From Cyanobacterium stanieri LEGE 03274 (lineage in GTDB: Bacteria > Cyanobacteriota > Cyanobacteriia > Cyanobacteriales > Cyanobacteriaceae), in assembly GCF_015207825.1 (NCBI RefSeq), contig NZ_JADEWC010000003.1, positions 62,001 through 126,000 on the forward strand: a stretch of DNA of 64,000 nt. Reading direction: 5' to 3'. Numbering within the stretch: the stretch's first letter is position 1; every line of letters begins with the position of its first letter. A program made the position numbers and the translations under genes. Of this stretch, positions 1 through 64,000 are shown piece by piece. Below the pieces are notes generated by a model. It was not told where the DNA came from, did not search any database, and worked only from the letters and a program-made list of their open reading frames with translations.

Positions 1-2
1 AA

Positions 3-824
3 ATTGCTATTTGGGCTAAATACTTAGCAAGGGTAAAAACTAAAGTTATCGTATCTGAACATAACACTTTGTCTGTTCATGCCAAAAATCAAACGGGTAG
101 TGAAAAATGGTCTCCATTATTCGCAAAACTATTTTATCCCTTAGCGAATGAGATTGTTACTGTGTCTCATGGTTCTGCTAAAGATTTAGCCAAAGTGACA
201 GGTATCCCACCGTCAAAAATAAAAGTAATTTATAACCCTGTTATTACACCAGAATTATTAGCAAAAGCCCAACAATCAATCAATCATCCTTGGTTTGAGG
301 CCCAACAACCACCAGTGATTTTAGCGGTCGGTAGATTAAATCAACAAAAAGATTATCCGACTCTTATTAAAGCATTTGCAAAAGTGAAACAAATAAAACC
401 TTGCCGTTTAATGATTTTAGGTCAAGGTCCTGAAAAGAAAAAACTTAATGATTTAATTAATCAATTAAATTTAAAAGAAGACATAATCTTACAAGGTTTT
501 GTCGAGAATCCCTATGCTTATATGAAAAAGGCAACAATGCTAGTACTATCTTCTCAATGGGAAGGGCTTCCCACCGTTTTAATCGAATCTTTGGCTGTTG
601 GTACCTCTGTTGTCTCAACTAATTGTCCTAGTGGTCCAGAGGAAATTCTTGATCATGGTAAATACGGTACATTAGTACCTATTTTAGATGTTAAACTTCT
701 TTCTGAAGCAATACTGGATATTTTATCAGGAGAAATTAAATCTATTGATACAGAATGGTTGGAACAGTTTACCTTAGCAAAAGTTACGCAACAGTATGTA
801 GATCTTTTTTCTGTTCCTCTTTGA
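3..824 (+). CDS. Glycosyltransferase, GT4 family (5' end outside the window)
   Basis: The reading frame is open from base 3, so the gene starts before the window and only about 273 C-terminal residues are visible. They form the donor-binding half of a GT-B enzyme: a linker with VILAVGRL, a LMILGQGP strand, and the retaining-GT motif EGLPTVLIE, whose two glutamates are spaced as in the E-x7-E motif that contacts the nucleotide-sugar. Enzymes of this class add sugars to lipid-linked or polysaccharide acceptors at the cytoplasmic face of the membrane. A TTG at base 69 could be mistaken for a start, but the residues before it continue the family sequence. It is followed by a GT2 gene on the same strand 95 bp downstream. 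The family is certain, the sugar and acceptor are not readable. Confidence 0.9.
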   Translation: MAIWAKYLARVKTKVIVSEHNTLSVHAKNQTGSEKWSPLFAKLFYPLANEIVTVSHGSAKDLAKVTGIPPSKIKVIYNPVITPELLAKAQQSINHPWFEAQQPPVILAVGRLNQQKDYPTLIKAFAKVKQIKPCRLMILGQGPEKKKLNDLINQLNLKEDIILQGFVENPYAYMKKATMLVLSSQWEGLPTVLIESLAVGTSVVSTNCPSGPEEILDHGKYGTLVPILDVKLLSEAILDILSGEIKSIDTEWLEQFTLAKVTQQYVDLFSVPL

Positions 825-919
825 AGGTATAAGCACAAAATGAATGTATAAATGCGCTTGTTTTGTTATTTAATTTGAGCAAATCACATATCATTAAATA
901 ATTATACTTCCCAGCAATC

Positions 920-1939
920 ATGACAAAAAAAGTAACCATTGTAACTTGTACTTTCAATAAAGGCGAGTCTAATAGAGCCTCACTACAAAGTATCATAGAT
1001 CAAACTTATCAAGATTTTGAGTACATTATCGTTAATGATGGTTCTACTGATAACACAAAAGAAATTTTAGATGAATTTACGGCACTCGATAATCCTCAGT
1101 TAACAATAATTCACCAAAAAAATAAAGGATTTATTGATAGCCTAATTGATACTTTAGAAGGAATTGATACCCCTTATATTGCCATTCATGGTGCGGGAGA
1201 TATTTCTCATCTAACAAGACTAGAAAAACAAATTGAACTATTAGAGTCTGACTCTTCTATCGGTGCTGTTGGCTGTCACGTAAGAAAATTAACACATGAA
1301 GGAAAAACTATAAGAACAACTAAAGATAAGAAAAATAAACTGTTAATAAATGATCCTCAAGAATTATTTTTTGGTAACTACTATACACATGGAGAAGTAA
1401 CCTTTAGGCGTTCAACATATATTCAAACTGGAGGTTATAGACGTTTTTTCAAATATGCTCAAGATATAGATCTATGGTTGAGAATGCTAGATTTTTCCAA
1501 GTTGGCAAAAATTGACTCTATTCTTTATGAACAAATATATATGCCTAATAGTTCAGTGGCTTCTGATTACAAAAAAGTGGAGTATCAAGCTAAGTTATTT
1601 TGTTTTGCCGTGTTTTTGTCAAAACAACGATTACAGGAAATTTCAAACCCCATTGAAGCAAAATGGGATAAGTTATTTGAAGAATTTTGTGATAATCTTG
1701 ACGACAAGGACAAAGACTTTATCAGTGGCAGAATAATGGAAACCGCTGGAATCAATTATATTCAAACTCGCAATAATGCTGTATTAGCAAATGCCGCCCG
1801 TAGAGTCCTCACAATAAACCCTGAAAATCATCCTTCCAAACGATATATAAAATTAAGAATTTTAAGTATTATAGATAAATTTGGAGATACTAAATTTTGG
1901 AAATTTTTAATTAGAAAACTATTCAATACTTTCTATTAA
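920..1939 (+). CDS. Glycosyltransferase, GT2 family
   Basis: This 339-residue protein has an N-terminal GT-A fold: the opening strand TIVTCTFNKG, then EYIIVNDGSTDNT, which binds the nucleotide of the sugar donor. The place of the metal-binding DXD motif is occupied by HGAGD (around residues 90-94), so only the last aspartate remains. The acceptor-side helix has the usual QDIDLWLRML pattern, with the acidic residues expected of the catalytic base. About 100 C-terminal residues are charged and unassigned. It follows a GT4 gene on the same strand, suggesting a shared polysaccharide or glycan pathway. Substrate unknown. Confidence 0.88.
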   Translation: MTKKVTIVTCTFNKGESNRASLQSIIDQTYQDFEYIIVNDGSTDNTKEILDEFTALDNPQLTIIHQKNKGFIDSLIDTLEGIDTPYIAIHGAGDISHLTRLEKQIELLESDSSIGAVGCHVRKLTHEGKTIRTTKDKKNKLLINDPQELFFGNYYTHGEVTFRRSTYIQTGGYRRFFKYAQDIDLWLRMLDFSKLAKIDSILYEQIYMPNSSVASDYKKVEYQAKLFCFAVFLSKQRLQEISNPIEAKWDKLFEEFCDNLDDKDKDFISGRIMETAGINYIQTRNNAVLANAARRVLTINPENHPSKRYIKLRILSIIDKFGDTKFWKFLIRKLFNTFY

Positions 1940-1978
1940 AAATACACAACCTGATATGTATAAAAATTATACTTAATG

Positions 1979-3052
1979 TTATAAATACTTCCCTGTTTGA
2001 CCAACAAAATTTTCTGGAGTAAATATATTAGTTAATTTAGCGTTTATAAATCTTAACTGACGTTGTTTTAGATAGAAAGGATATGTCAAAGCACGTAATT
2101 GTATAAACTCTTGTCTTTTCGACTCAGGCATTGAAACCCAGTCTTGATATTTAGGAACAGCTTTGGTAGTCAAAAAATTCTGCCATTTAGAGATAGTATT
2201 CTCCGGTTGTACTTCTTTAGCTCTGACTTGACTATTTTTAAATATTTTTTCTCTTAACGGTATATTTTCTTTTAGTAGCTTAATAGTTGATAAAAGAGAG
2301 TCAAAAGAACTAACTTCCAAATAATCCAATTCACTTTGTCTTTCTGCCTGATATGCAGATTCACACCCAAATATAGCGGGGACACCAGCCAACCAAGAGT
2401 TGTGAAGTTTTGACGCTGGTTTCCAAGTGTGATCCCAACTATAACCAAATTTACGGATGGCAACGATCGCATCTACTTCACTATAATCATTCCAAGAAGT
2501 GGGCGGAATAATTTGCCAATTTAAGTCTAATTCTTTTAGTGTTTTTTTCCAAGATGATTGTCGGAGTGGGAGAATAAGATTATTTTTTTGTCCAAAAAAA
2601 GCAATATTTTTAAAAAAATTACCACGTTGAGGATTTCTAGGAATTAGTCCAGGTTGTGTCCAAAAGGGAATATATGAACTTTCCCAAGAATTTAAAAATT
2701 TCTTATGCACTTGTTGTAAAGGATTTTGCACAACATGAAGTTGTGCATAGGGATGTCTTCCCCGATCGCCCTGTATCGCAACAAGTAATAATTGCGAGTT
2801 AGGCTTAAGAGTATCCGATAAAAGTGGTCGGTGAGAAATGCAAATCCCTTCCAAAGGTATCATATTAGTAAAATAACAAGGAAAGTTACTTTCTTTCAAA
2901 TATAAATAAGTTAATAATGTCCATGCGCAATCTCCAAACTCATGAGTTCCTTTCCGTATTTGCCATTGCCAATATTCACCAACATTTTTTGGCAATTCAT
3001 GAATAGAGCATTTTGATTCTGGTAGATAGAAGTAGATAGGTGGAATTATCAT
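1979..3052 (-). CDS. Hypothetical protein, possible GT-B-like glycosyltransferase
   Basis: A 357-residue protein without signal peptide or membrane segment. It is rich in Trp and Tyr. The segment around residues 215-250 (SWLAGVPAIFGCES, then a helix starting with YQAERQSELDYLEV) looks like the donor-side loop and capping helix of GT-B enzymes such as exostosin or GT1-like proteins, and the final third (LREKIFKNSQVRAKE and following) resembles the C-terminal helix of that fold. It sits between a GT2 gene and an HpsE-like GT2 gene, 71 bp downstream of the latter on the same strand, which supports a role in glycan synthesis. I do not recognise a named family; the glycosyltransferase call is inference from weak motifs and context. 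Confidence 0.55.
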   Translation of the reverse strand: MIIPPIYFYLPESKCSIHELPKNVGEYWQWQIRKGTHEFGDCAWTLLTYLYLKESNFPCYFTNMIPLEGICISHRPLLSDTLKPNSQLLLVAIQGDRGRHPYAQLHVVQNPLQQVHKKFLNSWESSYIPFWTQPGLIPRNPQRGNFFKNIAFFGQKNNLILPLRQSSWKKTLKELDLNWQIIPPTSWNDYSEVDAIVAIRKFGYSWDHTWKPASKLHNSWLAGVPAIFGCESAYQAERQSELDYLEVSSFDSLLSTIKLLKENIPLREKIFKNSQVRAKEVQPENTISKWQNFLTTKAVPKYQDWVSMPESKRQEFIQLRALTYPFYLKQRQLRFINAKLTNIFTPENFVGQTGKYL

Positions 3053-3123
3053 TAATTATTATATAAAAATATGTATTTTGAATTATATATTATGTGTGTT
3101 AAATAGGATATTAGATAAACAAT

Positions 3124-4041
3124 TTAGTAAGAAAAAGGACTCATTAATATATGTCTTAAAAGCTCCATTTCTCCCATACACACTACATCTTTTTTTAAGT
3201 TTTTTTTATTCTTTATATAAAATACAATAATTTTTTTTAAATCATTTATAAAATATAAAATAGTTATAAAAGGCTTTTGCCAATTAGAGTAGTTAAACAT
3301 CCTCACTTGATAACGACATAATCCATTTTGACGGAAGAATTTTTTTAAATATTCAGGCTCAAAACGTGATTGAGGAATAAAATGCTCTATTTCCATAAGA
3401 TGGTTGAACCAGATTTCCCAGCCTTGGTTAAAAATTTGGGATAGCATTTCTAAATCTTCATTGGTTTGAGGTAATAAGGGTTCTTCTGGTACGCTTTCTA
3501 GCCATGCTTTTTTCCTAATTACTATTCCTGCCCCAGGAGGATACATTTTTTTTCTAGTATCCTTATATTTTTCGTTATAACAATAGGTTTTATCTCCTTT
3601 GATTAGGGCAAAATAACGGGCAATTCTTTCAAATCCGGGAGGTGGTTCTACTTCAAATAAACCATGAATTTGACCACCGTAAGCCCCTGCGTTGGGATGT
3701 TGTTTACCAAAAATATAAGCCTCTTTTACCCAATTCTGACTTGGCAAGTTATCATCATCTAAAAAACCGATCAATTCTGATTGACAATTCTTTATAGCAC
3801 ATCTACGGGCATAAGCTAATCCCTGTCTGGTTTCTAAATAATATTTAATAGGATTAGAAAAATTCCAATTATTTTGATATTCTTTGATTACTTTGGCAGT
3901 ATTATCATTACTGTTATTATCAATAACTATTATTTCCCAGTTAATATCCTCTGTGTCAATTTGCTGTTTGAGTCTGTCGAGAACATCAGGGACTCTTTTT
4001 TCCCCGTTATAGGTACAGATGGCAACAGTAAAATCTATCAT
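3124..4041 (-). CDS. hpsE: Glycosyltransferase, GT2, HpsE-like
   Basis: A 305-residue inverting GT2 enzyme. Visible are the first strand AICTYNGEKRVPDVL, the nucleotide-binding IIVIDNNSNDNTAK, the metal-binding FLDDDNLP (DXD), the acceptor loop PPGAGIVIRKKAW, and the catalytic-base region TNEDLEML. The sequence resembles HpsE of the hormogonium polysaccharide locus of filamentous cyanobacteria. There the protein takes part in making the polysaccharide exported with type IV pilus-driven gliding. In a probably unicellular strain it more likely serves exopolysaccharide synthesis. An HpsA/PilX-like surface protein is encoded about 39 kb downstream, outside any common operon. Family sure, precise role inferred; the symbol is by resemblance only. 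Confidence 0.75.
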   Translation of the reverse strand: MIDFTVAICTYNGEKRVPDVLDRLKQQIDTEDINWEIIVIDNNSNDNTAKVIKEYQNNWNFSNPIKYYLETRQGLAYARRCAIKNCQSELIGFLDDDNLPSQNWVKEAYIFGKQHPNAGAYGGQIHGLFEVEPPPGFERIARYFALIKGDKTYCYNEKYKDTRKKMYPPGAGIVIRKKAWLESVPEEPLLPQTNEDLEMLSQIFNQGWEIWFNHLMEIEHFIPQSRFEPEYLKKFFRQNGLCRYQVRMFNYSNWQKPFITILYFINDLKKIIVFYIKNKKNLKKDVVCMGEMELLRHILMSPFSY

Positions 4042-4175
4042 AATGACAGGTGAGTTAATTTAATTAAACCTATTCTAAAACCTTTTTTCTGATTCTCAAC
4101 TCAATTCGTCAGGGAAAAACCAAGAATCAGTTATCCTAGAAAGCGTAAAGTTTCGGATGAGACTAGGGAATAGTC

Positions 4176-6674
4176 ATGAGTGGAGAGGGTAGAAAATCCC
4201 CTGATTGGGAAAGAATTGAAAGGGCTTTGTCGGTGGAGAGGGAATATGGTTATAAAAATTTGAAGGGGAATCAATATCGCTTCCATGAGTTTCTCTGTCT
4301 TAGTTTTGGGGGGATTCCTCCCGTGCTAAATTTGATGATTGCTTTTAAGTGGCAAAAAGTGGCGAAGGATTTTGCGGAGTATCCTCGACTAACTTTACAG
4401 GAAAAAAAAGATTTGATTGATTATGTGGAGAATTTCATTGATGAAGTAAAGGAAAAACAAAAGGAAGAAGCCGAAAGAAAAGAAGCGATAAAAGAAGATA
4501 ATATAATACCTTTTCCTTCTAAGGTGGAAACTGTAAGTGTAACTCCCAAGGTAAAGGAAACTGTTGAAAAGATTACTTTAAATAGTCCTGTAATTAACTT
4601 AAAGTGTGTCAATAATCGACAAAATAAGTTGTTGGAAAAGTTGGGTATTTATCGGGTTAGGGATGTTCTATTTTACTATCCTCGGGAGCATATTGATTAT
4701 GGTAATAAGATTGCCATTAAGGATTTGGAGGTAGGGGACACTGTTACGGTGATTGGGACGGTGAAGAAATGTTCTTGTTTTAGTAGTCCTAAAAATAAAA
4801 AACTTACTATTTTGAGTCTTGTTATTCGAGATAAGACAGGAGACTTAAAAATAAGCCGTTTTTTTGCGGGAAATTATTTTAGTAGTAGGGGATGGCAGGA
4901 GAAGATGAAGCGCTCTTATCCTATGGGGGCGTTAATTGCGGCTTCAGGGTTGGTGAAGGGAAATAAGTATGGTATCACCCTTGATAATCCTGAATTTGAG
5001 GTTTTGGATTCGGCTGGGGGTAATATTAACTCTTTGAAAATAGGTCGTTTGTTGCCTGTATATTCTCTCACCGAAGGGGTGGCGGCGGATTTAATTCGTA
5101 AGGCGGTGGTGGAGTGTTTACCAACTCTCTCGGAAATTGATGATCCTTTACCTGTTAATCTTAAAAGACAGTATAGCTTAGTTGAGCTACAAAGGGCGAT
5201 CGCCCATATCCATTACCCAGACAACCAAAAACAACTATCAGACGCTAGAAGAAGACTAATTTTTGACGAATTCTTTTACCTGCAACTAGGCTTCTTAGAA
5301 AGAAAAAAACAAGACAAACAAAACCGCCAAGCCTCCCCCTTCATCCCCCAAGGGAAACTCATCGAAGAATTTAACAAACTCCTCCCCTTCCAACTCACCG
5401 ATGCCCAACAAAGAGTAATCAACGAAATCGAAGCCGACTTAGAATCATCCTCCCCCATGAATCGTCTAGTGCAAGGGGATGTGGGCTCAGGAAAAACCAT
5501 CGTCGCCGTATTCGCCATCCTTGCCGCCCTCCAATCAGGGTATCAAGCCGCCCTCATGGCACCCACCGAAGTATTAGCAGAACAACATTACCGCAAGATA
5601 GTACAGTGGTTTAACCTCCTCCATTTGCCCGTAGAATTGCTTACAGGGTCAACCAAAATCGCCAAAAGGAGGGAGATCCATGCCCACCTCCAAAGCGGTG
5701 AATTACCCCTGTTAATCGGTACTCATGCCCTAATTCAAGATCCCGTCAAATTCCGTAACCTTGGTTTGGTCGTTATTGACGAACAACATCGCTTCGGAGT
5801 ACAACAACGCGCCCGTCTTTTGGCTAAAGGAAAAGCGCCCCATGTACTTACCATGACAGCCACCCCCATTCCACGCACCCTCGCCCTCACCCTCCACGGT
5901 GACTTAGACGTAAGCCAAATTGACGAACTTCCCCCCGGTAGGCAACCCATTCAAACTACGGTATTGGCAGGAAAACAGCGCACCCAGGCCTATGAATTAA
6001 TCAAAAGGGAAGTTGCCCAAGGCAGACAGGCTTATGTAATCTTTCCCATGATTGAAGAATCAGAAAAATTAGATGTAAAAGCCGCCGTAGTTGAACATCA
6101 AAAATTTAGCGAGAAAATCTTTCCCGATTTTAATGTGGGCTTACTCCATGGGCGTATGTCATCAGACGAAAAAGAAGCCGCCCTCACCGCTTTTCGGGAT
6201 AACCAAACCCAAATAATCGTCTCCACCACCGTTATCGAAGTAGGGGTTGACGTACCCAATGCCACGGTAATGTTAATTGAAAATGCCGAACGTTTTGGCT
6301 TGTCACAACTGCATCAGTTGAGGGGTAGGGTAGGCCGTGGCAGTCATAAATCCTTTTGTTTACTCATCAGCGGTAGTAAATCCCCCGATGGGGTACAACG
6401 GTTAAAAGTGTTGGAACAGTCACAGGATGGCTTTTTCATCTCAGAGATGGATTTAAGGTTAAGGGGGCCTGGGGAGGTGTTAGGCTCTCGTCAATCGGGT
6501 TTGCCTGATTTTGCCCTAGCGAGTTTGGTAGAAGATCAAGAAGTGTTGGTTTTAGCGAGGGATGCGGCGGAGAAGATTTTGTTACAGGATAAGTATTTGC
6601 AGGATGGCTCTAGTTTGAAAAATGAGTTAGCAAGACGTTATAAAAAGCTCATTGGTAGTGAAATGTTAACTTAA
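4176..6674 (+). CDS. recG: ATP-dependent DNA helicase RecG
   Basis: RecG drives branch migration and regression of stalled replication forks. The 832 residues comprise a charged N-terminal extension of about 130 residues typical of cyanobacterial RecG, an OB-fold wedge domain (about 160-300), helicase domain 1 with Walker A GDVGSGKT (about 433) and the RecG signature DEQHRFG (about 533), TATPIPRTLAL (motif III), and domain 2 with QLRGRVGRG (about 713). The ATG start lies just after a short AT-rich gap. Base usage within the gene changes: bases 4180-5160 are G/T-rich on the sense strand, a HIP1 site lies at 5197, and the next kilobase is strongly A/C-rich before returning to G-rich near 6290. 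Function certain. Confidence 0.97.
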   Translation: MSGEGRKSPDWERIERALSVEREYGYKNLKGNQYRFHEFLCLSFGGIPPVLNLMIAFKWQKVAKDFAEYPRLTLQEKKDLIDYVENFIDEVKEKQKEEAERKEAIKEDNIIPFPSKVETVSVTPKVKETVEKITLNSPVINLKCVNNRQNKLLEKLGIYRVRDVLFYYPREHIDYGNKIAIKDLEVGDTVTVIGTVKKCSCFSSPKNKKLTILSLVIRDKTGDLKISRFFAGNYFSSRGWQEKMKRSYPMGALIAASGLVKGNKYGITLDNPEFEVLDSAGGNINSLKIGRLLPVYSLTEGVAADLIRKAVVECLPTLSEIDDPLPVNLKRQYSLVELQRAIAHIHYPDNQKQLSDARRRLIFDEFFYLQLGFLERKKQDKQNRQASPFIPQGKLIEEFNKLLPFQLTDAQQRVINEIEADLESSSPMNRLVQGDVGSGKTIVAVFAILAALQSGYQAALMAPTEVLAEQHYRKIVQWFNLLHLPVELLTGSTKIAKRREIHAHLQSGELPLLIGTHALIQDPVKFRNLGLVVIDEQHRFGVQQRARLLAKGKAPHVLTMTATPIPRTLALTLHGDLDVSQIDELPPGRQPIQTTVLAGKQRTQAYELIKREVAQGRQAYVIFPMIEESEKLDVKAAVVEHQKFSEKIFPDFNVGLLHGRMSSDEKEAALTAFRDNQTQIIVSTTVIEVGVDVPNATVMLIENAERFGLSQLHQLRGRVGRGSHKSFCLLISGSKSPDGVQRLKVLEQSQDGFFISEMDLRLRGPGEVLGSRQSGLPDFALASLVEDQEVLVLARDAAEKILLQDKYLQDGSSLKNELARRYKKLIGSEMLT

Positions 6675-6719
6675 GCGTTGCTGATTTTAGATACAATTTA
6701 TCATTTAATTTATCATTTA

Positions 6720-6991
6720 AGGGAACAGGGAATGGGGAACAGGCAATAGTGATAATATTTTGTTTGAAGGCTTAGTTTTTTGCATCATTTAATTATATTT
6801 CATACGATGATTAATATTAAGTTTACATAAATCATTACAATAGAAAATCCCCCAGAAACGCTCAAATTTTACCAGTAAAAGAATACGGCGTTTTTGAATT
6901 TTTAGGATTAAGAAGTAGTTAAAAATATTTAGATTCTTCATTTATAGTTATAAATCATCAAAAACTGTTCCCTATTCCCCGTTCCCTGCCT
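6720..6991. repeat. Intergenic segment bounded by inverted GGGAAC-type repeats
   Basis: The 442-bp gap between recG and the GST gene carries a G-rich tract at 6720-6747 (GGGAACAGGGAATGGGGAAC and on) and its inverted counterpart at 6965-6991 (CTGTTCCCTATTCCCCGTTC and on). The enclosed 220 bp have no open frame of note, but include a stretch near 6785-6805 resembling one end of the 90-bp dispersed element found elsewhere in this window. GGGAACGGGCAATGGG-like tracts also occur at about 11193, 18310, 25200, 28071 and 53845, all between genes. No promoter for the GST gene can be named with confidence. Confidence 0.6.
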
Positions 6992-7116
6992 TAAGCCGAA
7001 AATTTTAACATAAATCACCCATGCTCCCAGATAACGAGATAAAAGACTTTTTCATCAACTCTTAAAAAACAAGTTAAAGTATAGATGTTAAGTTTTATGA
7101 AGACTGAGGTCGGTTT

Positions 7117-7911
7117 ATGTTAGAACTATATCAATTTGAATTATCACAATTTTCCGAAAAAGTACGTTTAATATTAGATTTCAAAGGTTTAGAATACAAA
7201 AAAATTGAAGTTACCCCCGGCATCGGGCAGTTAGAGGTTTTCAAGATTTCTGGACAAAGACAAGTACCTGTTTTAAAGGATGGTGACACGGTAATTAGTG
7301 ATTCTACGGAAATCGCTTTATATTTGGATCGTAAATACCCTGAAAAGCCCCTTATCCCGACTGATGCGGTGGCTAGGGGACAATGTTTACTCATGGAAGA
7401 ATGGGCGGATGAGTCTTTAGGTTTGAAGGGGCGTAAAACTTTTTTAGGGGCTCTTAATCAATATCAAAATTTCCGCACTGCTTTTTTACCCACTGATACC
7501 CCTGATTTATTAAAAAATATTGTTGGCTCTATCCCAGGAGATTTTTTAGGTGCCATTGGTAGTGATATATATAAACAAGCTCAGAGGGGTTTAAAACAAG
7601 ATTTAGAGGCTCTAAGTCTCATTTTACAAAATCAACCCTATTTAGTGGGTGATGAGCCTACTTTGGCGGATTTAACGGTGGCCGCCCTTAGCACCATTAT
7701 CAAATTTCCCGAAGTTGCTTATTATGATGTACCGATGGATATTACAGGAAAGGCTATTCCAGGTTTAGGGGATAATAGTGCCTATGAGCCTTTCTTTACC
7801 TGGCGCGATCGCCTTTACGCCCAATATCGTCAACCGTTAGATGATTCTAGCCGCAATAATGGCAATAGTGGTGGGGATGATAGTAAACCGACTTCCATCG
7901 AAATTGAATAA
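7117..7911 (+). CDS. Glutathione S-transferase family protein
   Basis: A 264-residue soluble protein with an N-terminal thioredoxin-like GST domain (residues 1-75). The usual Cys-x-x-Cys position is SQFSEK, so a serine would activate glutathione; the cis-proline motif QVPVL and the glutathione-contacting DSTEIALYL follow. The helical C-terminal domain contains the N-capping motif LVGDEPTLADLTVAAL (about 175-192). The last 25 residues are polar and low in complexity (SSRNNGNSGGDDSK). Such proteins detoxify electrophiles or peroxides, but the true substrate cannot be read from sequence. The gene stands alone, with a terminator 12 bp after the stop. Confidence 0.87.
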   Translation: MLELYQFELSQFSEKVRLILDFKGLEYKKIEVTPGIGQLEVFKISGQRQVPVLKDGDTVISDSTEIALYLDRKYPEKPLIPTDAVARGQCLLMEEWADESLGLKGRKTFLGALNQYQNFRTAFLPTDTPDLLKNIVGSIPGDFLGAIGSDIYKQAQRGLKQDLEALSLILQNQPYLVGDEPTLADLTVAALSTIIKFPEVAYYDVPMDITGKAIPGLGDNSAYEPFFTWRDRLYAQYRQPLDDSSRNNGNSGGDDSKPTSIEIE

Positions 7912-7923
7912 TTAATCATTATA

Positions 7924-7950
7924 AGGGGCGCTCTACAACGCCCTTTTTTT
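7924..7950 (+). terminator. Rho-independent terminator after the GST gene
   Basis: A GGGGCG stem pairs with CGCCC across an eight-base loop and is followed by seven T residues. It lies 12 bp after the stop of the GST gene and separates it from the permease gene downstream. Confidence 0.8.
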
Positions 7951-8051
7951 ATCCAAGGTTTTCTACCCATACTAATTGTTTTTCCACTATACTCGAAAAG
8001 ATTTTAAGATAAAAAATTAATTATAAAGATAGTGGAGGCTAAACATTTTTA

Positions 8052-9170
8052 ATGGTTCAATACCTTGTTTTCTTAACAATTTCCACGGGTTTATATGCCT
8101 TGTTTGCCCTCGGCTTAAATTTACAGTGGGGTTTTACAGGATTAATTAATTTTGGTCATGTGGCATTTATGACCATCGGTGCTTATACTACAGTTTTACT
8201 GAGTCTTGGGGGAGTCCCCATTTTTTTTGCTGTCATTGTGGGCATTGTCGGGGCTTCTTTACTAGGTTTATTAATGGGGGCTTCTACCCTTCGATTACGG
8301 GAAGATTATCTTGCCATTGTCACCATTGGTGTGGCTGAATTTCTCCGTTTGGTGGCACAAAATGAGGAATGGTTAACGAAAGGGAATTTTGGTATTCAAA
8401 GTTATCCTTTACCTTTTGGCTCTTTTCAACCTAATTTTGCGGGAAAGTTAATGATGATTTTTATTTTAACTTTTTTGGCTATTTTTGTAATTTGGCGTTT
8501 ATTTATTAATATTAAAAAACAGCTCAAAGGGGGAAAGGAAATACAGGGAAAAAGTTTTCAATTTTCCAAGGCAAGAGATGTATATATTAAAGGATTTATT
8601 ACTTTTTTATTAGTTTTAATTACTTATATTAATGGGGTAATTGCTCTCTATAATTATACCTATAAGTCAGGATTAATGTTATTAATGTTAATTGCCTTGG
8701 TCGGGGTTTATTATGGTTTAGATTTACTGGTTCATTCCCCTTGGGGTAGGGTTTTAAAAGCTATTCGAGAGGATGAAGAAATACCGAGGGCATTGGGTAA
8801 AAATATTTTTTGGTATAAATTACAGGCTTTTATGTTGGGAGGGGCGATCGCAGGTTTGGCTGGTTCTTTTTATGCTTGGCAATTTACCACTATTTATCCT
8901 AGTAGTTTTGAATCTTTAATTACTTTTAATGCTTGGATTATTATTGTGGTAGGGGGCGCTGGAAATAATGCAGGAACGATACTCGGTTCGGTAATTTTTT
9001 GGGCTTACGAGTCTTTAACTAGGTTTATTTCTGATAATTATGATTTTATAACTACAGCTCAATTAAGTTCTTTAAGAATGATGATTATTGGTTTAGTTTT
9101 AATGGTTTTAATTGTCTCACGACCTCAAGGAATTTTAGGTAAAAAAGGAGAATTATCTTTGGGTAAATAG
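8052..9170 (+). CDS. natD: Branched-chain/neutral amino acid ABC transporter permease (LivM type)
   Basis: A 372-residue inner-membrane permease of the LivM family with about nine or ten hydrophobic segments. The first helices contain NLQWGFTGLINFGHVAFMTIGAY, split here by the motif QWGF and INFGH, and the cytoplasmic EAA-like loop contains LKAIREDEEIPRALG, which contacts the ATPase. In cyanobacteria this subunit is NatD of the N-I neutral amino acid transporter, which works with NatA and NatE ATPases, the binding protein NatB and permease NatC. None of those partners is in this window, which is usual because nat genes are scattered in cyanobacteria. A 36-residue insert rich in Lys (about 150-185) lies between two helices. 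Family sure, assignment as NatD probable. Confidence 0.85.
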   Translation: MVQYLVFLTISTGLYALFALGLNLQWGFTGLINFGHVAFMTIGAYTTVLLSLGGVPIFFAVIVGIVGASLLGLLMGASTLRLREDYLAIVTIGVAEFLRLVAQNEEWLTKGNFGIQSYPLPFGSFQPNFAGKLMMIFILTFLAIFVIWRLFINIKKQLKGGKEIQGKSFQFSKARDVYIKGFITFLLVLITYINGVIALYNYTYKSGLMLLMLIALVGVYYGLDLLVHSPWGRVLKAIREDEEIPRALGKNIFWYKLQAFMLGGAIAGLAGSFYAWQFTTIYPSSFESLITFNAWIIIVVGGAGNNAGTILGSVIFWAYESLTRFISDNYDFITTAQLSSLRMMIIGLVLMVLIVSRPQGILGKKGELSLGK

Positions 9171-9175
9171 CTATC

Positions 9176-9199
9176 AAAAAACCCCCTTTAAGGGGGCTT
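9176..9199 (-). terminator. Rho-independent terminator, aroF
   Basis: A CCCCC/GGGGG hairpin with a TTTAA centre, followed on the minus strand by six T residues. It lies 28 bp beyond the aroF stop. On the plus strand it sits just after the natD-like stop and has a weaker T-rich tail, so it may serve both converging genes. Confidence 0.8.
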
Positions 9200-9226
9200 G
9201 TTAGTTAGATTATGTTAATTTAAAAT

Positions 9227-10285
9227 CTAAGCAAGAACTGGAACTGCTTCTTCCCAGCGCCCTACAGCCTTACCAAAAACGGCTAATTCTTTAACTAGAG
9301 CATCGAAAGCATCGGGGGTTAAAGATTGAGGCCCATCGGATAAGGCTCTGGCAGGGTTGGGGTGTACTTCAATCATTAAGGAATCTGTACCCGCCGCGAT
9401 CGCACCTTTAGCCATAGCAGGAACATATTCAGATTTACCAGTACCATGACTAGGATCAATCATAATTGGTAAATGGGTTAAAGTCTTGAGTACAGGTAAC
9501 ACAGATAAATCAAGGACATTACGGGCATAAGCGCGATCGAAAGTACGAATACCACGCTCACACAAAATCACATTAGGATTACCCGCTGCCAAAATATATT
9601 CCGCCGCCATTAACCACTCATCAATGGTAGCCGACATACCTCTTTTTAAAAGTACAGGCTTAGGTTGATTGCCGACTTTTTTTAATAGGGAGAAATTTTG
9701 CATATTTCTTGCCCCAATTTGTAGTACATCAGCATACTCAGAAATTACTTCCACATCAGCAGTGTCCATCACCTCAGTAATAATCCCTAAACCACTAGCA
9801 TCCCTAGCCGCAGCCAATAATCCGAGCGCACTTTCACCATGACCTTGAAACGCATAAGGAGAAGTTCGAGGCTTATATGCTCCACCCCGTAAAAACTTAG
9901 CTCCCGCCGCCTTGACTCTCATCGCCGTTTCCACGATCATCTCTTCATTTTCCACGGAGCAAGGCCCTGCCACAATAGCGATAGGATTATCCCTACCAAT
10001 AGCCACATCACCATTAGGAGTAGGAATAACCACCTCACTAGCTTGGCCATGGCGATATTCTAAACTAGCACGTTTGAAAGGTTTTTCAACCCTCAACACA
10101 CTCTCAATCCAAGGACTAACTTCCTGAATTTGTTCACGGTTAAGGGATGCGGTTTCGCCTACCAAACCGATAATCACCTTCGTTTGTCCGACAATTTTTT
10201 CGGGTGTCAAACCCCAAGAACCCAATTCCTCGCTTACACGGGTAATTTCAGGTTCGGGAGTACCCACTTTCATTACAACGATCAT
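9227..10285 (-). CDS. aroF: 3-deoxy-7-phosphoheptulonate synthase (DAHP synthase, type I-beta)
   Basis: It condenses phosphoenolpyruvate and erythrose 4-phosphate, the first step of the shikimate pathway. The 352 residues begin with a ferredoxin-like regulatory domain of about 75 residues ([14 protein letters not shown] to VLRVEKPFK), followed by the TIM barrel with [10 protein letters not shown], the PEP-binding [26 protein letters not shown] and IDPSHGTGK near the C-terminus. The N-terminal domain marks the type I-beta class, whose regulatory domain often senses tyrosine or phenylalanine; the effector here cannot be read. Transcribed alone, with a terminator at 9176-9199. Confidence 0.95.
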
Positions 10286-10334
10286 AATTAATATACCTAT
10301 TTATTTCATTATCAACTGTCAAATCAAATTTTGA

Positions 10335-10844
10335 TCAGTCTTTTAATTGATTTTTGGCTTCTCTTGCTTCTTTGGCTTCTTGCCGAGCGGTGCGCCAAGC
10401 GGACAACATCCTACCGACATTAAGAGAAAACTCCTCCGTGCCTAGCAAACTACCTACTCTACCTTCATCCCATGAGGTGGAGAAAATGCCATAACTCAAA
10501 CCTAACACACCTAATCCAAATAAGCCTAAACTGACCAATAAAACTGCAGTATTAGGTATTTTGAACCATTCTTGGGTAACAATTAAATAGAATAGAAAAA
10601 AGGAAGATATGCCCAATCCGGTGGGAATACCACTAAAAATAGCCATTCTCCGAACCATTCTTTTACTTACTTCTTCAGGAATTTCCTTTAAAGATGCTTC
10701 TTGCTTTTTGTTCCTTTTCACAGTCTCTGGAGTAGGCTTGACACTGTTTTGGGATTTGTTTTCAGTAGGGGGTTTTTTTTCTACTTTTTCTTTTTTGCTT
10801 TTCGGCTCAAAGGGTAATGGTTTTCTTTCTGAAGGAGATGGCAT
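10335..10844 (-). CDS. PAM68-family protein (DUF3464), photosystem II assembly
   Basis: A 169-residue protein. Residues 1-55 are highly charged and Lys/Pro-rich (FEPKSKKEKVEKKPP), followed by two membrane helices (about 73-95 and 102-125) joined by a short loop, and a conserved C-terminal stretch SWDEGRVGSLLGTEEF that is the signature of this family. In plants and cyanobacteria Pam68 assists early steps of photosystem II assembly (CP47 insertion). The gene lies 31 bp downstream of rpsO on the same strand, an arrangement known from other cyanobacteria, so the two are probably cotranscribed. Confident of the family, less of the precise role. Confidence 0.85.
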   Translation of the reverse strand: MPSPSERKPLPFEPKSKKEKVEKKPPTENKSQNSVKPTPETVKRNKKQEASLKEIPEEVSKRMVRRMAIFSGIPTGLGISSFFLFYLIVTQEWFKIPNTAVLLVSLGLFGLGVLGLSYGIFSTSWDEGRVGSLLGTEEFSLNVGRMLSAWRTARQEAKEAREAKNQLKD

Positions 10845-10875
10845 AATTGATATATTTCTTTTTTAATTCCTATTT

Positions 10876-11145
10876 TTAACCACGAATACCTAATTTTTTG
10901 ATTAAATCTTGGTATCCTTGGGGATCTTTTCTCTTGATATATCCTAACAAACGTTTACGTTTACCAATGATCTTTAAAAGACCACGGCGGGAGGAATGAT
11001 CTTTTTTGTTAACCTTGAGATGTTCGGTTAATTGGCTGATTCTGGCACTTAGTAGGGCAACCTGTAGGGCTGAAGATCCTGTGTCGGTTTCATGGGCTTG
11101 AAATTGACCGATAATTTCTTGTTTTTTCTCTTGGGTTAAACTCAT
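10876..11145 (-). CDS. rpsO: 30S ribosomal protein S15
   Basis: An 89-residue protein of standard length for S15, which binds 16S rRNA early in assembly of the small-subunit platform. It has the family pattern of helices: [36 protein letters not shown] with the RNA-contacting HSSRRGL, and the C-terminal [25 protein letters not shown]. It precedes the pam68-like gene. S15 often represses its own translation through the leader; I see no obvious leader pseudoknot that I could support. Confidence 0.98.
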
Positions 11146-11386
11146 TTTTCCTAATATTTTTGAAACTGCAACCTATAATTATATCATAATCAGGGGAACA
11201 GGGAACGGGCAATGGGCAATAGCTCAGGTGTTAGGTTTTAGGTTGAAGTATCTATATTTTCAGGTTTTAAGGATATTGAGTAAGTTTATTTTGTTTAGGG
11301 CTATGTATGGTTTTCTTTATTACCTTGCAATTATAAGCCATTCAACTAATGTAAAATCAATGGTGTTTTAGGATTTTTTTTAGGTT

Positions 11387-12559
11387 ATGCGTATATTTAT
11401 CAGTACGGGGGAAGTGTCGGGAGATTTACAAGGGGGGCTTTTGACGGAGTCTTTGTTGGGGCTAGGTAAATCTTTGGGATTGGAGATGGAAATCAGTGGT
11501 TTGGGGGGGCAAAAAATGGCGACGGCGGGGGTTAATTTGATTGCGGATACCACTGCCATTGGCTCGGTGGGTTTATTGGAATCTTTACCTTTTATTATTC
11601 CTACTTGGCGGGTGCAACGGTTGGCAAAAAAACATTTGCGGGAAAACTTGCCTGATGTGGTGGTATTGATTGATTATTTGGGGCCTAATTTGAGTATTGG
11701 TTCTTTTTTGAAAGATAATTTTCCTGATATTCCTATTATTTGGTACATTGCACCGCAGTTTTGGGTATGGACTCCCATGGAACAAAATGTTAATCAATTG
11801 GTCAATGTAACTGATCGGTTATTGGCTATTTTTCCTCAGGAGGCAAAGTTTTATGAAGATAAGGGGGTATCTAGTACCTATGTGGGTCATCCTTTGTTGG
11901 AGAAGTTTAAAAATAATCTTTCGAGGGATGAGGCTAGAAGTTTTTTAGGGCTTGAGTCTGAGCAAAGGGCGATCGCCCTTATTCCTGCATCCAGAAAACA
12001 GGAGTTAAAATATTTGTTACCCGTGATGTTGGAAAGCGCCCAAGAAATAGCAAAACAAGTAGATAGGGTTAAATTCTTTTTACCTGTTTCCCTACCCCAA
12101 TATCGCCCCGAGATAGAATCGATGATTAAAAAATCGGGTTTAGATATTACTCTCTATGATGGCAATAGTTTAGAATTATTCCCCGCCCTCGATTTAGCTA
12201 TTACTAAGTCTGGCACTGTTAATTTAGAATTAGCCCTACTCAAAATTCCTCAAGTAGTAATTTATAAGGTAAATCCTTTTACCATTTGGGTAGGTAGAAC
12301 ATTTTTAAAATTTTCTATTCCTTATATGTCCATGGCTAACCTTGTGTTAATGGAAAATATTGTTCCCGAATTACTACAAGAAGAAGCCACCGTAACTAAT
12401 ATTCTCACAGAATCCCTCGATTTACTGCTAAATGGCGATCGTCAAAAATCTACCCAAAAAGACTATCAGAGAATGATAGATAGTCTCCATCAAGGTAACC
12501 AAGGCATCCTTGCCACAGAAAAAGTAGCCCAAGAAATAATCAACATCACTAAAAAATAA
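11387..12559 (+). CDS. lpxB: Lipid-A-disaccharide synthase
   Basis: LpxB joins UDP-diacylglucosamine and lipid X to form the lipid A disaccharide at the inner face of the cytoplasmic membrane. The 390 residues start with the family motif FISTGEVSGDLQG, followed by ISGLGGQKMATAGV, VVLIDYLGPN, IWYIAPQFWVW and YVGHPLLE; the donor half has LIPASRKQEL and the ITKSGTVNLELAL loop. Length matches the family. The first half is G-rich on the sense strand and the second half C-rich, with a HIP1 site at about 11970 near the change. A lipoprotein gene starts 7 bp after the stop, so the two are probably one transcript. Confidence 0.96.
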   Translation: MRIFISTGEVSGDLQGGLLTESLLGLGKSLGLEMEISGLGGQKMATAGVNLIADTTAIGSVGLLESLPFIIPTWRVQRLAKKHLRENLPDVVVLIDYLGPNLSIGSFLKDNFPDIPIIWYIAPQFWVWTPMEQNVNQLVNVTDRLLAIFPQEAKFYEDKGVSSTYVGHPLLEKFKNNLSRDEARSFLGLESEQRAIALIPASRKQELKYLLPVMLESAQEIAKQVDRVKFFLPVSLPQYRPEIESMIKKSGLDITLYDGNSLELFPALDLAITKSGTVNLELALLKIPQVVIYKVNPFTIWVGRTFLKFSIPYMSMANLVLMENIVPELLQEEATVTNILTESLDLLLNGDRQKSTQKDYQRMIDSLHQGNQGILATEKVAQEIINITKK

Positions 12560-12566
12560 ATATCCC

Positions 12567-13418
12567 ATGCTAAAAATCACCCAACATCCATTCCCCCTAA
12601 TTCTGTGTGCCATTTTACTCTTACCAGGCTGCGACTTAGAAAAAAACATCAACCAAACCCTTAACCAAAATCAACCAGAAACCATTACCCCCTCAGAAAA
12701 CATCTCAGAAACATCTTCCCTAGCCCAAAATTCCAGTCTTAATCTACAAAACTCAGGGCAAGGAATTTTTGAACTAGAAAACCGAGATACCGTAGGCATA
12801 TCAGCCGTTTCCTTCTCCATGATAGACTCTCAAAAAAGTAACATTGTCCTTTTCCTAAACGACGATCGCACCATTGAATTTACAGGGGAAGCCATACCAG
12901 AAAACCCTTACACCATCGTCACCTCCCTCACTAACTCAGGAATGGCAGACGCAGAAGGTTATTTAGTAATGCAATATCAAAACGACACCATAACTCTCTT
13001 ACAAGGAGATGGTTTATTAGATTCTCAATCATTTTCCATTAGTTTTGGCCCAGAAAATAACACTACAACCCCTGATAATCAGTCTTCTGACTTTATTCCC
13101 TTCTATCAACAACAGGGCAGGGGTATTTTTAGCTTAGAAGGGAGAGAGAATGAAAATATTTCTTCGGTTATGATACAACTTCAAGACCAAGACAGTGCCA
13201 CCATCGGTATATCTTTAAGCAATGATACAATTATTAACTTTCGAGGTAGAGTATCCCATCAAGATGCTTATACCATCCATATTGAGCCAACTTCATCGGG
13301 TATGGCTGATGCCAGTGGATTATTAAAATTAGAATATGGAGCGAATAATTCTATTAATAATTTCATGGGAAGCGGAAAATTAGACGGTCAAAATTTTCTA
13401 ATTAATTTTAGTGAATAG
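12567..13418 (+). CDS. Putative lipoprotein with two tandem ~97-residue repeats
   Basis: The N-terminus is a lipoprotein signal: a hydrophobic stretch ending in LLLPGC, with Cys22 as the lipidation site. A low-complexity Asn/Gln/Ser spacer (about 25-60) follows. The rest consists of two copies of a domain of about 97 residues. The first starts at GQGIFELENRD, the second at GRGIFSLEGRE, and both contain SGMADA and end with GxLDxQxFxIxF, suggesting two small beta domains. The lipid-anchored protein probably faces the periplasm. It starts 7 bp after lpxB, which suggests coexpression with envelope synthesis. No family name recognised. Confidence 0.8.
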   Translation: MLKITQHPFPLILCAILLLPGCDLEKNINQTLNQNQPETITPSENISETSSLAQNSSLNLQNSGQGIFELENRDTVGISAVSFSMIDSQKSNIVLFLNDDRTIEFTGEAIPENPYTIVTSLTNSGMADAEGYLVMQYQNDTITLLQGDGLLDSQSFSISFGPENNTTTPDNQSSDFIPFYQQQGRGIFSLEGRENENISSVMIQLQDQDSATIGISLSNDTIINFRGRVSHQDAYTIHIEPTSSGMADASGLLKLEYGANNSINNFMGSGKLDGQNFLINFSE

Positions 13419-13541
13419 CATAATTAATCACTTAAGTACCTACTATGATTTGTGGTGGGCAAAATACCTATTTTTTCCATAAAAAAACCCCAACATCCCC
13501 AGCTTTTTTCAGCATTTGAACTAAGCAAGAGAAGGAGGTGT

Positions 13542-13622
13542 ATGAAATATCAAATTAGTTACCTAATAATCACTCTAAGCCCCATTGGTGCTTTAATACG
13601 TCTTTGTACATATTTTCCCTAA
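13542..13622 (+). CDS. Possible 26-residue small protein opposite the end of nblA
   Basis: A short frame (MKYQISYLIITLSPIG and on) is preceded by GAAGGAGGTG, a very strong Shine-Dalgarno sequence ending three bases before the ATG. Its last 53 bases overlap the 3' end of nblA on the other strand. The ribosome-site context resembles that of nblA itself (AAGGAGTGTATGAAA). The peptide is hydrophobic (one possible membrane segment) with no recognised family. It may be a coincidence of base composition. Confidence 0.25.
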   Translation: MKYQISYLIITLSPIGALIRLCTYFP

Positions 13623-13758
13623 CCAACATTTGCTCATAGAGTTTTATTAAAAAATCCTGAGCTTGATCCCTACTCATTTGCGCTACTTGAGTTTCAAATG
13701 AACGTAGGTTAAATTGTTGCTCTAATGATAATTGTGCTTTGTTAGTCATGGCTTTCAT
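13570..13758 (-). CDS. nblA: Phycobilisome degradation protein NblA
   Basis: NblA is a small helical adaptor that binds phycobiliproteins and recruits the Clp protease to dismantle phycobilisomes during nitrogen or sulfur starvation. The 62 residues show the family core LSLEQQFNLRSFETQV, the middle helix MSRDQAQDFLIKLYEQMLVRE (split at its conserved YEQML), and the C-terminal MYKDVLKHQWGLE. The ATG at 13758 is supported by AAAGGAG four bases upstream; a second Met three codons later is a possible alternative. Upstream lies more than 1 kb without coding sequence. A perfect 8-bp inverted repeat at 13949-13969 is a candidate operator. Expression is usually starvation-induced, which is knowledge of the family and not seen here. 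clpS, encoding a Clp adaptor, lies 5.6 kb away. Confidence 0.93.
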   Translation of the reverse strand: MKAMTNKAQLSLEQQFNLRSFETQVAQMSRDQAQDFLIKLYEQMLVRENMYKDVLKHQWGLE

Positions 13759-13948
13759 ACACTCCTTTTATTTACAATCATTTTTAGATAATTCCTTACA
13801 TAAAATTCACTATTTATTGGAATTACTAACTGTATCTATCATAGCAACAGGATTTTTAAAATAACTGCTCATCATGAACAATAAGTAATTGTACTCATCA
13901 TTGTCTTCCTCTACGGGAGGGATAACTATATTCTCAAAACCTTTTGTT

Positions 13949-13969
13949 TATATAGTTTTTGACTATATA
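13949..13969. promoter_or_regulatory. Perfect inverted repeat upstream of nblA
   Basis: TATATAGT and ACTATATA are separated by TTTTG, about 190 bp upstream of the nblA start on its coding strand. A dyad of this size could be an operator or a small hairpin; the AT-rich composition makes chance occurrence possible. Confidence 0.35.
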
Positions 13970-14280
13970 CATGACAGAGTTATTTTAGTAAACTTTTTTT
14001 ATTAAAAATTTACAAACAAAAATAGTTTGTTACATTATTTTCAGGAAAGAAACTTTTCCAGCGCACCTTATATGTAGTTTGAGTCCGCAATAATGTTTTT
14101 TAGTTGAGATGGGGAGTGGGGAGGATAAGGGGATAGGGTGATGAGGAGTGAGGTAGATAATAGTTAACGATATTGATAAGTCTTGATAACACTCAGATTA
14201 TTTATAGTCAAAAAAAATCCCTTCTCCTAAGCAAGAGAAAGGAAAAAAGAAAAAACTACGGCAATTATTTAAATATTTGA

Positions 14281-14314
14281 AAAAAAAAGGGACTTCTTCA
14301 TGAGGGAAGCCCCT
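14281..14314 (-). terminator. Rho-independent terminator of the ncRNA
   Basis: On the minus strand AGGGGCTTCC pairs with the GAAGTCCCT side across a short loop, followed by eight T residues. No protein gene on this strand ends nearby, which is what pointed to a noncoding transcript. Confidence 0.75.
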
Positions 14315-14480
14315 AAATAAATTGAGGAAACAATTTAACACATTAAGAACAATTTTCACCTTCGCCATCGAGGCTTAATGAGTGATTCATAAATCACCGA
14401 TAAAGCCAAGCAAGTTTGTGGTAATTGTCAACAACCCTTGGGACTGCCTTCGTTACTGCAAACTTATTTAAATAACTACT
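14281..14480 (-). ncRNA. Structured noncoding RNA, about 200 nt; 6S RNA candidate
   Basis: On the minus strand a near-consensus sigma-70 promoter (14487-14515) is followed about 200 nt later by a hairpin with eight T residues, and no significant reading frame lies between. The transcript can fold as a single rod. UAAAUAAGUUUG near the 5' end pairs with CAAUUUAUUUA near the 3' end. GACAAUUACC pairs with GGUGAAAAUUGUU further in, and GGCUU...AAGCC with GUGAU...AUCAC forms the apical hairpin. Large unpaired arms separate the outer and inner stems. A closing stem, central bubble and terminal stem, with this length, is the architecture of 6S RNA, which binds RNA polymerase holoenzyme. I cannot confirm sequence identity with known 6S RNAs. 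It is not tmRNA, SRP RNA or RNase P RNA, whose motifs are missing. Confidence 0.55.
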
Positions 14481-14486
14481 AAAAAT

Positions 14487-14515
14487 AGTATAGCTTAATT
14501 GATATTTATTTGCAA
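14487..14515 (-). promoter_or_regulatory. Sigma-70 type promoter of the ncRNA
   Basis: Minus strand: TTGCAA (-35) and TATACT (-10) separated by exactly 17 bp. The start would fall near base 14480. Confidence 0.6.
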
Positions 14516-14692
14516 CTGTTTTTGAGAGGAATTAGCGATAAGATTTTTTGCTGTTTATCCCTAAGTCGTTGTTAGTGGGTTAACGTTCGTTGGGTAGCTA
14601 GTAATATAGTTGATTGCTTAGAGAGGTTTATAAATGTGCGTTCGTGTAGCCAAGTTATATCTAATCTGATTGAGAAAATATATTATCACTCC

Positions 14693-14741
14693 CTTTGTAA
14701 TGAATTACAAGGCTAAAAGTTTATCGTTCAATAAATTGAAC
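14693..14741 (-). repeat. 49-bp two-palindrome element (inverted orientation)
   Basis: CTTTGTAATGAATTACAAGG, a 13-nt spacer, then GTTCAATAAATTGAAC. This is one of 13 copies in the window. It lies in the long gene-poor stretch between nblA and the binding-protein gene. Confidence 0.8.
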
Positions 14742-14872
14742 TAAAATATATTTTGATTCATGGATTTAGTATTACAGATTGCCGGTTTAAAATATTACCA
14801 GCCTTTGTCAATCGATTAAGGAAGTGAATACGAAAAAGTTAATTTACATAGATTTTTGACATTGTTAATTAT

Positions 14873-14962
14873 GGTATGAAATATAGTTGAATTACGCTAA
14901 AAACTAAGACTTCCAAATATTAGAACCGTCCCCGGTTCCCTTCCTCCACGAGAAATCATACC
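14873..14962 (+). mobile_element. MITE-like dispersed element, copy 1 (90 bp)
   Basis: Starts GGTATGAAAT and ends AATCATACC, giving imperfect terminal inverted repeats. Internal sequence ACTAAGACTTCCAAATATT is shared with copies at 28014-28118 and, inverted, 50142-50231. Flanking bases (TTAATTCACCAAC after the right end) are also shared with the 28014 and 18287 copies. No coding capacity. Confidence 0.65.
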
Positions 14963-15025
14963 TTAATTCACCAACCCCCTAACACCTGACACCTTGAAAG
15001 AGAATAACTGTTCATGGTCAATGGT

Positions 15026-15790
15026 TTACTGAGGTAAACCCCAATATTCAATCCTTTCTTGTAACCATCCCTCTTGGGCTAGGGAAGTGATTATCTTATT
15101 TACTTTTTGTCTAAATTCTTGATGTTGTAAACCTTTGGGAAGGGCGATCGCCAAGGGATACGCTCCATATATTTGGGGTAATAGATAATATGAGGGGTTC
15201 TCTTGTACCCATCCTGTGAGTAGGGTTACATCTCCTGCAAAAGCGGTTACTTTTTCTTCTTGGATTAATGATAATCCTTCTTGATAAGATTTAACTCCTC
15301 GTAGTTGTGTGGAGGGAAAATTTTGCTTGAGAAGAACGATCGCACTAGAACCCTCTAAAACAGCGATGGTATCTCTAGGGGATATGGAGGAATTTTGTGA
15401 GCTAACTAAAGCCGTACCAGAAAGATAATAATGGTGGCTAAAGTCCACAACCCGTAACCGAGAACGGGTAACAGTAAGAGAGGCGATCGCCAAATCTACC
15501 TCCCCATCAATTACCGCCCTAAGGCGATGGGTATTGGTGAGAGGAACTAAATCCACCGCCATAGAATTGCCCAATAACTCTTGGCTAAGACGACGAATAA
15601 TATCTACTTCCAACCCCTGTAAATTTCCATGATCATCCCGAAAAGATAAAGGACGATGATCATATTGGCTAACTCCCACCAATAAACGTCCCCTACTCTC
15701 TATGTCTTGCCAAGGAGTAGCCCTAGCCTGTGCCGACAAAAACACAGTCATCCACAAACAAAAAAAAGTAATTCGCCAAAACCTAACCAT
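15026..15790 (-). CDS. Periplasmic substrate-binding protein, SBP_bac_3 (polar amino acid type)
   Basis: A 254-residue protein starting with a cleavable signal peptide (hydrophobic core FFCLWMTVFLSAQA, cleavage likely after ARA). The mature part has the family pattern: GRLLVGVSQYDHRPLSF, the ligand-contacting GNLQGLEVDIIRRLSQEL, GEVDLAIASLTVTRSRL and VDFSHHYYLSGTAL. Such proteins deliver amino acids to ABC permeases or act as sensors; no permease is next to it. Its start overlaps the stop of the upstream pseudokinase-FGE gene by 8 bp, so the two are translated from one message. This suggests a shared sensing function, which is inference. Ligand unknown. Confidence 0.85.
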   Translation of the reverse strand: MVRFWRITFFCLWMTVFLSAQARATPWQDIESRGRLLVGVSQYDHRPLSFRDDHGNLQGLEVDIIRRLSQELLGNSMAVDLVPLTNTHRLRAVIDGEVDLAIASLTVTRSRLRVVDFSHHYYLSGTALVSSQNSSISPRDTIAVLEGSSAIVLLKQNFPSTQLRGVKSYQEGLSLIQEEKVTAFAGDVTLLTGWVQENPSYYLLPQIYGAYPLAIALPKGLQHQEFRQKVNKIITSLAQEGWLQERIEYWGLPQ

Positions 15791-17696
15791 CTAAAATACA
15801 AGCCACCCTAAAACCAATAAAATTATAAGTAGAATCTGCCACATAACTACTACGCTTCGCACTGCGACAATAGTTACTAGGTAAAGACCATGAACCACCC
15901 CTGACTACCCGAGGAGTGGTACTAAGCTGGGAACGAAAAGCAGAGCCATCCTTGGATTTATTGGTATAATTCGGGGTGTAATGATCTTGACACCATTCCC
16001 ACACATTACCATGACAGTCGTATAAACCGAAACCATTGGGGAAAAAGCTATCTACTGGGGTAGTTTTACGGTCAAATTTGTCATCGTTACCACCATTATT
16101 ATTACTATTTTTACGATTATCGTAGTTAGCAAATTGAGGGTTAATAATATTTCCAAAGGAAAAAATAGAATTACTGCCCCCCCTACAGGCGTATTCCCAT
16201 TCCGCCTCACTGGGTAATCGGTAACCACGTTTAGTATATTGTTTCAATCTGGCACAAAATTCTTGGGCATCATCCCAAGATACTTTTTCCACGGGTAAGT
16301 TATCCCCTTTAAAACCCGAGGGATTTTCATTTAAAAAACGTTTTACCTTCGGAAGATTACTAACAAAACGCCATTGAGCTTGAGTAATGGGATATTTACT
16401 CATATAAAAAGGAAAAATATTAACTCGGTAAGGGGGGGTTTCGTCTTTTTCTTTTTCTGAGTCGTCGTTAGGTGAACCCATTAAGAAAGTTCCTGCGGGG
16501 ATAAAAATCATTTCTAAGTTTACCCCTTCTCCCAAATATTCGACAAAAAATTTGTTTTTTCTGGTAATGACTTGTTTATCAATACCTCCTACTAAACCAA
16601 ATAGCTTTTTCTTTTCTTGGATAGTTATGGAGTCAAACTCAAAATTTTCGATGGTGGGTGAGTCGGTTACTAAATTATTTTCTGGCAAGGGATTTTGATT
16701 ATTTTTGAGGGGAATTACTTGATCATCTCCAATAATAAAGTCTTCTTCGGGAGGTAAAGAAATACTAATTTCTGAATTGGTGGGGCTGGTGGTGGGGTTT
16801 TCTTCTTCCTCGGTTGGTTGTTTTTTGGTTGTAGCCGTTGGGGCTTTATTTTCCGTTAGTTTTTCTAGGGGCAAAAGATTAAACCAATCTCTAATAAATT
16901 TGGGACGCTCTTGAGGATTTACACTCATACCCTTTAGAATAGCTTCATTGGTGCGATCGCTTAAATTCGGGGATAATTGTTGTGGTGAAATTAAATCTTT
17001 ATATTGCCGAAATTGTGAGGGAGTGGGTAACTGCCCTGTTACTAATACATATAAGATGGCGGCAAGGGAATATATGTCAGTGTAAGCACCAATTTTAACC
17101 TTTTCCTGAGTCAATTCAGGGGGGGCAAAGGCATCCGTCATGGCATTCTTAATTTTATCCCCTTCAAAGGCAAATAACTTGATGGCTAAACCATAATCAA
17201 CAAAAATAGGCTCTTGGGAAATCTTATCAAGAATAATATTTTGAGGTTTAATGCGTTGATGTAAAACCCTGTTTTGATGGAGTAAGTTAATAGCTGAAGC
17301 AATTTTAGTGATTAAACCGAGGGCTTCTGATTCTCCTAGCTTACCATAACGATCCACAAAGGAAGCTAAATCATCTCCTTCGATATATTCCATCACCATA
17401 TAAACTAAATTATCCTCTTGGAAAACTTCGGGATAGACTCTCACTAGGGAAGGATGGTTACAACGAGCTATTTTTACCGCTTGTTTGATTAGTGGTTTTT
17501 CCAAGGAGGCACTTTGCTCAAAATTTTGCCATACCTTCTCGATAGCTTTTAAGGCGACTACTTTTCCCCTCGCCACGTCCATTGCTTTATAAGTAATTCC
17601 GAGTCCACCTCTGAGGGACATGGATTCAATTATATATTGTCCATTATGTAATTTTTTTCCCTTTTTCCAAGTTTCCATGGATATTTTTTTATGCAC
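15783..17696 (-). CDS. Serine/threonine pseudokinase fused to an FGE-sulfatase-like domain
   Basis: A 637-residue soluble protein. Residues about 15-275 form a Hanks-type kinase domain with glycine loop GGLGITYKA, the ATP-binding lysine in VVALKAIE, the APE-like FAPPEL and the DFG equivalent VDYG. The catalytic loop reads HQRIKPQN in place of HRDxKPxN: the catalytic aspartate is Arg148 (codon CGC). Phosphotransfer should therefore be lost or strongly impaired. A Thr/Pro/Glu-rich linker (about 280-390) leads to a formylglycine-generating-enzyme/DUF323 domain (about 395-635) with SKYPITQAQW, VEKVSWDDAQEFC, YRLPSEAEWEYACRGG, HGNVWEWCQDHY and RVVRGGSW. Kinase-FGE fusions are common in cyanobacteria; the loss of the Asp is the odd feature. 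Start chosen at ATG 17696; an in-frame second Met (METWKKGK) lies six codons later. Confidence 0.9.
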   Translation of the reverse strand: MHKKISMETWKKGKKLHNGQYIIESMSLRGGLGITYKAMDVARGKVVALKAIEKVWQNFEQSASLEKPLIKQAVKIARCNHPSLVRVYPEVFQEDNLVYMVMEYIEGDDLASFVDRYGKLGESEALGLITKIASAINLLHQNRVLHQRIKPQNIILDKISQEPIFVDYGLAIKLFAFEGDKIKNAMTDAFAPPELTQEKVKIGAYTDIYSLAAILYVLVTGQLPTPSQFRQYKDLISPQQLSPNLSDRTNEAILKGMSVNPQERPKFIRDWFNLLPLEKLTENKAPTATTKKQPTEEEENPTTSPTNSEISISLPPEEDFIIGDDQVIPLKNNQNPLPENNLVTDSPTIENFEFDSITIQEKKKLFGLVGGIDKQVITRKNKFFVEYLGEGVNLEMIFIPAGTFLMGSPNDDSEKEKDETPPYRVNIFPFYMSKYPITQAQWRFVSNLPKVKRFLNENPSGFKGDNLPVEKVSWDDAQEFCARLKQYTKRGYRLPSEAEWEYACRGGSNSIFSFGNIINPQFANYDNRKNSNNNGGNDDKFDRKTTPVDSFFPNGFGLYDCHGNVWEWCQDHYTPNYTNKSKDGSAFRSQLSTTPRVVRGGSWSLPSNYCRSAKRSSYVADSTYNFIGFRVACILDG

Positions 17697-17782
17697 ACTA
17701 TTTAGATTAGATCATAGCTGAATTAGTACGAAAAATGATCTGTTTATTTATGGCGTAGATGGTTTTCTGTCTGCACACTTTT

Positions 17783-18187
17783 TCAGTGGTTGATAAATTT
17801 TCTAAAAAACATTTTCATGGTTTTCAATAAAATCAAAGATAGTAATAAGACGGTGATGGCTAAGCGCCACAAACCCACGGCACAGGCTAAACCAAATCCT
17901 GCGGAAATCCAAATTTCGGCCGCCCCTGTTAATCCTTTGGCATTGTTGCCCCCTTTGAGAATCATGCCACCGCCAATAAAACCAACTCCTTGAATTATGC
18001 CTGTGATTACCCTTGCTTTTTCTTCGGGGTTAACTTCTTCTACGATTAAAACAAAGGCACAAGAGGCGAGGGAAACTAAACCGTTAGTTTTGATGCCCCC
18101 CGGTTTTTGTCTTAATTCTCTTTCTAGCCCTAAAAATGCCCCCAAAATCATGGCGACAATTAGTTTGGTTAATATTACACTATTCAT
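17783..18187 (-). CDS. MgtC/SapB family membrane protein
   Basis: A 134-residue protein with four hydrophobic segments. It shows the family signature: acidic/Arg motif LGAFLGLERELRQKPGGIKTN, the GLVSLASCAFVLIV helix, GIIQGVGFIGGGMILKGG, and GLTGAAEIWISAGFGLACAVG. It is the short form that lacks the soluble C-terminal ACT-like domain. MgtC proteins aid survival at low magnesium and modulate ATP synthase in pathogens; the cyanobacterial role is unknown. It stands alone, 86 bp downstream of the pseudokinase gene start. Confidence 0.9.
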   Translation of the reverse strand: MNSVILTKLIVAMILGAFLGLERELRQKPGGIKTNGLVSLASCAFVLIVEEVNPEEKARVITGIIQGVGFIGGGMILKGGNNAKGLTGAAEIWISAGFGLACAVGLWRLAITVLLLSLILLKTMKMFFRKFINH

Positions 18188-18286
18188 GGTTGGGTTAAGG
18201 TGCGCTGTCTAGTTGAAAACTTTCCTATTTTTCATGACACAGGAAATAAATTTGTTTCATTGAGATTAATGACGTTGGTGAATTAA

Positions 18287-18384
18287 GGTATGATTTTTAG
18301 TTGAGTTTGGCAATAGGGAATGGGCAATAGCAATAATAGTTTTAATACTATACATTTAATGTAATTCAATAATACTTCATATTC
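18287..18384 (-). mobile_element. MITE-like dispersed element, copy 2 (degenerate, inverted)
   Basis: Starts GGTATGAT and ends TTCATATTC, with an inserted GGGAATGGGCAATAG tract in the middle. The right half, read on the minus strand (TTTTGAATATGAAGTATTAT and on), closely matches 28008-28035. It lies between the mgtC-like and CPBP genes. Confidence 0.5.
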
Positions 18385-18402
18385 AAAATCAGCAATGCCA
18401 TA

Positions 18403-19266
18403 TTAATTATCTACAGTGGTTTTTTGCTTTTGCTTGGGGAGATTGAATAGGGCAAAAATAATTAAAAATCCTAAGCCCATTAAACCAGCAATGGGGTTTT
18501 GATTGATTCCCGTAATCCACGGAGGCACCACGTCTGTATAAGTGAGCATTTCTCCCACGTTTAACACATAGTAACCCCACACAAAACCCCCATGGAATCC
18601 AATACAGATACCTAATAAATTTTTATGCTTTCGTTTTGCCCATACAAGGGAAAAACCCAATACAAATAATGCGGGAAAGGTGATGATGGTGCGAATTACT
18701 TCATCTAGGGGTTTGATGAAATGTAGTAGGGCGAAAATAAATCCATTTAGGGCGGTGGTGGTGGCGGGGGAAAAGTCTTTTTCTAATTCTGATAATAACC
18801 AACCTCTGAAAAATAGTTCCTCTGCAAAGCTAATTAAAATGGCACTGATGAAGCCTTCTATCACGAGATAGATTATGTTAATTTTAGGGGCGCTGAAAGT
18901 TACCCAGCCGAATAATGCTTGTAAGCCAAATAGTGACCATGTGATGGTAAAACTTATTAATAAACCGCTGAATAAGTGCAGAACATTTTTACGACTATTT
19001 ACCAAGCCATAAGAACGAAAAATATTATTATTTTTGTAGATATATTTTCCCCACAGTTTGACAAGAATGAGAAAGGCAACGAATAACATTGCCATGGTGA
19101 TGATGGTGGTTAGGTTTTCATCTGTGTTTTGTAGGGTGAGATAGACTGGGGCGGCTAGGGGAAGCCAGATAAATGATAAGGTGAGGATAAAAACCCCCAC
19201 CCTTGGTATTATGGGATAACTATGAATTTTATTTAATAACAAGTCAAAAATGGTCTTATTCTGCAA
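18403..19266 (-). CDS. CPBP family intramembrane metalloprotease
   Basis: A 287-residue protein with about eight membrane segments. It carries the CAAX-protease/bacteriocin-processing (ABI) motifs: FAEELFFRGWL near residue 147 (the EExxxR motif with catalytic glutamates), FALLHF with the zinc-binding histidine, and a later glycine-rich IGFHGGFVWGYYV with another histidine. These enzymes cleave within or near the membrane; many bacterial members are of unknown substrate. It is transcribed alone, with its start 132 bp from the end of clpS. Confidence 0.88.
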   Translation of the reverse strand: MQNKTIFDLLLNKIHSYPIIPRVGVFILTLSFIWLPLAAPVYLTLQNTDENLTTIITMAMLFVAFLILVKLWGKYIYKNNNIFRSYGLVNSRKNVLHLFSGLLISFTITWSLFGLQALFGWVTFSAPKINIIYLVIEGFISAILISFAEELFFRGWLLSELEKDFSPATTTALNGFIFALLHFIKPLDEVIRTIITFPALFVLGFSLVWAKRKHKNLLGICIGFHGGFVWGYYVLNVGEMLTYTDVVPPWITGINQNPIAGLMGLGFLIIFALFNLPKQKQKTTVDN

Positions 19267-19398
19267 TAGGCTTTAAATTAGCTTAAATTATATCGCAGTT
19301 TATTTATTTTGCTAGGGAATAATTAATTTTTGGCTTTTTCCTAGGTGGTTTTAATAACTAATTGATTGAACTTGATATAGTATATATATTTATGTTTG

Positions 19399-19689
19399 TT
19401 ATTCGGCTGGTTCTATGGTGCTGGTTAAACCACGACTTTTGAGACTTTCACAATAAAACTCTGCGTGTTCTAAGGCACAGGTTGTCACTAAACCGATGCC
19501 GTTTTGATGGGTTTCCATCATGACACTAACGGCTTGAGGCTCACTGAGGGATACGGTTTCCATCAATACTTGAACTACGTATTCCATGGTATTGTAACTA
19601 TCGTTATGTAATAAGACTCGATAGCCTGGATCGTGTCTGCGCTTGGTATTGGATTTTGTATCTGGTTTGTTGATAACCTGGGTGGACAT
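19399..19689 (-). CDS. clpS: ATP-dependent Clp protease adaptor ClpS
   Basis: ClpS binds ClpC/ClpA N-domains and delivers N-degron substrates. The 96 residues have the unstructured N-terminal tail (NKPDTKSNTKRR), then the core YRVLLHNDSYNTMEYVVQVL with the HND motif that grips the N-terminal residue, and THQNGIGLVTTCALEHAEFY. Cyanobacteria often have two ClpS proteins; this looks like the canonical ClpS1. The regulator NblA, also a Clp-linked adaptor, is encoded nearby without an operon link. The 311-bp gap after its start (19690-20000) is AT-rich with no feature I can support. Confidence 0.95.
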   Translation of the reverse strand: MSTQVINKPDTKSNTKRRHDPGYRVLLHNDSYNTMEYVVQVLMETVSLSEPQAVSVMMETHQNGIGLVTTCALEHAEFYCESLKSRGLTSTIEPAE

Positions 19690-20000
19690 TAAAAAACCTC
19701 CTAATTTTTAGTGGAAACAATTTTTTTTTATTTGGGCGGCGGTCTTTCTTTGCAAAATCAGCCCTATTATATATGTTATATTTTAATGTTTTGTTTGTTT
19801 TATGGCAATACTAGATTATTATTTTGATGTTTTTTTGATGTGGTTAGGGTGAGACGATATAAGAATCTTATTTTTTAGTTTTGGGTAATAATATTGATGG
19901 GGAAAAGGTAAATATATTTGGTTATTTTTGTTAATAGTTAATGGACTAATTTGGGATTGTTTTTATTGCTTATTTATTGTGAGATAGCTTTTTATTTGTT

Positions 20001-20702
20001 ATGATTTATGATTCTAAAATAAGTGTGATTATTCCTGTATTTAATGAGCAATTTTTTTTAGAAAAAAATATTTCTTTTTTTATTGGGTTAGCGAAAAATA
20101 GTGAGGTTATTTTTGTGGATGGGGGTAGTGATGATAAGACTCGAGAAATACTTATAACTAATGGTTTTTGTGTGATTTTATCTCCTCGGGCTAATCGAGG
20201 TTTTCAAATGAATTTGGGTGCAAAAATAGCGAAGGGAGATATTTTATTATTTCTCCATGGTGATACTTTTTTACCTTCTAATTACTATCAAGAAATTAAT
20301 GATCTTTTAAGTCGCAGGAGGGTTGTGGCGGGAGCTTTTAATTTGGCGATTGAGGGCAATAATTCTCTATTTTATTTTATTAGTTGGATGGTTAAGGTGC
20401 GATCGCACTTATTCTCTTTACCTTATGGAGATCAAGGAATTTTTATGAAAAAGGAAACCTTTAAAACGGTGGGGGGTTTTTCAGAGATTGCCATTATGGA
20501 AGACTTTGCCATGATTAAAAAACTACAAAAAATAGGTAAAATAAACATTGCCCATGGTTATGTAACAACTTCGGCTCGTCGGTGGCAAAAACTGGGGATT
20601 TTTAAAACAACTCTTATTAATCAAATAATGATCATTGGCTATTATTTAAAAATTAATCCTGATCAACTAGCTAAAATATATAGACAGTTTAAAAATAATT
20701 AA
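20001..20702 (+). CDS. Glycosyltransferase, GT2, TIGR04283 type
   Basis: A 233-residue compact GT2 domain: KISVIIPVFNEQFFLEKN, SEVIFVDGGSDDKT, the cluster SPRANRGFQMNLGA, and FLHGDTFLP as the metal-binding motif. The residues NRGFQMNxGA and LPYGDQGIFM mark the TIGR04283 family, which is linked to arsenosugar synthesis in some bacteria and to a neighbouring DUF2064 gene. That partner is absent here, so the arsenosugar link is weak. Transcribed alone, 96 bp before the hemerythrin gene. Confidence 0.85.
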   Translation: MIYDSKISVIIPVFNEQFFLEKNISFFIGLAKNSEVIFVDGGSDDKTREILITNGFCVILSPRANRGFQMNLGAKIAKGDILLFLHGDTFLPSNYYQEINDLLSRRRVVAGAFNLAIEGNNSLFYFISWMVKVRSHLFSLPYGDQGIFMKKETFKTVGGFSEIAIMEDFAMIKKLQKIGKINIAHGYVTTSARRWQKLGIFKTTLINQIMIIGYYLKINPDQLAKIYRQFKNN

Positions 20703-20798
20703 TCTGATTAACTATTGTGAATTTTTTGATTATTTTATCTAATGGAAGAAAGTATGGTTTAAAATAAAGATATATAGGCTGAATCGGGTATAAATGTT

Positions 20799-21227
20799 AT
20801 GTCTATTGCTTTTTGGAGAGATGAATATTTAACGGGCGAAAATGCTATTGATCAACAACACAAATATCTATTTAAGTTGATTAATCAGTTACATAATGCA
20901 ATGATGGAAGGTCATGGGCAAGATGTGATTAATAATACTTTAGGAAGACTTGTGGAATATACCATAAAGCATTTTGATGCGGAAGAACAGTTGATGATTG
21001 ATTATAATTATCCTAATTATATAATCCATAAAGAAAAACATGATAGCCTTAAAAATGATGTAATTGTTTTACAACAAGAGTTGTTAGAACATCAACAATT
21101 TATTACGGCTAAAGTATCAAGGTTTTTAACTGATTGGTTAATTCATCACATTAAAGGGGAAGATTTGAAGATGATTAAATATATTCAAGACAAAAAATTA
21201 GAAATGCATCAGTATGACTTGCTATAA
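20799..21227 (+). CDS. Bacteriohemerythrin
   Basis: A 142-residue four-helix bundle protein that binds O2 at a non-heme diiron site. The ligand pattern is complete: H in IDQQHKYLF, H and E in KHFDAEEQLM, two H in HKEKHDSL, and H plus D in LIHHIKGEDLKM. The N-terminal FWRDEYLTGENAIDQQH is the family start. Possible roles are O2 sensing, scavenging or delivery. A single-gene unit with the ATG preceded by an AT-rich leader. The 283-bp gap after it, before asnS, holds no feature I can support. Confidence 0.93.
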   Translation: MSIAFWRDEYLTGENAIDQQHKYLFKLINQLHNAMMEGHGQDVINNTLGRLVEYTIKHFDAEEQLMIDYNYPNYIIHKEKHDSLKNDVIVLQQELLEHQQFITAKVSRFLTDWLIHHIKGEDLKMIKYIQDKKLEMHQYDLL

Positions 21228-21510
21228 GCTAATAAATAATTATGTTTAATATAGAATAAATAATTGAGCCTGAAAACGAAAGCTATTTCACGAACTAAAT
21301 TTATCTGATATTTTTAAAAATTGCATAGATTTTTTTTTGCAATAAATTAGTTAAATCCCTGTTAGGTGGTATCTTTTTTTTAAAAGGTGAGAATATATTA
21401 TTTTAAGAAAAAATACGACTTATTTTAACAACAAAATAGAAGTATTTATAACCATTTATGTTAAAATAAAACAGTAGAAAATAAATAACATAAAAATCTT
21501 TTATCTTAAA

Positions 21511-22899
21511 ATGAATAACCGTATTATTAATATTTTACGCCAAGGACAACCTGACCAAAAAGTAAAAATTCAAGGATGGGTACGTACCAAAAGAGAATTA
21601 AAAGAATTTAGCTTTATTGAAGTGAGTGATGGTTCATCCCTGGCTAATTTACAGGTTATTTTAAATCAGGATTTACCCGAATATGGCGATATTATTAAAA
21701 GATTGAGTACGGGGGCATCTTTAGCAGTAGAAGGAATTTTGGTAGAATCCCCCGCCAAGGGGCAGAGAATAGAACTACACGCTGATAAAGTGATTGTTTA
21801 TGGAGAGTGCGATGGGGAAAACTATCCCTTACAAAAAAAACGTCACTCCTTAGAATTTTTGCGTACCATAGCTCATTTACGGGGGCGCACCAATACCCTT
21901 GGGGCAGTGATGAGGGTGCGCAATGCTTGTGCTAATGCTATCCATCAATTTTTCCAAGAAAAAGGTTTTTTGTGGGTGCATACTCCTATTATCACCGCCA
22001 GTGATTGTGAGGGGGCAGGGGAATTATTTACGGTAACGAATTTTAATTTAGATAATATTCCCCGTAATGATGAAGGTAAAACTAATTATAAGGAAGATTT
22101 TTTTGGCAAGAAAGCCTATCTCACTGTTAGTGGGCAATTAGAGGCGGAGATTATGGCCATGTCTTTTGAAAATGTCTATACTTTTGGGCCAACTTTTAGG
22201 GCTGAAAATTCTAATACTTCCCGACATCTTGCTGAGTTTTGGATGGTTGAACCTGAGATGGCTTTTTGTGATTTGGAAGGGGATCAAAATTTGGCCCAAG
22301 AGTTTTTAAAATATGTCTTTAATTATGTCTTCAAAACTTGTCCTGAAGATATGGAGTTTTTTAATCTTCGTATTAATAATACTGTTTTGGCCAATGCTGA
22401 GAATATCATCAATAATGAATTTGCACGGATTACTTACACCGAGGCCATTGATATATTATTAAAGTGCGATCGCACCTTCCAATTTCCCGTAGAATGGGGT
22501 ATTGATTTACAATCAGAACATGAAAGATACCTTGCGGAAGAATACTTCAAAAAACCTGTCATTGTCAGTAACTATCCCAAAGACATAAAAGCATTTTATA
22601 TGCGCCTTAACGACGATCAAAAAACAGTGGCCGCCATGGACATTTTAGCCCCAAACATTGGGGAAATAATCGGCGGTTCTCAAAGGGAAGAAAGATACGA
22701 TATTCTGGAGAGTAGAATTAAAGAAATGAATATCAACCCTCAAGAACTATGGTGGTACTTAGACTTAAGAAGATATGGTACAGTGCCCCATGCAGGATTC
22801 GGCTTAGGCTTTGAAAGATTAGTACAATTTATGACGGGTATCGACAACATTCGGGATGTGATTCCCTTCCCCCGCACCCCCATGAGTGCTGAATTTTAA
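21511..22899 (+). CDS. asnS: Asparaginyl-tRNA synthetase
   Basis: AsnRS charges tRNA-Asn. The 462 residues have the N-terminal OB-fold anticodon-binding domain ([20 protein letters not shown]), the class II motif 2 region with [20 protein letters not shown], the AspRS/AsnRS-specific [13 protein letters not shown], and motif 3 [12 protein letters not shown] near the C-terminus. Length is typical. The coding strand turns from G/T-rich to A/C-rich near the HIP1 site at about 22466. A stem GTTGGGT/ACCCAAC around 22908-22934 follows but has no T-tract. Confidence 0.97.
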
Positions 22900-22931
22900 G
22901 CCACTGGTTGGGTGGAGGAAACAAAACCCAA

Positions 22932-23270
22932 CTAAAATACAATTTGATTAATGATGGTAGATACCACCGAAACAATTACCGAACCAAATAAAGCATTTAA
23001 AAATCCTCCTACCTTGAAGCCTGGGGTAAAATAACCCACCAAAGAAAAACAAATGGCATTAACCACCAACAAAAATAATCCCAAAGTAACAATGGTTATG
23101 GGGAAAGTGAAAAACACCAAAATAGGTTTAATGATCCCATTTACCAATCCTAAAACAAAAGCCCCAATAAAAGCCGCTCCCGCACTTTCCATCACGATGC
23201 CAGGGATAATCACAGACGCAATATACATGGATACGGCGGTAATGGATAAAGTGATGATGAATTCTACCAT
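22932..23270 (-). CDS. Phage holin superfamily IV / YvlD-like membrane protein
   Basis: A 112-residue membrane protein with four hydrophobic helices. The sequence shows the family pattern: GIVMESAGAAFIGAFVLGLVN, the conserved GIIKPILVFFTFPITIVTLGLF loop-helix, and the C-terminal GGFLNALFGSVIVSVVS. Despite the family name, chromosomal members are not phage lysis proteins and their function is unknown. No phage genes are near. Confidence 0.85.
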   Translation of the reverse strand: MVEFIITLSITAVSMYIASVIIPGIVMESAGAAFIGAFVLGLVNGIIKPILVFFTFPITIVTLGLFLLVVNAICFSLVGYFTPGFKVGGFLNALFGSVIVSVVSTIINQIVF

Positions 23271-23347
23271 GGTTAATTCTGTAATGAAGTTTATTTTGTT
23301 TTGATTATAATCAATTTGATTTTATCTGTGATATTTGTTGACAAATA

Positions 23348-23554
23348 TTAAAAAACTTGGTCTTCTATGCCTTGCCACCATTCACCCAAGTTCATTAAAT
23401 CCTCATAAATTTCAGCCAATTTTTGATCGTAGTCTTCCACAGACATATTATTTCTATTTTCTTGCAGTTTTTTGAGTCTTAATTGCACCAATAACCAAGG
23501 TTTGGAAATACCTTCGGTTTGTTCAATATAATTGGCTAATTCTTTACTATCCAT
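23348..23554 (-). CDS. Conserved small protein, function unknown
   Basis: A 68-residue soluble, acidic and largely helical protein: an N-terminal ELANYIEQTEGISKPWLLVQ followed by a coiled helix (LRLKKLQENRNNMSVEDYDQ) and a Trp-containing end GEWWQGIEDQVF. No domain recognised. The composition and a 77-bp gap to the next gene on the strand fit a real gene of the kind widely conserved in cyanobacteria, which is inference. Confidence 0.7.
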   Translation of the reverse strand: MDSKELANYIEQTEGISKPWLLVQLRLKKLQENRNNMSVEDYDQKLAEIYEDLMNLGEWWQGIEDQVF

Positions 23555-23668
23555 AAGTTACCTTTTTTTGCTCAAATAATAACACATAAAAAATATTCCC
23601 CAACTTCCTTGCATCTTGACCAGATATAGTCAAAAATTAAGTTATAAACCCCTGAAATTGATAAATAA

Positions 23669-24016
<348 letters not shown>

Positions 24017-24133
24017 TAATCAAGATAACGACTACCATCTGTCTGTAATCGAACCGCCGACAGCTAACTTGAGAAAAGGGCAAAAAATGATAAGATTAGA
24101 TCTGCTATAGCTAGAATTAATAAAGGAAAATAA

Positions 24134-25117
24134 ATGGCAGAAACTTTGATGTTTAACGCTTTGCGTGAAGCTATTGACGAAGAAATGGCAAAAGACGAAA
24201 GCGTATTTGTCCTCGGTGAAGATGTAGGGCATTATGGTGGATCGTACAAAGTTACTAAAGGATTATACGAAAAATACGGCGAATTTAGAGTTTTAGATAC
24301 CCCCATCGCCGAAAACAGTTTTACAGGAATGGCAGTGGGAGCAGCCATGACAGGGTTACGCCCCATCATTGAAGGGATGAACATGGGCTTTTTACTCCTC
24401 GCTTTCAACCAAATTTCTAACAACGCAGGGATGATGCGCTACACCTCTGGAGGAAACTTTAAAATTCCTTGTGTTATCAGAGGCCCCGGAGGGGTAGGAA
24501 GACAATTAGGCGCAGAACATTCCCAAAGATTAGAAGCCTATTTCCAAGCCGTACCAGGTTTAAAAATCGTTGCTTGTTCCACTGCTTATAACGCCAAAGG
24601 ATTATTAAAATCAGCTATTAGGGACAATAACCCCGTTTTATTTTTTGAACACGTTTTATTATATAACCATAAAGAAAATTTACCCGAAGACGAATATACT
24701 TTACCTTTAGATAAAGCGGAAATTGTTCGTAAGGGAAAAGATGTCACCATTTTGACTTATTCGAGAATGAGACACCATTGCACCCAAGCCCTTAAGCAGT
24801 TAGAAAAAGAGGGTTATGATCCTGAAATTATTGATTTAATTTCCCTCAAACCCCTTGATATGGAAACCATCGGCGAGTCTATCCGCAAAACCCATAAGGT
24901 GATTATTGTGGAAGAATGTATGAAAAGTGGTGGTATTGGGGCAGAATTAACGGCATCTATTAATGATCAACTCTTTGATGAATTGGATGCACCCGTAGTG
25001 CGTTTAGCTTCCCAAGATATTCCTACTCCTTATAACGGTACTTTGGAGAGGTTAACCATTGTTCAACCTAATCAAATTGTGGAAGCGGTGCAAAAAATAA
25101 TGAACGGTCAAATTTAA
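24134..25117 (+). CDS. pdhB: Pyruvate dehydrogenase E1 component, beta subunit
   Basis: With the alpha subunit it forms the thiamine-diphosphate-dependent E1 that decarboxylates pyruvate and acetylates the lipoyl group of E2. The 327 residues begin [22 protein letters not shown] with [16 protein letters not shown]. They contain the substrate-channel region [38 protein letters not shown] and the C-terminal domain with [23 protein letters not shown] lies 9 bp before the ATG. secD-secF follow, an arrangement seen in other cyanobacteria. Confidence 0.95.
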
Positions 25118-25269
25118 AACTTTTATTTTCTATTCATGAAGATTAGGTTTCATAATTAGGAATTAGGGGCGAGGCATTAGTTAATTTATGGGATTTATTC
25201 CCGTTGCCTATTCCCCATTCCCAATGGGTAGTAGAACTTTTAAAACAACTTTTATTTTAAATTTTTATT

Positions 25270-26688
25270 GTGGAAAGACAAAGAGCTTTTATTATATTAA
25301 TTATAGTTTTGGTGGTAACGGCGATCGTCACCCTTGTTAATTTACCCTTGCAATTGGGGTTAGACTTACGGGGTGGTTCTCAGTTAACCATTCAATTGCA
25401 AACTACCGACGAAGTACCAGAAATTACGGGCGATCGCCTCGAAGCCGTTAGACAAGTAGTCGATAAAAGAGTTAACGGATTAGGGGTTTCTGAAGCTGTG
25501 GTGCAAAGTGTCGGGGAAGACCGTATCCTTGTACAACTACCCGGGGTAAGCGACCCCCAAGAGGCAGAGAGAGTCCTTGGAGGTACAGCCCAACTAGACT
25601 TCAGGATTCAAACAGACAACCCCGAAATCCAAGCCCAAATCAATGTCCGTCAACAGGAATTGCAAGAACTGATTATTGAAGCCCAGGGCATTGAAGATCC
25701 CGAACAACGTGAAGCCCAATTAAATCTGATTGAAGAAAAACAGCAGGAAATTGCTACCCTCTCAGAAAATTTATATGTCAAAAGTGAACTAAACGGAGAA
25801 AAACTGCGCCGAGCTAGTTATCAACCAGCCCAACAATCCAACGTCTGGGAAGTGGTTTTGGAGTTTGACAATGAAGGGGGGCAACTATTTGCCGAATTAA
25901 CCAGAGAAATAGCGGGTACAGGTAGAACATTGGGAATTTTCCTTGATGGAGAATTAATCAGCGCCCCTAGCGTTAGTGCCGAATATCGTAGTACGGGAAT
26001 CATGGGGGGTAGAGCGAGTATTTCTGGAGGTAGTCCAGGTTTTACCCTCGAAGGTGCTAGAGAATTAGCCCTACAACTAGAAGGGGGGGCTTTACCCGTA
26101 CCTGTAGAAATCGTCGAAAATCGTACCGTTGGCGCCACCCTCGGACAAGATAGTATTCGCCGTAGTATTATCGCCGCCTTAGCGGGTTTAGTGTTGGTTT
26201 TGATTTATATGGCGGTTTATTATCGTTTACCTGGTTTATTAGCTGATTTTGCCCTAATTATCTACGGTTTACTTACCCTTGCTTGTTTTTCCCTTGCAGG
26301 AGTCACCCTCACGTTACCCGGAATTGCTGGTTTTATCCTCAGTATCGGTATGGCGGTAGATGCTAATGTACTAATTTTTGAACGTACCCGAGAGGAGTTA
26401 AGGGGCGGTAAAACTTTATATCGGGCGGTGGAATCTGGTTTTTCTCGAGCTTTTTCCAGTATTTTAGACAGTAATGTAACTACTCTCATCGCCTGTGGTG
26501 CTTTATTTTGGCTTGGTGCAGGATTGGTTAGGGGTTTTGCCCTCACCCTTGCTATTGGGGTATTGGTCAGTATGTTTACAGCTCTTACCTGTAGTCGTAC
26601 TTTCTTATTAATTACGGTGTTAGGATTTCCCTCCGTGCGTCAAAAACCTCAATTATTTTGCCCGGATTTGAAAACCAAAAACCCTTAA
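25270..26688 (+). CDS. secD: Protein translocase subunit SecD
   Basis: SecD forms with SecF the proton-driven RND-like complex that helps pull proteins across the membrane after SecA. The 472 residues have the first membrane helix ([18 protein letters not shown]), the motif [15 protein letters not shown], the periplasmic P1 domain with a long Gln/Glu-rich coiled helix (about 110-155), and a C-terminal bundle of five helices with [20 protein letters not shown], the conserved Asp relay motif. The start is a GTG at 25270; it puts four polar residues before the first helix. secF follows after 114 bp of tandem ATCAACTATCAATT-like repeats. Confidence 0.96.
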
Positions 26689-26756
26689 CCATAGACAACT
26701 AATCTAATTTGCTTTTGTTTATGGTTATTTGTCATAGTCTGATTTTGTACAAAAAC

Positions 26757-26796
26757 ATTATCAACTATCAATTATCAACTATCAATTATCAATTAT
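26757..26796. repeat. Short tandem repeat, ATCAACTATCAATT type, between secD and secF
   Basis: Three to four imperfect repeats of about 14 bp lie directly before secF. Related TTGACAATTGACAATGAACA runs occur at 48970-49012 and about 55486-55505, all at gene edges. They are the low-complexity direct repeats common in cyanobacterial intergenic DNA. Confidence 0.7.
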
Positions 26797-26802
26797 TTGA
26801 AC

Positions 26803-27753
26803 ATGATTCAATTTAATGTTGTCAAATGGGAAAAAATATGGTGGAGCATTTCCGCTGTGTTATGTCTTCTAAGTGTGGTAGCCATGATAGTTTCCTATAC
26901 TTCCATTGGCGCACCTTTACGCCCTAGTATCGACTTTGTCGGTGGTACAAGATTACAGTTAGAGTTAGATTGTACTGTAGAAGGTAATTGCGATCGCCCT
27001 TTAACCGTCAATGAAGTAAGAGAAGTATTAGAAGCCCAAAATCTGGCCAACAGTAGCATCCAAATTGTCGGAGAAGCCAGACAAAGTATTTCTATTCGTA
27101 CCCAAACCCTTGATGTAGAATCGAGAACCCAACTAGAAGAAGCCCTCACCCAAGAAATAGGAGCTTTTAATCAAGAAACCCTACAAATTGACACCGTAGG
27201 GCCTAGCATTGGACAGGAATTATTTACATCGGGTATTCTGGCCTTATTAGTATCCTTTTTCGGCATTGTTGTTTATCTGAGTGTCAGGTTTAAAACCGAT
27301 TACGCTATATTTGCCATTCTTGCCCTTTTCCACGATGCTTTAATAACCATGGGCGCTTTTGCTATGTTCGGCTTAGTATTGGGAGTAGAAGTGGATAGTT
27401 TGTTTTTAGTGGCACTGTTAACCATCATTGGTTTTTCCGTTAACGATACCGTGGTAATCTACGATCGCATCAGGGAAATTAGTAATGATGAACACATTGA
27501 CACCGAAACCATGAACGAAACCGTCGTCATAGCAGTTAATCAAACCCTTACCCGTTCCATCAACACCAGTTTAACCACTGTTTTACCCCTTGTGGCGATC
27601 TTTCTTTTTGGCGGTGAAACCCTCAAATATTTTGCCCTCGCCCTAATTATCGGCTTTTTGGCTGGTTCTTATTCGAGTATCTTTGTGGCTAGTACCCTCT
27701 TGGGATGGTGGCGTAAATTAATTAATAAAAATAAATCCATTGCCCTTAGTTAA
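26803..27753 (+). CDS. secF: Protein translocase subunit SecF
   Basis: Partner of SecD. The 316 residues contain the first helix, the motif [16 protein letters not shown], a small periplasmic domain with a Cys pair (CTVEGNC), and the C-terminal helices with [20 protein letters not shown], the counterpart of the SecD proton-relay motif. I chose ATG 26803 over the TTG two codons upstream (26797), because the ATG fits the family start [11 protein letters not shown]; no clear Shine-Dalgarno separates them. The repeat tract just upstream occupies the place of the leader. Confidence 0.95.
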
Positions 27754-27859
27754 GGCGGGAAATGGGGAATAAGGATAATAATAGTTTAATTGTCCATTCC
27801 CATCCTCCTAGTCCCTAATATCAAGTCCGCTTGATCACTTACAAATTAGTAATATCTTA

Positions 27860-27908
27860 GTTCAATTTATTGAACGAAAAATCCGTAGCCTTGTAATGAA
27901 TTACAAGG
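27860..27908 (+). repeat. 49-bp two-palindrome element
   Basis: GTTCAATTTATTGAAC, spacer GAAAAATCCGTAG, then CCTTGTAATGAATTACAAGG. This is the cleanest copy: both palindromes are nearly perfect and GTAG directly precedes the second hairpin. It lies in the 425-bp gap between secF and the bicA-like gene, together with a MITE-like copy. Confidence 0.85.
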
Positions 27909-28013
27909 CGGGAAATACTGAAGTTAATTATATTTATAGCAATCTTTTTTATATTTCATATTATTATACGATAGGGGTACGACGATACAACCTATTGAGG
28001 CATTGCTTATTTT

Positions 28014-28118
28014 GAGTATGAAGCATTATTGAATTACACAAAAAACTAAGACTTCTAAATATTATAACTGTTCCCTATTCCCCGTTCCCTGTTCCCTTCC
28101 TCAACAAGAAATCATACC
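28014..28118 (+). mobile_element. MITE-like dispersed element, copy 3 (105 bp)
   Basis: Begins GAGTATGAAG and ends AATCATACC, followed by TTAATTCACCAAC as at 14963. It shares ACTAAGACTTCTAAATATTA with the 14873 copy, and is longer because its internal TTCCC tract is expanded. Confidence 0.6.
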
Positions 28119-28178
28119 TTAATTCACCAACGCCCCTATTGATAACGAATAATCTGAACTTGATATAACACCTAAAAT

Positions 28179-29879
28179 TTAACTATCCATAACAACTTGC
28201 TCGGTAGAAGTATTCATACCCTGCTTTGTTTGAATCAGTTTTAAACCTTCTTCCAAGGCTGTGAGGCGATCGCCCATCCAATGATGACCAGGAATTAACC
28301 CAGCAATACCCAAATTTTCCAGACGACGTTTCACCTTGCCTGTAGCCCCCACCACAATAACATCACGACCTAAATCAAGAGCTTCTTGGATCGCATTTTC
28401 GATGGCAAGGGAAGAAGTAACACCCAACACAGGCACTTCACCCAAATCTACCAACAACACATCATAATTATCAATGGCGCTATGTTCCCGAGAAATAGCC
28501 TTCGCCACCCCAAAAATCATTGGGCCACTGAGATGAAAAAGTAACAAACGATTATCCGCCAAATCAAGAATTTGTTTCTCCTCATCACTTAACTTAATTT
28601 GATCATCATCATCAGTGATAGTTTTCACCGCCGTAGATTGCAACTCCGATAACTTTTCAATGGTTAAAATATTGGCGATAAATACCCCCACAGCCACCGC
28701 AATCATCAAATCAACAAATACCGTTAATAAAATCACCACATAGACAATTCCTGCCGCTTTCCAAGAAATTTTGTGAACCCTTTTGAGAAAACCCCAGTCA
28801 ATAACGCTAATACCAACCTTAATCACAATCCCTGCCAACACAGCTAAAGGAATATCAGTGGTTAAAGGAGCCGCCCAAATAGCAATGATAAATAAAACTA
28901 AAGCCCTCACCACACTAGCTAAAGTAGAACGAGCCCCTGCCTGAATTGCCACCACACTAGGAGTTGTAGCCCCAGAACCAGCAATGCCACCACAAAGCCC
29001 CGTGATAATGTTGGCAATTCCTTGCCCCACTAATTCTTTATTAGATTTATGCTCTTGACGGGTTAAGCTATCACACACCAAACAAGTTAAAAGACAATCA
29101 ATACAACCCACCGTCGCTAAAACGATCGCATTTACAAACATCAAGCGCAAATTTTCCATATTCCAAGTGGGCATCTGCAACTCTGGTAAACCAGGGGTAA
29201 TTTCACCGATGGTGCTGATGGTACGAATATCGTAATCTCTCAATAAAAAAACCGTTACTAATGTACCAATCAATAACGCTGTTAATTGTGGAGGTACAAT
29301 GGCTTTCCATTGACGAGGATAGAGAAATAAAATTGCTAGGGTTAATACTCCTAAAACTAATTCTTGAGGATTTATATTATTGATCAAATTTGGTAGGTTG
29401 GTAATCACTCCTACTACTCCCCCTGTGGGGGTTTCTTGACCCAAGAAAGGGGCTAGTTGTAAGAAAATGAGGATTACCCCAATCCCTGTCATAAAACCCG
29501 AAATAACGTTGTAGGGAAGCATGGTAATATATTTCCCCAACTTTAACACCCCAAACAAAATTTGGAATACCCCCGCCATCATCACTACGGTAAAGCCCAT
29601 GGCTAATCCTGTGTCGGGGTTACGTGCTATTAATTCGGCAATTACGGCGGTAACAATTACCGTCATCGGGCCAGTAGGCTCAGAAATTAGGCTCGGAGTA
29701 CCGCCAAAGATAGAGGCGAAAAAGCCCACGAGAATAGCTCCCCAAATACCTGCTGATGCTCCCGCACCAGAAGCGATACCGAAAGCTAGTGCCATGGGTA
29801 ATGCCACCACTGCTGCGGTTAAACCTCCAAAAATATCACCTTTGAGGTTATCAAATTTGATTGGATTTATTATTTGCAT
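28179..29879 (-). CDS. bicA: SulP-family bicarbonate transporter, BicA-like
   Basis: A 566-residue inner-membrane protein with the SulP core of 14 membrane spans and a cytoplasmic STAS domain (about 440-550). The start NLKGDIFGGLTAAVVALPMA, the substrate-binding-site stretch FGGTPSLISEPTGPMTV, SNKELVGQGIANIITGLCGGIAGSG (split at its GQG) and the STAS segment LLFHLSGPMIFGVAKAISRE closely resemble BicA of Synechococcus PCC 7002. BicA is a low-affinity, high-flux Na+-dependent bicarbonate transporter of the CO2-concentrating mechanism. The last residues are divergent. It could be another SulP anion carrier, but the similarity I recall is strong. The 380 bp upstream (29880-30259) are very AT-rich with nothing I can name. 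Confidence 0.85.
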   Translation of the reverse strand: MQIINPIKFDNLKGDIFGGLTAAVVALPMALAFGIASGAGASAGIWGAILVGFFASIFGGTPSLISEPTGPMTVIVTAVIAELIARNPDTGLAMGFTVVMMAGVFQILFGVLKLGKYITMLPYNVISGFMTGIGVILIFLQLAPFLGQETPTGGVVGVITNLPNLINNINPQELVLGVLTLAILFLYPRQWKAIVPPQLTALLIGTLVTVFLLRDYDIRTISTIGEITPGLPELQMPTWNMENLRLMFVNAIVLATVGCIDCLLTCLVCDSLTRQEHKSNKELVGQGIANIITGLCGGIAGSGATTPSVVAIQAGARSTLASVVRALVLFIIAIWAAPLTTDIPLAVLAGIVIKVGISVIDWGFLKRVHKISWKAAGIVYVVILLTVFVDLMIAVAVGVFIANILTIEKLSELQSTAVKTITDDDDQIKLSDEEKQILDLADNRLLLFHLSGPMIFGVAKAISREHSAIDNYDVLLVDLGEVPVLGVTSSLAIENAIQEALDLGRDVIVVGATGKVKRRLENLGIAGLIPGHHWMGDRLTALEEGLKLIQTKQGMNTSTEQVVMDS

Positions 29880-30259
29880 TGTAAGTTATTCTTTTTTACG
29901 AAAGTTATTATTATTTATTTTTTAGCTTTTTTATAATTGAGAAAATTAATATTTTCTAAAAATGTTGGTTATTTTTAGTTTTACAATATTTTTTTTGCTA
30001 AAAAAAGATTTATAATGTTTAAACAAATATTATGTAAACCACTAAATATTTAGTTTATGATTATTATTTATTAATAACAAAAAGTTAAGTTTACTTACAC
30101 AAAAATAGTCACTGTAGTAAGTTAAAATTTTGCTTTAATAATGATTTTTATGAAAAGGTTTTGATTTTACTATTGTATCAAATTCCTAATGATCTACTTT
30201 CTCTAAAGCTCGAATGAGTCGGAATCACGAGGGATGATTATTCATGGATAGACTTTTAT

Positions 30260-31210
30260 CTATAGTTGCTTAGTATTTCTTATCATATAATCCTGACAGA
30301 AATGTTCTTTATCTATTGTAATTACTAATGAGTCTGTTAAGGATAAGTTATCAATAAGTTTTGGAATAAATAATTCTGGATGTAGGGCTTTCCAAAAGTA
30401 TTCGACAAATTCTTGAATTTCTTGATTACTCATGCCTGTTTTTCCTTGGGCTTTCATTTTTGCTTCGGCTTCTTGACGCCAAGGTAAGCTATAACGATAG
30501 TCTAAGGGGTTCAATATAATTTGATAATCAATAAGTTTCCATAGGGGCAAATATTCTTTTAGTCTTTGGTTGCAGTCTCTGGCAAATTTTTTGTCTGCGG
30601 GGCTAATAATGGGATGGGGAGGGTTATTAAATTCATTTTCATCTATGGGTTGTACACCGACAAACCAACCTTCAAAGAAGATGACATCAATGTTATGGCT
30701 TATTTGATTATTGAGTAGGGTTGTGTTGGGAAGTGCCATATTGCCATTATAAGATGATAAAGTGCGATCGCCCTTACCATTATGCAAAGATTTATCGAAA
30801 CGAGGAATAGCCACAGGGCGAGACTCTAACAAAGACGTTAACACCCCCATAGCTAAGGATACATCATGGGTGAGGGGAGGACCACGCCAAATTAAACGAG
30901 GATCAAATTTTTGTAATTGTTTTCTTTCTTCGTAGGTTTTATAGAAGTCATCAAGAGAAATTGTTTCACTACTAATATTTAATTGTTTTAATAAAAATTT
31001 TAAAATTTTACTAAGGGTTGTTTTTCCTGTTCCTTGAATTCCCAAAATACCAACTAATAAAGGTTTTGATTTTTCTTTAAATTTTTCTTGTAAATTGAGG
31101 GCAAGGGGAAACCATAAGTTATTATATAATTCTTTAATTTTTCGATCATTTACTAAGTTAAATTCTCTACATATTATTTGAATATTTTGTTCTATAATCT
31201 CATTATTCAT
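30260..31210 (-). CDS. glyK: D-glycerate 3-kinase (plant/cyanobacterial GLYK type)
   Basis: Phosphorylates D-glycerate to 3-phosphoglycerate, the last step of photorespiratory 2-phosphoglycolate recycling. The 316 residues contain the Walker A GIQGTGKTTL (57-66), SLDDFYKTYEERKQL, the GPPLTHDVSLAMGVL loop, IPRFDKSLHNGKGDR, and DVIFFEGWFVG as Walker B, all marks of the GLYK/YfhS-type P-loop kinase family. It starts 6 bp after the comF-like gene stop, so both share a transcript, although no functional link between them is evident. Confidence 0.88.
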   Translation of the reverse strand: MNNEIIEQNIQIICREFNLVNDRKIKELYNNLWFPLALNLQEKFKEKSKPLLVGILGIQGTGKTTLSKILKFLLKQLNISSETISLDDFYKTYEERKQLQKFDPRLIWRGPPLTHDVSLAMGVLTSLLESRPVAIPRFDKSLHNGKGDRTLSSYNGNMALPNTTLLNNQISHNIDVIFFEGWFVGVQPIDENEFNNPPHPIISPADKKFARDCNQRLKEYLPLWKLIDYQIILNPLDYRYSLPWRQEAEAKMKAQGKTGMSNQEIQEFVEYFWKALHPELFIPKLIDNLSLTDSLVITIDKEHFCQDYMIRNTKQL

Positions 31211-31216
31211 GGTCTA

Positions 31217-31888
31217 TTATTTCTTATTAATTGATGTAAGACTAGAGGCGATCGCAACTACCCCCAAAACTTTAATATTAAGAGTTTTAAGCACCCTTAT
31301 TGCCTCCTCCACCGTTGCCCCCGTAGTGTAAATATCATCTAAAATAATAACAGAATGCTGACGATTAAATCGAGAATAATCCTTCCCTATAGTAAAGGCT
31401 TGACTAATATTACTTTCTCTTTCTAACGTACCTAAATTAAACATCGCATCAGTATTTTTAACCCTTATCAATAAATTAGGTAGAAAATTATAACCAGTAA
31501 TTTCACAAAAAGACTTTGCCACCAATTCTGCCTGATTAAAACCCCTTTCCTCCAACTTTTTTCTGTGGAGAGGAATAGGCACCACAGTAATTTTTTTACC
31601 CTTTTTTCGTAACTTATTATCAACCCAAGCCCTCGCCAGAAACTGTCCAAAAACCTCTCCTAATTCGACCTTATTATCATACTTAAAAGTAAAAATAGCC
31701 CTCTTAATATAATTTTCATACCTAGCCCAAATAAATAAAGCATAATCCTTATTCGTGTTGATTAAAGGATTCGTAATCTCACAACTGATTATCTGATTAT
31801 GACAATATTCACAAATAATGTCATTGGTTTTCCGTTCACATAATACACAACTAGACTTAAATAAAAATGATAAAAAACTCTTGATCAT
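31217..31888 (-). CDS. ComF family protein (phosphoribosyltransferase-like)
   Basis: A 223-residue protein with an N-terminal zinc-finger pattern of four cysteines (CVLCERKTNDIICEYC) and a C-terminal type I phosphoribosyltransferase domain with VIILDDIYTTGATVEEA as the PRPP-binding loop. In naturally competent bacteria ComF acts in the cytoplasm during DNA uptake, probably handling incoming single strands. Many cyanobacteria are competent through type IV pili. Lies just upstream of glyK. Confidence 0.88.
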   Translation of the reverse strand: MIKSFLSFLFKSSCVLCERKTNDIICEYCHNQIISCEITNPLINTNKDYALFIWARYENYIKRAIFTFKYDNKVELGEVFGQFLARAWVDNKLRKKGKKITVVPIPLHRKKLEERGFNQAELVAKSFCEITGYNFLPNLLIRVKNTDAMFNLGTLERESNISQAFTIGKDYSRFNRQHSVIILDDIYTTGATVEEAIRVLKTLNIKVLGVVAIASSLTSINKK

Positions 31889-32047
31889 AAAACTAATTTA
31901 TAACCATTAAAAACATTTATAACTTGTCAATTAATTACTTACATCAAGTTGTTTAGCTTATAAATATTATTAGCCAAAATAATTACAAATTATCTATTCA
32001 TAATAGAACCCATTGCATAATAAAGAAATTAAAATAATATTATCATT

Positions 32048-32941
32048 CTATTTAGACTCCGTTAAACGGTAAGAACTCTTAGTAATTATCTCAGTAGATA
32101 AATCATTTAAATTATCCCCCAAAATCGTTTGAATATCCTTTGTTAGAGTAACAGAAAAATTTAAATTAACTTCTCCCTCATTAACTAGTTTTACCAATTC
32201 TTGTAAATTAGTTTTGATAGTATTTGTTTTACTTTCAGATAATTTAAAATAATCATTATTTTTTATCCCATCATTAATCATTTTACGTTTTATTTGCTCT
32301 TTCAAATCCTTAATCTCTGAATCCAAAAATAACCATTCTTCCTCTATTTCCTTATATCTTTCACACAAAAAATCTAGGCTTTTTTCTTCTTCTCGTTTAT
32401 TCATAAATTCCTCTAAAATCACTAAATGATGATAAACCTGAGCCAAATAAACACAATCCATCTGAGCATAATATAATTGATTCTTACTCAGAGGACGTAC
32501 CCCCCAATCTCCCCCTTGTTCGCCTTTATCAATATCTTTAAAATCCGTAAAATGTTCCGTCAATGCTTTAAGAGATTTACTTTTAATAGGCAAAAGATAA
32601 TAAGGAATATTTTTAGCTAAATTATAAGTACAAAAAACGTTTTTAGCATTCCCCTCTCCTAAAAATCTTAAATCGTATCTAGCATTATGAAAAACCTTAG
32701 TAATGCTTTCATTAACCATAATATGTTCAATAAAATAGTCAACCAAATCCCTCTGATTTAACACATCAAAAAGATACGTTCTACTACCATCAACATTATC
32801 AGCATAAGCCAAAACTTGAACTAAAGAAATTCGAGGATTATTACTTTTATAATCAGCCGTTTCCGTATCAAGCCAAAGTATATCCGTATCCTTTAAATCA
32901 AGAATAATATCTTTAATTTCTTCTTTATCAGTTAAATACAT
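32048..32941 (-). CDS. DEDD-type 3'-5' exonuclease domain protein (RNase D-like)
   Basis: A 297-residue protein. Residues 1-190 form a DEDDy exonuclease domain: DTETAD (motif I, Asp and Glu), FHNARYDLRFL (motif II Asp) and LYYAQMDCVYLAQVYHHL (motif III Tyr and Asp). The typical HRDC domain of RNase D is missing; instead residues 190-297 are charged and probably coiled, with no recognised fold. It could degrade RNA 3' ends or process tRNA; substrate unknown. All four catalytic acids are present. Confidence 0.82.
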   Translation of the reverse strand: MYLTDKEEIKDIILDLKDTDILWLDTETADYKSNNPRISLVQVLAYADNVDGSRTYLFDVLNQRDLVDYFIEHIMVNESITKVFHNARYDLRFLGEGNAKNVFCTYNLAKNIPYYLLPIKSKSLKALTEHFTDFKDIDKGEQGGDWGVRPLSKNQLYYAQMDCVYLAQVYHHLVILEEFMNKREEEKSLDFLCERYKEIEEEWLFLDSEIKDLKEQIKRKMINDGIKNNDYFKLSESKTNTIKTNLQELVKLVNEGEVNLNFSVTLTKDIQTILGDNLNDLSTEIITKSSYRLTESK

Positions 32942-33046
32942 ACAATTATTAAACCTTATTTAGTTAATACCCATGGTGAAAATAATCTACTTTTCAATTG
33001 AGCATTTTTTGATCAAAAAAATTATCTAACATAGATAAATTAACCA

Positions 33047-33658
33047 TTACTGAACTTGTCTTAAAACAAAATCTCGTATCACGTTAATTTCTAAAGGGAT
33101 AATCTCATGTGCCATAGAATACTCCTTATACTCCACTTCTACCCCCACAGCCTCCAATTTTTGCCTAGCATCCCTTGCCCCCTTAATAGGCACAACAGGA
33201 TCATTAGTACCATGACAAATTAAAGTAGGCGGAAAAGGATTTCTATCTGCCCTAGGCTCAAAATGTAAATATCCACTAAGGCTACACACTCCCGCCACAG
33301 GTAATTGTAACCCCACATCTAAACTCATTGCTCCCCCTTGGGAAAAACCTCCCACAATAGTTTTACTCAGAGGTATATTAGTTTTATCCTCCAAGGTTAT
33401 TAACCAACGATAAAAAGTATCAACGCTTTCCTTAATACCTTCGTTATTGTTTTCCAAGGCATACCAAGCTCTACCTTCAGATACATGGGGATGGGGATAT
33501 GGTGCATTAGGAAAAATATATTGACAATGGGGCAAATCTAATAGAGGAGGTAAAGACGATAAATCATGATAATTTGCCCCCCAACCATGCAATAAAACAA
33601 AAATATATTTAATTTCTTGCCCCGTAGGAGGATTATGGATAATTGTATCTAAATTCAT
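33047..33658 (-). CDS. Alpha/beta hydrolase, phospholipase/carboxylesterase family
   Basis: A 203-residue cytoplasmic esterase of the LYPLA/YpfH type. It has VLLHGWGANYHDLSSL for the oxyanion hole, the nucleophile elbow GGFSQGGAMSLDVG, the acid in CHGTNDPVVPIKGAR, and the catalytic His in SMAHEIIP. These enzymes hydrolyse short acyl esters. No operon partner on the same strand closer than 100 bp. Confidence 0.9.
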   Translation of the reverse strand: MNLDTIIHNPPTGQEIKYIFVLLHGWGANYHDLSSLPPLLDLPHCQYIFPNAPYPHPHVSEGRAWYALENNNEGIKESVDTFYRWLITLEDKTNIPLSKTIVGGFSQGGAMSLDVGLQLPVAGVCSLSGYLHFEPRADRNPFPPTLICHGTNDPVVPIKGARDARQKLEAVGVEVEYKEYSMAHEIIPLEINVIRDFVLRQVQ

Positions 33659-33684
33659 TTTTTATCTGTGGTGTGATAGATTAG

Positions 33685-34305
33685 ATGCTGTTTAAACAAT
33701 ATTTTATCTTTTATTGGGTGAAGATATTATTAATTAAAGTTACTATTTCCTTACTTTTTTTTCCTCCAGCCCTAAACTTATTAATGGGAGCTTTAGTGGA
33801 GAATAATTTATCTTACCGTTTTTTTAGCGGTGGTCTTTTTCTATTTTGTTTAGAACAATGTCGAATGGCTATTGTTGATTTAAACAATTATTTTATCGCA
33901 ACACAAGATTATAAGAATAAACATATTTCCTTTTATTTTTTTGTTTTATGTATAACGATCGCCCTTGAAATCATAGGATTTTATTGGATGTATTATTACA
34001 TAAATATTGGAGCAACTATAATATTATTAAGTCAACTATGGTTCAACAGCTTAGCAAAAATAAAAATTAGTATCGTCAACCAAGAAGTTATCATTTATCC
34101 ATGGACAATAAATAAAAGAATAGGGGAATTATTAGGAGCATTACTAGGAATAATCCTCATAATTTTGTGGACATTAAATATTTATCCATTAACCATGGGT
34201 TTCTTAATGTTATCCATGATGATCATATTCACCACCATTAAATATGCCATACCAACCCTTAAAAAGACACTCAAAAAACTGTCATTATCATCCTCAAATA
34301 AATAA
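33685..34305 (+). CDS. Hypothetical membrane protein, five or six helices
   Basis: A 206-residue hydrophobic protein. Helices lie at about 10-35, 45-60, 82-103, 105-125, 148-165 and 168-190, and the tail is Lys/Ser-rich (KKTLKKLSLSSSNK). There is no signal peptide cleavage motif and no recognised domain. It lies 26 bp from the divergent esterase start and 51 bp before plsC on the same strand, so coexpression with plsC is likely. Confidence 0.7.
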   Translation: MLFKQYFIFYWVKILLIKVTISLLFFPPALNLLMGALVENNLSYRFFSGGLFLFCLEQCRMAIVDLNNYFIATQDYKNKHISFYFFVLCITIALEIIGFYWMYYYINIGATIILLSQLWFNSLAKIKISIVNQEVIIYPWTINKRIGELLGALLGIILIILWTLNIYPLTMGFLMLSMMIIFTTIKYAIPTLKKTLKKLSLSSSNK

Positions 34306-34356
34306 CTATAACTTTTAACCTAGAAATAACAACCAATCAAAATCATCAAAATAATA

Positions 34357-35055
34357 ATGATTAGTGAACAAAAACAAACCCACTCCCCTAGCCATAATCA
34401 TTCCTCCCAAATTACCTCAGAAATAGCCCCATGGTTAAGTAAAATCGCTTACTTTCTCGGCAAAACAACCATTCTCCCTCTATTCTTCAAAAATATAACC
34501 ATTACAGGACAAGAAAACATTCCCCGCAACGGTGCGGTAATTGTCGCCCCCACCCACCGCTCTAGGTGGGATGCCCTTGTCGTACCCTACGCCGTAGGAA
34601 GACTATCTAGCGGTAGAGATCTTCATTTTATGGTATCCGCTAACGAAATGAAAGGCATTCAAGGTTGGTTTATCCGTCGATTAGGAGGATTTCCCGTTAA
34701 CACCGAACACCCCGGCATCGAAAGCCTAAACCATAGTTTTGAGTTACTATCCCAAGGGGAAATGGTCGTTATCTTCCCCGAAGGCGGAATTTTCCGCACC
34801 CAAGAAGTACAATCCCTAAAAAGAGGAGTCGCAAAAATTGCCCTCGACACTGAAGAAGTAAAACCAGAAGTACAAATAAAACTCTTACCCGTCAGAGTTA
34901 GCTACGATCAAGAAATACCTAGAAAGGGAGCTAGTGTAACCATTAACATTGGTAAACCCTTAATAGTCAAAGATTATCATATTTCTTCTCAAAATCCTAG
35001 ACGTAATAGCATTAACTTAACCCAAAGTTTAGAAGAAGCCCTCAAAGAGTTATAA
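34357..35055 (+). CDS. plsC: 1-acyl-sn-glycerol-3-phosphate acyltransferase
   Basis: Transfers an acyl chain to lysophosphatidic acid to make phosphatidic acid at the membrane. The 232 residues contain the acyltransferase motif THRSRWD (HX4D, His67 and Asp72), the acceptor-binding VVIFPEGG, and LGGFPVN between them, in the family order. The first 25 residues are polar and His/Ser-rich. Cyanobacteria have several PlsC paralogues and I cannot tell which one this is. Confidence 0.9.
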   Translation: MISEQKQTHSPSHNHSSQITSEIAPWLSKIAYFLGKTTILPLFFKNITITGQENIPRNGAVIVAPTHRSRWDALVVPYAVGRLSSGRDLHFMVSANEMKGIQGWFIRRLGGFPVNTEHPGIESLNHSFELLSQGEMVVIFPEGGIFRTQEVQSLKRGVAKIALDTEEVKPEVQIKLLPVRVSYDQEIPRKGASVTINIGKPLIVKDYHISSQNPRRNSINLTQSLEEALKEL

Positions 35056-35083
35056 AAAAAGCAAGAGGAAAAAATCCCCTTGC
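35054..35083 (-). terminator. Rho-independent terminator of psaL
   Basis: On the minus strand GCAAGGGGA pairs with TCCTCTTGC across a T-rich loop and is followed by seven T residues. It lies about 50 bp after the psaL stop and touches the end of plsC on the other strand. Confidence 0.8.
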
Positions 35084-35131
35084 CAATGATTTTTATATAA
35101 TTTTGCCGATAGTTAAGAAAATATTCCTCAC

Positions 35132-35617
35132 TTACCAAACATTTTTGGCCGCTTCAATTAAAGGCTGTAAATAAGTAGTTTGACAGAGGAAAAAAGCAAA
35201 AAAAGCACCACCAGAAGCACCGAGAAGGAAACCAGAAGCAAACTCGCTCCAACCTTCTTTGGTTGCTAATTCAGCGGGAACTTGAGGAGTGGTAAGAGTT
35301 TCAGTAGGTTTACCAACCCCTACAGCACTATAAATAGACAAACAAATTGTTAAAATAGCAACTAAGCCAATGGTTGCCAACAAACCAGCTTGCGCACCAA
35401 AATCAGTATCTCTTAAAGGCCCTAATAAAGCAAAAGGTCCATAGAGGAAATAACCATGGGCCATGCCAATTTCTAAGCCACGACGGTTAGGGGACAAACC
35501 CTTGCGATAAGCAGGTAAACCATTAATAAATGCTTTTGTAAAACCAGATCCGTTAATAGGAGTGCTAAGATTTCCTACTTGAGGATCGCCACCAGAATGA
35601 ACTACGTTAGTACTCAT
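35132..35617 (-). CDS. psaL: Photosystem I reaction center subunit XI (PsaL)
   Basis: PsaL is the membrane subunit at the trimer interface of cyanobacterial photosystem I. The 161 residues show the N-terminal domain (GDPQVGNLSTPINGS), the chlorophyll-binding GLEIGMAHGYFLYGPFALLGPLR (split at HGYFL), and two or three membrane helices ending in FFAFFLCQTTYLQPL. Length is normal. Unlike the common psaI-psaL operon, psaI lies upstream on the opposite strand, so the two share a 186-bp divergent promoter region. Confidence 0.97.
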   Translation of the reverse strand: MSTNVVHSGGDPQVGNLSTPINGSGFTKAFINGLPAYRKGLSPNRRGLEIGMAHGYFLYGPFALLGPLRDTDFGAQAGLLATIGLVAILTICLSIYSAVGVGKPTETLTTPQVPAELATKEGWSEFASGFLLGASGGAFFAFFLCQTTYLQPLIEAAKNVW

Positions 35618-35803
35618 GGACTTTTATTCGATCTCCTTATAGTTTTTTCACAAAAAATTATTGTTTGTAGCTTACTTTAACTTGAGATTTGATTCTCGAA
35701 GTTTTTTTGTTAAGAATCTTTATATTTCGTCAATTTTTGCCTAGGTTCGCTGTAATATCCATGGTAGTTAATTTTATTGTTTAGCATAAGGATAATAACA
35801 ATC

Positions 35804-35920
35804 ATGCTTGGAGAATACGCAGCTTCTTTCTTACCATCCATTTTAGTTCCCGCTGTAGGTTTAGTTATGCCCGCAGTAGCCATGGCACTATTATTTTTAC
35901 AAATTGAAGCAGAGGCATAA
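35804..35920 (+). CDS. psaI: Photosystem I reaction center subunit VIII (PsaI)
   Basis: A 38-residue single-helix protein, [20 protein letters not shown] followed by [18 protein letters not shown]. The sequence is the typical PsaI pattern: a short N-terminus, a Pro-Ala-rich membrane helix and an acidic C-terminus. PsaI stabilises PsaL binding in photosystem I. AAGGAT lies 11 bp before the ATG. It reads away from psaL, which is unusual because the two commonly form one operon. Confidence 0.93.
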
Positions 35921-36019
35921 TTAGAAAATCCTCTCAATCATAAAAAAAATCTAGGGATGTATTGTGTTTAGTACCTTAAGGGAAAAATATACTACTTCCC
36001 TCCCCATGGGCATAATAAT

Positions 36020-36982
36020 TTACTTACTCAAAGCCATATTAATACTACTACGCACTGCCTTCGCCGATTTTTGTAAGATTTCCCTTTCCTCCGTCGTTAA
36101 CTTAATCTCTAAAATCTGCTCGATTCCGTTACTACCAAGGCGACAAGGTACACCCAAAAATAAATCATTCAAACCATATTCTCCCTGCACATAAGCCGCC
36201 GCCGTCAGCAACCGAGATTGATTAAACAAAATCGACTCAATCATATAACAAGCCGAAGAGGCAGGGGCATAATAAGCACTACCCGTCTTGAGTAAACGGA
36301 CAATTTCCGCTCCCCCATCCCGGGTGCGCTGGATTAACTTATCAATGGTTTCGGGTGATAATAACTCCGTAATAGGAATACCGCTAACGGTACAATAACG
36401 GGGAATTGGTAACATTAAATCCCCATGCCCTCCTAATACCATCCCCTGCACATCGTGAATAGATACCCCCAATTCAAAGGCAATAAAAGTTTCTAACCTT
36501 GCAGAATCCAACACCCCTGCCATGCCCATAACCCTTTCATGGGGCAAACCGCTGGTTTTCCACACCAAATAAGTCATTACATCTAAAGGGTTGGTAACGA
36601 CTAAATAAATGGCATCGGGAGAGTAATGGAGGGATTTTTGAGTGGCTTCAGTGACGATTTTGGCATTGATTTTTAATAAATCATCTCGACTCATTCCAGG
36701 TTTTCGGGCAACCCCTGCGGTAATTACTACAATATCTGAATCTTTGGTATCTGCATAATCGTTAGTACCCATGATCTCGCAGTGATGGGATTGTAACCCC
36801 TGAGCTTCTGTTAAATCAAGGGCGATGCCTTGGGGTAAACCTTCCACAATATCCAAAAGACAGACATCAGCTAAGTTTCTTTCTATTAGTCGTTGGGAAA
36901 GGGTGCGCCCTACGTTTCCCGCTCCAATAATGGATACTTTGGCGAGTTTGTTACAGGATGAGAGGTAAATGGATTCTGCCAT
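36020..36982 (-). CDS. mdh: Malate dehydrogenase (LDH-like type)
   Basis: NAD-dependent oxidation of malate to oxaloacetate in the cytoplasm. The 320 residues carry the Rossmann motif [15 protein letters not shown], the substrate-loop arginines in [28 protein letters not shown], and the catalytic histidine in [11 protein letters not shown]. The substrate-loop sequence RKPGMSR, with Arg in the discriminating position, points to malate over lactate. It starts 9 bp after ndhO on the same strand, so both are likely cotranscribed. Confidence 0.93.
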
Positions 36983-36991
36983 GGTAGGTTT

Positions 36992-37210
36992 TTATTCGAT
37001 GACTTCTAAATGATCGAGACGAAACCAAACATTGGGGGTAGGGGTGTAAAATTTGACTAGGGCATATTCATCGTTTAAGTCAAGGATTTCTCCTTTACTC
37101 TCAAATATGTAGCTAGGAAAACGGCTATCACTGGCTTTGGCTTCGAGACTGTTTTCTAATTTTTCTTTGATTGCTTTTACAAAGGATCCTTTTTTGATTT
37201 TACCTGCCAT
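36992..37210 (-). CDS. ndhO: NAD(P)H-quinone oxidoreductase subunit O
   Basis: A small peripheral subunit of cyanobacterial/chloroplast NDH-1, the ferredoxin-plastoquinone oxidoreductase of cyclic electron flow. The 72 residues match the family: KKGSFVKAIKEKLENSLEAK, FPSYIFESKGEILDL and the SH3-like end VKFYTPTPNVWFRLDHLE. Complete in length. First gene of a two-gene unit with mdh. Confidence 0.95.
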   Translation of the reverse strand: MAGKIKKGSFVKAIKEKLENSLEAKASDSRFPSYIFESKGEILDLNDEYALVKFYTPTPNVWFRLDHLEVIE

Positions 37211-37320
37211 ATTCTTTTATATGTGGATGATTACTAAAATAAATATACCAAGTTAAAGTAAAAAATGGGGAGCAAGAAGTTAAAAGCAAGAGTTTGTATT
37301 AAGTTTGAATGATTAGTGAT

Positions 37321-37346
37321 AAAAAAAGAGCTTGGTTTTGCTCTTT
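37321..37346 (-). terminator. Terminator-like hairpin on the minus strand, no gene assigned
   Basis: On the minus strand AAGAGC pairs with GCTCTT across AAAACCAA and is followed by a run of seven T residues. It lies between ndhO and mutL. No gene on the minus strand ends here, so it may stop antisense transcripts coming out of mutL or end a small RNA of up to about 120 nt. Confidence 0.5.
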
Positions 37347-37465
37347 GTAGTCTTCAAATTATGAGGAAAGTTTATTTTTTTTCATTTAAACTTCGTGTTA
37401 AAGATTATTAAACACAATCAATAAAGATTTTCTATGAGGTTAAATTTTTCATTGTTAATTGTTGA

Positions 37466-39136
37466 GTGATGTTAATTCAAAAACTTCCGATAGATGTCAT
37501 TAAACTTATTGCTGCGGGGGAGGTAATAGACTCTCTGAGTGCGGTGGTAAGGGAGTTGGCAGAAAATAGTTTGGATGCTGGGGCAGGGCGTATTGTGATT
37601 TCGATTCAGCCTTCTTTGTGGCGGGTGCAGGTGGCGGATAATGGTAGGGGTATGGATAGGGATGATCTTTTTTTGTGTACCCAAGCCCATACTACCAGTA
37701 AAATTAAGGATTATAACGACTTACATCGTATTAATACCCTTGGTTTTCGGGGGGAGGCTTTACATAGTATTGCTCAATTGGCGGATGTGAAAATTGTTAG
37801 TCGGGTGGCGGATGATTGTGGTTATGAAATTTGTTGCCATGATAATCATTGTAGTACCATAAATCCCGTGGCGATCGCCCCCGGAACTATTATTACGGTG
37901 GAAAACTTATTTAAAAATATTCCCCTGCGTCGCCAAGCCAATCCCCCTTTTAAACAACAAATAAAACAAATTCAAACCCTCATCGGACAACTTTCTTTAT
38001 GTCATCCTCAGGTAACTTGGCAACTATTTGTAGATGATAAATTAACCCTTTATATCCATGGTGATAATGAAATAAAAAAAATTCTTTCTCAACTATCTAA
38101 AACTATTAAATATCATGATTTAACTTCCCAACAAATAACCATCAATACTCCCGAGGAAAATAGTTTATCACACCTTGATTTAGTCTTAGGATTACCCGAT
38201 CGCCTTTCTCGCCCCCGTCCTGATTGGGTCAAAATAGGATTGAATGGTAGGGTTATCAAATCCCCTGAATTAGAATCATCCATCTATTCCGCTTTTCATC
38301 GTACCCTAGGGCGCGATCGTTTTCCCGTAATCTTTTTACACCTCAAAACTTCCCCCCGACAAATAGACTGGAATCGACACCCTGCTAAGGCAGAAATTTA
38401 TTTACATAACCTCGATTTTTGGCAAGAACAAATCATATCAGCTATTAACAATATTTTTAAAATTACCGATAATAATATAAATCAAAAAATTCCCAATTCA
38501 AGGGTAGAAAACATCCTAAAAGTAGCAGAAAATAAAGCCCTTTATCACATAGAAGAAAAACCCAAAAAAATTGATAAAAAAGAAAGTCTCGGTTTAATCA
38601 ACTTACAAGTAATCGCCCAATCGAGAAATACTTATATTATCGCTGAACATGATCAAGGAATGTGGTTAATAGAACAACACATTGCCCACGAAAGGATACT
38701 ATACGAACAATTACAAGATAACTGGCAATTAATGCCCCTTTCTCAACCCATCATCCTTGAAAATCTGTTGTCCAAACAAATCGAACAATTAACCCATCTT
38801 CAACTAGATATAGAAAGTTTTGGCGAAAATCTATGGGCAGTGCGTAACATACCTCAAATGTTAGCCCAAAGGAATGATATGGCAGATGCGTTGATGGAGT
38901 TAAGCTGGGGAGGAAATGTCGATAATGCCATGGTGGCCGTTGCCTGTCGTAGTGCCATTCGTAACGGTACAAAATTGACCATAGAACAAATGCAAGACAT
39001 CGTAGATAGATGGAAAATGACCAGAAACCCCCATACTTGCCCCCATGGACGCCCTATTTATTTATCCCTTGAGGAATCATCGTTATATCGTTTTTTCCGT
39101 CGTCATTGGGTATTAGGTAAAAGCCACGGTATTTAA
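37466..39136 (+). CDS. mutL: DNA mismatch repair protein MutL
   Basis: Couples mismatch recognition by MutS to strand removal. The 556 residues have the GHKL ATPase start IKLIAAGEVIDSLSAVVRELAENSLDAGA, of which RELAENSLDAG is the catalytic segment, followed by VADNGRGMD and LGFRGEALHSIA. A divergent linker (about 330-370) leads to the dimerisation domain (about 375-556) with WLIEQHIAHERILYEQ and ACRSAIRNG near the end. The endonuclease motif DQHAxxERIxYE is altered (EQHIAHERILYE), as in cyanobacterial MutL. The first 400 bp are G-rich; from the HIP1 site at 37871 onward the strand is C-rich. Confidence 0.96.
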   Translation: MMLIQKLPIDVIKLIAAGEVIDSLSAVVRELAENSLDAGAGRIVISIQPSLWRVQVADNGRGMDRDDLFLCTQAHTTSKIKDYNDLHRINTLGFRGEALHSIAQLADVKIVSRVADDCGYEICCHDNHCSTINPVAIAPGTIITVENLFKNIPLRRQANPPFKQQIKQIQTLIGQLSLCHPQVTWQLFVDDKLTLYIHGDNEIKKILSQLSKTIKYHDLTSQQITINTPEENSLSHLDLVLGLPDRLSRPRPDWVKIGLNGRVIKSPELESSIYSAFHRTLGRDRFPVIFLHLKTSPRQIDWNRHPAKAEIYLHNLDFWQEQIISAINNIFKITDNNINQKIPNSRVENILKVAENKALYHIEEKPKKIDKKESLGLINLQVIAQSRNTYIIAEHDQGMWLIEQHIAHERILYEQLQDNWQLMPLSQPIILENLLSKQIEQLTHLQLDIESFGENLWAVRNIPQMLAQRNDMADALMELSWGGNVDNAMVAVACRSAIRNGTKLTIEQMQDIVDRWKMTRNPHTCPHGRPIYLSLEESSLYRFFRRHWVLGKSHGI

Positions 39137-39157
39137 ACAGGGCTGATTTACTAGGTG

Positions 39158-40327
39158 CTATTCTCCTTCGACTCTAAATCTGGGGCTATTATTACCCTGA
39201 GGAATAGAAAAATTAGAATTTTGGTCAAAATCTTCAAAAACGTTAGAGTTATTTACGGGAAAATCTGCCTCAACCTCCCTCGTAACCCTTTTCACGGGGA
39301 CAATATAAAAAACTAACTCAAAATCCCGATTCATCCTCACGCTAACATAATCTCGCACCAACTCCACTTGTCGGGGGGTAATTTCCTTGTCTGTTTGCAT
39401 TGTTACATTAATAAGAGGTGGTTTTTGTGTCCAGATAATGCCCACCTTAACCGCTTCTACATCTTGCCCCACCGTAATGGTTTCATTGGCTAACTGACGG
39501 TTAATTTCTTTCTCTATTTGTTGTTGTTGAATTAACTGAAAAAAACTAGCCCCTAGGGGGATAACTAAAAAAGCAGTGGTAATACTTGCCCATCCAAGGG
39601 CTTTTGTGGCTTTAGTGTAGCCTGAAAGTATAAAAGCCACCATACAAGCAAGGGTAATACCTAATAAATTAGTAATATATAATAAGAAAGCCCCTGTGGC
39701 ATAACCATACAAACCCGAAGCAAGGGATATTCCCACCACACATAAAGGAGGCATGAGGGCAACGGCGATCGCAGTTCCTGCCAAAGTATCACTAATCCCC
39801 GATCGCACCTTACCAAAACCACTAATTAACCCTGCACTAATGGCAATACCCAAATCAATGAGGGTAGGCTCAGTTCGAGCCACAATTTCCGAACCCACAT
39901 CGGGTAAAGCCACCACCACCGCAATAAACCAAGACAATAAAAGAGCTAAAAAAGTAGCCCCCACCAAAGAAAGAATAGACTTTTCAAATAGTCGATAATC
40001 TCCCTCACAAGCAGAAAAAGCTAACCCCCGTAAAGGTAACATCAACGGGGCAACAATCATCGCCCCAATAATCACCGCTGCACTATTACTAAGTAACCCA
40101 AAAGAAGCAATTAGACAAGAAGCAATGGTACATAAAATATAGTCAACCCCCCAACGAGAATCACTGGTTAACTCTTGATGTAACTTAGCGATGCGGGTAG
40201 CAGAAACACGGGGTAAAATACGATTTACGGATAATTTAAGCCAGCGCCAAAGCGCCCGAACTTTTTTACGGTTAAACCATTCCGCTACGAAATTTTGTAC
40301 CTGTTGCCGAAGGTTAGATTGATTCAT
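39158..40327 (-). CDS. DUF389 / TIGR00341 family membrane protein
   Basis: A 389-residue protein with about seven hydrophobic segments between residues 60 and 265. The conserved DUF389 stretches are visible: GVDYILCTIASCLIASFGLLSNSAAVIIGAMIVAPLMLPL (residues from 58; only the motif NSAAVIIGAMIVAPLM is diagnostic) and SDTLAGTAIAVALMPPLCVVG. The C-terminal 110 residues are soluble and end in an Asn/Pro-rich tail. Family function unknown; a transporter role is often guessed. It ends 21 bp from the mutL stop (convergent). Confidence 0.85.
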   Translation of the reverse strand: MNQSNLRQQVQNFVAEWFNRKKVRALWRWLKLSVNRILPRVSATRIAKLHQELTSDSRWGVDYILCTIASCLIASFGLLSNSAAVIIGAMIVAPLMLPLRGLAFSACEGDYRLFEKSILSLVGATFLALLLSWFIAVVVALPDVGSEIVARTEPTLIDLGIAISAGLISGFGKVRSGISDTLAGTAIAVALMPPLCVVGISLASGLYGYATGAFLLYITNLLGITLACMVAFILSGYTKATKALGWASITTAFLVIPLGASFFQLIQQQQIEKEINRQLANETITVGQDVEAVKVGIIWTQKPPLINVTMQTDKEITPRQVELVRDYVSVRMNRDFELVFYIVPVKRVTREVEADFPVNNSNVFEDFDQNSNFSIPQGNNSPRFRVEGE

Positions 40328-40354
40328 CTTTTAAAAGGTATGGGGTAAAAAAAA

Positions 40355-41596
40355 TTATAATTGTAAGGTTGTTTTCGCTGCCATCTGAGTTTTTTTCTTC
40401 TCAGACTCCGACAACTTCTGCCCTGTTTGTAAACGGGTAGCGCTGGTTTGTAGCACGGTTGCACCACTTTGATCCCCTAGTTGCAAAGCGGTTTTAGCGG
40501 CATTTTGGAGCAGGGTAGCCGCACCTTTATTGTCTCCCTGTTCAATTTTTTCTTGGGCTAGGCGGGTTTGGCGATATTTAGCTAGGGTAAGTAATGATTT
40601 TTGAATTTCTGCATCGTTTTGGGGTTGATATTGGGCTTGTACTTGAATATTAACGGGAATTTCCTCGGAGGTCATGGTTTGCCCTTTTATGTCGTCATAT
40701 TGTACCTTAATCTTGGCGATCGCCTGTGAACCAAGGGAAAGTTTACCGAGATAAAGATTAGTTAAAATAATCCTTTCTGTGGTCATTAAATCCCCTAAAC
40801 GCACGGTATATTTATTAGTGTAATCATCTTCCCGTTGGGGTTCTAATTCCACGGTTTCGGGGGCTACTTGGGCCATGGGTTTTAATTCTGCCATGCGTAC
40901 ATCTTCCCCTAATTCCATAATCAAGAAAGCATTGGTTAAACCCACCGACTCCATGCGGGTTAACAGTTTTTGAAATTCATCTTTGGCTTGTTCAGCAAAT
41001 TCAATATGGGTTAAAGTACCATTGGCACAATCACTAATGGCCTCTAATACTTTTTGATTCCAATTATTACCGAAGCCCATGGCATTGAGGGTAATATTAT
41101 ATTCCGAAGACATTTTGGCAAGTTTTAAACATTTTTCATTACTACCATGCTCATTTTCCCCATCGGTAAGGAGTAAAATTTGAGAAACTCGATTTTCTTT
41201 TCCTAAATTAATTTGTTGGATTCCTAGTTTCATGCCCTCATCAATGGCTGTGCCTCCATCGGCACGTAGTTGGTTGATTTGGGTTTTGATGGTTTCTAAA
41301 TCGGCAACGGGTTGACTATTGACTACCACTGTCGCTTGATGGTTAAAACCCACCACCGAAACTCGATCTTCTTGGTTTAATTTCTCGATAAGGGCGATCG
41401 CCGCTTGTTTTACATTTTCTAACGGTTTACCCACCATTGAACCGCTATGATCCAAAATAATACATAAATTAAGAGGTAAACGATTTAAAGAAGAATCTTT
41501 CACCGCCTGAACACTAATTTCTAATTGTCTTTGAGTGCTAGTGTTTTCCGCCGAAAGGTTATTGTCATTAAGTCTTGCTTTTAGTAAAGGTTTCAT
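40355..41596 (-). CDS. von Willebrand factor type A domain protein
   Basis: A 413-residue soluble protein without signal peptide. The vWA domain (about 40-215) has the complete MIDAS metal site: ILDHSGSMVGKPL (DxSxS), the Thr in ADGGTAIDEG, and LLTDGENEHGS. A beta-rich middle (about 220-320) and a helical C-terminal segment follow. The latter contains repeated Ala/Gln-rich patterns (KTALQLGDQSGAT, AATLLQNAAKTALQLG). It probably mediates protein-protein contacts. It lies 27 bp upstream of the DUF389 gene on the same strand, a possible operon. Partner unknown. Confidence 0.88.
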   Translation of the reverse strand: MKPLLKARLNDNNLSAENTSTQRQLEISVQAVKDSSLNRLPLNLCIILDHSGSMVGKPLENVKQAAIALIEKLNQEDRVSVVGFNHQATVVVNSQPVADLETIKTQINQLRADGGTAIDEGMKLGIQQINLGKENRVSQILLLTDGENEHGSNEKCLKLAKMSSEYNITLNAMGFGNNWNQKVLEAISDCANGTLTHIEFAEQAKDEFQKLLTRMESVGLTNAFLIMELGEDVRMAELKPMAQVAPETVELEPQREDDYTNKYTVRLGDLMTTERIILTNLYLGKLSLGSQAIAKIKVQYDDIKGQTMTSEEIPVNIQVQAQYQPQNDAEIQKSLLTLAKYRQTRLAQEKIEQGDNKGAATLLQNAAKTALQLGDQSGATVLQTSATRLQTGQKLSESEKKKTQMAAKTTLQL

Positions 41597-41705
41597 AAGT
41601 AATCGGAATAATTAATCAGATTGTTAGTATCATTTTTATTATTACCGAGATTTTAAATTTTGATAGTAAAAGTTAATTGGATTTTAATTAATATTTAATA
41701 AATCT

Positions 41706-42719
41706 ATGAAGAAAAGTATAATTATCTTAGATGATTTAGAGGAGCAAATAAGTTTTTTTAGAGAACTAATCACCCAGTCAAATCATTCTTTTATCGATGT
41801 TAACAACGAGTCTGACTTACTAGATTTAGTCCAACTACAAGATCCTGATCTAATCCTAATTAGTAGCACCATAACAGATCTTAACTGCTATCTCGTTTGT
41901 AAAAAAATTAAACTCTTAGATAAGGGTAAAAACATCCCCATTATCATTATCAATCGAGATGATCGTTATTTTAATATTGAACAAAACTTTGACGCAGGGG
42001 CGGACGACTATATTAATTATCCCTTCATAAAAAGAGAAGTTATTCATCGTCTCAATCAACAACTACTTATTAAAGACCTAAAAGATAATTTACGAGAAAC
42101 GACCAATCGGTTACATAAAATTATCCCTCACTATCAACGATTACAAGAAATAGTCGAAAAACATCATTTAACTATTCAAAGAAATTCCCATGAAGGACAG
42201 TTAAATCTTATTCCCCATCGTAAATATTTTGAAGAAATGTTACAAAAAGAATGGTTAAGGGCTTCTCGACAAAGAACCTCTTTTTCTGACACAGAAGGAA
42301 CAAATATTTCGGTTATCTTAGCAAAAATTAATGACTTTCAGTCCTATAAAAAGAACCATGAAAAAGAAATTATTGATAGTTGTCTCCGTATAATTACTGA
42401 AGATGTTAAAGATACTGCCAAAAGAGCAGGGGATTTAGTGGCAGAATTTGATCAAGATACTTTCGCTGTACTATTACCTAGTACCGATGCCATGGGTGCA
42501 GAAAGGGTTGCCCAAGTAATCGGGGAACATATTATGGCTCTCCAGATTCCCCATCATTTCTCCTCTATTAGTGAATATATTACCTTTAGTTTTGGTTTAG
42601 CCACGGGCATTCCTACCCAGGCCATTCATTCTAGCACTTTAATCGATGTGGCTCAGGATTGTTTGCAAAGGGCGATCGCCTCCAGGAAAGCCAATGCCAT
42701 TGTCATGGATCAATTTTAA
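41706..42719 (+). CDS. Pseudo-receiver fused to a degenerate GGDEF domain
   Basis: A 337-residue soluble protein. Residues 1-120 have the receiver fold with the acidic pair Asp9-Asp10, but the phosphoacceptor position is Ser53 (DLILISS where DLILLD is usual) and the conserved Lys of KPF is Tyr105 (INYPF). A short helix (about 125-160) joins it to a GGDEF-like domain (about 165-335) with the expected AGDLVAEF...FAVLLP frame, in which the signature reads DQDTF (249-253). Diguanylate cyclase activity and phosphorylation are therefore both unlikely. The protein could act by binding another receiver, a cyclase or c-di-GMP. Transcribed alone, facing away from the vWA gene. Confidence 0.88.
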   Translation: MKKSIIILDDLEEQISFFRELITQSNHSFIDVNNESDLLDLVQLQDPDLILISSTITDLNCYLVCKKIKLLDKGKNIPIIIINRDDRYFNIEQNFDAGADDYINYPFIKREVIHRLNQQLLIKDLKDNLRETTNRLHKIIPHYQRLQEIVEKHHLTIQRNSHEGQLNLIPHRKYFEEMLQKEWLRASRQRTSFSDTEGTNISVILAKINDFQSYKKNHEKEIIDSCLRIITEDVKDTAKRAGDLVAEFDQDTFAVLLPSTDAMGAERVAQVIGEHIMALQIPHHFSSISEYITFSFGLATGIPTQAIHSSTLIDVAQDCLQRAIASRKANAIVMDQF

Positions 42720-43217
42720 GTTAGTAAACATCATATTATGGGGTTCTTATCTTAGCAAAAAAATATTTTACTTTGGATATCAAAAAACCTTAAGTATAGA
42801 TATTTGTTTAAGATAAACCCTTTTTTTATGGTCATATTAATCAACTACTTCATCGAAGAAATTAAATAATTTTTAGCCATTACTGTCTTAGGTGAGTTAA
42901 ACTTTGAATAAGTAAATTAACAATACATCCTATTATATTATCCTCCACATAAACTGTCATATCCTTACAAATACTTAGCATTTATTCGAAACACATAGAA
43001 AGATTACGTATATTTACTGTTATTAATTAGTAAGTTTTTTGGTACATTAATAGTGTAGGTAAAAATATATTCATAAACAAAGTTTAAACAGCTCGACGGG
43101 TGATAAGAAAAACACAGCGATAGTGGATCATCATTAAGGGCATAAAAATTGAAAATATTAGAATTACAAGATTACTAAAATTACACTTACTGTAAAAAAA
43201 GGGGACGGGTAAATATT
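42720..43217 (+). other. Long non-coding leader region before the HpsA-like gene
   Basis: No coding sequence in 498 bp. At 43089-43137 the segment GACGGGTGAT...GGATCATCATT can form a stem (GGTGAT/ATCATC) enclosing a CAC/GTG hairpin. The region also contains AT-rich stretches that could serve as promoters. I could not match it to a known riboswitch class. Confidence 0.3.
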
Positions 43218-44897
43218 ATGTCACACAAAAATAAAACATCAAAACAAGATAGCTTCGGAGCAAACTTCAAGTTTAACCTCCTTTCTGTGTTACAAAATAG
43301 CTCTCAAAAAGGCTCTACCCTTGCAGTAGGTGTTGGGCTAGGGGCGCTGATGATTGCAGGGACAACCATGGCGATCGCCACTTCTAGCCAGAATAAAACT
43401 AATGTGGTAGCTCAAGAGCAAACGGCACAAGCAGTTGCTCAAGCAGAAGCAGGAATAGCTACAGTTCAAGCAATGTTGGTAGAGAATCCAACTCTAGCAC
43501 TTTTTAGTAAAGAAGATTGGGAAGATTTAGCCACAGGGCAGACTACCATAGATCAATTAAATCAAAGATTAGCAGAAAGATTTGCATCTGATAGTAACAC
43601 AGCAAAAAATATAGGTCGTTACAATCTGATTGTTAGTGATGTATCTATATGGGACTTAGATACCAACGGCAATAGTGTAATGGCAAAACTACCCAATAGT
43701 TTTTTAATAGCTGGACCTCCTGCGGGTAAAGGAAATAATAAAAACAAGGAAGAACCTTCCAATAACAACACTCAACAACCTTCTGAATCCAGTACAACAG
43801 GGGCTTCCTGTACCCCCTTAGGACAGAATAATACAGACAGTGAAAACTCTATTCCACAACTAACAGAAGATGATCTATCAACAATTACAGCATTGATTTC
43901 TGTGCCGAATTCAGAGTCTGAAGAAGGTATTGAGTCTGAACAATCAAACGAAAAACAATTTGAATTAATTAGTTATCAGTTTGATGATAGCGAAGAAACA
44001 GGGACCTTAACTGTTGAAGGAAAATCAAAAGACTCTAAAGCTAGAATACAAGTTAAGTTTGCCGTCATACCACCAGAGCCTGGACAAGTAAATCTTGGAG
44101 GATTTCCCTCAAGCGAACTTCCTGACGCACCTGGCCTTTGGGCTCAAAACTTTAGCGTCAGCGGAGGTGGTAATCAAACTATTAACTCAGATATTCTTGA
44201 TTCTTCTGATTGTGTTAATGGTGTTCCTTGGACTAAACCCCCAAGCGGAGCATTTAAGCATAATGGAGATCATGTAGAATTTAATAAACTTTTCCCTCCT
44301 TTACCATTAGCACTAAATAACCAAGATAAATTTGATATTCCTGATAGTTTAGATACTATCACAAGTGGAAAGTGTACATTAAATCCCACAGGTTCATCTT
44401 CCTATGAATATACTGGCGGTTGTGGTTCTTCCATTTCAGTAGATGTGAGTGGGAATAAAACCGTTACTATTTATTCTGATGTAGCAGTTCCCACAATTCA
44501 AGCAACGGGTATGAATGATAATCCAGGTAGGGTAATTGTTTATAGTAATGATGGTTTAAATTTTGGAGGAAGTTCTACCCTATCCAATGCTGATCAATGG
44601 AAACATATTCAATACTATGTCGCATCTGGAGATGTTTTAACAAGAGGTAATTTAACTTCATCTGGTTTCATTTTTGCCCCCAAGTCTGAGTTTAGAATTA
44701 ACGGTGGTGGCAACGGAACTCATACAGGACCTATTTGGGCTGAAACGATTAACGTTCGTGGTGGCGGTAATAGTACGATGAATCCTTCTTTAGTTGCCGA
44801 AAACTTTGAATATTTAGAACTTTTCAAAACAGATCCTACCTCTGTTCGTATTGGCTCTATTCAAGGATATGAAAGAGTAGAAGCATCCAATAATTAA
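43218..44897 (+). CDS. HpsA/PilX-like surface protein with pilin-type N-terminus
   Basis: A 559-residue protein. The start (NSSQKGSTLAVGVGLGALMIAG, split at KGS) is a prepilin-like leader: polar residues, Gly at the cleavage point, then a hydrophobic helix followed by an Ala/Gln-rich amphipathic helix. Glu5 of major pilins is Val, as in some minor pilins. The rest is Asn/Ser/Gly-rich with only four or so cysteines (positions near SC, DCVNG, KCTLN, GGCGS). The C-terminal half has three copies of GGGN followed by a beta segment. It resembles HpsA/PilX-type proteins of cyanobacteria, exported by the type IV pilus machinery; HpsE, encoded at 3.1 kb, belongs to the same kind of locus elsewhere. 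RBS GGGGA lies 12 bp upstream; a strong terminator follows. Assignment moderate. Confidence 0.65.
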   Translation: MSHKNKTSKQDSFGANFKFNLLSVLQNSSQKGSTLAVGVGLGALMIAGTTMAIATSSQNKTNVVAQEQTAQAVAQAEAGIATVQAMLVENPTLALFSKEDWEDLATGQTTIDQLNQRLAERFASDSNTAKNIGRYNLIVSDVSIWDLDTNGNSVMAKLPNSFLIAGPPAGKGNNKNKEEPSNNNTQQPSESSTTGASCTPLGQNNTDSENSIPQLTEDDLSTITALISVPNSESEEGIESEQSNEKQFELISYQFDDSEETGTLTVEGKSKDSKARIQVKFAVIPPEPGQVNLGGFPSSELPDAPGLWAQNFSVSGGGNQTINSDILDSSDCVNGVPWTKPPSGAFKHNGDHVEFNKLFPPLPLALNNQDKFDIPDSLDTITSGKCTLNPTGSSSYEYTGGCGSSISVDVSGNKTVTIYSDVAVPTIQATGMNDNPGRVIVYSNDGLNFGGSSTLSNADQWKHIQYYVASGDVLTRGNLTSSGFIFAPKSEFRINGGGNGTHTGPIWAETINVRGGGNSTMNPSLVAENFEYLELFKTDPTSVRIGSIQGYERVEASNN

Positions 44898-44906
44898 ATT
44901 TAATTA

Positions 44907-44929
44907 ATCGCCCCTTCGGGGCGATTTTT
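44907..44929 (+). terminator. Rho-independent terminator of the HpsA-like gene
   Basis: ATCGCCCC/GGGGCGAT with loop TTC, followed by TTTTT, 9 bp after the stop. A textbook terminator. Confidence 0.9.
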
Positions 44930-45066
44930 GAGTGTTATGGTGCGATTATTTTAAAAGCCATACTAAATTGGTTAAAGTTCTCTGAACGACTATCAGACGA
45001 TGAGCATTTTTCGTTTCAAAAAATTGTTGCTTAAAGTAAGGTGCGCTGGGTTTGATCCCCCTATAT

Positions 45067-45091
45067 CCCCCTTAGTAAGGGGGCGTTTTTT
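45067..45091 (+). terminator. CCCCCTT/AAGGGGG hairpin with T-tract
   Basis: A seven-pair stem followed by CGTTTTTT. It looks like a terminator, but no gene ends directly before it. The flanking phrase GATCCCCCTATATCCCCCTT is of the type found repeatedly between cyanobacterial genes, so it may be a repeat. Confidence 0.5.
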
Positions 45092-45126
45092 ATTTAAGGT
45101 GCGCCGGGGGTTTTATGATTATCATA

Positions 45127-45409
45127 GTTCAATTTATTGAACGTGAAACCATTAGCCTTGTAATTCATTGCAAGGCGGATAGTGATATGATTTTTAGATC
45201 GGATTTGGGGTTAAGGGCGATTATGAAGAGGTAAGGTGCGCTGGGGTTTTATGATTATCGTAGTTCAATTTATTGAACGTGAAACCATTAGCCATGAAAT
45301 TTATTTGATGGTGAGATAATGATAATAATCGACTATCGTTTAATACCGCCTCGTAATGAATTCCGAGGCTACGGATTTTTCGTTTAATGAATTAAACTCA
45401 TGGATGTTG
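45127..45409. repeat. Three-unit array of 49-bp two-palindrome elements, left flank of the TA island
   Basis: Units at 45127-45175 (+), 45263-45311 (+) and 45349-45397 (-). The second and third form an inverted pair. Bases 45253-45409 (157 bp) recur at 46941-47097 with the same length and few differences, and the first unit recurs at 46801. The array directly precedes the PIN antitoxin gene. Confidence 0.88.
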
Positions 45410-45494
45410 TAGAGTGCGCTGGGTGGGTTTAAAGTGCGCTGGTTGGGTTCATGTAGAAGTAAAATAGAATTGTTTACCAATATAATTTAATAAT

Positions 45495-45734
45495 ATGAAA
45501 TCACAAATAAAGGACTCTAATTTTACTTTTGAAGATATATTAAATCTTGTCAGAAAATTACTCACATCGGAGCAAATAAAATTGAGTCAAACCATAGCAC
45601 AAGAGACACAAAATAATATTAAATATCGTACAAAAACTTTTCAAAGCCTACTACAACAAGTTAAACCAATTCCCCAAAGTTTTGACATTGATCAAGCTAA
45701 AGAAGACTACTTTAAGGAAAAATATAACCTGTGA
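45495..45734 (+). CDS. Putative antitoxin of a PIN-type toxin-antitoxin pair
   Basis: A 79-residue, mainly helical, charged protein (FTFEDILNLVRKLLTSEQIK, then IAQETQNNIKYRTKTFQSLL) with a C-terminal QAKEDYFKEKYNL that would fit the toxin groove. Its stop overlaps the GTG start of the PIN gene by four bases (GTGA), the usual coupling of type II TA operons. No named family recognised. With the toxin frame broken, this gene may be a leftover or a neutraliser of related toxins. Confidence 0.7.
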   Translation: MKSQIKDSNFTFEDILNLVRKLLTSEQIKLSQTIAQETQNNIKYRTKTFQSLLQQVKPIPQSFDIDQAKEDYFKEKYNL

Positions 45735-46146
45735 AAATTCAAATAGATACTAACATTATCATTGATTATGCTTTGATACGTCAGCCATTTTATGATGATG
45801 CGGATCTTATTTTTAGTCTGATAGAGCAAGAAAAATTAGAGGCGTATATTAGTGCCACAACTTTTACAGATATGTTTTACATTTTAAAAAACCAAGAGGA
45901 AAAGAATGGACATTAATGTTTTTACAACAATTATTGACTATTTGCAAAGTTACTACCGTAGATGAAACAATTGTAAAACAAGCCTTATTAGAACACTACA
46001 AAGATTTTGAAGATGATGTACAGTATCATACTGCACTTTGGAATCATTTAGATGCTATCCTCACTCGTAATCCCACAGATTATCCACAAAATACTACCAT
46101 CACTATTCTGACACCTCAACAATTACTAATGTTGTTTAGGAATTAG
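45731..46146 (+). pseudogene. PIN-domain toxin gene, split by a frameshift
   Basis: The first part (from GTG 45731, 61 residues) starts with the PIN motif KIQIDTNIIIDYAL (first catalytic Asp) and ends at TAA 45914-45916. The next frame, starting at ATG 45916, continues the same domain: FLQQLLTICKVTTVDETIV, then EDDVQYHTALWN with the later acidic residues. Translating bases 45900-45918 in the second frame gives KEWTL, joining the parts smoothly, so one base was gained near GAGGAAAAG (45897-45905). PIN toxins are Mg-dependent RNases. The stop and new start overlap as TAATG, so the halves could still be made by coupled reinitiation. Otherwise the gene is dead or the base is a sequencing error. 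Confidence 0.85.
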
Positions 46147-46229
46147 GAATGCAATTTTTTGGTTAAAGTGCGCTGTTTGTTGTAAGGGGCGATTATAGAG
46201 AGGTAGAGTGCGCTAGGTATTTGTTTAGG

Positions 46230-46454
46230 TTAACTATTAAGAAATGTATCAACATCAATATTTGCTTGTTTTAATATATTTCTTAAAGTACCTTCTTTTA
46301 ATTCTCGATGATGAGGAATAGTTGTTCTAGCTTTAGTTTCTGGATTAAACCAAATTTCATGATCTCCTTTTGCACTTCGATAAAACTGAAATCCTAGTTT
46401 TTTCATTTTTTTGGTTACTTGTAAGTAAGAAAAACCCGATAATCTACCCATCAA
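46230..46454 (-). CDS. hicA: HicA family toxin (type II mRNA interferase)
   Basis: A 74-residue protein with the double-stranded-RNA-binding-like HicA fold: FSYLQVTKKMKKLGFQFYRS, the active histidine in KGDHEIWFNPETK, and TTIPHHRELKEGTLRNILKQ. HicA cleaves mRNA and is held inactive by HicB. Its start overlaps the stop of the upstream hicB-like gene by four bases. The order here is antitoxin first, toxin second, whereas classic hicAB places the toxin first; both orders are known. Confidence 0.85.
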   Translation of the reverse strand: MMGRLSGFSYLQVTKKMKKLGFQFYRSAKGDHEIWFNPETKARTTIPHHRELKEGTLRNILKQANIDVDTFLNS

Positions 46455-46693
46455 ACCTCCAAAATTAAAGGATATTCAAATGTAGAAGGAAAATCTTGAA
46501 TATTTGAGTTAATATGATTATGTTCTTTTTCTAATTCCCAGAGAATTTCTGCCACATCTTGTGCAATTTCAATGACTTCTGCAATAGTTTTTCCTTCTGC
46601 CACTAATCCTTGTAAATCTTCACTGGTGGCGATGAAATATTCTTCTTCTTTTTCCACTAATTTTTCAATGGTTAATTTGATTAATTTTTTCAT
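46451..46693 (-). CDS. HicB-like antitoxin
   Basis: An 80-residue protein with the partial RNase-H-like HicB fold: KLIKLTIEKLVEKEEEYFIA, then TSEDLQGLVAEGKTIAEVIE, which resembles the HicB pattern (P)DLPGCxxxGxTxxEA. No C-terminal DNA-binding domain is present, so it belongs to the short HicB/DUF1902 type. It is translationally coupled to hicA. The pair lies between two direct-repeat arrays. Confidence 0.78.
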   Translation of the reverse strand: MKKLIKLTIEKLVEKEEEYFIATSEDLQGLVAEGKTIAEVIEIAQDVAEILWELEKEHNHINSNIQDFPSTFEYPLILEV

Positions 46694-46800
46694 TTTTCAT
46701 CTATATTCTCATTGTTTTTCATAGAGTATACTCCGATCATCTTAACAGATTGCTTAGAGCCGTAGAAAGGTGATGATATACTCAATAAAAATATACCTTA

Positions 46801-47097
46801 GTTCAATTCATTGAACGATAAACCGTTAGCCTTGTAATTCATTGCAAGGCAGGTGGTGTTTAGATGGGATTTGGTGTTAAGGGGCGATTATGAAGAGGTA
46901 GGGTGCGCTGGATGTTGTAAGGGGCGCCGGTTGGTGTGATGATTCTCTTAGTTCAATTTATTGAACGTGAAATCATTAGCCATGAAATTTATTTCATGGT
47001 GGGATAATGGTAATAATCGACTATCGTTTAATACCGCCTCGTAATGAATTCCGAGGCTACGGATTTTTAGTTTAATGAATTAAACTCATGGATGTTG
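46801..47097. repeat. Three-unit array of 49-bp two-palindrome elements, right flank of the TA island
   Basis: Units at 46801-46849 (+), 46951-46999 (+) and 47037-47085 (-). Same order and orientation as at 45127-45409. The last 157 bp (46941-47097) are the second copy of 45253-45409. Short GGTGCGCTGG or AAGGGGCGC phrases lie between and around the units in both arrays. The region between hicB and nagA contains nothing else I can name. Confidence 0.88.
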
Positions 47098-47127
47098 CAA
47101 GGGGCGCTGAAGCATACTGATAAATCT

Positions 47128-48294
47128 CTAACTGAGACTATTATTAATTAAAATTCTCTCCCAAGTTAGTTGTTTCGTTTCTGGGTAATGATGCCATCGG
47201 ATTAAATTCGCTTTTTGCCCCACTGTGAGGGTTGGCATTTTCATGGCTTTTCGGGGTGCATCAGTAACAAGGCCGATCGCCCTTTCAACAGTACAAATGT
47301 CCCAATTTATTAAATTTTGAGCGCCAACGAATAGAGGTAGGGTTGTACCCGATAACGTGCCATCGGGAAGGGTAGCGGTACCATTTTTTACCTCTATAGT
47401 ACGTTCATCCCAAGGGTATATGCCATCATCTAAGCCGATGGGTGCAAGGGCATCACTAACTAAAAATATCCCTGCATCATAGTTACTGGCTTGTAAAATG
47501 ACTTTTAACATGGTGGGTGAAACATGTTTACCATCAGCAATCAAACCGCAATAAACACCGCTACGGGCGATCGCCTCTCCTAACATCCCTGGTTCTCGGT
47601 GGTGTAAACTGGGCATAGCATTAAAAGCGTGGGTTACCATAGATGCCCCTTGCTCAAAAGCTCGTTTTGCCTCCTTTGCCGTCGCCATAGAGTGTCCCAA
47701 ACTAACAATCACCCCCAAATCAGTTAAATAGGGAATTACATCCCCTTGGGTGTCTAATTCTGGAGCAAGAGTAATAATTTTGATGATGTTTTCATAATTA
47801 TTGAAAACTTTTTTTACGTTTTCTAAATTTAAAGATAATAAATATTCTTCGGGATGAGCTCCTTTTTTATCTTTATTTAAAAATGGGCCTTCTAGGTGAA
47901 CTCCTAATATTTCTGCTTCATTATCCTTTTTTTTAGACTGTTTAAATACTTTAATTACTTCTAAAGATTGATGAATTTTTTCTACCGAAGTTGTCACAAT
48001 AGTTGGCATAAATTCATCTACTCCCACTGACCATAAATAGGCACAAATTTGGTGGAGTTTTTCTAAATCATTTAATGCTAAATCGGGAAATGCTAAACCC
48101 AGTCCGCCGTTAATTTGTAGATCTAAGCCACCAAGGGAAATATAATCTCCCTCCATATCGATATAGTTTAAAATGGTCTGTTCTGTTTGGCTTTGTTCTT
48201 CACTCTTACTAATATGGGTAATTTTATGGTTATTAATGGTGATATTTTTTAAGGTAGATTCACCAATGATACGACAATTAATTAAATTAATCAT
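47128..48294 (-). CDS. nagA: N-acetylglucosamine-6-phosphate deacetylase
   Basis: Removes the acetyl group from GlcNAc-6-phosphate in amino-sugar recycling (cell-wall turnover). The metal site of the amidohydrolase fold is visible: GGLDLQINGGLGL, LGVHLEGPFLNKDKKGAH with the key Glu, SLGHSMATAKEAKRA and VTHAFNAMPSLHHREPG, and the catalytic Asp in LVSDALAPIG. I start the gene at ATG 48294 (MINLINCRIIGES) because the ten extra N-terminal residues encoded from 48324 are a hydrophobic run not expected in this cytoplasmic enzyme. That gives 388 residues. It stands alone, its end 31 bp from the right repeat array. Confidence 0.92.
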   Translation of the reverse strand: MINLINCRIIGESTLKNITINNHKITHISKSEEQSQTEQTILNYIDMEGDYISLGGLDLQINGGLGLAFPDLALNDLEKLHQICAYLWSVGVDEFMPTIVTTSVEKIHQSLEVIKVFKQSKKKDNEAEILGVHLEGPFLNKDKKGAHPEEYLLSLNLENVKKVFNNYENIIKIITLAPELDTQGDVIPYLTDLGVIVSLGHSMATAKEAKRAFEQGASMVTHAFNAMPSLHHREPGMLGEAIARSGVYCGLIADGKHVSPTMLKVILQASNYDAGIFLVSDALAPIGLDDGIYPWDERTIEVKNGTATLPDGTLSGTTLPLFVGAQNLINWDICTVERAIGLVTDAPRKAMKMPTLTVGQKANLIRWHHYPETKQLTWERILINNSLS

Positions 48295-48405
48295 AGTTAT
48301 TATAATTACTAAAAAAAGAATCAATAAAAATGGTTATAAAAGTTTATTTAAAACAATAAAATTAAAAAAAATCTGGTTATAAAATCAAAAAACTGTGGTA
48401 GGATG

Positions 48406-48453
48406 ATAACAACCTCATACGGGGAGGTCATGGTTCACAACCCATATTGTTAT
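48406..48453 (+). promoter_or_regulatory. Compact three-way-junction leader element before the bifunctional nuclease gene
   Basis: ATAACAA (48406-48412) pairs perfectly with TTGTTAT (48447-48453). Inside are two hairpins: CCTC/GAGG (48413-48416 with 48424-48427) and ATGGTT/AACC(C)AT (48430-48435 with 48439-48445). The ATG of the downstream gene is 15 bp away. The fold could be an RNA regulatory element; not matched to any known class. Confidence 0.4.
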
Positions 48454-48468
48454 AGTGAGATAATATAA

Positions 48469-48969
48469 ATGATTGAAATGAAAGTAGCGGCGATCGCCCT
48501 TGATGCAGTAAGTCGTAGCCCCATCGTACTACTAAAAGACGCTACCGAGCGCCGTGCTTTGCCTATCTACATCGGTCAAGATCAAGCCAGATCAATCATT
48601 GCAGCCCTGGAGCAACAACCAACCCCCCGCCCCCTTACCCATGATTTAATGTTAAATATGTTCCATACTTGGAATATTAAACTAGATCGAGTGGTAATTA
48701 ATGCCCTTGAGGATAACACCTTTTATGCCCTTCTCTGTACAAAAATGGGTAAGAAGGAAAAAAACATCGATTGTCGCCCCAGTGATGCCATTGCCATCGC
48801 CGTGAGGGAAGGTTGCCCCATTTGGGTAATGGAAGAGGTGGTTTTAGATGCCTCCATTCCTGTGGATAGGGAAGCCGATGAGAAAGAAATGGAGGCTTTT
48901 CGAGAATTTGTGGCAGAATTAAGCCCTGAGGAGTTGATTCGCCGCGCCCGAAAAACCCTAGAGGAGTAA
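48469..48969 (+). CDS. Bifunctional nuclease family protein (DUF151/BFN)
   Basis: A 166-residue protein. The BFN domain is clear: MKVAAIALDAVSRSPIVLLKD, LPIYIGQDQARSIIAALE, RPLTHDLMLNMFHTWN, FYALLCTKMG and the highly conserved DCRPSDAIAIAVREGCPIWV. Plant and archaeal members have been reported to cleave DNA and RNA; the cyanobacterial role is unclear. The C-terminal 30 residues are acidic. A short structured leader precedes it. Confidence 0.9.
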   Translation: MIEMKVAAIALDAVSRSPIVLLKDATERRALPIYIGQDQARSIIAALEQQPTPRPLTHDLMLNMFHTWNIKLDRVVINALEDNTFYALLCTKMGKKEKNIDCRPSDAIAIAVREGCPIWVMEEVVLDASIPVDREADEKEMEAFREFVAELSPEELIRRARKTLEE

Positions 48970-49025
48970 TTGATAATGGACAATGGACAATTGACAATGA
49001 ACAATTGTGTTATCCCGAATTGGGG

Positions 49026-49859
49026 TTACATATTGCCTGAAAATACTTTCAATGCAGGCCCTGTCATATATACATGGTTATCCTCTTCATTCCATTCAAT
49101 TTCCAAGCATCCCCCTGGTAATTCTACAGTGCAGGTGCGATCGCACTTACCATTTAAAACCCCAGCTACCACCGTGGCACAAGCTCCCGTACCACAGGCG
49201 AGGGTAATTCCTGCCCCCCTTTCCCATACTCTCATTTTGACATAATCAGGGCGTACTACTTCAATAAATTCCGTATTGGTTTTTTGGGGAAAAACTGCGT
49301 GGGTTTCAAATAAAAGGCCAATTTTTTCCAAATCTATATCCGCTACCCTATCCACAAATACCAAACAATGGGGATTACCCATACTCACACAGGATACTTG
49401 ATATTCCTTATCTCCTACGGTTAAAGATTCCTTAACCACCTTTTCTCCCCCTTGGTTGAGGGTGGTGGGGATTTTGGCGGGGTTTAACTCAGGCTCTCCC
49501 ATATCTACTCGAATCATACCCTCACCCTTGATGGTAGGGGTAATAGTACCTGCTAAAGTGTGAATAGGATATGTTCTACCTACTTCCTCTTTTCCTTCTA
49601 ATTCCGTGACAAATTGGGCAAAACAACGAATCCCATTACCGCACATTTCAGGTTCTGAACCATCAGAGTTAAAGATTCTCATGGTATATTGACAATTATT
49701 CTGGGGCGGTAAAACGAAAATTACCCCATCGGCGCCGATGCCGAAGTGGCGATCGCACATTTTCACTGCTTCTGTGGGCGTAACGAGGGGTTGATCAGAT
49801 TGACGATTATCGATCAAAATAAAGTCATTACCTAATCCGTGATATTTGCTAAACTGCAT
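49026..49859 (-). CDS. dapF: Diaminopimelate epimerase
   Basis: Interconverts LL- and meso-diaminopimelate for lysine and peptidoglycan synthesis. The two catalytic cysteines are present in EMCGNGIRCFA and ITLACGTGACATVV, along with SKYHGLGNDFILID at the N-terminus and FNSDGSEPEMCGNG. I use ATG 49859, six codons into the longest frame, since MQFSKYHGLGNDF is the family start. That gives 277 residues. Divergent from hfq with a 32-bp gap, a conserved neighbourhood in cyanobacteria (knowledge of related genomes). Confidence 0.95.
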   Translation of the reverse strand: MQFSKYHGLGNDFILIDNRQSDQPLVTPTEAVKMCDRHFGIGADGVIFVLPPQNNCQYTMRIFNSDGSEPEMCGNGIRCFAQFVTELEGKEEVGRTYPIHTLAGTITPTIKGEGMIRVDMGEPELNPAKIPTTLNQGGEKVVKESLTVGDKEYQVSCVSMGNPHCLVFVDRVADIDLEKIGLLFETHAVFPQKTNTEFIEVVRPDYVKMRVWERGAGITLACGTGACATVVAGVLNGKCDRTCTVELPGGCLEIEWNEEDNHVYMTGPALKVFSGNM

Positions 49860-49891
49860 AATTATTTTTTCGCTCAAGTAGATAAAAAAAG

Positions 49892-50101
49892 ATGCCTACA
49901 TTTAATACTGGTCTTCCTAGTGTACGTCAAATCCAAGCATTTATAAAAGATAAAACCAACATCCAAATCGGTTTAATCACCAGTCAAAGCACGGAAGGAC
50001 AAATCCTCTGGCAAGATGAAAATTGTATCTGCATTCTTGAGGAAGGTAGAGAAAAAACTTTAATTTGGTTAAGTGCGATCGCCTATATCAAACCCATCTA
50101 A
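49892..50101 (+). CDS. hfq: RNA chaperone Hfq, cyanobacterial type
   Basis: A 69-residue Sm-like protein. The pattern FNTGLPSVRQIQAFIKDKTN and LITSQSTEGQILWQDENCIC is the cyanobacterial Hfq, which diverges from proteobacterial Hfq in the RNA-binding residues. In Synechocystis it works with type IV pilus base proteins and is needed for phototaxis and DNA uptake. The end (LIWLSAIAYIKPI) aligns with the Sm2 motif, which reads AIAYIKP in place of YKHAI. It faces dapF. Confidence 0.9.
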   Translation: MPTFNTGLPSVRQIQAFIKDKTNIQIGLITSQSTEGQILWQDENCICILEEGREKTLIWLSAIAYIKPI

Positions 50102-50141
50102 CCATTGTTCCAATTATCCATTATTAGCTTTACTGATTTTA

Positions 50142-50231
50142 GGTATGATTTCTCGTTGAGAAAGCGAATAGGGAACGGTTATAATATTTAGAAATCTTGG
50201 TTTTTAGCGTAATTCAACTATATTTCATACC
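50142..50231 (-). mobile_element. MITE-like dispersed element, copy 4 (90 bp, inverted)
   Basis: Begins GGTATGATTTCTCG and ends ATATTTCATACC, the exact reverse layout of the copy at 14873, with the same total length. It lies in the 328-bp gap between hfq and acsF. The rest of that gap is AT-rich with no further feature I can support. Confidence 0.65.
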
Positions 50232-50429
50232 ATAATCCGTGCAATGCCCAATTATTTATCGTTTATCCATAAAAATTAATAGAAGTCAAGAAAAAAGATA
50301 AAAAAGTTAATATTTTTGTAACAAGTATTAATAAACTTCACGAAAATATATAGTCCTAGGTCTGTTAAACTGAGGAAGGAATTAAAATATTACATATAAA
50401 TTCAAAAATACTGTCTCAATCAAAAAATT

Positions 50430-51506
50430 ATGGTAACAACAGTTCAAAAACCAGAATTTGAAGAACTACGCCCTGGGATTAAAACCCCAGCCAAAGAAAC
50501 CATCCTCACCCCTCGTTTTTACACCACAGATTTTGACGAGATGGCGAAAATGGACATCAGCGTTAACGAAGACGAATTAAGAGCAATTATCGCCGAATTT
50601 AAACAAGATTATAACCGTCATCACTTTGTCCGTAACGCCGACTTTGAACAATCGTGGGATCACATTGACGGTGAAACCCGTCGCCTATTCGTAGAATTTT
50701 TAGAACGCTCCTGCACCGCAGAATTTTCTGGATTTTTACTATACAAAGAATTAGGCAGACGTTTAAAAAACACCAACCCCCTCTTGGCTGAAGGCTTTAA
50801 CCTCATGTCTCGTGATGAAGCCCGTCATGCAGGTTTCCTCAACAAAGCCCTAACAGATTTTAACCTATCCCTTGACCTTGGATTTTTGACCAAAAGTCGT
50901 AACTATACCTTCTTTAAACCTAAATTCATTTTCTACGCTACCTACCTATCTGAAAAAATTGGTTATTGGCGCTATATCACCATTTATCGTCACCTCGAGC
51001 AAAATCCCGAAAGTCGCATCTATCCCATCTTCAAATTTTTTGAAAATTGGTGTCAGGATGAAAACCGTCACGGAGACTTTTTCGATGCTGTCTTAAAAGC
51101 TAAACCAGAATTTCTCAACGATTGGAAAGCAAAATTATGGTGTCGTTTCTTCTTGTTATCTGTATTCGCTACCATGTATCTTAATGACTTACATCGCTCT
51201 GGCTTTTATGCCTCCATCGGTTTAGATGCAAAGGAATATGATAAAACAGTCATCGAGAAAACTAATCAAACCGCTGGTAGAGTTTTCCCCGTTATCCTTG
51301 ACATTGAAAATCCTAAATTCTACAACAAGTTAGAAAAATGTTTTGATAATTGTGAGAAATTAAGAGCCATTGATGATTCAAAGGCGATCGCACCTATCAA
51401 ATTATTACGCAAACTACCTATCTTTGCATCTAACGCCGTACAATTCATCGGTTTATACTTCATCAAACCCATCGAAGCTGACACCCTACAAGGTTGCGTT
51501 CGTTAA
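50430..51506 (+). CDS. acsF: Magnesium-protoporphyrin IX monomethyl ester oxidative cyclase (aerobic)
   Basis: Forms the fifth ring of chlorophyll. The 358-residue diiron protein has the paired EX2H motifs [12 protein letters not shown] and [12 protein letters not shown], plus the conserved [22 protein letters not shown] helix, of which [11 protein letters not shown] is diagnostic. Length fits cyanobacterial AcsF (CycI/ChlA). Cyanobacteria may have two copies, one for low oxygen; the sequence looks like the standard aerobic form. A terminator follows. Confidence 0.95.
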
Positions 51507-51534
51507 TTAATTTTTTGGTTAAGTAAAATATTCA

Positions 51535-51563
51535 CAACCCCTGTCTATGGATGGGGGTTTTTA
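51535..51563 (+). terminator. Rho-independent terminator of acsF
   Basis: AACCCC pairs with GGGGTT across a loop of about 12 bases and is followed by five T residues, 29 bp after the stop. Confidence 0.75.
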
Positions 51564-51656
51564 ATATCTAGCCTGAAAATTTATTTTAAGTTACTATAGA
51601 AGATTAGTCGATTTCGATGTGAACGGTAACAAAAGTAACAGAAAAATAAACAAACT

Positions 51657-52598
51657 ATGGCAGGATCTCAAGTAAACGCAGACATTTGGATTAGTGAATA
51701 TATAACCCCCTATGACATTTATGTTCACGGAATCACCAACATCTTAGCCCATAAAAAAACCCCCTATCAGGATATGTCCATAGTCGAAAGTGGAGTTTAT
51801 GGCAAAGCCCTAGTATTAGATGGTAAATGGCAATCTTGCACGGGAGACGAATTTTTATACCATGAAGCGTTAGTACATCCTGCCATGATAGCTCACCCTA
51901 ACCCTGAAAATGTTCTCATTTTAGGAGGTGGAGAAGGGGCAACCACCCGGGAAGTTTTCCGCTGGACTTCTGTTAAAAAAGCAATGATGGTAGATATTGA
52001 TGGGGATGTGGTGGAAGCCTGTAAGGAACATTTACCCGAAATGCACCAAGGCTCTTTTGATGATCCTCGTTTAGAATTAGTGATCGGGGATGCTTTTAAT
52101 GTTTTGGATAATAGTCAAGCTCAATGGGATGTGATTATTTCCGACCTTTCCGATCCTATCGAAGAAGGTCCTTCTTTTCAACTATTTACCCAAGAATATT
52201 TCGCTCAACTAAAAGGATGTTTACGGGATAACGGTATTGTGGTGATACAAGCCGGGCCAGTTGCCCCCGCTAATTTGCACATCCACGGACGTTTAGTAAA
52301 TACCCTGAAAACCGTCTTTAGTAACGTTCATTCTTATTTTACCCCCACTTGTACCTATGGTTCAGCTTGGGGCTTTGCCATTGCTTCTGAGCAAAGTTTT
52401 GACACCATGCCCAATCCTGAAAAAATTGATCGTCTCCTCGAGCAGAAAACGACCAACGATTTTCGCTCTTTTGATGGCATAAGTCTTTTAGGAATGTTAC
52501 ATACCCCCGGTTATATTCGTCAGGCTATTAAAAATGAAACGGAGGTTTACACCATGAAACAACCCCCTAAATTTTTCGGGCAAGGCATTAACGGTTAA
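51657..52598 (+). CDS. speE: Spermidine synthase (polyamine aminopropyltransferase)
   Basis: Transfers an aminopropyl group from decarboxylated S-adenosylmethionine to putrescine. The 313 residues show the SpeE frame: YGKALVLDGKWQSCTGDEFLYHE, the SAM-binding LILGGGEGATTREVFRW, MVDIDGDVVEACKEHLPE, and the catalytic VIISDLSDPIEEGPS. Cyanobacterial members of this clade have been proposed to make thermospermine or other polyamines, so the product is not certain. Complete. Upstream gap of 150 bp after acsF terminator. Confidence 0.9.
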   Translation: MAGSQVNADIWISEYITPYDIYVHGITNILAHKKTPYQDMSIVESGVYGKALVLDGKWQSCTGDEFLYHEALVHPAMIAHPNPENVLILGGGEGATTREVFRWTSVKKAMMVDIDGDVVEACKEHLPEMHQGSFDDPRLELVIGDAFNVLDNSQAQWDVIISDLSDPIEEGPSFQLFTQEYFAQLKGCLRDNGIVVIQAGPVAPANLHIHGRLVNTLKTVFSNVHSYFTPTCTYGSAWGFAIASEQSFDTMPNPEKIDRLLEQKTTNDFRSFDGISLLGMLHTPGYIRQAIKNETEVYTMKQPPKFFGQGING

Positions 52599-52695
52599 TT
52601 CTTGGATGATGAGAAGTAGGGATAATGACTTTAAAAAAATCATACCTACTCTCTGATACCGAATCCCTAAACCAGGGTGGTTAGAAAATATATTT

Positions 52696-52755
52696 TAACC
52701 TCGGGTTGGGGTTTGTCAGTATGGTAGGGACGTAACATGATATGTCCGTAAAGGT
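52696..52755 (+). repeat. 60-bp inverted repeat, left arm
   Basis: TAACCTCGGGTTGGGGTTTG and on, through GTCAGTATGGTAGG to TATGTCCGTAAAGGT. Its reverse complement recurs at 55578-55636. The arms bound a 2.9-kb segment with the lysozyme-like and amidase genes. Confidence 0.8.
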
Positions 52756-52761
52756 AGAATA

Positions 52762-52810
52762 GTTCAATAAATTGAACGAACTACTATTAGCCGTGTAATT
52801 CATTACACGG
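52762..52810 (+). repeat. 49-bp two-palindrome element
   Basis: GTTCAATAAATTGAAC, spacer GAACTACTATTAG, then CCGTGTAATTCATTACACGG: both sides of the third stem pair differ from the CCTTG form (T-A replaced by G-C). It sits 6 bp inside the left inverted-repeat arm. The following 50 bp up to about 52866 (ATCTATTTATAACGAATTAT and on) are shared, with changes, with the sequence after the copy at 62881. A 60-codon frame on the minus strand here is not convincing. Confidence 0.85.
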
Positions 52811-53030
52811 TGGGGCAACTGCAAAAGTACAATCTATTTATAACGAATTATCCAAACTTGATATAATCCATTGCAAGGGGAGTGAGAATATATTTTACCC
52901 ATCGGATTTGATATGATTTTCATGTCAATGGTCATGATATTTGGTGTTATTTCTTTTTTTGCTGTATGAACTGTTACACTAAATCTTAAATTTATGTTAC
53001 AAAAAGTATGGAGCAAAAATTAACTACTGT

Positions 53031-53765
53031 ATGACACACCTGACAAATTCCCAACCCAATAAAATATTTATGATCAGTAAAAATATTCTCAAGACGTTTA
53101 TTTTAATACTTATTTTATGGGGAGTAGGTAAAGTGTTGCTCAGGGAAAAAGAGCCACAAATAAGACGAGCAGGACAACAGATCATTTCTAATATTACCCA
53201 AAATTACGACATAGAACCCTTGGAAATGGAAGGGGGAAATCCTTATATTAGGGCTTTAATGCGCACCATCAGCGCCTCAGAAGCAAACTCCGATCGCCCT
53301 TACCACATCTTATATGGGGGCCGTCATATAGATAATCTCAAACAACACCCCAATCAATGTGTAACCATTGCCAACGGGCCAAACCGTGGTAGATGCTCCA
53401 CCGCTGCGGGAAGATACCAATTTTTGAACACCACATGGGCCGAGAAAGCTAACCTTTATCATCCCGAACCTTCAGGGTTTTTACGCAAAAGTTACAGTTT
53501 TGAGCCTATTTACCAAGATAAAGTATTATATAGTTGGCTCAGGGATACCAACGCATGGGGTGGCACTGATATTACTCAACTCCTAGAACAAGGACAAATA
53601 AACACAGTATTAGAATTACTCTCCCCCACTTGGACAAGTTTAGGTTATGGTATCGAAAGCAATTCCATCACCCGTAGTTTACCTAATATTTATAAAAAGA
53701 TGTTAGAAGAAGAATTAATGAACACTGGTTCTTCATACTTCTTACATTATCGATCTTCCCAGTAA
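53031..53765 (+). CDS. GH104-like lysozyme / lytic transglycosylase, membrane-anchored
   Basis: A 244-residue protein. One hydrophobic segment (about 20-37, TFILILILWGVGKVL) forms a signal anchor, so the enzyme domain faces the periplasm. Residues 65-235 resemble the lambda R endolysin (GH104): the catalytic-glutamate segment TISASEANSDRPY (Glu84), YHILYGGRHI, the HPNQCVTI loop, and STAAGRYQFLNTTWAEK, which aligns with STGAGRYQLLSRWW of lambda R. An in-frame Met at codon 14 is an alternative start. It may remodel the cell wall. It is one of two genes in a segment bounded by 60-bp inverted repeats. Confidence 0.82.
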   Translation: MTHLTNSQPNKIFMISKNILKTFILILILWGVGKVLLREKEPQIRRAGQQIISNITQNYDIEPLEMEGGNPYIRALMRTISASEANSDRPYHILYGGRHIDNLKQHPNQCVTIANGPNRGRCSTAAGRYQFLNTTWAEKANLYHPEPSGFLRKSYSFEPIYQDKVLYSWLRDTNAWGGTDITQLLEQGQINTVLELLSPTWTSLGYGIESNSITRSLPNIYKKMLEEELMNTGSSYFLHYRSSQ

Positions 53766-53953
53766 TACCAAATCCGATTTGTAAAATTTACTATCATCCA
53801 CTTGCCACAGTTGACAATAAACAATTATTATCTTTTTTCTGTTGCCTGTTCCCCGTTCCCTGTTCCCCACCCTAATTAGTATATTATTGAAACAGGATTT
53901 AGTATAAATTTTAACTATGGGCGCTGTGATACTAAATCCCTAAATATAATTTA

Positions 53954-54002
53954 GTTCAATTCATTGAATGGTAAACTATTAGCCTTGTAATTCATTACAA
54001 GG
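53954..54002 (+). repeat. 49-bp two-palindrome element overlapping the amidase 3' end
   Basis: GTTCAATTCATTGAAT, spacer, CCTTGTAATTCATTACAAGG. The last eight bases (53995-54002) include the amidase stop codon and part of the preceding codons on the minus strand. Confidence 0.85.
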
Positions 54003-55404
54003 GGATGGAAGGTTGATATTTTTGCCATTGTTTGATTTGTTCTAACTGATAAGCTAATTGAAGTAACGTAATCTCATCCTTAGGTTTTCCCACAATTTGA
54101 ATACCGACGGGTAAACCTTCATCTGTAAATCCTGTGGGAAGGGCGATCGCCGGTTGTCCCGTAGCATTAAAAGGAGGACAAGGAGCAATCCAATTAATGA
54201 TATTATTTAAAGTCGCCTCCGATGATAAACTAGCCCATTGCCCCACCTTAATAGGAGGTTGGAGATAAGTAGGTAGAATCAGAGCATCAAAATCAGCAAA
54301 AAATGCCACAATTTGACGAGAAATCACCTGCACTCGGTGAACAGCATTTAAATATTCTCGCAAACTAGGTGCGGTTTCCCTTAACCATTGATTCATCGGA
54401 TTAAGAATAGTTTCAGGAAAATCAGCTTGGGCAACACTTCCTTGCCAAATAATCTTAAAAGGTTCAACAATAGTAGAAAAATCAGGACAACCCTCAGAAA
54501 CCTGATGCCCCATATTAGCAAAAATATCCACCACATCCTTTACCTGTTTTTGTAAACAATCATCCGCTTTACCAAAGGGTAATATTTCCGTGGCAAAAGC
54601 AATTTTCAAAGATGGAGGATTATTCTTCACTAAAGAAGCAAAACCCTCCGAAGGATTTTCCAACCAGTAAGGATCTCCCATAACATAGCCTGATAGAATA
54701 TCTAACAAAATAGCCCCATCCATAACACTACGACTTAAACAACCATGGGTTGCCATTCCTGCTAGGTAATCTCCCACAGGGGCGCTAGAGATTCTTCCCC
54801 GAGAAGGCTTTAAACCTACTAAACCGCAACAAAAAGCAGGTCCACGCACTGAACCACCACCATCTGACCCATGTACTACAGGAATTAAACCCCCTGCCAC
54901 GGCCGCGGCTGCCCCTCCACTAGAACCCCCTGCGGTATATTCGACGTTGTAAGGGTTGCGACAAGGGGGAACACTAGGAGACTCAATATAGGGCAATGAG
55001 CCTAATTCTGATGTGGTTGTTTTACCTAAAATAATCATCCCTGCTTCTTTGATTTTGGTAACAATGCCACTGTCAAACTCGCTGATATTGTCTTTGATAA
55101 AACCATTTCCATAGCCTATGGGCATTCCTTTTACGGAGTATAAATCTTTGATGGCGGTGGGAATCCCGAAAAAGGGGGGTAATTCTTGGGTGTTTTTGGT
55201 GTTGCCGAGAATTTCTGTTTTCAGATGGGCATCTTTGATGGCGCTATCGTGGGCGACATGGGCGAAGCTACCTAGTTGGCTATCTATGTTATCAATGCGT
55301 TGCAGGTATAGTTGGGTTAATTCGAGGGGAGAAATTTCTTTTTTATGGATTAGTTTTGCCCATTGGTGGGCGGCGGTGAAAGGGAGGTTATGATTATTTG
55401 TCAT
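53995..55404 (-). CDS. Amidase (amidase signature family)
   Basis: A 469-residue enzyme, taking ATG 55404 (MTNNHNLPFTAAHQ) as start; the upstream 33 codons from 55503 run through low-complexity repeat sequence and look non-native. The Ser-cisSer-Lys triad is visible: Lys in PTAIKDLYSVKGMP, the Gly/Ser loop AGGSSGGAAAAVAGGL, and SDGGGSVRGPA with the nucleophilic Ser; the C-terminal half has CPPFNATGQPAIALP. Amides of unknown kind are hydrolysed. It is related to GatA, but no GatB/GatC lies nearby and the specificity loops differ. Its stop codon lies in a dispersed repeat. Confidence 0.9.
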   Translation of the reverse strand: MTNNHNLPFTAAHQWAKLIHKKEISPLELTQLYLQRIDNIDSQLGSFAHVAHDSAIKDAHLKTEILGNTKNTQELPPFFGIPTAIKDLYSVKGMPIGYGNGFIKDNISEFDSGIVTKIKEAGMIILGKTTTSELGSLPYIESPSVPPCRNPYNVEYTAGGSSGGAAAAVAGGLIPVVHGSDGGGSVRGPAFCCGLVGLKPSRGRISSAPVGDYLAGMATHGCLSRSVMDGAILLDILSGYVMGDPYWLENPSEGFASLVKNNPPSLKIAFATEILPFGKADDCLQKQVKDVVDIFANMGHQVSEGCPDFSTIVEPFKIIWQGSVAQADFPETILNPMNQWLRETAPSLREYLNAVHRVQVISRQIVAFFADFDALILPTYLQPPIKVGQWASLSSEATLNNIINWIAPCPPFNATGQPAIALPTGFTDEGLPVGIQIVGKPKDEITLLQLAYQLEQIKQWQKYQPSIPL

Positions 55405-55577
55405 GATATTTGATTTATTTTTTTTAATATAAAATAATCTGAGTTCTGGATAAATTTTATATTCTTGTAAAGGCGTGAATAATTGACAATTGACAATTGA
55501 CAATGAATAATTAAACTATTTTACTCTTACTCCTCATCTCCCATACTCCCCATCTTCCATACTCCCCATCCCCTGCA

Positions 55578-55636
55578 ACCTTTACGGACATACCATGTTA
55601 CACTCCTACCATACTGACAAATACCGACTGAGGTTA
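55578..55636 (-). repeat. 60-bp inverted repeat, right arm
   Basis: ACCTTTACGGACATACCATG and on to CAAATACCGACTGAGGTTA, the reverse complement of 52696-55 with about ten differences. It lies in the 337-bp gap between the amidase start and the next gene, which otherwise holds only TTGACAATTGACAATG-like and CTCCCCATCTCCC-like tracts. Confidence 0.8.
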
Positions 55637-55741
55637 AAATAACAGTGCCAGAAAAAATTTACAAAAAATTAACTTATCGTTTCTGTTTCGGGTTGGGATC
55701 TACAATATAGGTATGACAGATGAAATAATGAGGTTTTATTT

Positions 55742-55948
55742 ATGACTATTTGGGTAAATGAACAAATTGACGGTTGTGGAATTGTTCAAGCCTGTATTGC
55801 TGGAGTTAATAAGGAAGCGGCTGATGATTGTCATCGTGATTGGCAGGAAAAGTTAACGGATGATCAACAAAAGCAAGGCTGGAAGGCTGTTTTACGCACT
55901 GTTAATAGTTGGGATGATGTGCCTGTTAATGCTCTCAAATTAAGTTAA
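55742..55948 (+). CDS. Conserved small protein, function unknown
   Basis: A 68-residue soluble acidic protein (MTIWVNEQIDGCGIVQACIA, then ADDCHRDWQEKLTDDQQKQG). Three cysteines and several Trp/Asp residues are present, with no known domain. GAGG lies 9 bp before the ATG, giving a plausible start. Distinct codon use and a downstream hairpin region support a real gene. Confidence 0.65.
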   Translation: MTIWVNEQIDGCGIVQACIAGVNKEAADDCHRDWQEKLTDDQQKQGWKAVLRTVNSWDDVPVNALKLS

Positions 55949-56183
55949 GGTTATGGTTTGGGGTTTATTTTTTCCCCCCATCCTTTTTATTTGTCTTAGA
56001 GTCTTTTTGTTGGGTTTCTTTTTTTTAACCCAACCTTAAGGGTTTTGTTTTATGTAAATATTGTTTTTTGCTAATGTATTTATTGCATGACAATACATAA
56101 AATGTATTATGTATGACTAAATAGGGGAGTGAATTCTTTTAAACTGGGGTAGTTAATAGATGGTATCATAAGCCGAAAAGATA

Positions 56184-57302
56184 ATGTATTTACCCCAACA
56201 ACGTAATATCCCTTTGGATAATCTCGAATCATTTTCTTTACATTCTGCCCTGGTGATTTTGGAAAATGGCGATTTTGAGGAGCGATGGGCGATCGCCAAG
56301 GTTCTGGTAAAATATGGTGATGATGTTATTGAGCCATTAAAAGGAGTAATTCTCGATGAACATCAGGAGAGTGAATATCGTTGGTTTGCCCTTAAAATTA
56401 TTAGTCAATTAGATAATCCTGAAATTGTTTTAATTATTAGTGAGTTATTGGGTATTACGGAGGATGAAGATTTAATAGTTTTAGGTACTCAAATTCTTGC
56501 TAGTCAAGGGGAAAGGGCTATTTCTATTTTAACTTCTCTCCTTGATTCTCCCCAATATCGTCTCTGCGCCACTAAGGCATTAGCCCAAATTCCCCATGGT
56601 TTAGTTATTCGACCTTTGCTTTCTGTGGTTAATGATGATAGTGTACAAATTAGGCAAAGTGCGATCGCCTCTTTGAGCAACTTTGATAACCCTTCCATTA
56701 TTCCCATCCTAGAAAATGCCCTCACCGACTATAATTCAGCTATTAGGAAAGAAGCATTAATAGGGTTAATTAGAAAAAGTAAATATTATTCCCCCTTACA
56801 ACTAACTAACGTTATCTCCCCTTATCTTGAGGATATTGATTTAACAGTATGTCAACAATCAGCCATCTGTTTGAGTCATATTCCTAGTCAACTCACCACA
56901 GACATCCTTTTTTCTACCCTCATTAAGCCATATACCCCCATTCCCCTTCAAGATACCATCATCAAAGCCCTTGCTTGGCAAGAAACTTCTTACAGTCTTT
57001 ATGCCCTCGAAAAAGCACTATATTTAGTCTCTGAAGAAATATGTTGTGAAATAATAGCCATTTTAGGTAGAATAAATAAACCAAAAATAAAAGAAATTAT
57101 TACCAAAATAACCTTAAAATTTTATCGTAACCATGAGTTAGCAAAAAAATCAGATCTTATTATCCAAAATCTTTGTTATACATGGCAACAGATGGAAGCT
57201 AAAGAATCGGTTGATATTCTCATAAATATTGTTAATATAGGGGACGAAAAAAGCAAAATTTATGCTCAGTCAGCCCTACAACAATTAAATAAAATTACCT
57301 AA
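56184..57302 (+). CDS. HEAT-repeat protein (PBS lyase-like)
   Basis: A 372-residue soluble protein made of about ten two-helix HEAT repeats, for example DDVIEPLKGVILDEHQESEY, LVIRPLLSVVNDDSVQIRQS and PSIIPILENALTDYNSAIRK. In cyanobacteria such proteins often act as scaffolds or as phycobilin lyase-like factors, but the sequence does not show a lyase-specific pattern I could name. G/T-rich before the HIP1 at 56662, A/C-rich after. It is followed by the TrpD2-like gene 65 bp downstream. Confidence 0.8.
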   Translation: MYLPQQRNIPLDNLESFSLHSALVILENGDFEERWAIAKVLVKYGDDVIEPLKGVILDEHQESEYRWFALKIISQLDNPEIVLIISELLGITEDEDLIVLGTQILASQGERAISILTSLLDSPQYRLCATKALAQIPHGLVIRPLLSVVNDDSVQIRQSAIASLSNFDNPSIIPILENALTDYNSAIRKEALIGLIRKSKYYSPLQLTNVISPYLEDIDLTVCQQSAICLSHIPSQLTTDILFSTLIKPYTPIPLQDTIIKALAWQETSYSLYALEKALYLVSEEICCEIIAILGRINKPKIKEIITKITLKFYRNHELAKKSDLIIQNLCYTWQQMEAKESVDILINIVNIGDEKSKIYAQSALQQLNKIT

Positions 57303-57367
57303 ATAGATTAAAATAAATTCATTGTCTTATCCATAGACAAACCCTAATTTTAACTAAATCCATCATA

Positions 57368-58420
57368 ATGAGCGCAGAATTCAGAGAATTATTAAAAAAG
57401 GTTGGTAGTGGAGCGCATACCCACAAAAATTTAACCAGAGAAGAAGCCCATCAAGCCGCCACAATGATGTTAACAGGGGAAGCTACCCCCGCCCAAATCG
57501 GTGCTTTTCTGATTGCTCATCGTATTAAACGCCCCACAGGTATCGAATTAGCTGGAATGCTTGATGCTTACAGTGACTTGGGTGCAAAATTAAATACTAT
57601 ACCCCATATCTCTTATCCTCTCACAATTCTGGGAATACCCTACGACGGGCGATCGCGCACTGCCCCCATATCACCCATTACAGCCCTTATTTTAGCTTGT
57701 CATAACATTCCAGTATTGATGCACGGAGGGAAAACCATGCCCACCAAATATGGATTACCCCTCATTGAAATTTGGCAAAACTTAGGAGTAAATTTAACTC
57801 AATTAAGCATCGAAAAAGCTCAAAATTTATTGGAAGAAACTAACTTTTCTTTCCTTTATTTACCAGAACATTTTCCCCTTGCAAATAAACTGGTACAATA
57901 CCGAGAAGAAATTGGTAAACGTCCTCCCCTAGCAACCCTAGAATTAATCTGGCAACCCTACACAGGCAACAGTCATTTGATAGCTGGTTTTGTCCATCCT
58001 CCCACCGAAAAAATGATTAGGGAAGCTCTAAAAATAAGAGGAATAGAACAATTTACGCTCATTAAAGGTTTAGAGGGTAGCCCAGATTTAAAGTTAGGAC
58101 AAACTACCATTATTTGTGTCAATAATACTCAGAGGGAGGAGGGTTATGAGTATCTTAAAATTCATCCTGAAGAGTTTAATTTGAGTCGTGAAGATGTGGA
58201 CTTAAAGGATTATGAAAGTTATTATCAAGAGGTAAACAAATTATTGCAAGGACAACAATCAATTTTATCTGATAGTGTTATCTTAAATGGTGGGTTTTAT
58301 CTTTGGCGTTGTGGTTTTTCATCTTCTTTAAAAGATGGCATTGATACTGTTATAAATTTATTGGATACTGATAAATTATTCACTAAATTAGAGGAAATAA
58401 AAGCAGTTTTAAATAGTTAA
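57368..58420 (+). CDS. Anthranilate phosphoribosyltransferase-like protein (TrpD2 type)
   Basis: A 350-residue protein of the nucleoside phosphorylase/TrpD fold: an N-terminal helical domain (REEAHQAATMMLTGEATPAQIGAFLIAHRIKRPT, of which EATPAQIGAFL is diagnostic) and the catalytic domain with IPYDGRSRTAPISPITALI and MHGGKTMPTKYG. The PRPP-binding motif GTGGDG of true TrpD is replaced by IPYDGRS, so it is probably not the tryptophan enzyme. The TrpD2 family binds nucleic acid in other bacteria; the cyanobacterial role is unknown. No trp genes are nearby. Confidence 0.8.
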   Translation: MSAEFRELLKKVGSGAHTHKNLTREEAHQAATMMLTGEATPAQIGAFLIAHRIKRPTGIELAGMLDAYSDLGAKLNTIPHISYPLTILGIPYDGRSRTAPISPITALILACHNIPVLMHGGKTMPTKYGLPLIEIWQNLGVNLTQLSIEKAQNLLEETNFSFLYLPEHFPLANKLVQYREEIGKRPPLATLELIWQPYTGNSHLIAGFVHPPTEKMIREALKIRGIEQFTLIKGLEGSPDLKLGQTTIICVNNTQREEGYEYLKIHPEEFNLSREDVDLKDYESYYQEVNKLLQGQQSILSDSVILNGGFYLWRCGFSSSLKDGIDTVINLLDTDKLFTKLEEIKAVLNS

Positions 58421-58422
58421 AA

Positions 58423-58575
58423 TCTTGTAATAAATTACACAGCTATTAGATAAAGTTCAATTTATTGAACTACTACTATTTTAAAATGTTTCTAGTTATA
58501 TTAAATATCACCGTGTAATAAATTCCACGGCTACTAGATAACGTTCAATAAATTGAACTACTATTTTAAAATGTT
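58423..58575 (-). repeat. Tandem pair of two-palindrome elements, period about 88 bp
   Basis: Copies at 58423-58470 and 58511-58558, each 48 bp, both inverted, followed by the same TTTTAAAATGTTTCTAG. The first begins 3 bp after the stop of the TrpD2-like gene. The second has the CCGTGT/CCACGG stem variant. Confidence 0.8.
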
Positions 58576-58618
58576 TCTAGCCTATTAATAAATATAATAT
58601 TATTAAATAGATATAATA

Positions 58619-59902
58619 ATGAATAATAAATATTGGTTAAAAAATGCTCATATTCCTTTAGATTTAATTGATAATACTGCAGTTAAATTTGAACAACAAA
58701 CAAAAGAAGGTTTAGTGCTTTGTGATATTGAAATTGAAGGGGAAAAGATCAAACAAATTATTCGGGCCAGTGATAAAACTGAGGGTAAGGATTTAAAAAA
58801 AGGTATTGTTTTACCTTGTTTTCTGGATATTCATACTCATTTAGATAAAGGGCATATTTATCAACGTTCTCCTAATTTAAAAGGGGATTTTGAAACGGCT
58901 TTAAAAATGGCGAGAAGTGATGCTCAATATTGGACGCAAGAAGAAGTTTATCAGAGGATGAATTTCGGTTTAAAATGTAGTTATGCCCATGGTGCGATCG
59001 CCCTTAGAACCCATTTAGACTGTTATAGTTATGATGATTTTATTAGTGTCGATATTTGGAAACAACTACAAAAAGAATGGCAAAATAAACTAACAATTCA
59101 AGCAGTATCCCTCGTTAGTTTAGATTATTTTCTCACCCCTGATGGAACAAAACTAGCCGATAAAATGGCAGAAAAAGAAGGTATTTTGGGGGGAGTTGCC
59201 TATATGAATAAAGACATAGATAAACAGATTGAAAAAGTATTTCAACTCGCCATAGAGCGCAATTTAGACTTAGATTTTCATGCCGACGAAAATAACGAAA
59301 TTAATTCCATTTGCTTACAAAAAATAGCAGAAACTGCTATTAACATGAACTATCAAGGTAACATAATCTGTGGGCATTGTTGCAGTTTAGCAGTACAACC
59401 TCCAGAAGTGGTAAAAAAAACCATCGAATTAGTAAAAGAAGCTAATATAAGTATCGTTAGTTTGCCCATGTGTAACCTCTATTTGCAAGATAGACAGGAA
59501 GAAACTACCCCCTTTTGGCGTGGGGTGACGAGGGTAAAAGAGTTGAAACAGGGGGGGCTTGATGTGGCTTTTGCCAGTGATAATTGTCGAGATCCTTTTT
59601 ATGGTTTTGGTGATCATGATATGTTAGAAGTATTTACCCAGTCCGTGCGCATTACTCACCTAGACACTCCTTATAGCGACTGGATCACCTCTGTAACCAA
59701 AACTCCAGCAAAAATGATCAAATTACCTCACCTCGGCAAAATAAGCGTAGGAAGTACCGCAGATTTAATCCTTTTTAAAGGTCGTTATTTTAGTGAATTA
59801 TTGTCACGAAATCAGTGCGATCGCACCTTAATAAGAAATGGTAAAATAGTGGATACTCAACTGCCTGATTATGAAGAATTAGATCAGTTTATTGACGGTT
59901 AA
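58619..59902 (+). CDS. codA: Cytosine deaminase / related amidohydrolase
   Basis: A 427-residue metal-dependent amidohydrolase of the CodA type, converting cytosine to uracil for pyrimidine salvage. The metal-binding and catalytic residues appear in order: DIHTHLDKGH (His72, His74), LDFHADENNEIN, NIICGHCCSLAVQ, and FASDNCRDPFYGFGDHDMLEV with the final Asp. E. coli CodA has DDVFDPWYPLGTANM at the last position, so a related substrate such as isoguanine cannot be excluded. Complete; stands alone after the tandem repeat pair. Confidence 0.85.
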   Translation: MNNKYWLKNAHIPLDLIDNTAVKFEQQTKEGLVLCDIEIEGEKIKQIIRASDKTEGKDLKKGIVLPCFLDIHTHLDKGHIYQRSPNLKGDFETALKMARSDAQYWTQEEVYQRMNFGLKCSYAHGAIALRTHLDCYSYDDFISVDIWKQLQKEWQNKLTIQAVSLVSLDYFLTPDGTKLADKMAEKEGILGGVAYMNKDIDKQIEKVFQLAIERNLDLDFHADENNEINSICLQKIAETAINMNYQGNIICGHCCSLAVQPPEVVKKTIELVKEANISIVSLPMCNLYLQDRQEETTPFWRGVTRVKELKQGGLDVAFASDNCRDPFYGFGDHDMLEVFTQSVRITHLDTPYSDWITSVTKTPAKMIKLPHLGKISVGSTADLILFKGRYFSELLSRNQCDRTLIRNGKIVDTQLPDYEELDQFIDG

Positions 59903-59989
59903 AAATAACATTTAAGGTGTGCTGAAAAAAAATCAAATTTTTCTTAAAATATATGTTGATTAATCATCAAGGAATAATTAATTTTATTA

Positions 59990-60418
59990 TTAAATAATCT
60001 TATTTATTTCCTTTAAAAACTCATCCATATTAATAATAGGACAAATAAAATTATCATCAATAGATAATAAATCTTTATCCCCTGTTACTAAATAATCAGC
60101 ATTTGCCACTTTCGCCAAAAGCAAAAACTTCTCATCAAAAATATCTCTACATTTAGGGATACTCGGTAAATCAAGGGGTATTTTCACCGTCTCACAATAG
60201 GGTAAATAATCTGATAATAAATCTTCTTGTTCAGTTTTGGTTAATTTAAATTTAGGATAAGCTAAAACTCTAATTAATTCAGTAGTTGTTGTCCTAGAAA
60301 TTAAGGGAGTAACTTTCTTACTTTGCCAAAACAAACGTAATTGAGCAACTTTTCCCCCAAATACTAAAGCCGATAGCACTAAATTCGTATCGATTACCAC
60401 TCGTAACCTATTATTCAT
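59990..60418 (-). CDS. PIN-domain toxin (type II TA)
   Basis: About 142 residues from ATG 60418 (the longer frame adds MGKAI). The PIN motif VVIDTNLVLSALVFGGK has the first Asp, SRTTTTELIRVLAY carries the Glu, and NADYLVTGDKDLL the last Asp pair, so the Mg-binding acidic residues appear intact. It belongs to the 'putative toxin component, PIN family' (COG1569-like). The start overlaps the antitoxin stop as TAATG. No frame damage, unlike the PIN gene at 45.7 kb. Confidence 0.85.
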   Translation of the reverse strand: MNNRLRVVIDTNLVLSALVFGGKVAQLRLFWQSKKVTPLISRTTTTELIRVLAYPKFKLTKTEQEDLLSDYLPYCETVKIPLDLPSIPKCRDIFDEKFLLLAKVANADYLVTGDKDLLSIDDNFICPIINMDEFLKEINKII

Positions 60419-60636
60419 TATTGCCTTGCCCATGAAACAGCATCAGCAATGTCTTCTTCTGTTATATCTAACTCTGCTAACTTAGCCCTTACTCCATCCG
60501 CACGTTGAATCTTGACAGGAGTTAAAATTATTTGTCCATTCTCTACCTTCACATCAAAATATTCCACAGCGCCAATTTCTTGGGTTATTCGTTTTGGTAG
60601 TGTTAGTTGATTTTTCGTTGTTAATTTGGCTAACAT
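60418..60636 (-). CDS. AbrB/MazE-type antitoxin
   Basis: A 72-residue protein whose N-terminal half is a swapped-hairpin AbrB domain (MLAKLTTKNQLTLPKRITQE, then GAVEYFDVKVENGQIILTPV). The C-terminal half (RAKLAELDITEEDIADAVSW) would bind the toxin. It would bind DNA upstream of the operon and neutralise the PIN protein encoded next. The AT-rich region at 60640-60720 is a likely promoter region; no operator dyad was found. Confidence 0.85.
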   Translation of the reverse strand: MLAKLTTKNQLTLPKRITQEIGAVEYFDVKVENGQIILTPVKIQRADGVRAKLAELDITEEDIADAVSWARQ

Positions 60637-60880
60637 TTTGGCTTTTTTTTATTTCTTACTATCTAAAACTAATTATAACAATGAGGTAAGATTTCTTTAC
60701 TTTTTAGTTAAACTTATATTTTCCCCAGAATACAAAGATTTATTCTTCATTACCTATTTCCCTAACTTGATACGGTAAACCACATCTTGAAAGGGATAGA
60801 TAAGTTGTGACATGATAAAAACTAGCCACAATCAACAGGCTGTTATAGTTATCGGATAAAAAATTAAACAAAAATCACCT

Positions 60881-62839
60881 ATGAGTAACGTAGTAGAAAA
60901 AGGTAATATTTCCATCCATACCGAGAATATATTTCCTATTATCAAAAAATCCCTCTACACTGACCATGAAATTTTCTTAAGGGAATTAATCTCTAACTCT
61001 GTGGATGCTATTTCTAAGGCAAAAATGGCATCTCTGGCGGGGGAATTTAGTACAGATTTACCAGAGCCTGAAATTACCCTATCCATCGATAAGGAGAAAA
61101 AAACCCTTTCTATTAGTGACAATGGTATTGGGATGACGGTGGAGGAAGTGAAAAAATATATTAACCAGGTAGCTTTTTCCAGCGCTGAGGATTTTATTAC
61201 CAAATATGGCAAAACCGCTAATGATTTAATCGGGCATTTTGGTTTGGGTTTCTATTCTGCTTTTATGGTAGCCAAACAAGTGGAAATCGACACCCTATCA
61301 TACCGTAATGGTGCAACCCCTGTCCATTGGAGTTGTGATGGTTCACCTGAGTTTGAATTAAGTGAATCTTCTCGCACTACCCCCGGCACGACTATTACTT
61401 TAACGGTGTTGGATGAGGAGACGGAGTATTTAGAGGAAGCAAGAGTAAAAAATCTGGTTAAAAAGTATTCTGATTTTGTCCCTGTGGCGATTAAGATGAA
61501 TGGGGAAACTGTTAACCGTCAAAAAGCCCTTTGGAAGGAGTCTCCCCAAAATCTTACGGATGAGGATTATTTAGAATTTTATCGTTATCTTTATCCTTTT
61601 CAAGAAGATCCTTTATTATGGGTACATCTAAATACTGATTATCCTTTTTTGCTCAATGGTATTCTATATTTCCCTAAATTACGACCTGATGTGGATGTGA
61701 CTAAGGGTCATATTAAGTTATTCTGTAATCAGGTATTTGTTAGTGATCATTGTGAAGAGGTTATCCCCGAATTTCTGATGCCTTTACGGGGGGTAATTGA
61801 TAGCCCTGATATTCCCCTTAATGTGTCTCGTAGTGCGTTGACTAACCATCGCACTGTCAGAAGAATTGCTGATTTTATTACCAAGAAGGTGGGCGATCGC
61901 CTCAAGTCGTTATACAATGATAATAAATCAGAATATATCCGTTGTTGGGAAGACGTTGGCACATTCGTTAAATATGGTGCCTTGAGAGACGAGAAATTCA
62001 AAAAACAAGTCGAAGACTTAATCATCTATCGCACCACCTACCAAGCCGATAAAAACGCCGAAAAACCCAAAGTAGAAATCGACTCAGGGGATGACGCATG
62101 GGCAGAGGTTAAAGAAGATGACAATCAACCCTTTACCACCCTCACAGAATACCTCGAAAGAAATAAAGAAAAACACGAAAACAACGTCTTTTATTGCACC
62201 AATCCCCAAACCCAAAGCACCTACGTTGACTTGTACAAAAATCAAGGCATCGAAGTGTTATTCATGGATTCCTTTATCGATACCAACTACTTTATCCCTT
62301 TCCTCGAAAGGGAATACAACGAAGTTAAATTCTCTCGGGTTGACTCTGAATTAGATTCTAACCTCGTCGAAGAAGACAAAGCCAGTGATATTGTTAACCC
62401 CACCACCAATAAAACTCGCTCAGAGGAAATCAAAGAAATGTTTGAAACGGCTATCAATAAGCCCAAAGTAAACATCAAAACTCAATCCCTCAAAGCCGAA
62501 TCCCAAGAAGAAACGCCCCCCGCCATGGTATTGTTACCCGAAGCCATGCGCCGCCTCCAAGAGATGACAGCTATGATGCAACAAAGGGAAATGAAATTCC
62601 CCGATGAGCATATGTTGGTGATTAATACCTCCCATCCCCTCATCGAAAATATCTATCAACTCAATAAAGGCACTATTATCCAAGGTAGTGGAGAATCCAC
62701 CACCAAAGAGATGGTTAACATGATGTGTCAACACGTCTATGATTTGGCTTTGATGGCACAAAGGGCTTTTGATGCGGAAGGAATGACTGCTTTTGTAGAA
62801 CGTTCCAACAATGTTTTAACTAAGTTAACTAAGCGTTAA
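60881..62839 (+). CDS. htpG: Molecular chaperone HtpG (Hsp90)
   Basis: ATP-dependent cytosolic chaperone; in cyanobacteria it also protects phycobilisome linkers and tetrapyrrole enzymes in stress. The 652 residues show the GHKL ATPase domain (FLRELISNSVDAISK, ISDNGIGM, LIGHFGLGFYSAFMVA), the middle domain with PLNVSRSALTNHRTVRR in place of the usual LNVSREXLQ, and the dimerisation domain near the end. Complete length. Composition on the sense strand switches from G/T- to A/C-rich after the HIP1 site at 61891. A hairpin follows. Confidence 0.96.
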   Translation: MSNVVEKGNISIHTENIFPIIKKSLYTDHEIFLRELISNSVDAISKAKMASLAGEFSTDLPEPEITLSIDKEKKTLSISDNGIGMTVEEVKKYINQVAFSSAEDFITKYGKTANDLIGHFGLGFYSAFMVAKQVEIDTLSYRNGATPVHWSCDGSPEFELSESSRTTPGTTITLTVLDEETEYLEEARVKNLVKKYSDFVPVAIKMNGETVNRQKALWKESPQNLTDEDYLEFYRYLYPFQEDPLLWVHLNTDYPFLLNGILYFPKLRPDVDVTKGHIKLFCNQVFVSDHCEEVIPEFLMPLRGVIDSPDIPLNVSRSALTNHRTVRRIADFITKKVGDRLKSLYNDNKSEYIRCWEDVGTFVKYGALRDEKFKKQVEDLIIYRTTYQADKNAEKPKVEIDSGDDAWAEVKEDDNQPFTTLTEYLERNKEKHENNVFYCTNPQTQSTYVDLYKNQGIEVLFMDSFIDTNYFIPFLEREYNEVKFSRVDSELDSNLVEEDKASDIVNPTTNKTRSEEIKEMFETAINKPKVNIKTQSLKAESQEETPPAMVLLPEAMRRLQEMTAMMQQREMKFPDEHMLVINTSHPLIENIYQLNKGTIIQGSGESTTKEMVNMMCQHVYDLALMAQRAFDAEGMTAFVERSNNVLTKLTKR

Positions 62840-62849
62840 GATGATATTA

Positions 62850-62872
62850 AGGTGGGCATTGCCCACTATTTA
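62850..62872 (+). terminator. Hairpin after htpG
   Basis: GGTGGGCA/TGCCCACT stem with almost no loop, followed by ATTTATT. A weak terminator 11 bp after the stop. Confidence 0.45.
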
Positions 62873-62880
62873 TTATCTTA

Positions 62881-62925
62881 GTTCAATTTATTGAACGAAC
62901 TACCGTTAGCCCTGTAATTACACGG
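62881..62925 (+). repeat. Two-palindrome element, 45 bp
   Basis: GTTCAATTTATTGAAC, spacer GAACTACCGTTAG, then a shortened second palindrome (CCCTGTAATTACACGG) that has lost four bases at the loop. The following AAATCTATTTACAACTGATT matches the sequence after the copy at 52762. Confidence 0.75.
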
Positions 62926-62975
62926 TGGGGCGGCGAAAATAAAATCTATTTACAACTGATTACCCCAACTTGATA

Positions 62976-63998
62976 TTATTCTTCACCGAAAAAATTAGCA
63001 AGTAAGGTGCGCTGGTTATCATTCAATTTATCCATTACCTTCAATTGGTAGCTAAAAACCTTTGCTTTATCCAATGTAACCATCAAACTTTTTAACTCAT
63101 CCTGATGGAAAATAGTCACTTCAATTTCATCACCTTCTTGATAATCCCTTAACCTATCCCCAATATTATCCGCACCAACCCGAAAACCATCGATAGCTAA
63201 CAATTCATCTCCTGCCTCAATGCCAACTTTTCCCGCAGGAGAATTAGCATCCACAAAATTAATTTTTTCCATCCCTCCTTCCTTTTGAATCAAAATACCC
63301 AAATAAGGATGACTATCCTTGGAAGTTTTTGCCTCCAACTTTAATCCAAAAGGTTTAAAAAATTCATTAAAAGGTAATTCTTGAGTGCTATTTAAATATA
63401 AATCCCAAAACTCCGTTAAATCTTGCACCGCTACTTCTTCAATAACCCCTTTTAATTCTTCTTCGGTATAACCAATTTCATCAATACCAAAGCGTTGCCA
63501 CATTTCCCGCATTACATCATCAAAACACTTTTTACCTCCACTATTTTTGCGGATAATTAAATCTAAAAATAAAGCAATAAATTGTCCTTTAAGATAATAA
63601 GAAATTTGATTATTATTACTATAAGCATCACGGCGATATAACTTAATCCAAGCATCAAAACTTGATTCCCTTAAAGGTTGAATATGTCTGCCAGGTATTG
63701 ATAAATATTGACTAATATCTTTACTTAATAAATCTAACAAAGTCTTACGGGAATAAACCTTGGCACGATAAGGAATAAAAATATCATAATAGCTAGTTAC
63801 CCCCTCACAAAACCAAAGGGAAGCCGTGTAATTTTCCTTACTATAATCAAAATTTTCCAACTCCTTGGGGCGAATTCTTTTTACATTCCACAGATGGAAA
63901 AATTCATGGGCGACTAACTGCATAAAGCGGTTATATTTGTCTTTTTTCCGAAAACCAAAACGAGGATAGTTTAAAACACAACATTTTTTATGCTCTAA
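62976..63998 (-). CDS. M61 family aminopeptidase with PDZ domain (5' end outside the window)
   Basis: The visible 340 residues start in the catalytic domain: QLVAHEFFHLWNVKRIRP contains the zinc site HEXXH, and LWFCEGVTSYYDIF the downstream Glu. After a helical region (to about 220) a PDZ domain follows (YLGILIQKEGGMEKINFVDA, GKVGIEAGDELLAIDGFRV), typical of glycyl aminopeptidase relatives in M61. The frame stays open to the end of the window, so the N-terminal beta domain is missing from view. Probably exported or membrane-linked, not visible here. Its C-terminus uses a GGTGCGCTGG phrase common between genes. Confidence 0.88.
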   Translation of the reverse strand, partial: LEHKKCCVLNYPRFGFRKKDKYNRFMQLVAHEFFHLWNVKRIRPKELENFDYSKENYTASLWFCEGVTSYYDIFIPYRAKVYSRKTLLDLLSKDISQYLSIPGRHIQPLRESSFDAWIKLYRRDAYSNNNQISYYLKGQFIALFLDLIIRKNSGGKKCFDDVMREMWQRFGIDEIGYTEEELKGVIEEVAVQDLTEFWDLYLNSTQELPFNEFFKPFGLKLEAKTSKDSHPYLGILIQKEGGMEKINFVDANSPAGKVGIEAGDELLAIDGFRVGADNIGDRLRDYQEGDEIEVTIFHQDELKSLMVTLDKAKVFSYQLKVMDKLNDNQRTLLANFFGEE

Positions 63999-64000
63999 AC

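Follow-up and report, generated by a model that had tools for sequence, protein, structure and literature searches.

A predicted small RNA confined to one cyanobacterial genus, with a nearly invariant core that may pair with the translation starts of iron and photosynthetic electron-transport genes

What kind of transcript, if any, is made from positions 14,281 to 14,515 of the window, the whole stretch of 64,000 nucleotides of Cyanobacterium stanieri LEGE 03274 analysed here? A preliminary description had proposed a promoter-to-terminator non-coding RNA of about 200 nt on the minus strand, next to nblA and with the outline of 6S RNA. Between promoter and terminator there are indeed about 200 nt without a convincing gene. 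The TTGCAA-17 bp-TATACT promoter that it named is present, with the hexamers at 14515-14510 (TTGCAA) and 14492-14487 (TATACT) of the minus strand. Its terminator hairpin was also found, at 14314-14288; it leads into a run of nine T (14288-14280), not the eight described. The transcript start, near 14480, was placed from the position of the -10 box. The unit is made up as follows.

14487..14515, minus strand: promoter TTGCAA-17 bp-TATACT; GTTGCAA and TATACT identical in 5/5 orthologues.
14280..14481, minus strand: predicted transcript of about 200 nt; orthologues in 5/5 genomes of the genus.
14280..14314, minus strand: intrinsic terminator, formed by a hairpin of 9 pairs and a run of nine T; helix 5 shows two-sided changes in 2 pairs.

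Taken from the window sequence alone, the promoter, terminator and fold signals are weak evidence, at chance level. The promoter scan returned 9 promoter-like sites in the region against 6.5 +/- 2.7 in shuffles, and the single-sequence fold is ordinary (z = -1.45; 17 of 200 shuffles were equally or more stable). The terminator scan, with its loop limit of 8, misses the terminator at 14314-14280 and lists a single one at 14243-14218. Comparison with relatives gave a different picture. Our sample of the window's genus comprised five genomes (G000 to G004, G000 being that of the window), and an orthologue was found in all five by BLAST and with model R1. GTTGCAA, TATACT and TAGTAGTTATT are identical in all five orthologues, while the 5' two thirds of the RNA are variable, most so in G001 and G002. 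The promoter-terminator unit stands above chance because it is conserved in every one of these genus members and because the base pairs of the modular fold described below beat shuffles. As judged from this conservation and from the covarying stems, a non-coding RNA running on the minus strand from about 14480 to 14280 is almost certainly a real small RNA, in line with the earlier proposal.

The covariation in relatives that the preliminary description had asked for was seen as compensatory changes in the stems of a modular fold, which consists of stem-loop 1 with its nested hairpin, stem-loop 2, the core hairpin and the terminator.

14412..14465, minus strand: stem-loop 1 with nested hairpin; helices 1 and 2 have 92.7% and 91.4% of cells paired, with 3 pairs changed on both sides.
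14372..14407, minus strand: stem-loop 2; helix 3 has 82.4% of cells paired, with 4 pairs changed on both sides.
14319..14336, minus strand: core hairpin AAAUUG-UUUCCU-CAAUUU; stem with 100% of cells paired, almost without variation.

This structure was obtained with RNAalifold from the same five-sequence alignment, leaving out 19 of the 66 predicted pairs (a long-range helix to sequence past the terminator, a small hairpin and one end pair). Over the whole fold, 89.7% of cells are paired and 9 of 47 pairs are changed on both sides. On each of five measures these 47 pairs beat all 500 shuffles, in a test that is tilted toward the modular structure because it used the five sequences that had yielded this structure and because 19 of 66 pairs were dropped. 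By comparison, the 6S-like rod has 4 of 29 pairs changed on both sides, three of those four falling in a hairpin common to the modular fold, and 34 of 500 shuffles reach it.

The rod bears directly on the proposal that the locus is a 6S RNA (RF00013). The length of about 200 nt is shared with 6S RNA, and a long rod can be drawn on the window sequence. A long rod with a central bubble is not kept in the relatives, and the modular fold is the better supported of the two. In the covariance-model check that had been recommended, the genome gave a single RF00013 match, away from this locus (G000:C18:30077-30259; 97.4 bits, cut-off 46.4), and no Rfam family matched the window at gathering level; near the locus, the 10 Rfam matches at E up to 10 did not include 6S. 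Class-wide, a 6S match was found in 362 of 388 genomes. With the 6S gene on C18, no RF00013 match at the locus and a weak rod, 6S identity was rejected and has virtually no chance of being right. The preliminary description would have given up the 6S reading if another 6S locus existed and homologues did not conserve the stems; the other locus does exist, and the stems that the homologues conserve are those of the modular fold. Its fallback, that an RNA other than 6S would be a new one, is favoured by the evidence.

The conserved block might instead encode a short hydrophobic peptide. The window has an open 56-aa frame (14198-14368, minus strand) beginning MAKVKIVLNVLNCFLNLF, and comparable residues can be made out by eye in the other four orthologous sequences. 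However, the frame runs through the terminator, lacks a Pfam match and has no common start codon: G004 and G002 have lost the ATG, and in G001 the GTG after it reads GTT. The core is also invariant at third codon positions, unlike coding sequence. A peptide is thus very improbable, and this reading was set aside for want of a common start codon and a Pfam match.

The most constrained part of the small RNA is a block of 34 nt, consisting of TTGTTCTTAATGTGTTAA, then A or G, then TTGTTTCCTCAATTT, so that one base in 34 varies.

14319..14352, minus strand: nearly invariant 34-nt core TTGTTCTTAATGTGTTAAATTGTTTCCTCAATTT, the proposed pairing region; 33/34 positions identical in 5/5 orthologues.

The core hairpin has the loop UUUCCU (14330-14325), which matches ribosome-binding sites of the form GAGGAAA by complementarity. 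The sequence of the loop region is UUGUUUCCUC, and within its complement, GAGGAAACAA, lies a ribosome-binding site. In single-sequence ensembles of the five orthologues the loop is unpaired with probabilities of 0.87, 0.51, 0.43, 0.88 and 0.96, that is, largely open in three and partly open in two. The 18 nt 5' of the hairpin are invariant to the same degree as the loop; among the conserved target candidates they are used by petA and partly by psbB only. The 34-nt core is probably the pairing region of the RNA.

Candidate targets were sought with a site pattern blind to gene function, GAGGAAAC followed by 0-12 bases and ATG, in the five genus genomes. The pattern as a whole was not in excess of a reversed control in these genomes. 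Twenty-one of its sites contain GAGGAAACAA, and we inspected 18 of them (one in G002 and two in G000 were left out); at 11 of the 18 a gene of 45 aa or more begins, and at 7 none does. The 11 gene-start sites belong to bacterioferritin (4 genomes), a 74-aa 4Fe-4S ferredoxin (3), psbE (3) and katG (1), and Pfam assigned the proteins a ferritin-like domain, 4Fe-4S domains, cytochrome b559 and a peroxidase, respectively.

We then compared leaders inside and outside the genus by the longest contiguous Watson-Crick complement to the whole core at leader positions -40 to +5, a contrast that is inflated because the target genes were chosen by carrying the motif. For psbE the values are 13, 13, 9, 13 and 9 in the genus and 5-7 outside (12 of 12 leaders), where 8 of the 12 leaders read GGAGGC in place of the genus's GGAGGAAAC; a further psbE-like match in G001 (61% identity) was left out. 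The ferredoxin gives 15, 15, 15, 12 and 10 in the genus versus 4-8 outside (11 of 11); shuffled cores would be expected to give 0.035 matches of 15 nt in 1118 leaders. For bacterioferritin the longest complement is 11 in all four genus genomes with the gene, none having been found in the incomplete G001, versus 5-6 in the 8 leaders parsed of 11 outside, two of the eleven being unparsed and one not retrieved. The genus conserves the psbE leader well regardless of the site, whereas the bacterioferritin leaders look unalignable except at the site, and bacterioferritin is for this reason the more telling case.

The remaining candidates are less uniform. At petA, G000, G003 and G004 each have 13 contiguous complementary bases and, past a bulge, a second run, while G002 has 7; the values for three genomes outside the genus are 7, 7 and 6. 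A 12-nt site at psaF is present in 4 of 4 genus genomes and also in 2 of 3 outside (the psaF Pfam match, on a 72-aa piece, scores 24.2 bits, under the family cut-off of 27). These two are sister genera, G007 (L336) and G011 (L337), in which the RNA was not found, and the site may be maintained there by another RNA or as a ribosome-binding site itself. The exact motif at katG is restricted to G003, three others reading GAGGCAA. The psbB leader matches the core in part. G004 lacks the site at a cobA-like methyltransferase gene (named by eye), three more leaders of this gene in the genus being unparsed. In the mgtE and DUF1257-type leaders, GAGGAAAC occurs in one or two genomes and is not kept in the others. 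Within the G003 sample, no site was seen in the psaL, cpcA, psaC, psaD, petC, sodB or petJ-like leaders, which have at most 8 contiguous complementary bases.

Statistics blind to these choices were taken from sixty evenly spaced 20-kb stretches of G003 (38%), which yielded 1130 leaders with starts assigned by a simple rule. There was no excess in duplex energies over 40 shuffled cores, nor in contiguous matches over 200-3000 shuffles: 5 of 1118 leaders have at least 11 contiguous matches, against 4.4 for shuffles. The five are those of petA, psaF, katG, the cobA-like methyltransferase and a STAS-like protein (the last also named by eye). Iron-motif proteins, 22 of the 1130, pair no better than the rest (p = 0.45). 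The missing excess of sites and the missing iron-motif enrichment are what would be expected if the RNA acted in trans on other targets or in another mode, such as protein binding, with the iron and photosynthesis sites a coincidence; such a role would also leave room for the invariant 18 nt that so few candidates use. Against this stands the finding that all 11 function-blind gene-start sites fall in four iron-protein genes, for three of which the inside/outside contrast holds, and we regard coincidence as improbable.

Of the properties expected of a regulatory small RNA, its own promoter and terminator and a conserved pairing region were found by computation, and sites at target starts recur across species for psbE, the ferredoxin and bacterioferritin and in part for petA, with no overall excess. 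On this basis we lean, with reservations, toward a trans-acting antisense small RNA, restricted to the genus, that would block translation of mRNAs for iron proteins and photosynthetic electron transport. By computation it is an independent transcription unit, of about 200 nt, whose promoter and terminator are conserved and whose 5' stem-loops vary, unlike the nearly invariant core. The core would pair with the ribosome-binding sites and start codons of the mRNAs for cytochrome b559 (psbE), the 4Fe-4S ferredoxin, bacterioferritin, cytochrome f (petA) and perhaps psaF. Because the nearly unchanging stretch fits their ribosome-binding sites, the RNA probably turns these genes down, and under stress this could reduce the use of iron or the photosynthetic flow of electrons; high light or iron starvation is a guess at the inducing signal made from the target set. 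In its mode of action such an RNA would resemble IsaR1 or RyhB.

RyhB, known from enterobacteria, spares iron through antisense pairing; the likeness is one of logic only, the hosts being others and no sequence relation being expected. Closer to hand are two RNAs of Synechocystis, IsaR1 (iron-stress activated RNA 1) and PsrR1 (SyR1), of 68 and 131 nt according to an excerpt of PMC6202907, against about 200 nt here. As is proposed for the genus RNA, IsaR1 pairs with mRNAs of iron and photosynthetic proteins and PsrR1 with ribosome-binding regions of photosynthesis genes. The targets given for IsaR1 in excerpts of PMC6202907 and PMC8136909 are Fed1, PetJ, SufBCDS, SodB, PetABDC1, AcnB, HemA and ChlN, and those given for PsrR1 in the latter excerpt are psaJ, psaL, psbB and cpcA. 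PetA and a ferredoxin are thus shared in kind with IsaR1, although our 4Fe-4S protein is not equated with Fed1, and the psaJ target of PsrR1 has its counterpart in the psaF in question here.

This overlap of target kinds, the partial match in the psbB leader and the psaF site in sister genera without the RNA, as if used there by another RNA, would all fit a strongly diverged PsrR1 or IsaR1 of the genus in place of a new family. Several differences make that unlikely. The lengths differ, and in G003 the psaL, cpcA and sodB leaders have at most 7 contiguous complementary bases. Among the IsaR1 targets covered, petA has a site in 3 of 4 genus genomes and the sodB, petC and petJ-like leaders of G003 have none; the promoter showed no convincing Fur-type site. 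PsrR1 was recognised in S. elongatus by BLASTN/GLASSgo (excerpt of PMC6091082), whereas the genus RNA goes unrecognised even in sister genera, which makes membership in that family unlikely; from both RNAs it is set apart here by their descriptions rather than their sequences. Under Cyanobacterium stanieri, the one organism name used, the literature searched gave no paper on a small RNA.

The range of the RNA was examined with R1 and with the core pattern. At E up to 0.05, R1 matched 5 of 291 genomes of the order, all in the window's genus, and none of the other 286; strongly diverged copies could be missed because 15 first-look candidates were scored per genome listed. BLAST among 60 relatives matched six genomes, the five of the genus and G014, whose weak 52-nt match sits within an open reading frame. 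With R1 at E up to 5, 22 chosen genomes outside the genus gave weak matches (best E 0.155), and none of the 14 of 18 that we read was convincing. The core pattern with up to 3 mismatches did no better than its reversed control outside the genus, in a search of 15 family genomes. Thirteen near-matches were also retrieved and read. Among public contigs, where records very near the window's genome may be absent, the exact pattern occurs in 7 genome records and 1 viral record; the sole record scoring as a homologue with R1 is that of G001 (PXEJ01000061.1, uncultured cyanobacterium; 97.2 bits), the others reaching at most 23.6.

Two further likenesses to the core were noted. An exact match lies at 1937-1956 of L050, an IMG/VR contig, and is probably due to chance because its surroundings give only 18 bits with R1. 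At 261-282 of L373 (G010), an intergenic AAATTGTTTTCTCTATTT is followed by a GGGAC...GTCCCTTTT hairpin, faintly like the core (9.1 bits with R1).

A more tentative proposal, to which we give somewhat less than even weight, is that a genus-specific RNA unrelated by descent to IsaR1 or PsrR1 took over an iron-sparing and photosynthesis regulon, with sites at psbE, the ferredoxin, bacterioferritin and petA only where the RNA exists, as co-evolution would leave them. If the antisense small RNA is real in this form, it would be one more small RNA controlling cyanobacterial photosynthetic and iron genes, and a compact case for the joint origin of a regulatory RNA and its target sites; what makes it compact is that neither the RNA nor, for three genes, the sites are present in the sister genera examined.

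The preliminary description had also placed the RNA next to nblA. This holds in the window, where nblA (Pfam NblA) begins 522 nt downstream, but not in G002, G003 and G004, where no NblA-like frame was seen by eye within about 1.5 kb downstream; in G001 the linkage is not judgeable because the contig ends at most 153 bases past the RNA on that side. The cyanobacterial small RNA NsrR1, of Nostoc, represses nblA (excerpt of PMC6166021). In the present case nblA is no more than an adjacent gene, not seen beside the RNA in G002-G004, and the pairing of its leader with the RNA is poor (-7.6 and -10.0 kcal/mol). On these two grounds, control of nblA in cis or in trans was rejected. G004 has a solute-binding-protein gene like that of the window (Pfam) upstream of the RNA; in G003 such a gene is found on the downstream side, in convergent orientation.

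Consensus strings for Fur, NtcA, PhoB and RpaB gave no outstanding site in the promoters: the lowest values in 25 uncorrected tests were an RpaB-like 14/16 in G001 (p = 0.03) and, for the window, a Fur-like 11/14 (p = 0.05). In cyanobacteria the sites bound by Fur vary. An inverted repeat TACTA-N4/5-TAGTA at 14477-14490 (minus strand) spans the -10 box and the start and is a possible operator; it is kept in 4 of 5 orthologues, G003 having one mismatch. On the 3' side, the second terminator hairpin lies further downstream, at 14243-14218 on the minus strand, and GCCGTAGTTTTT, 3' of the first terminator (within 14218-14279, minus strand), is kept in 4 of 5 loci despite differing neighbour genes.
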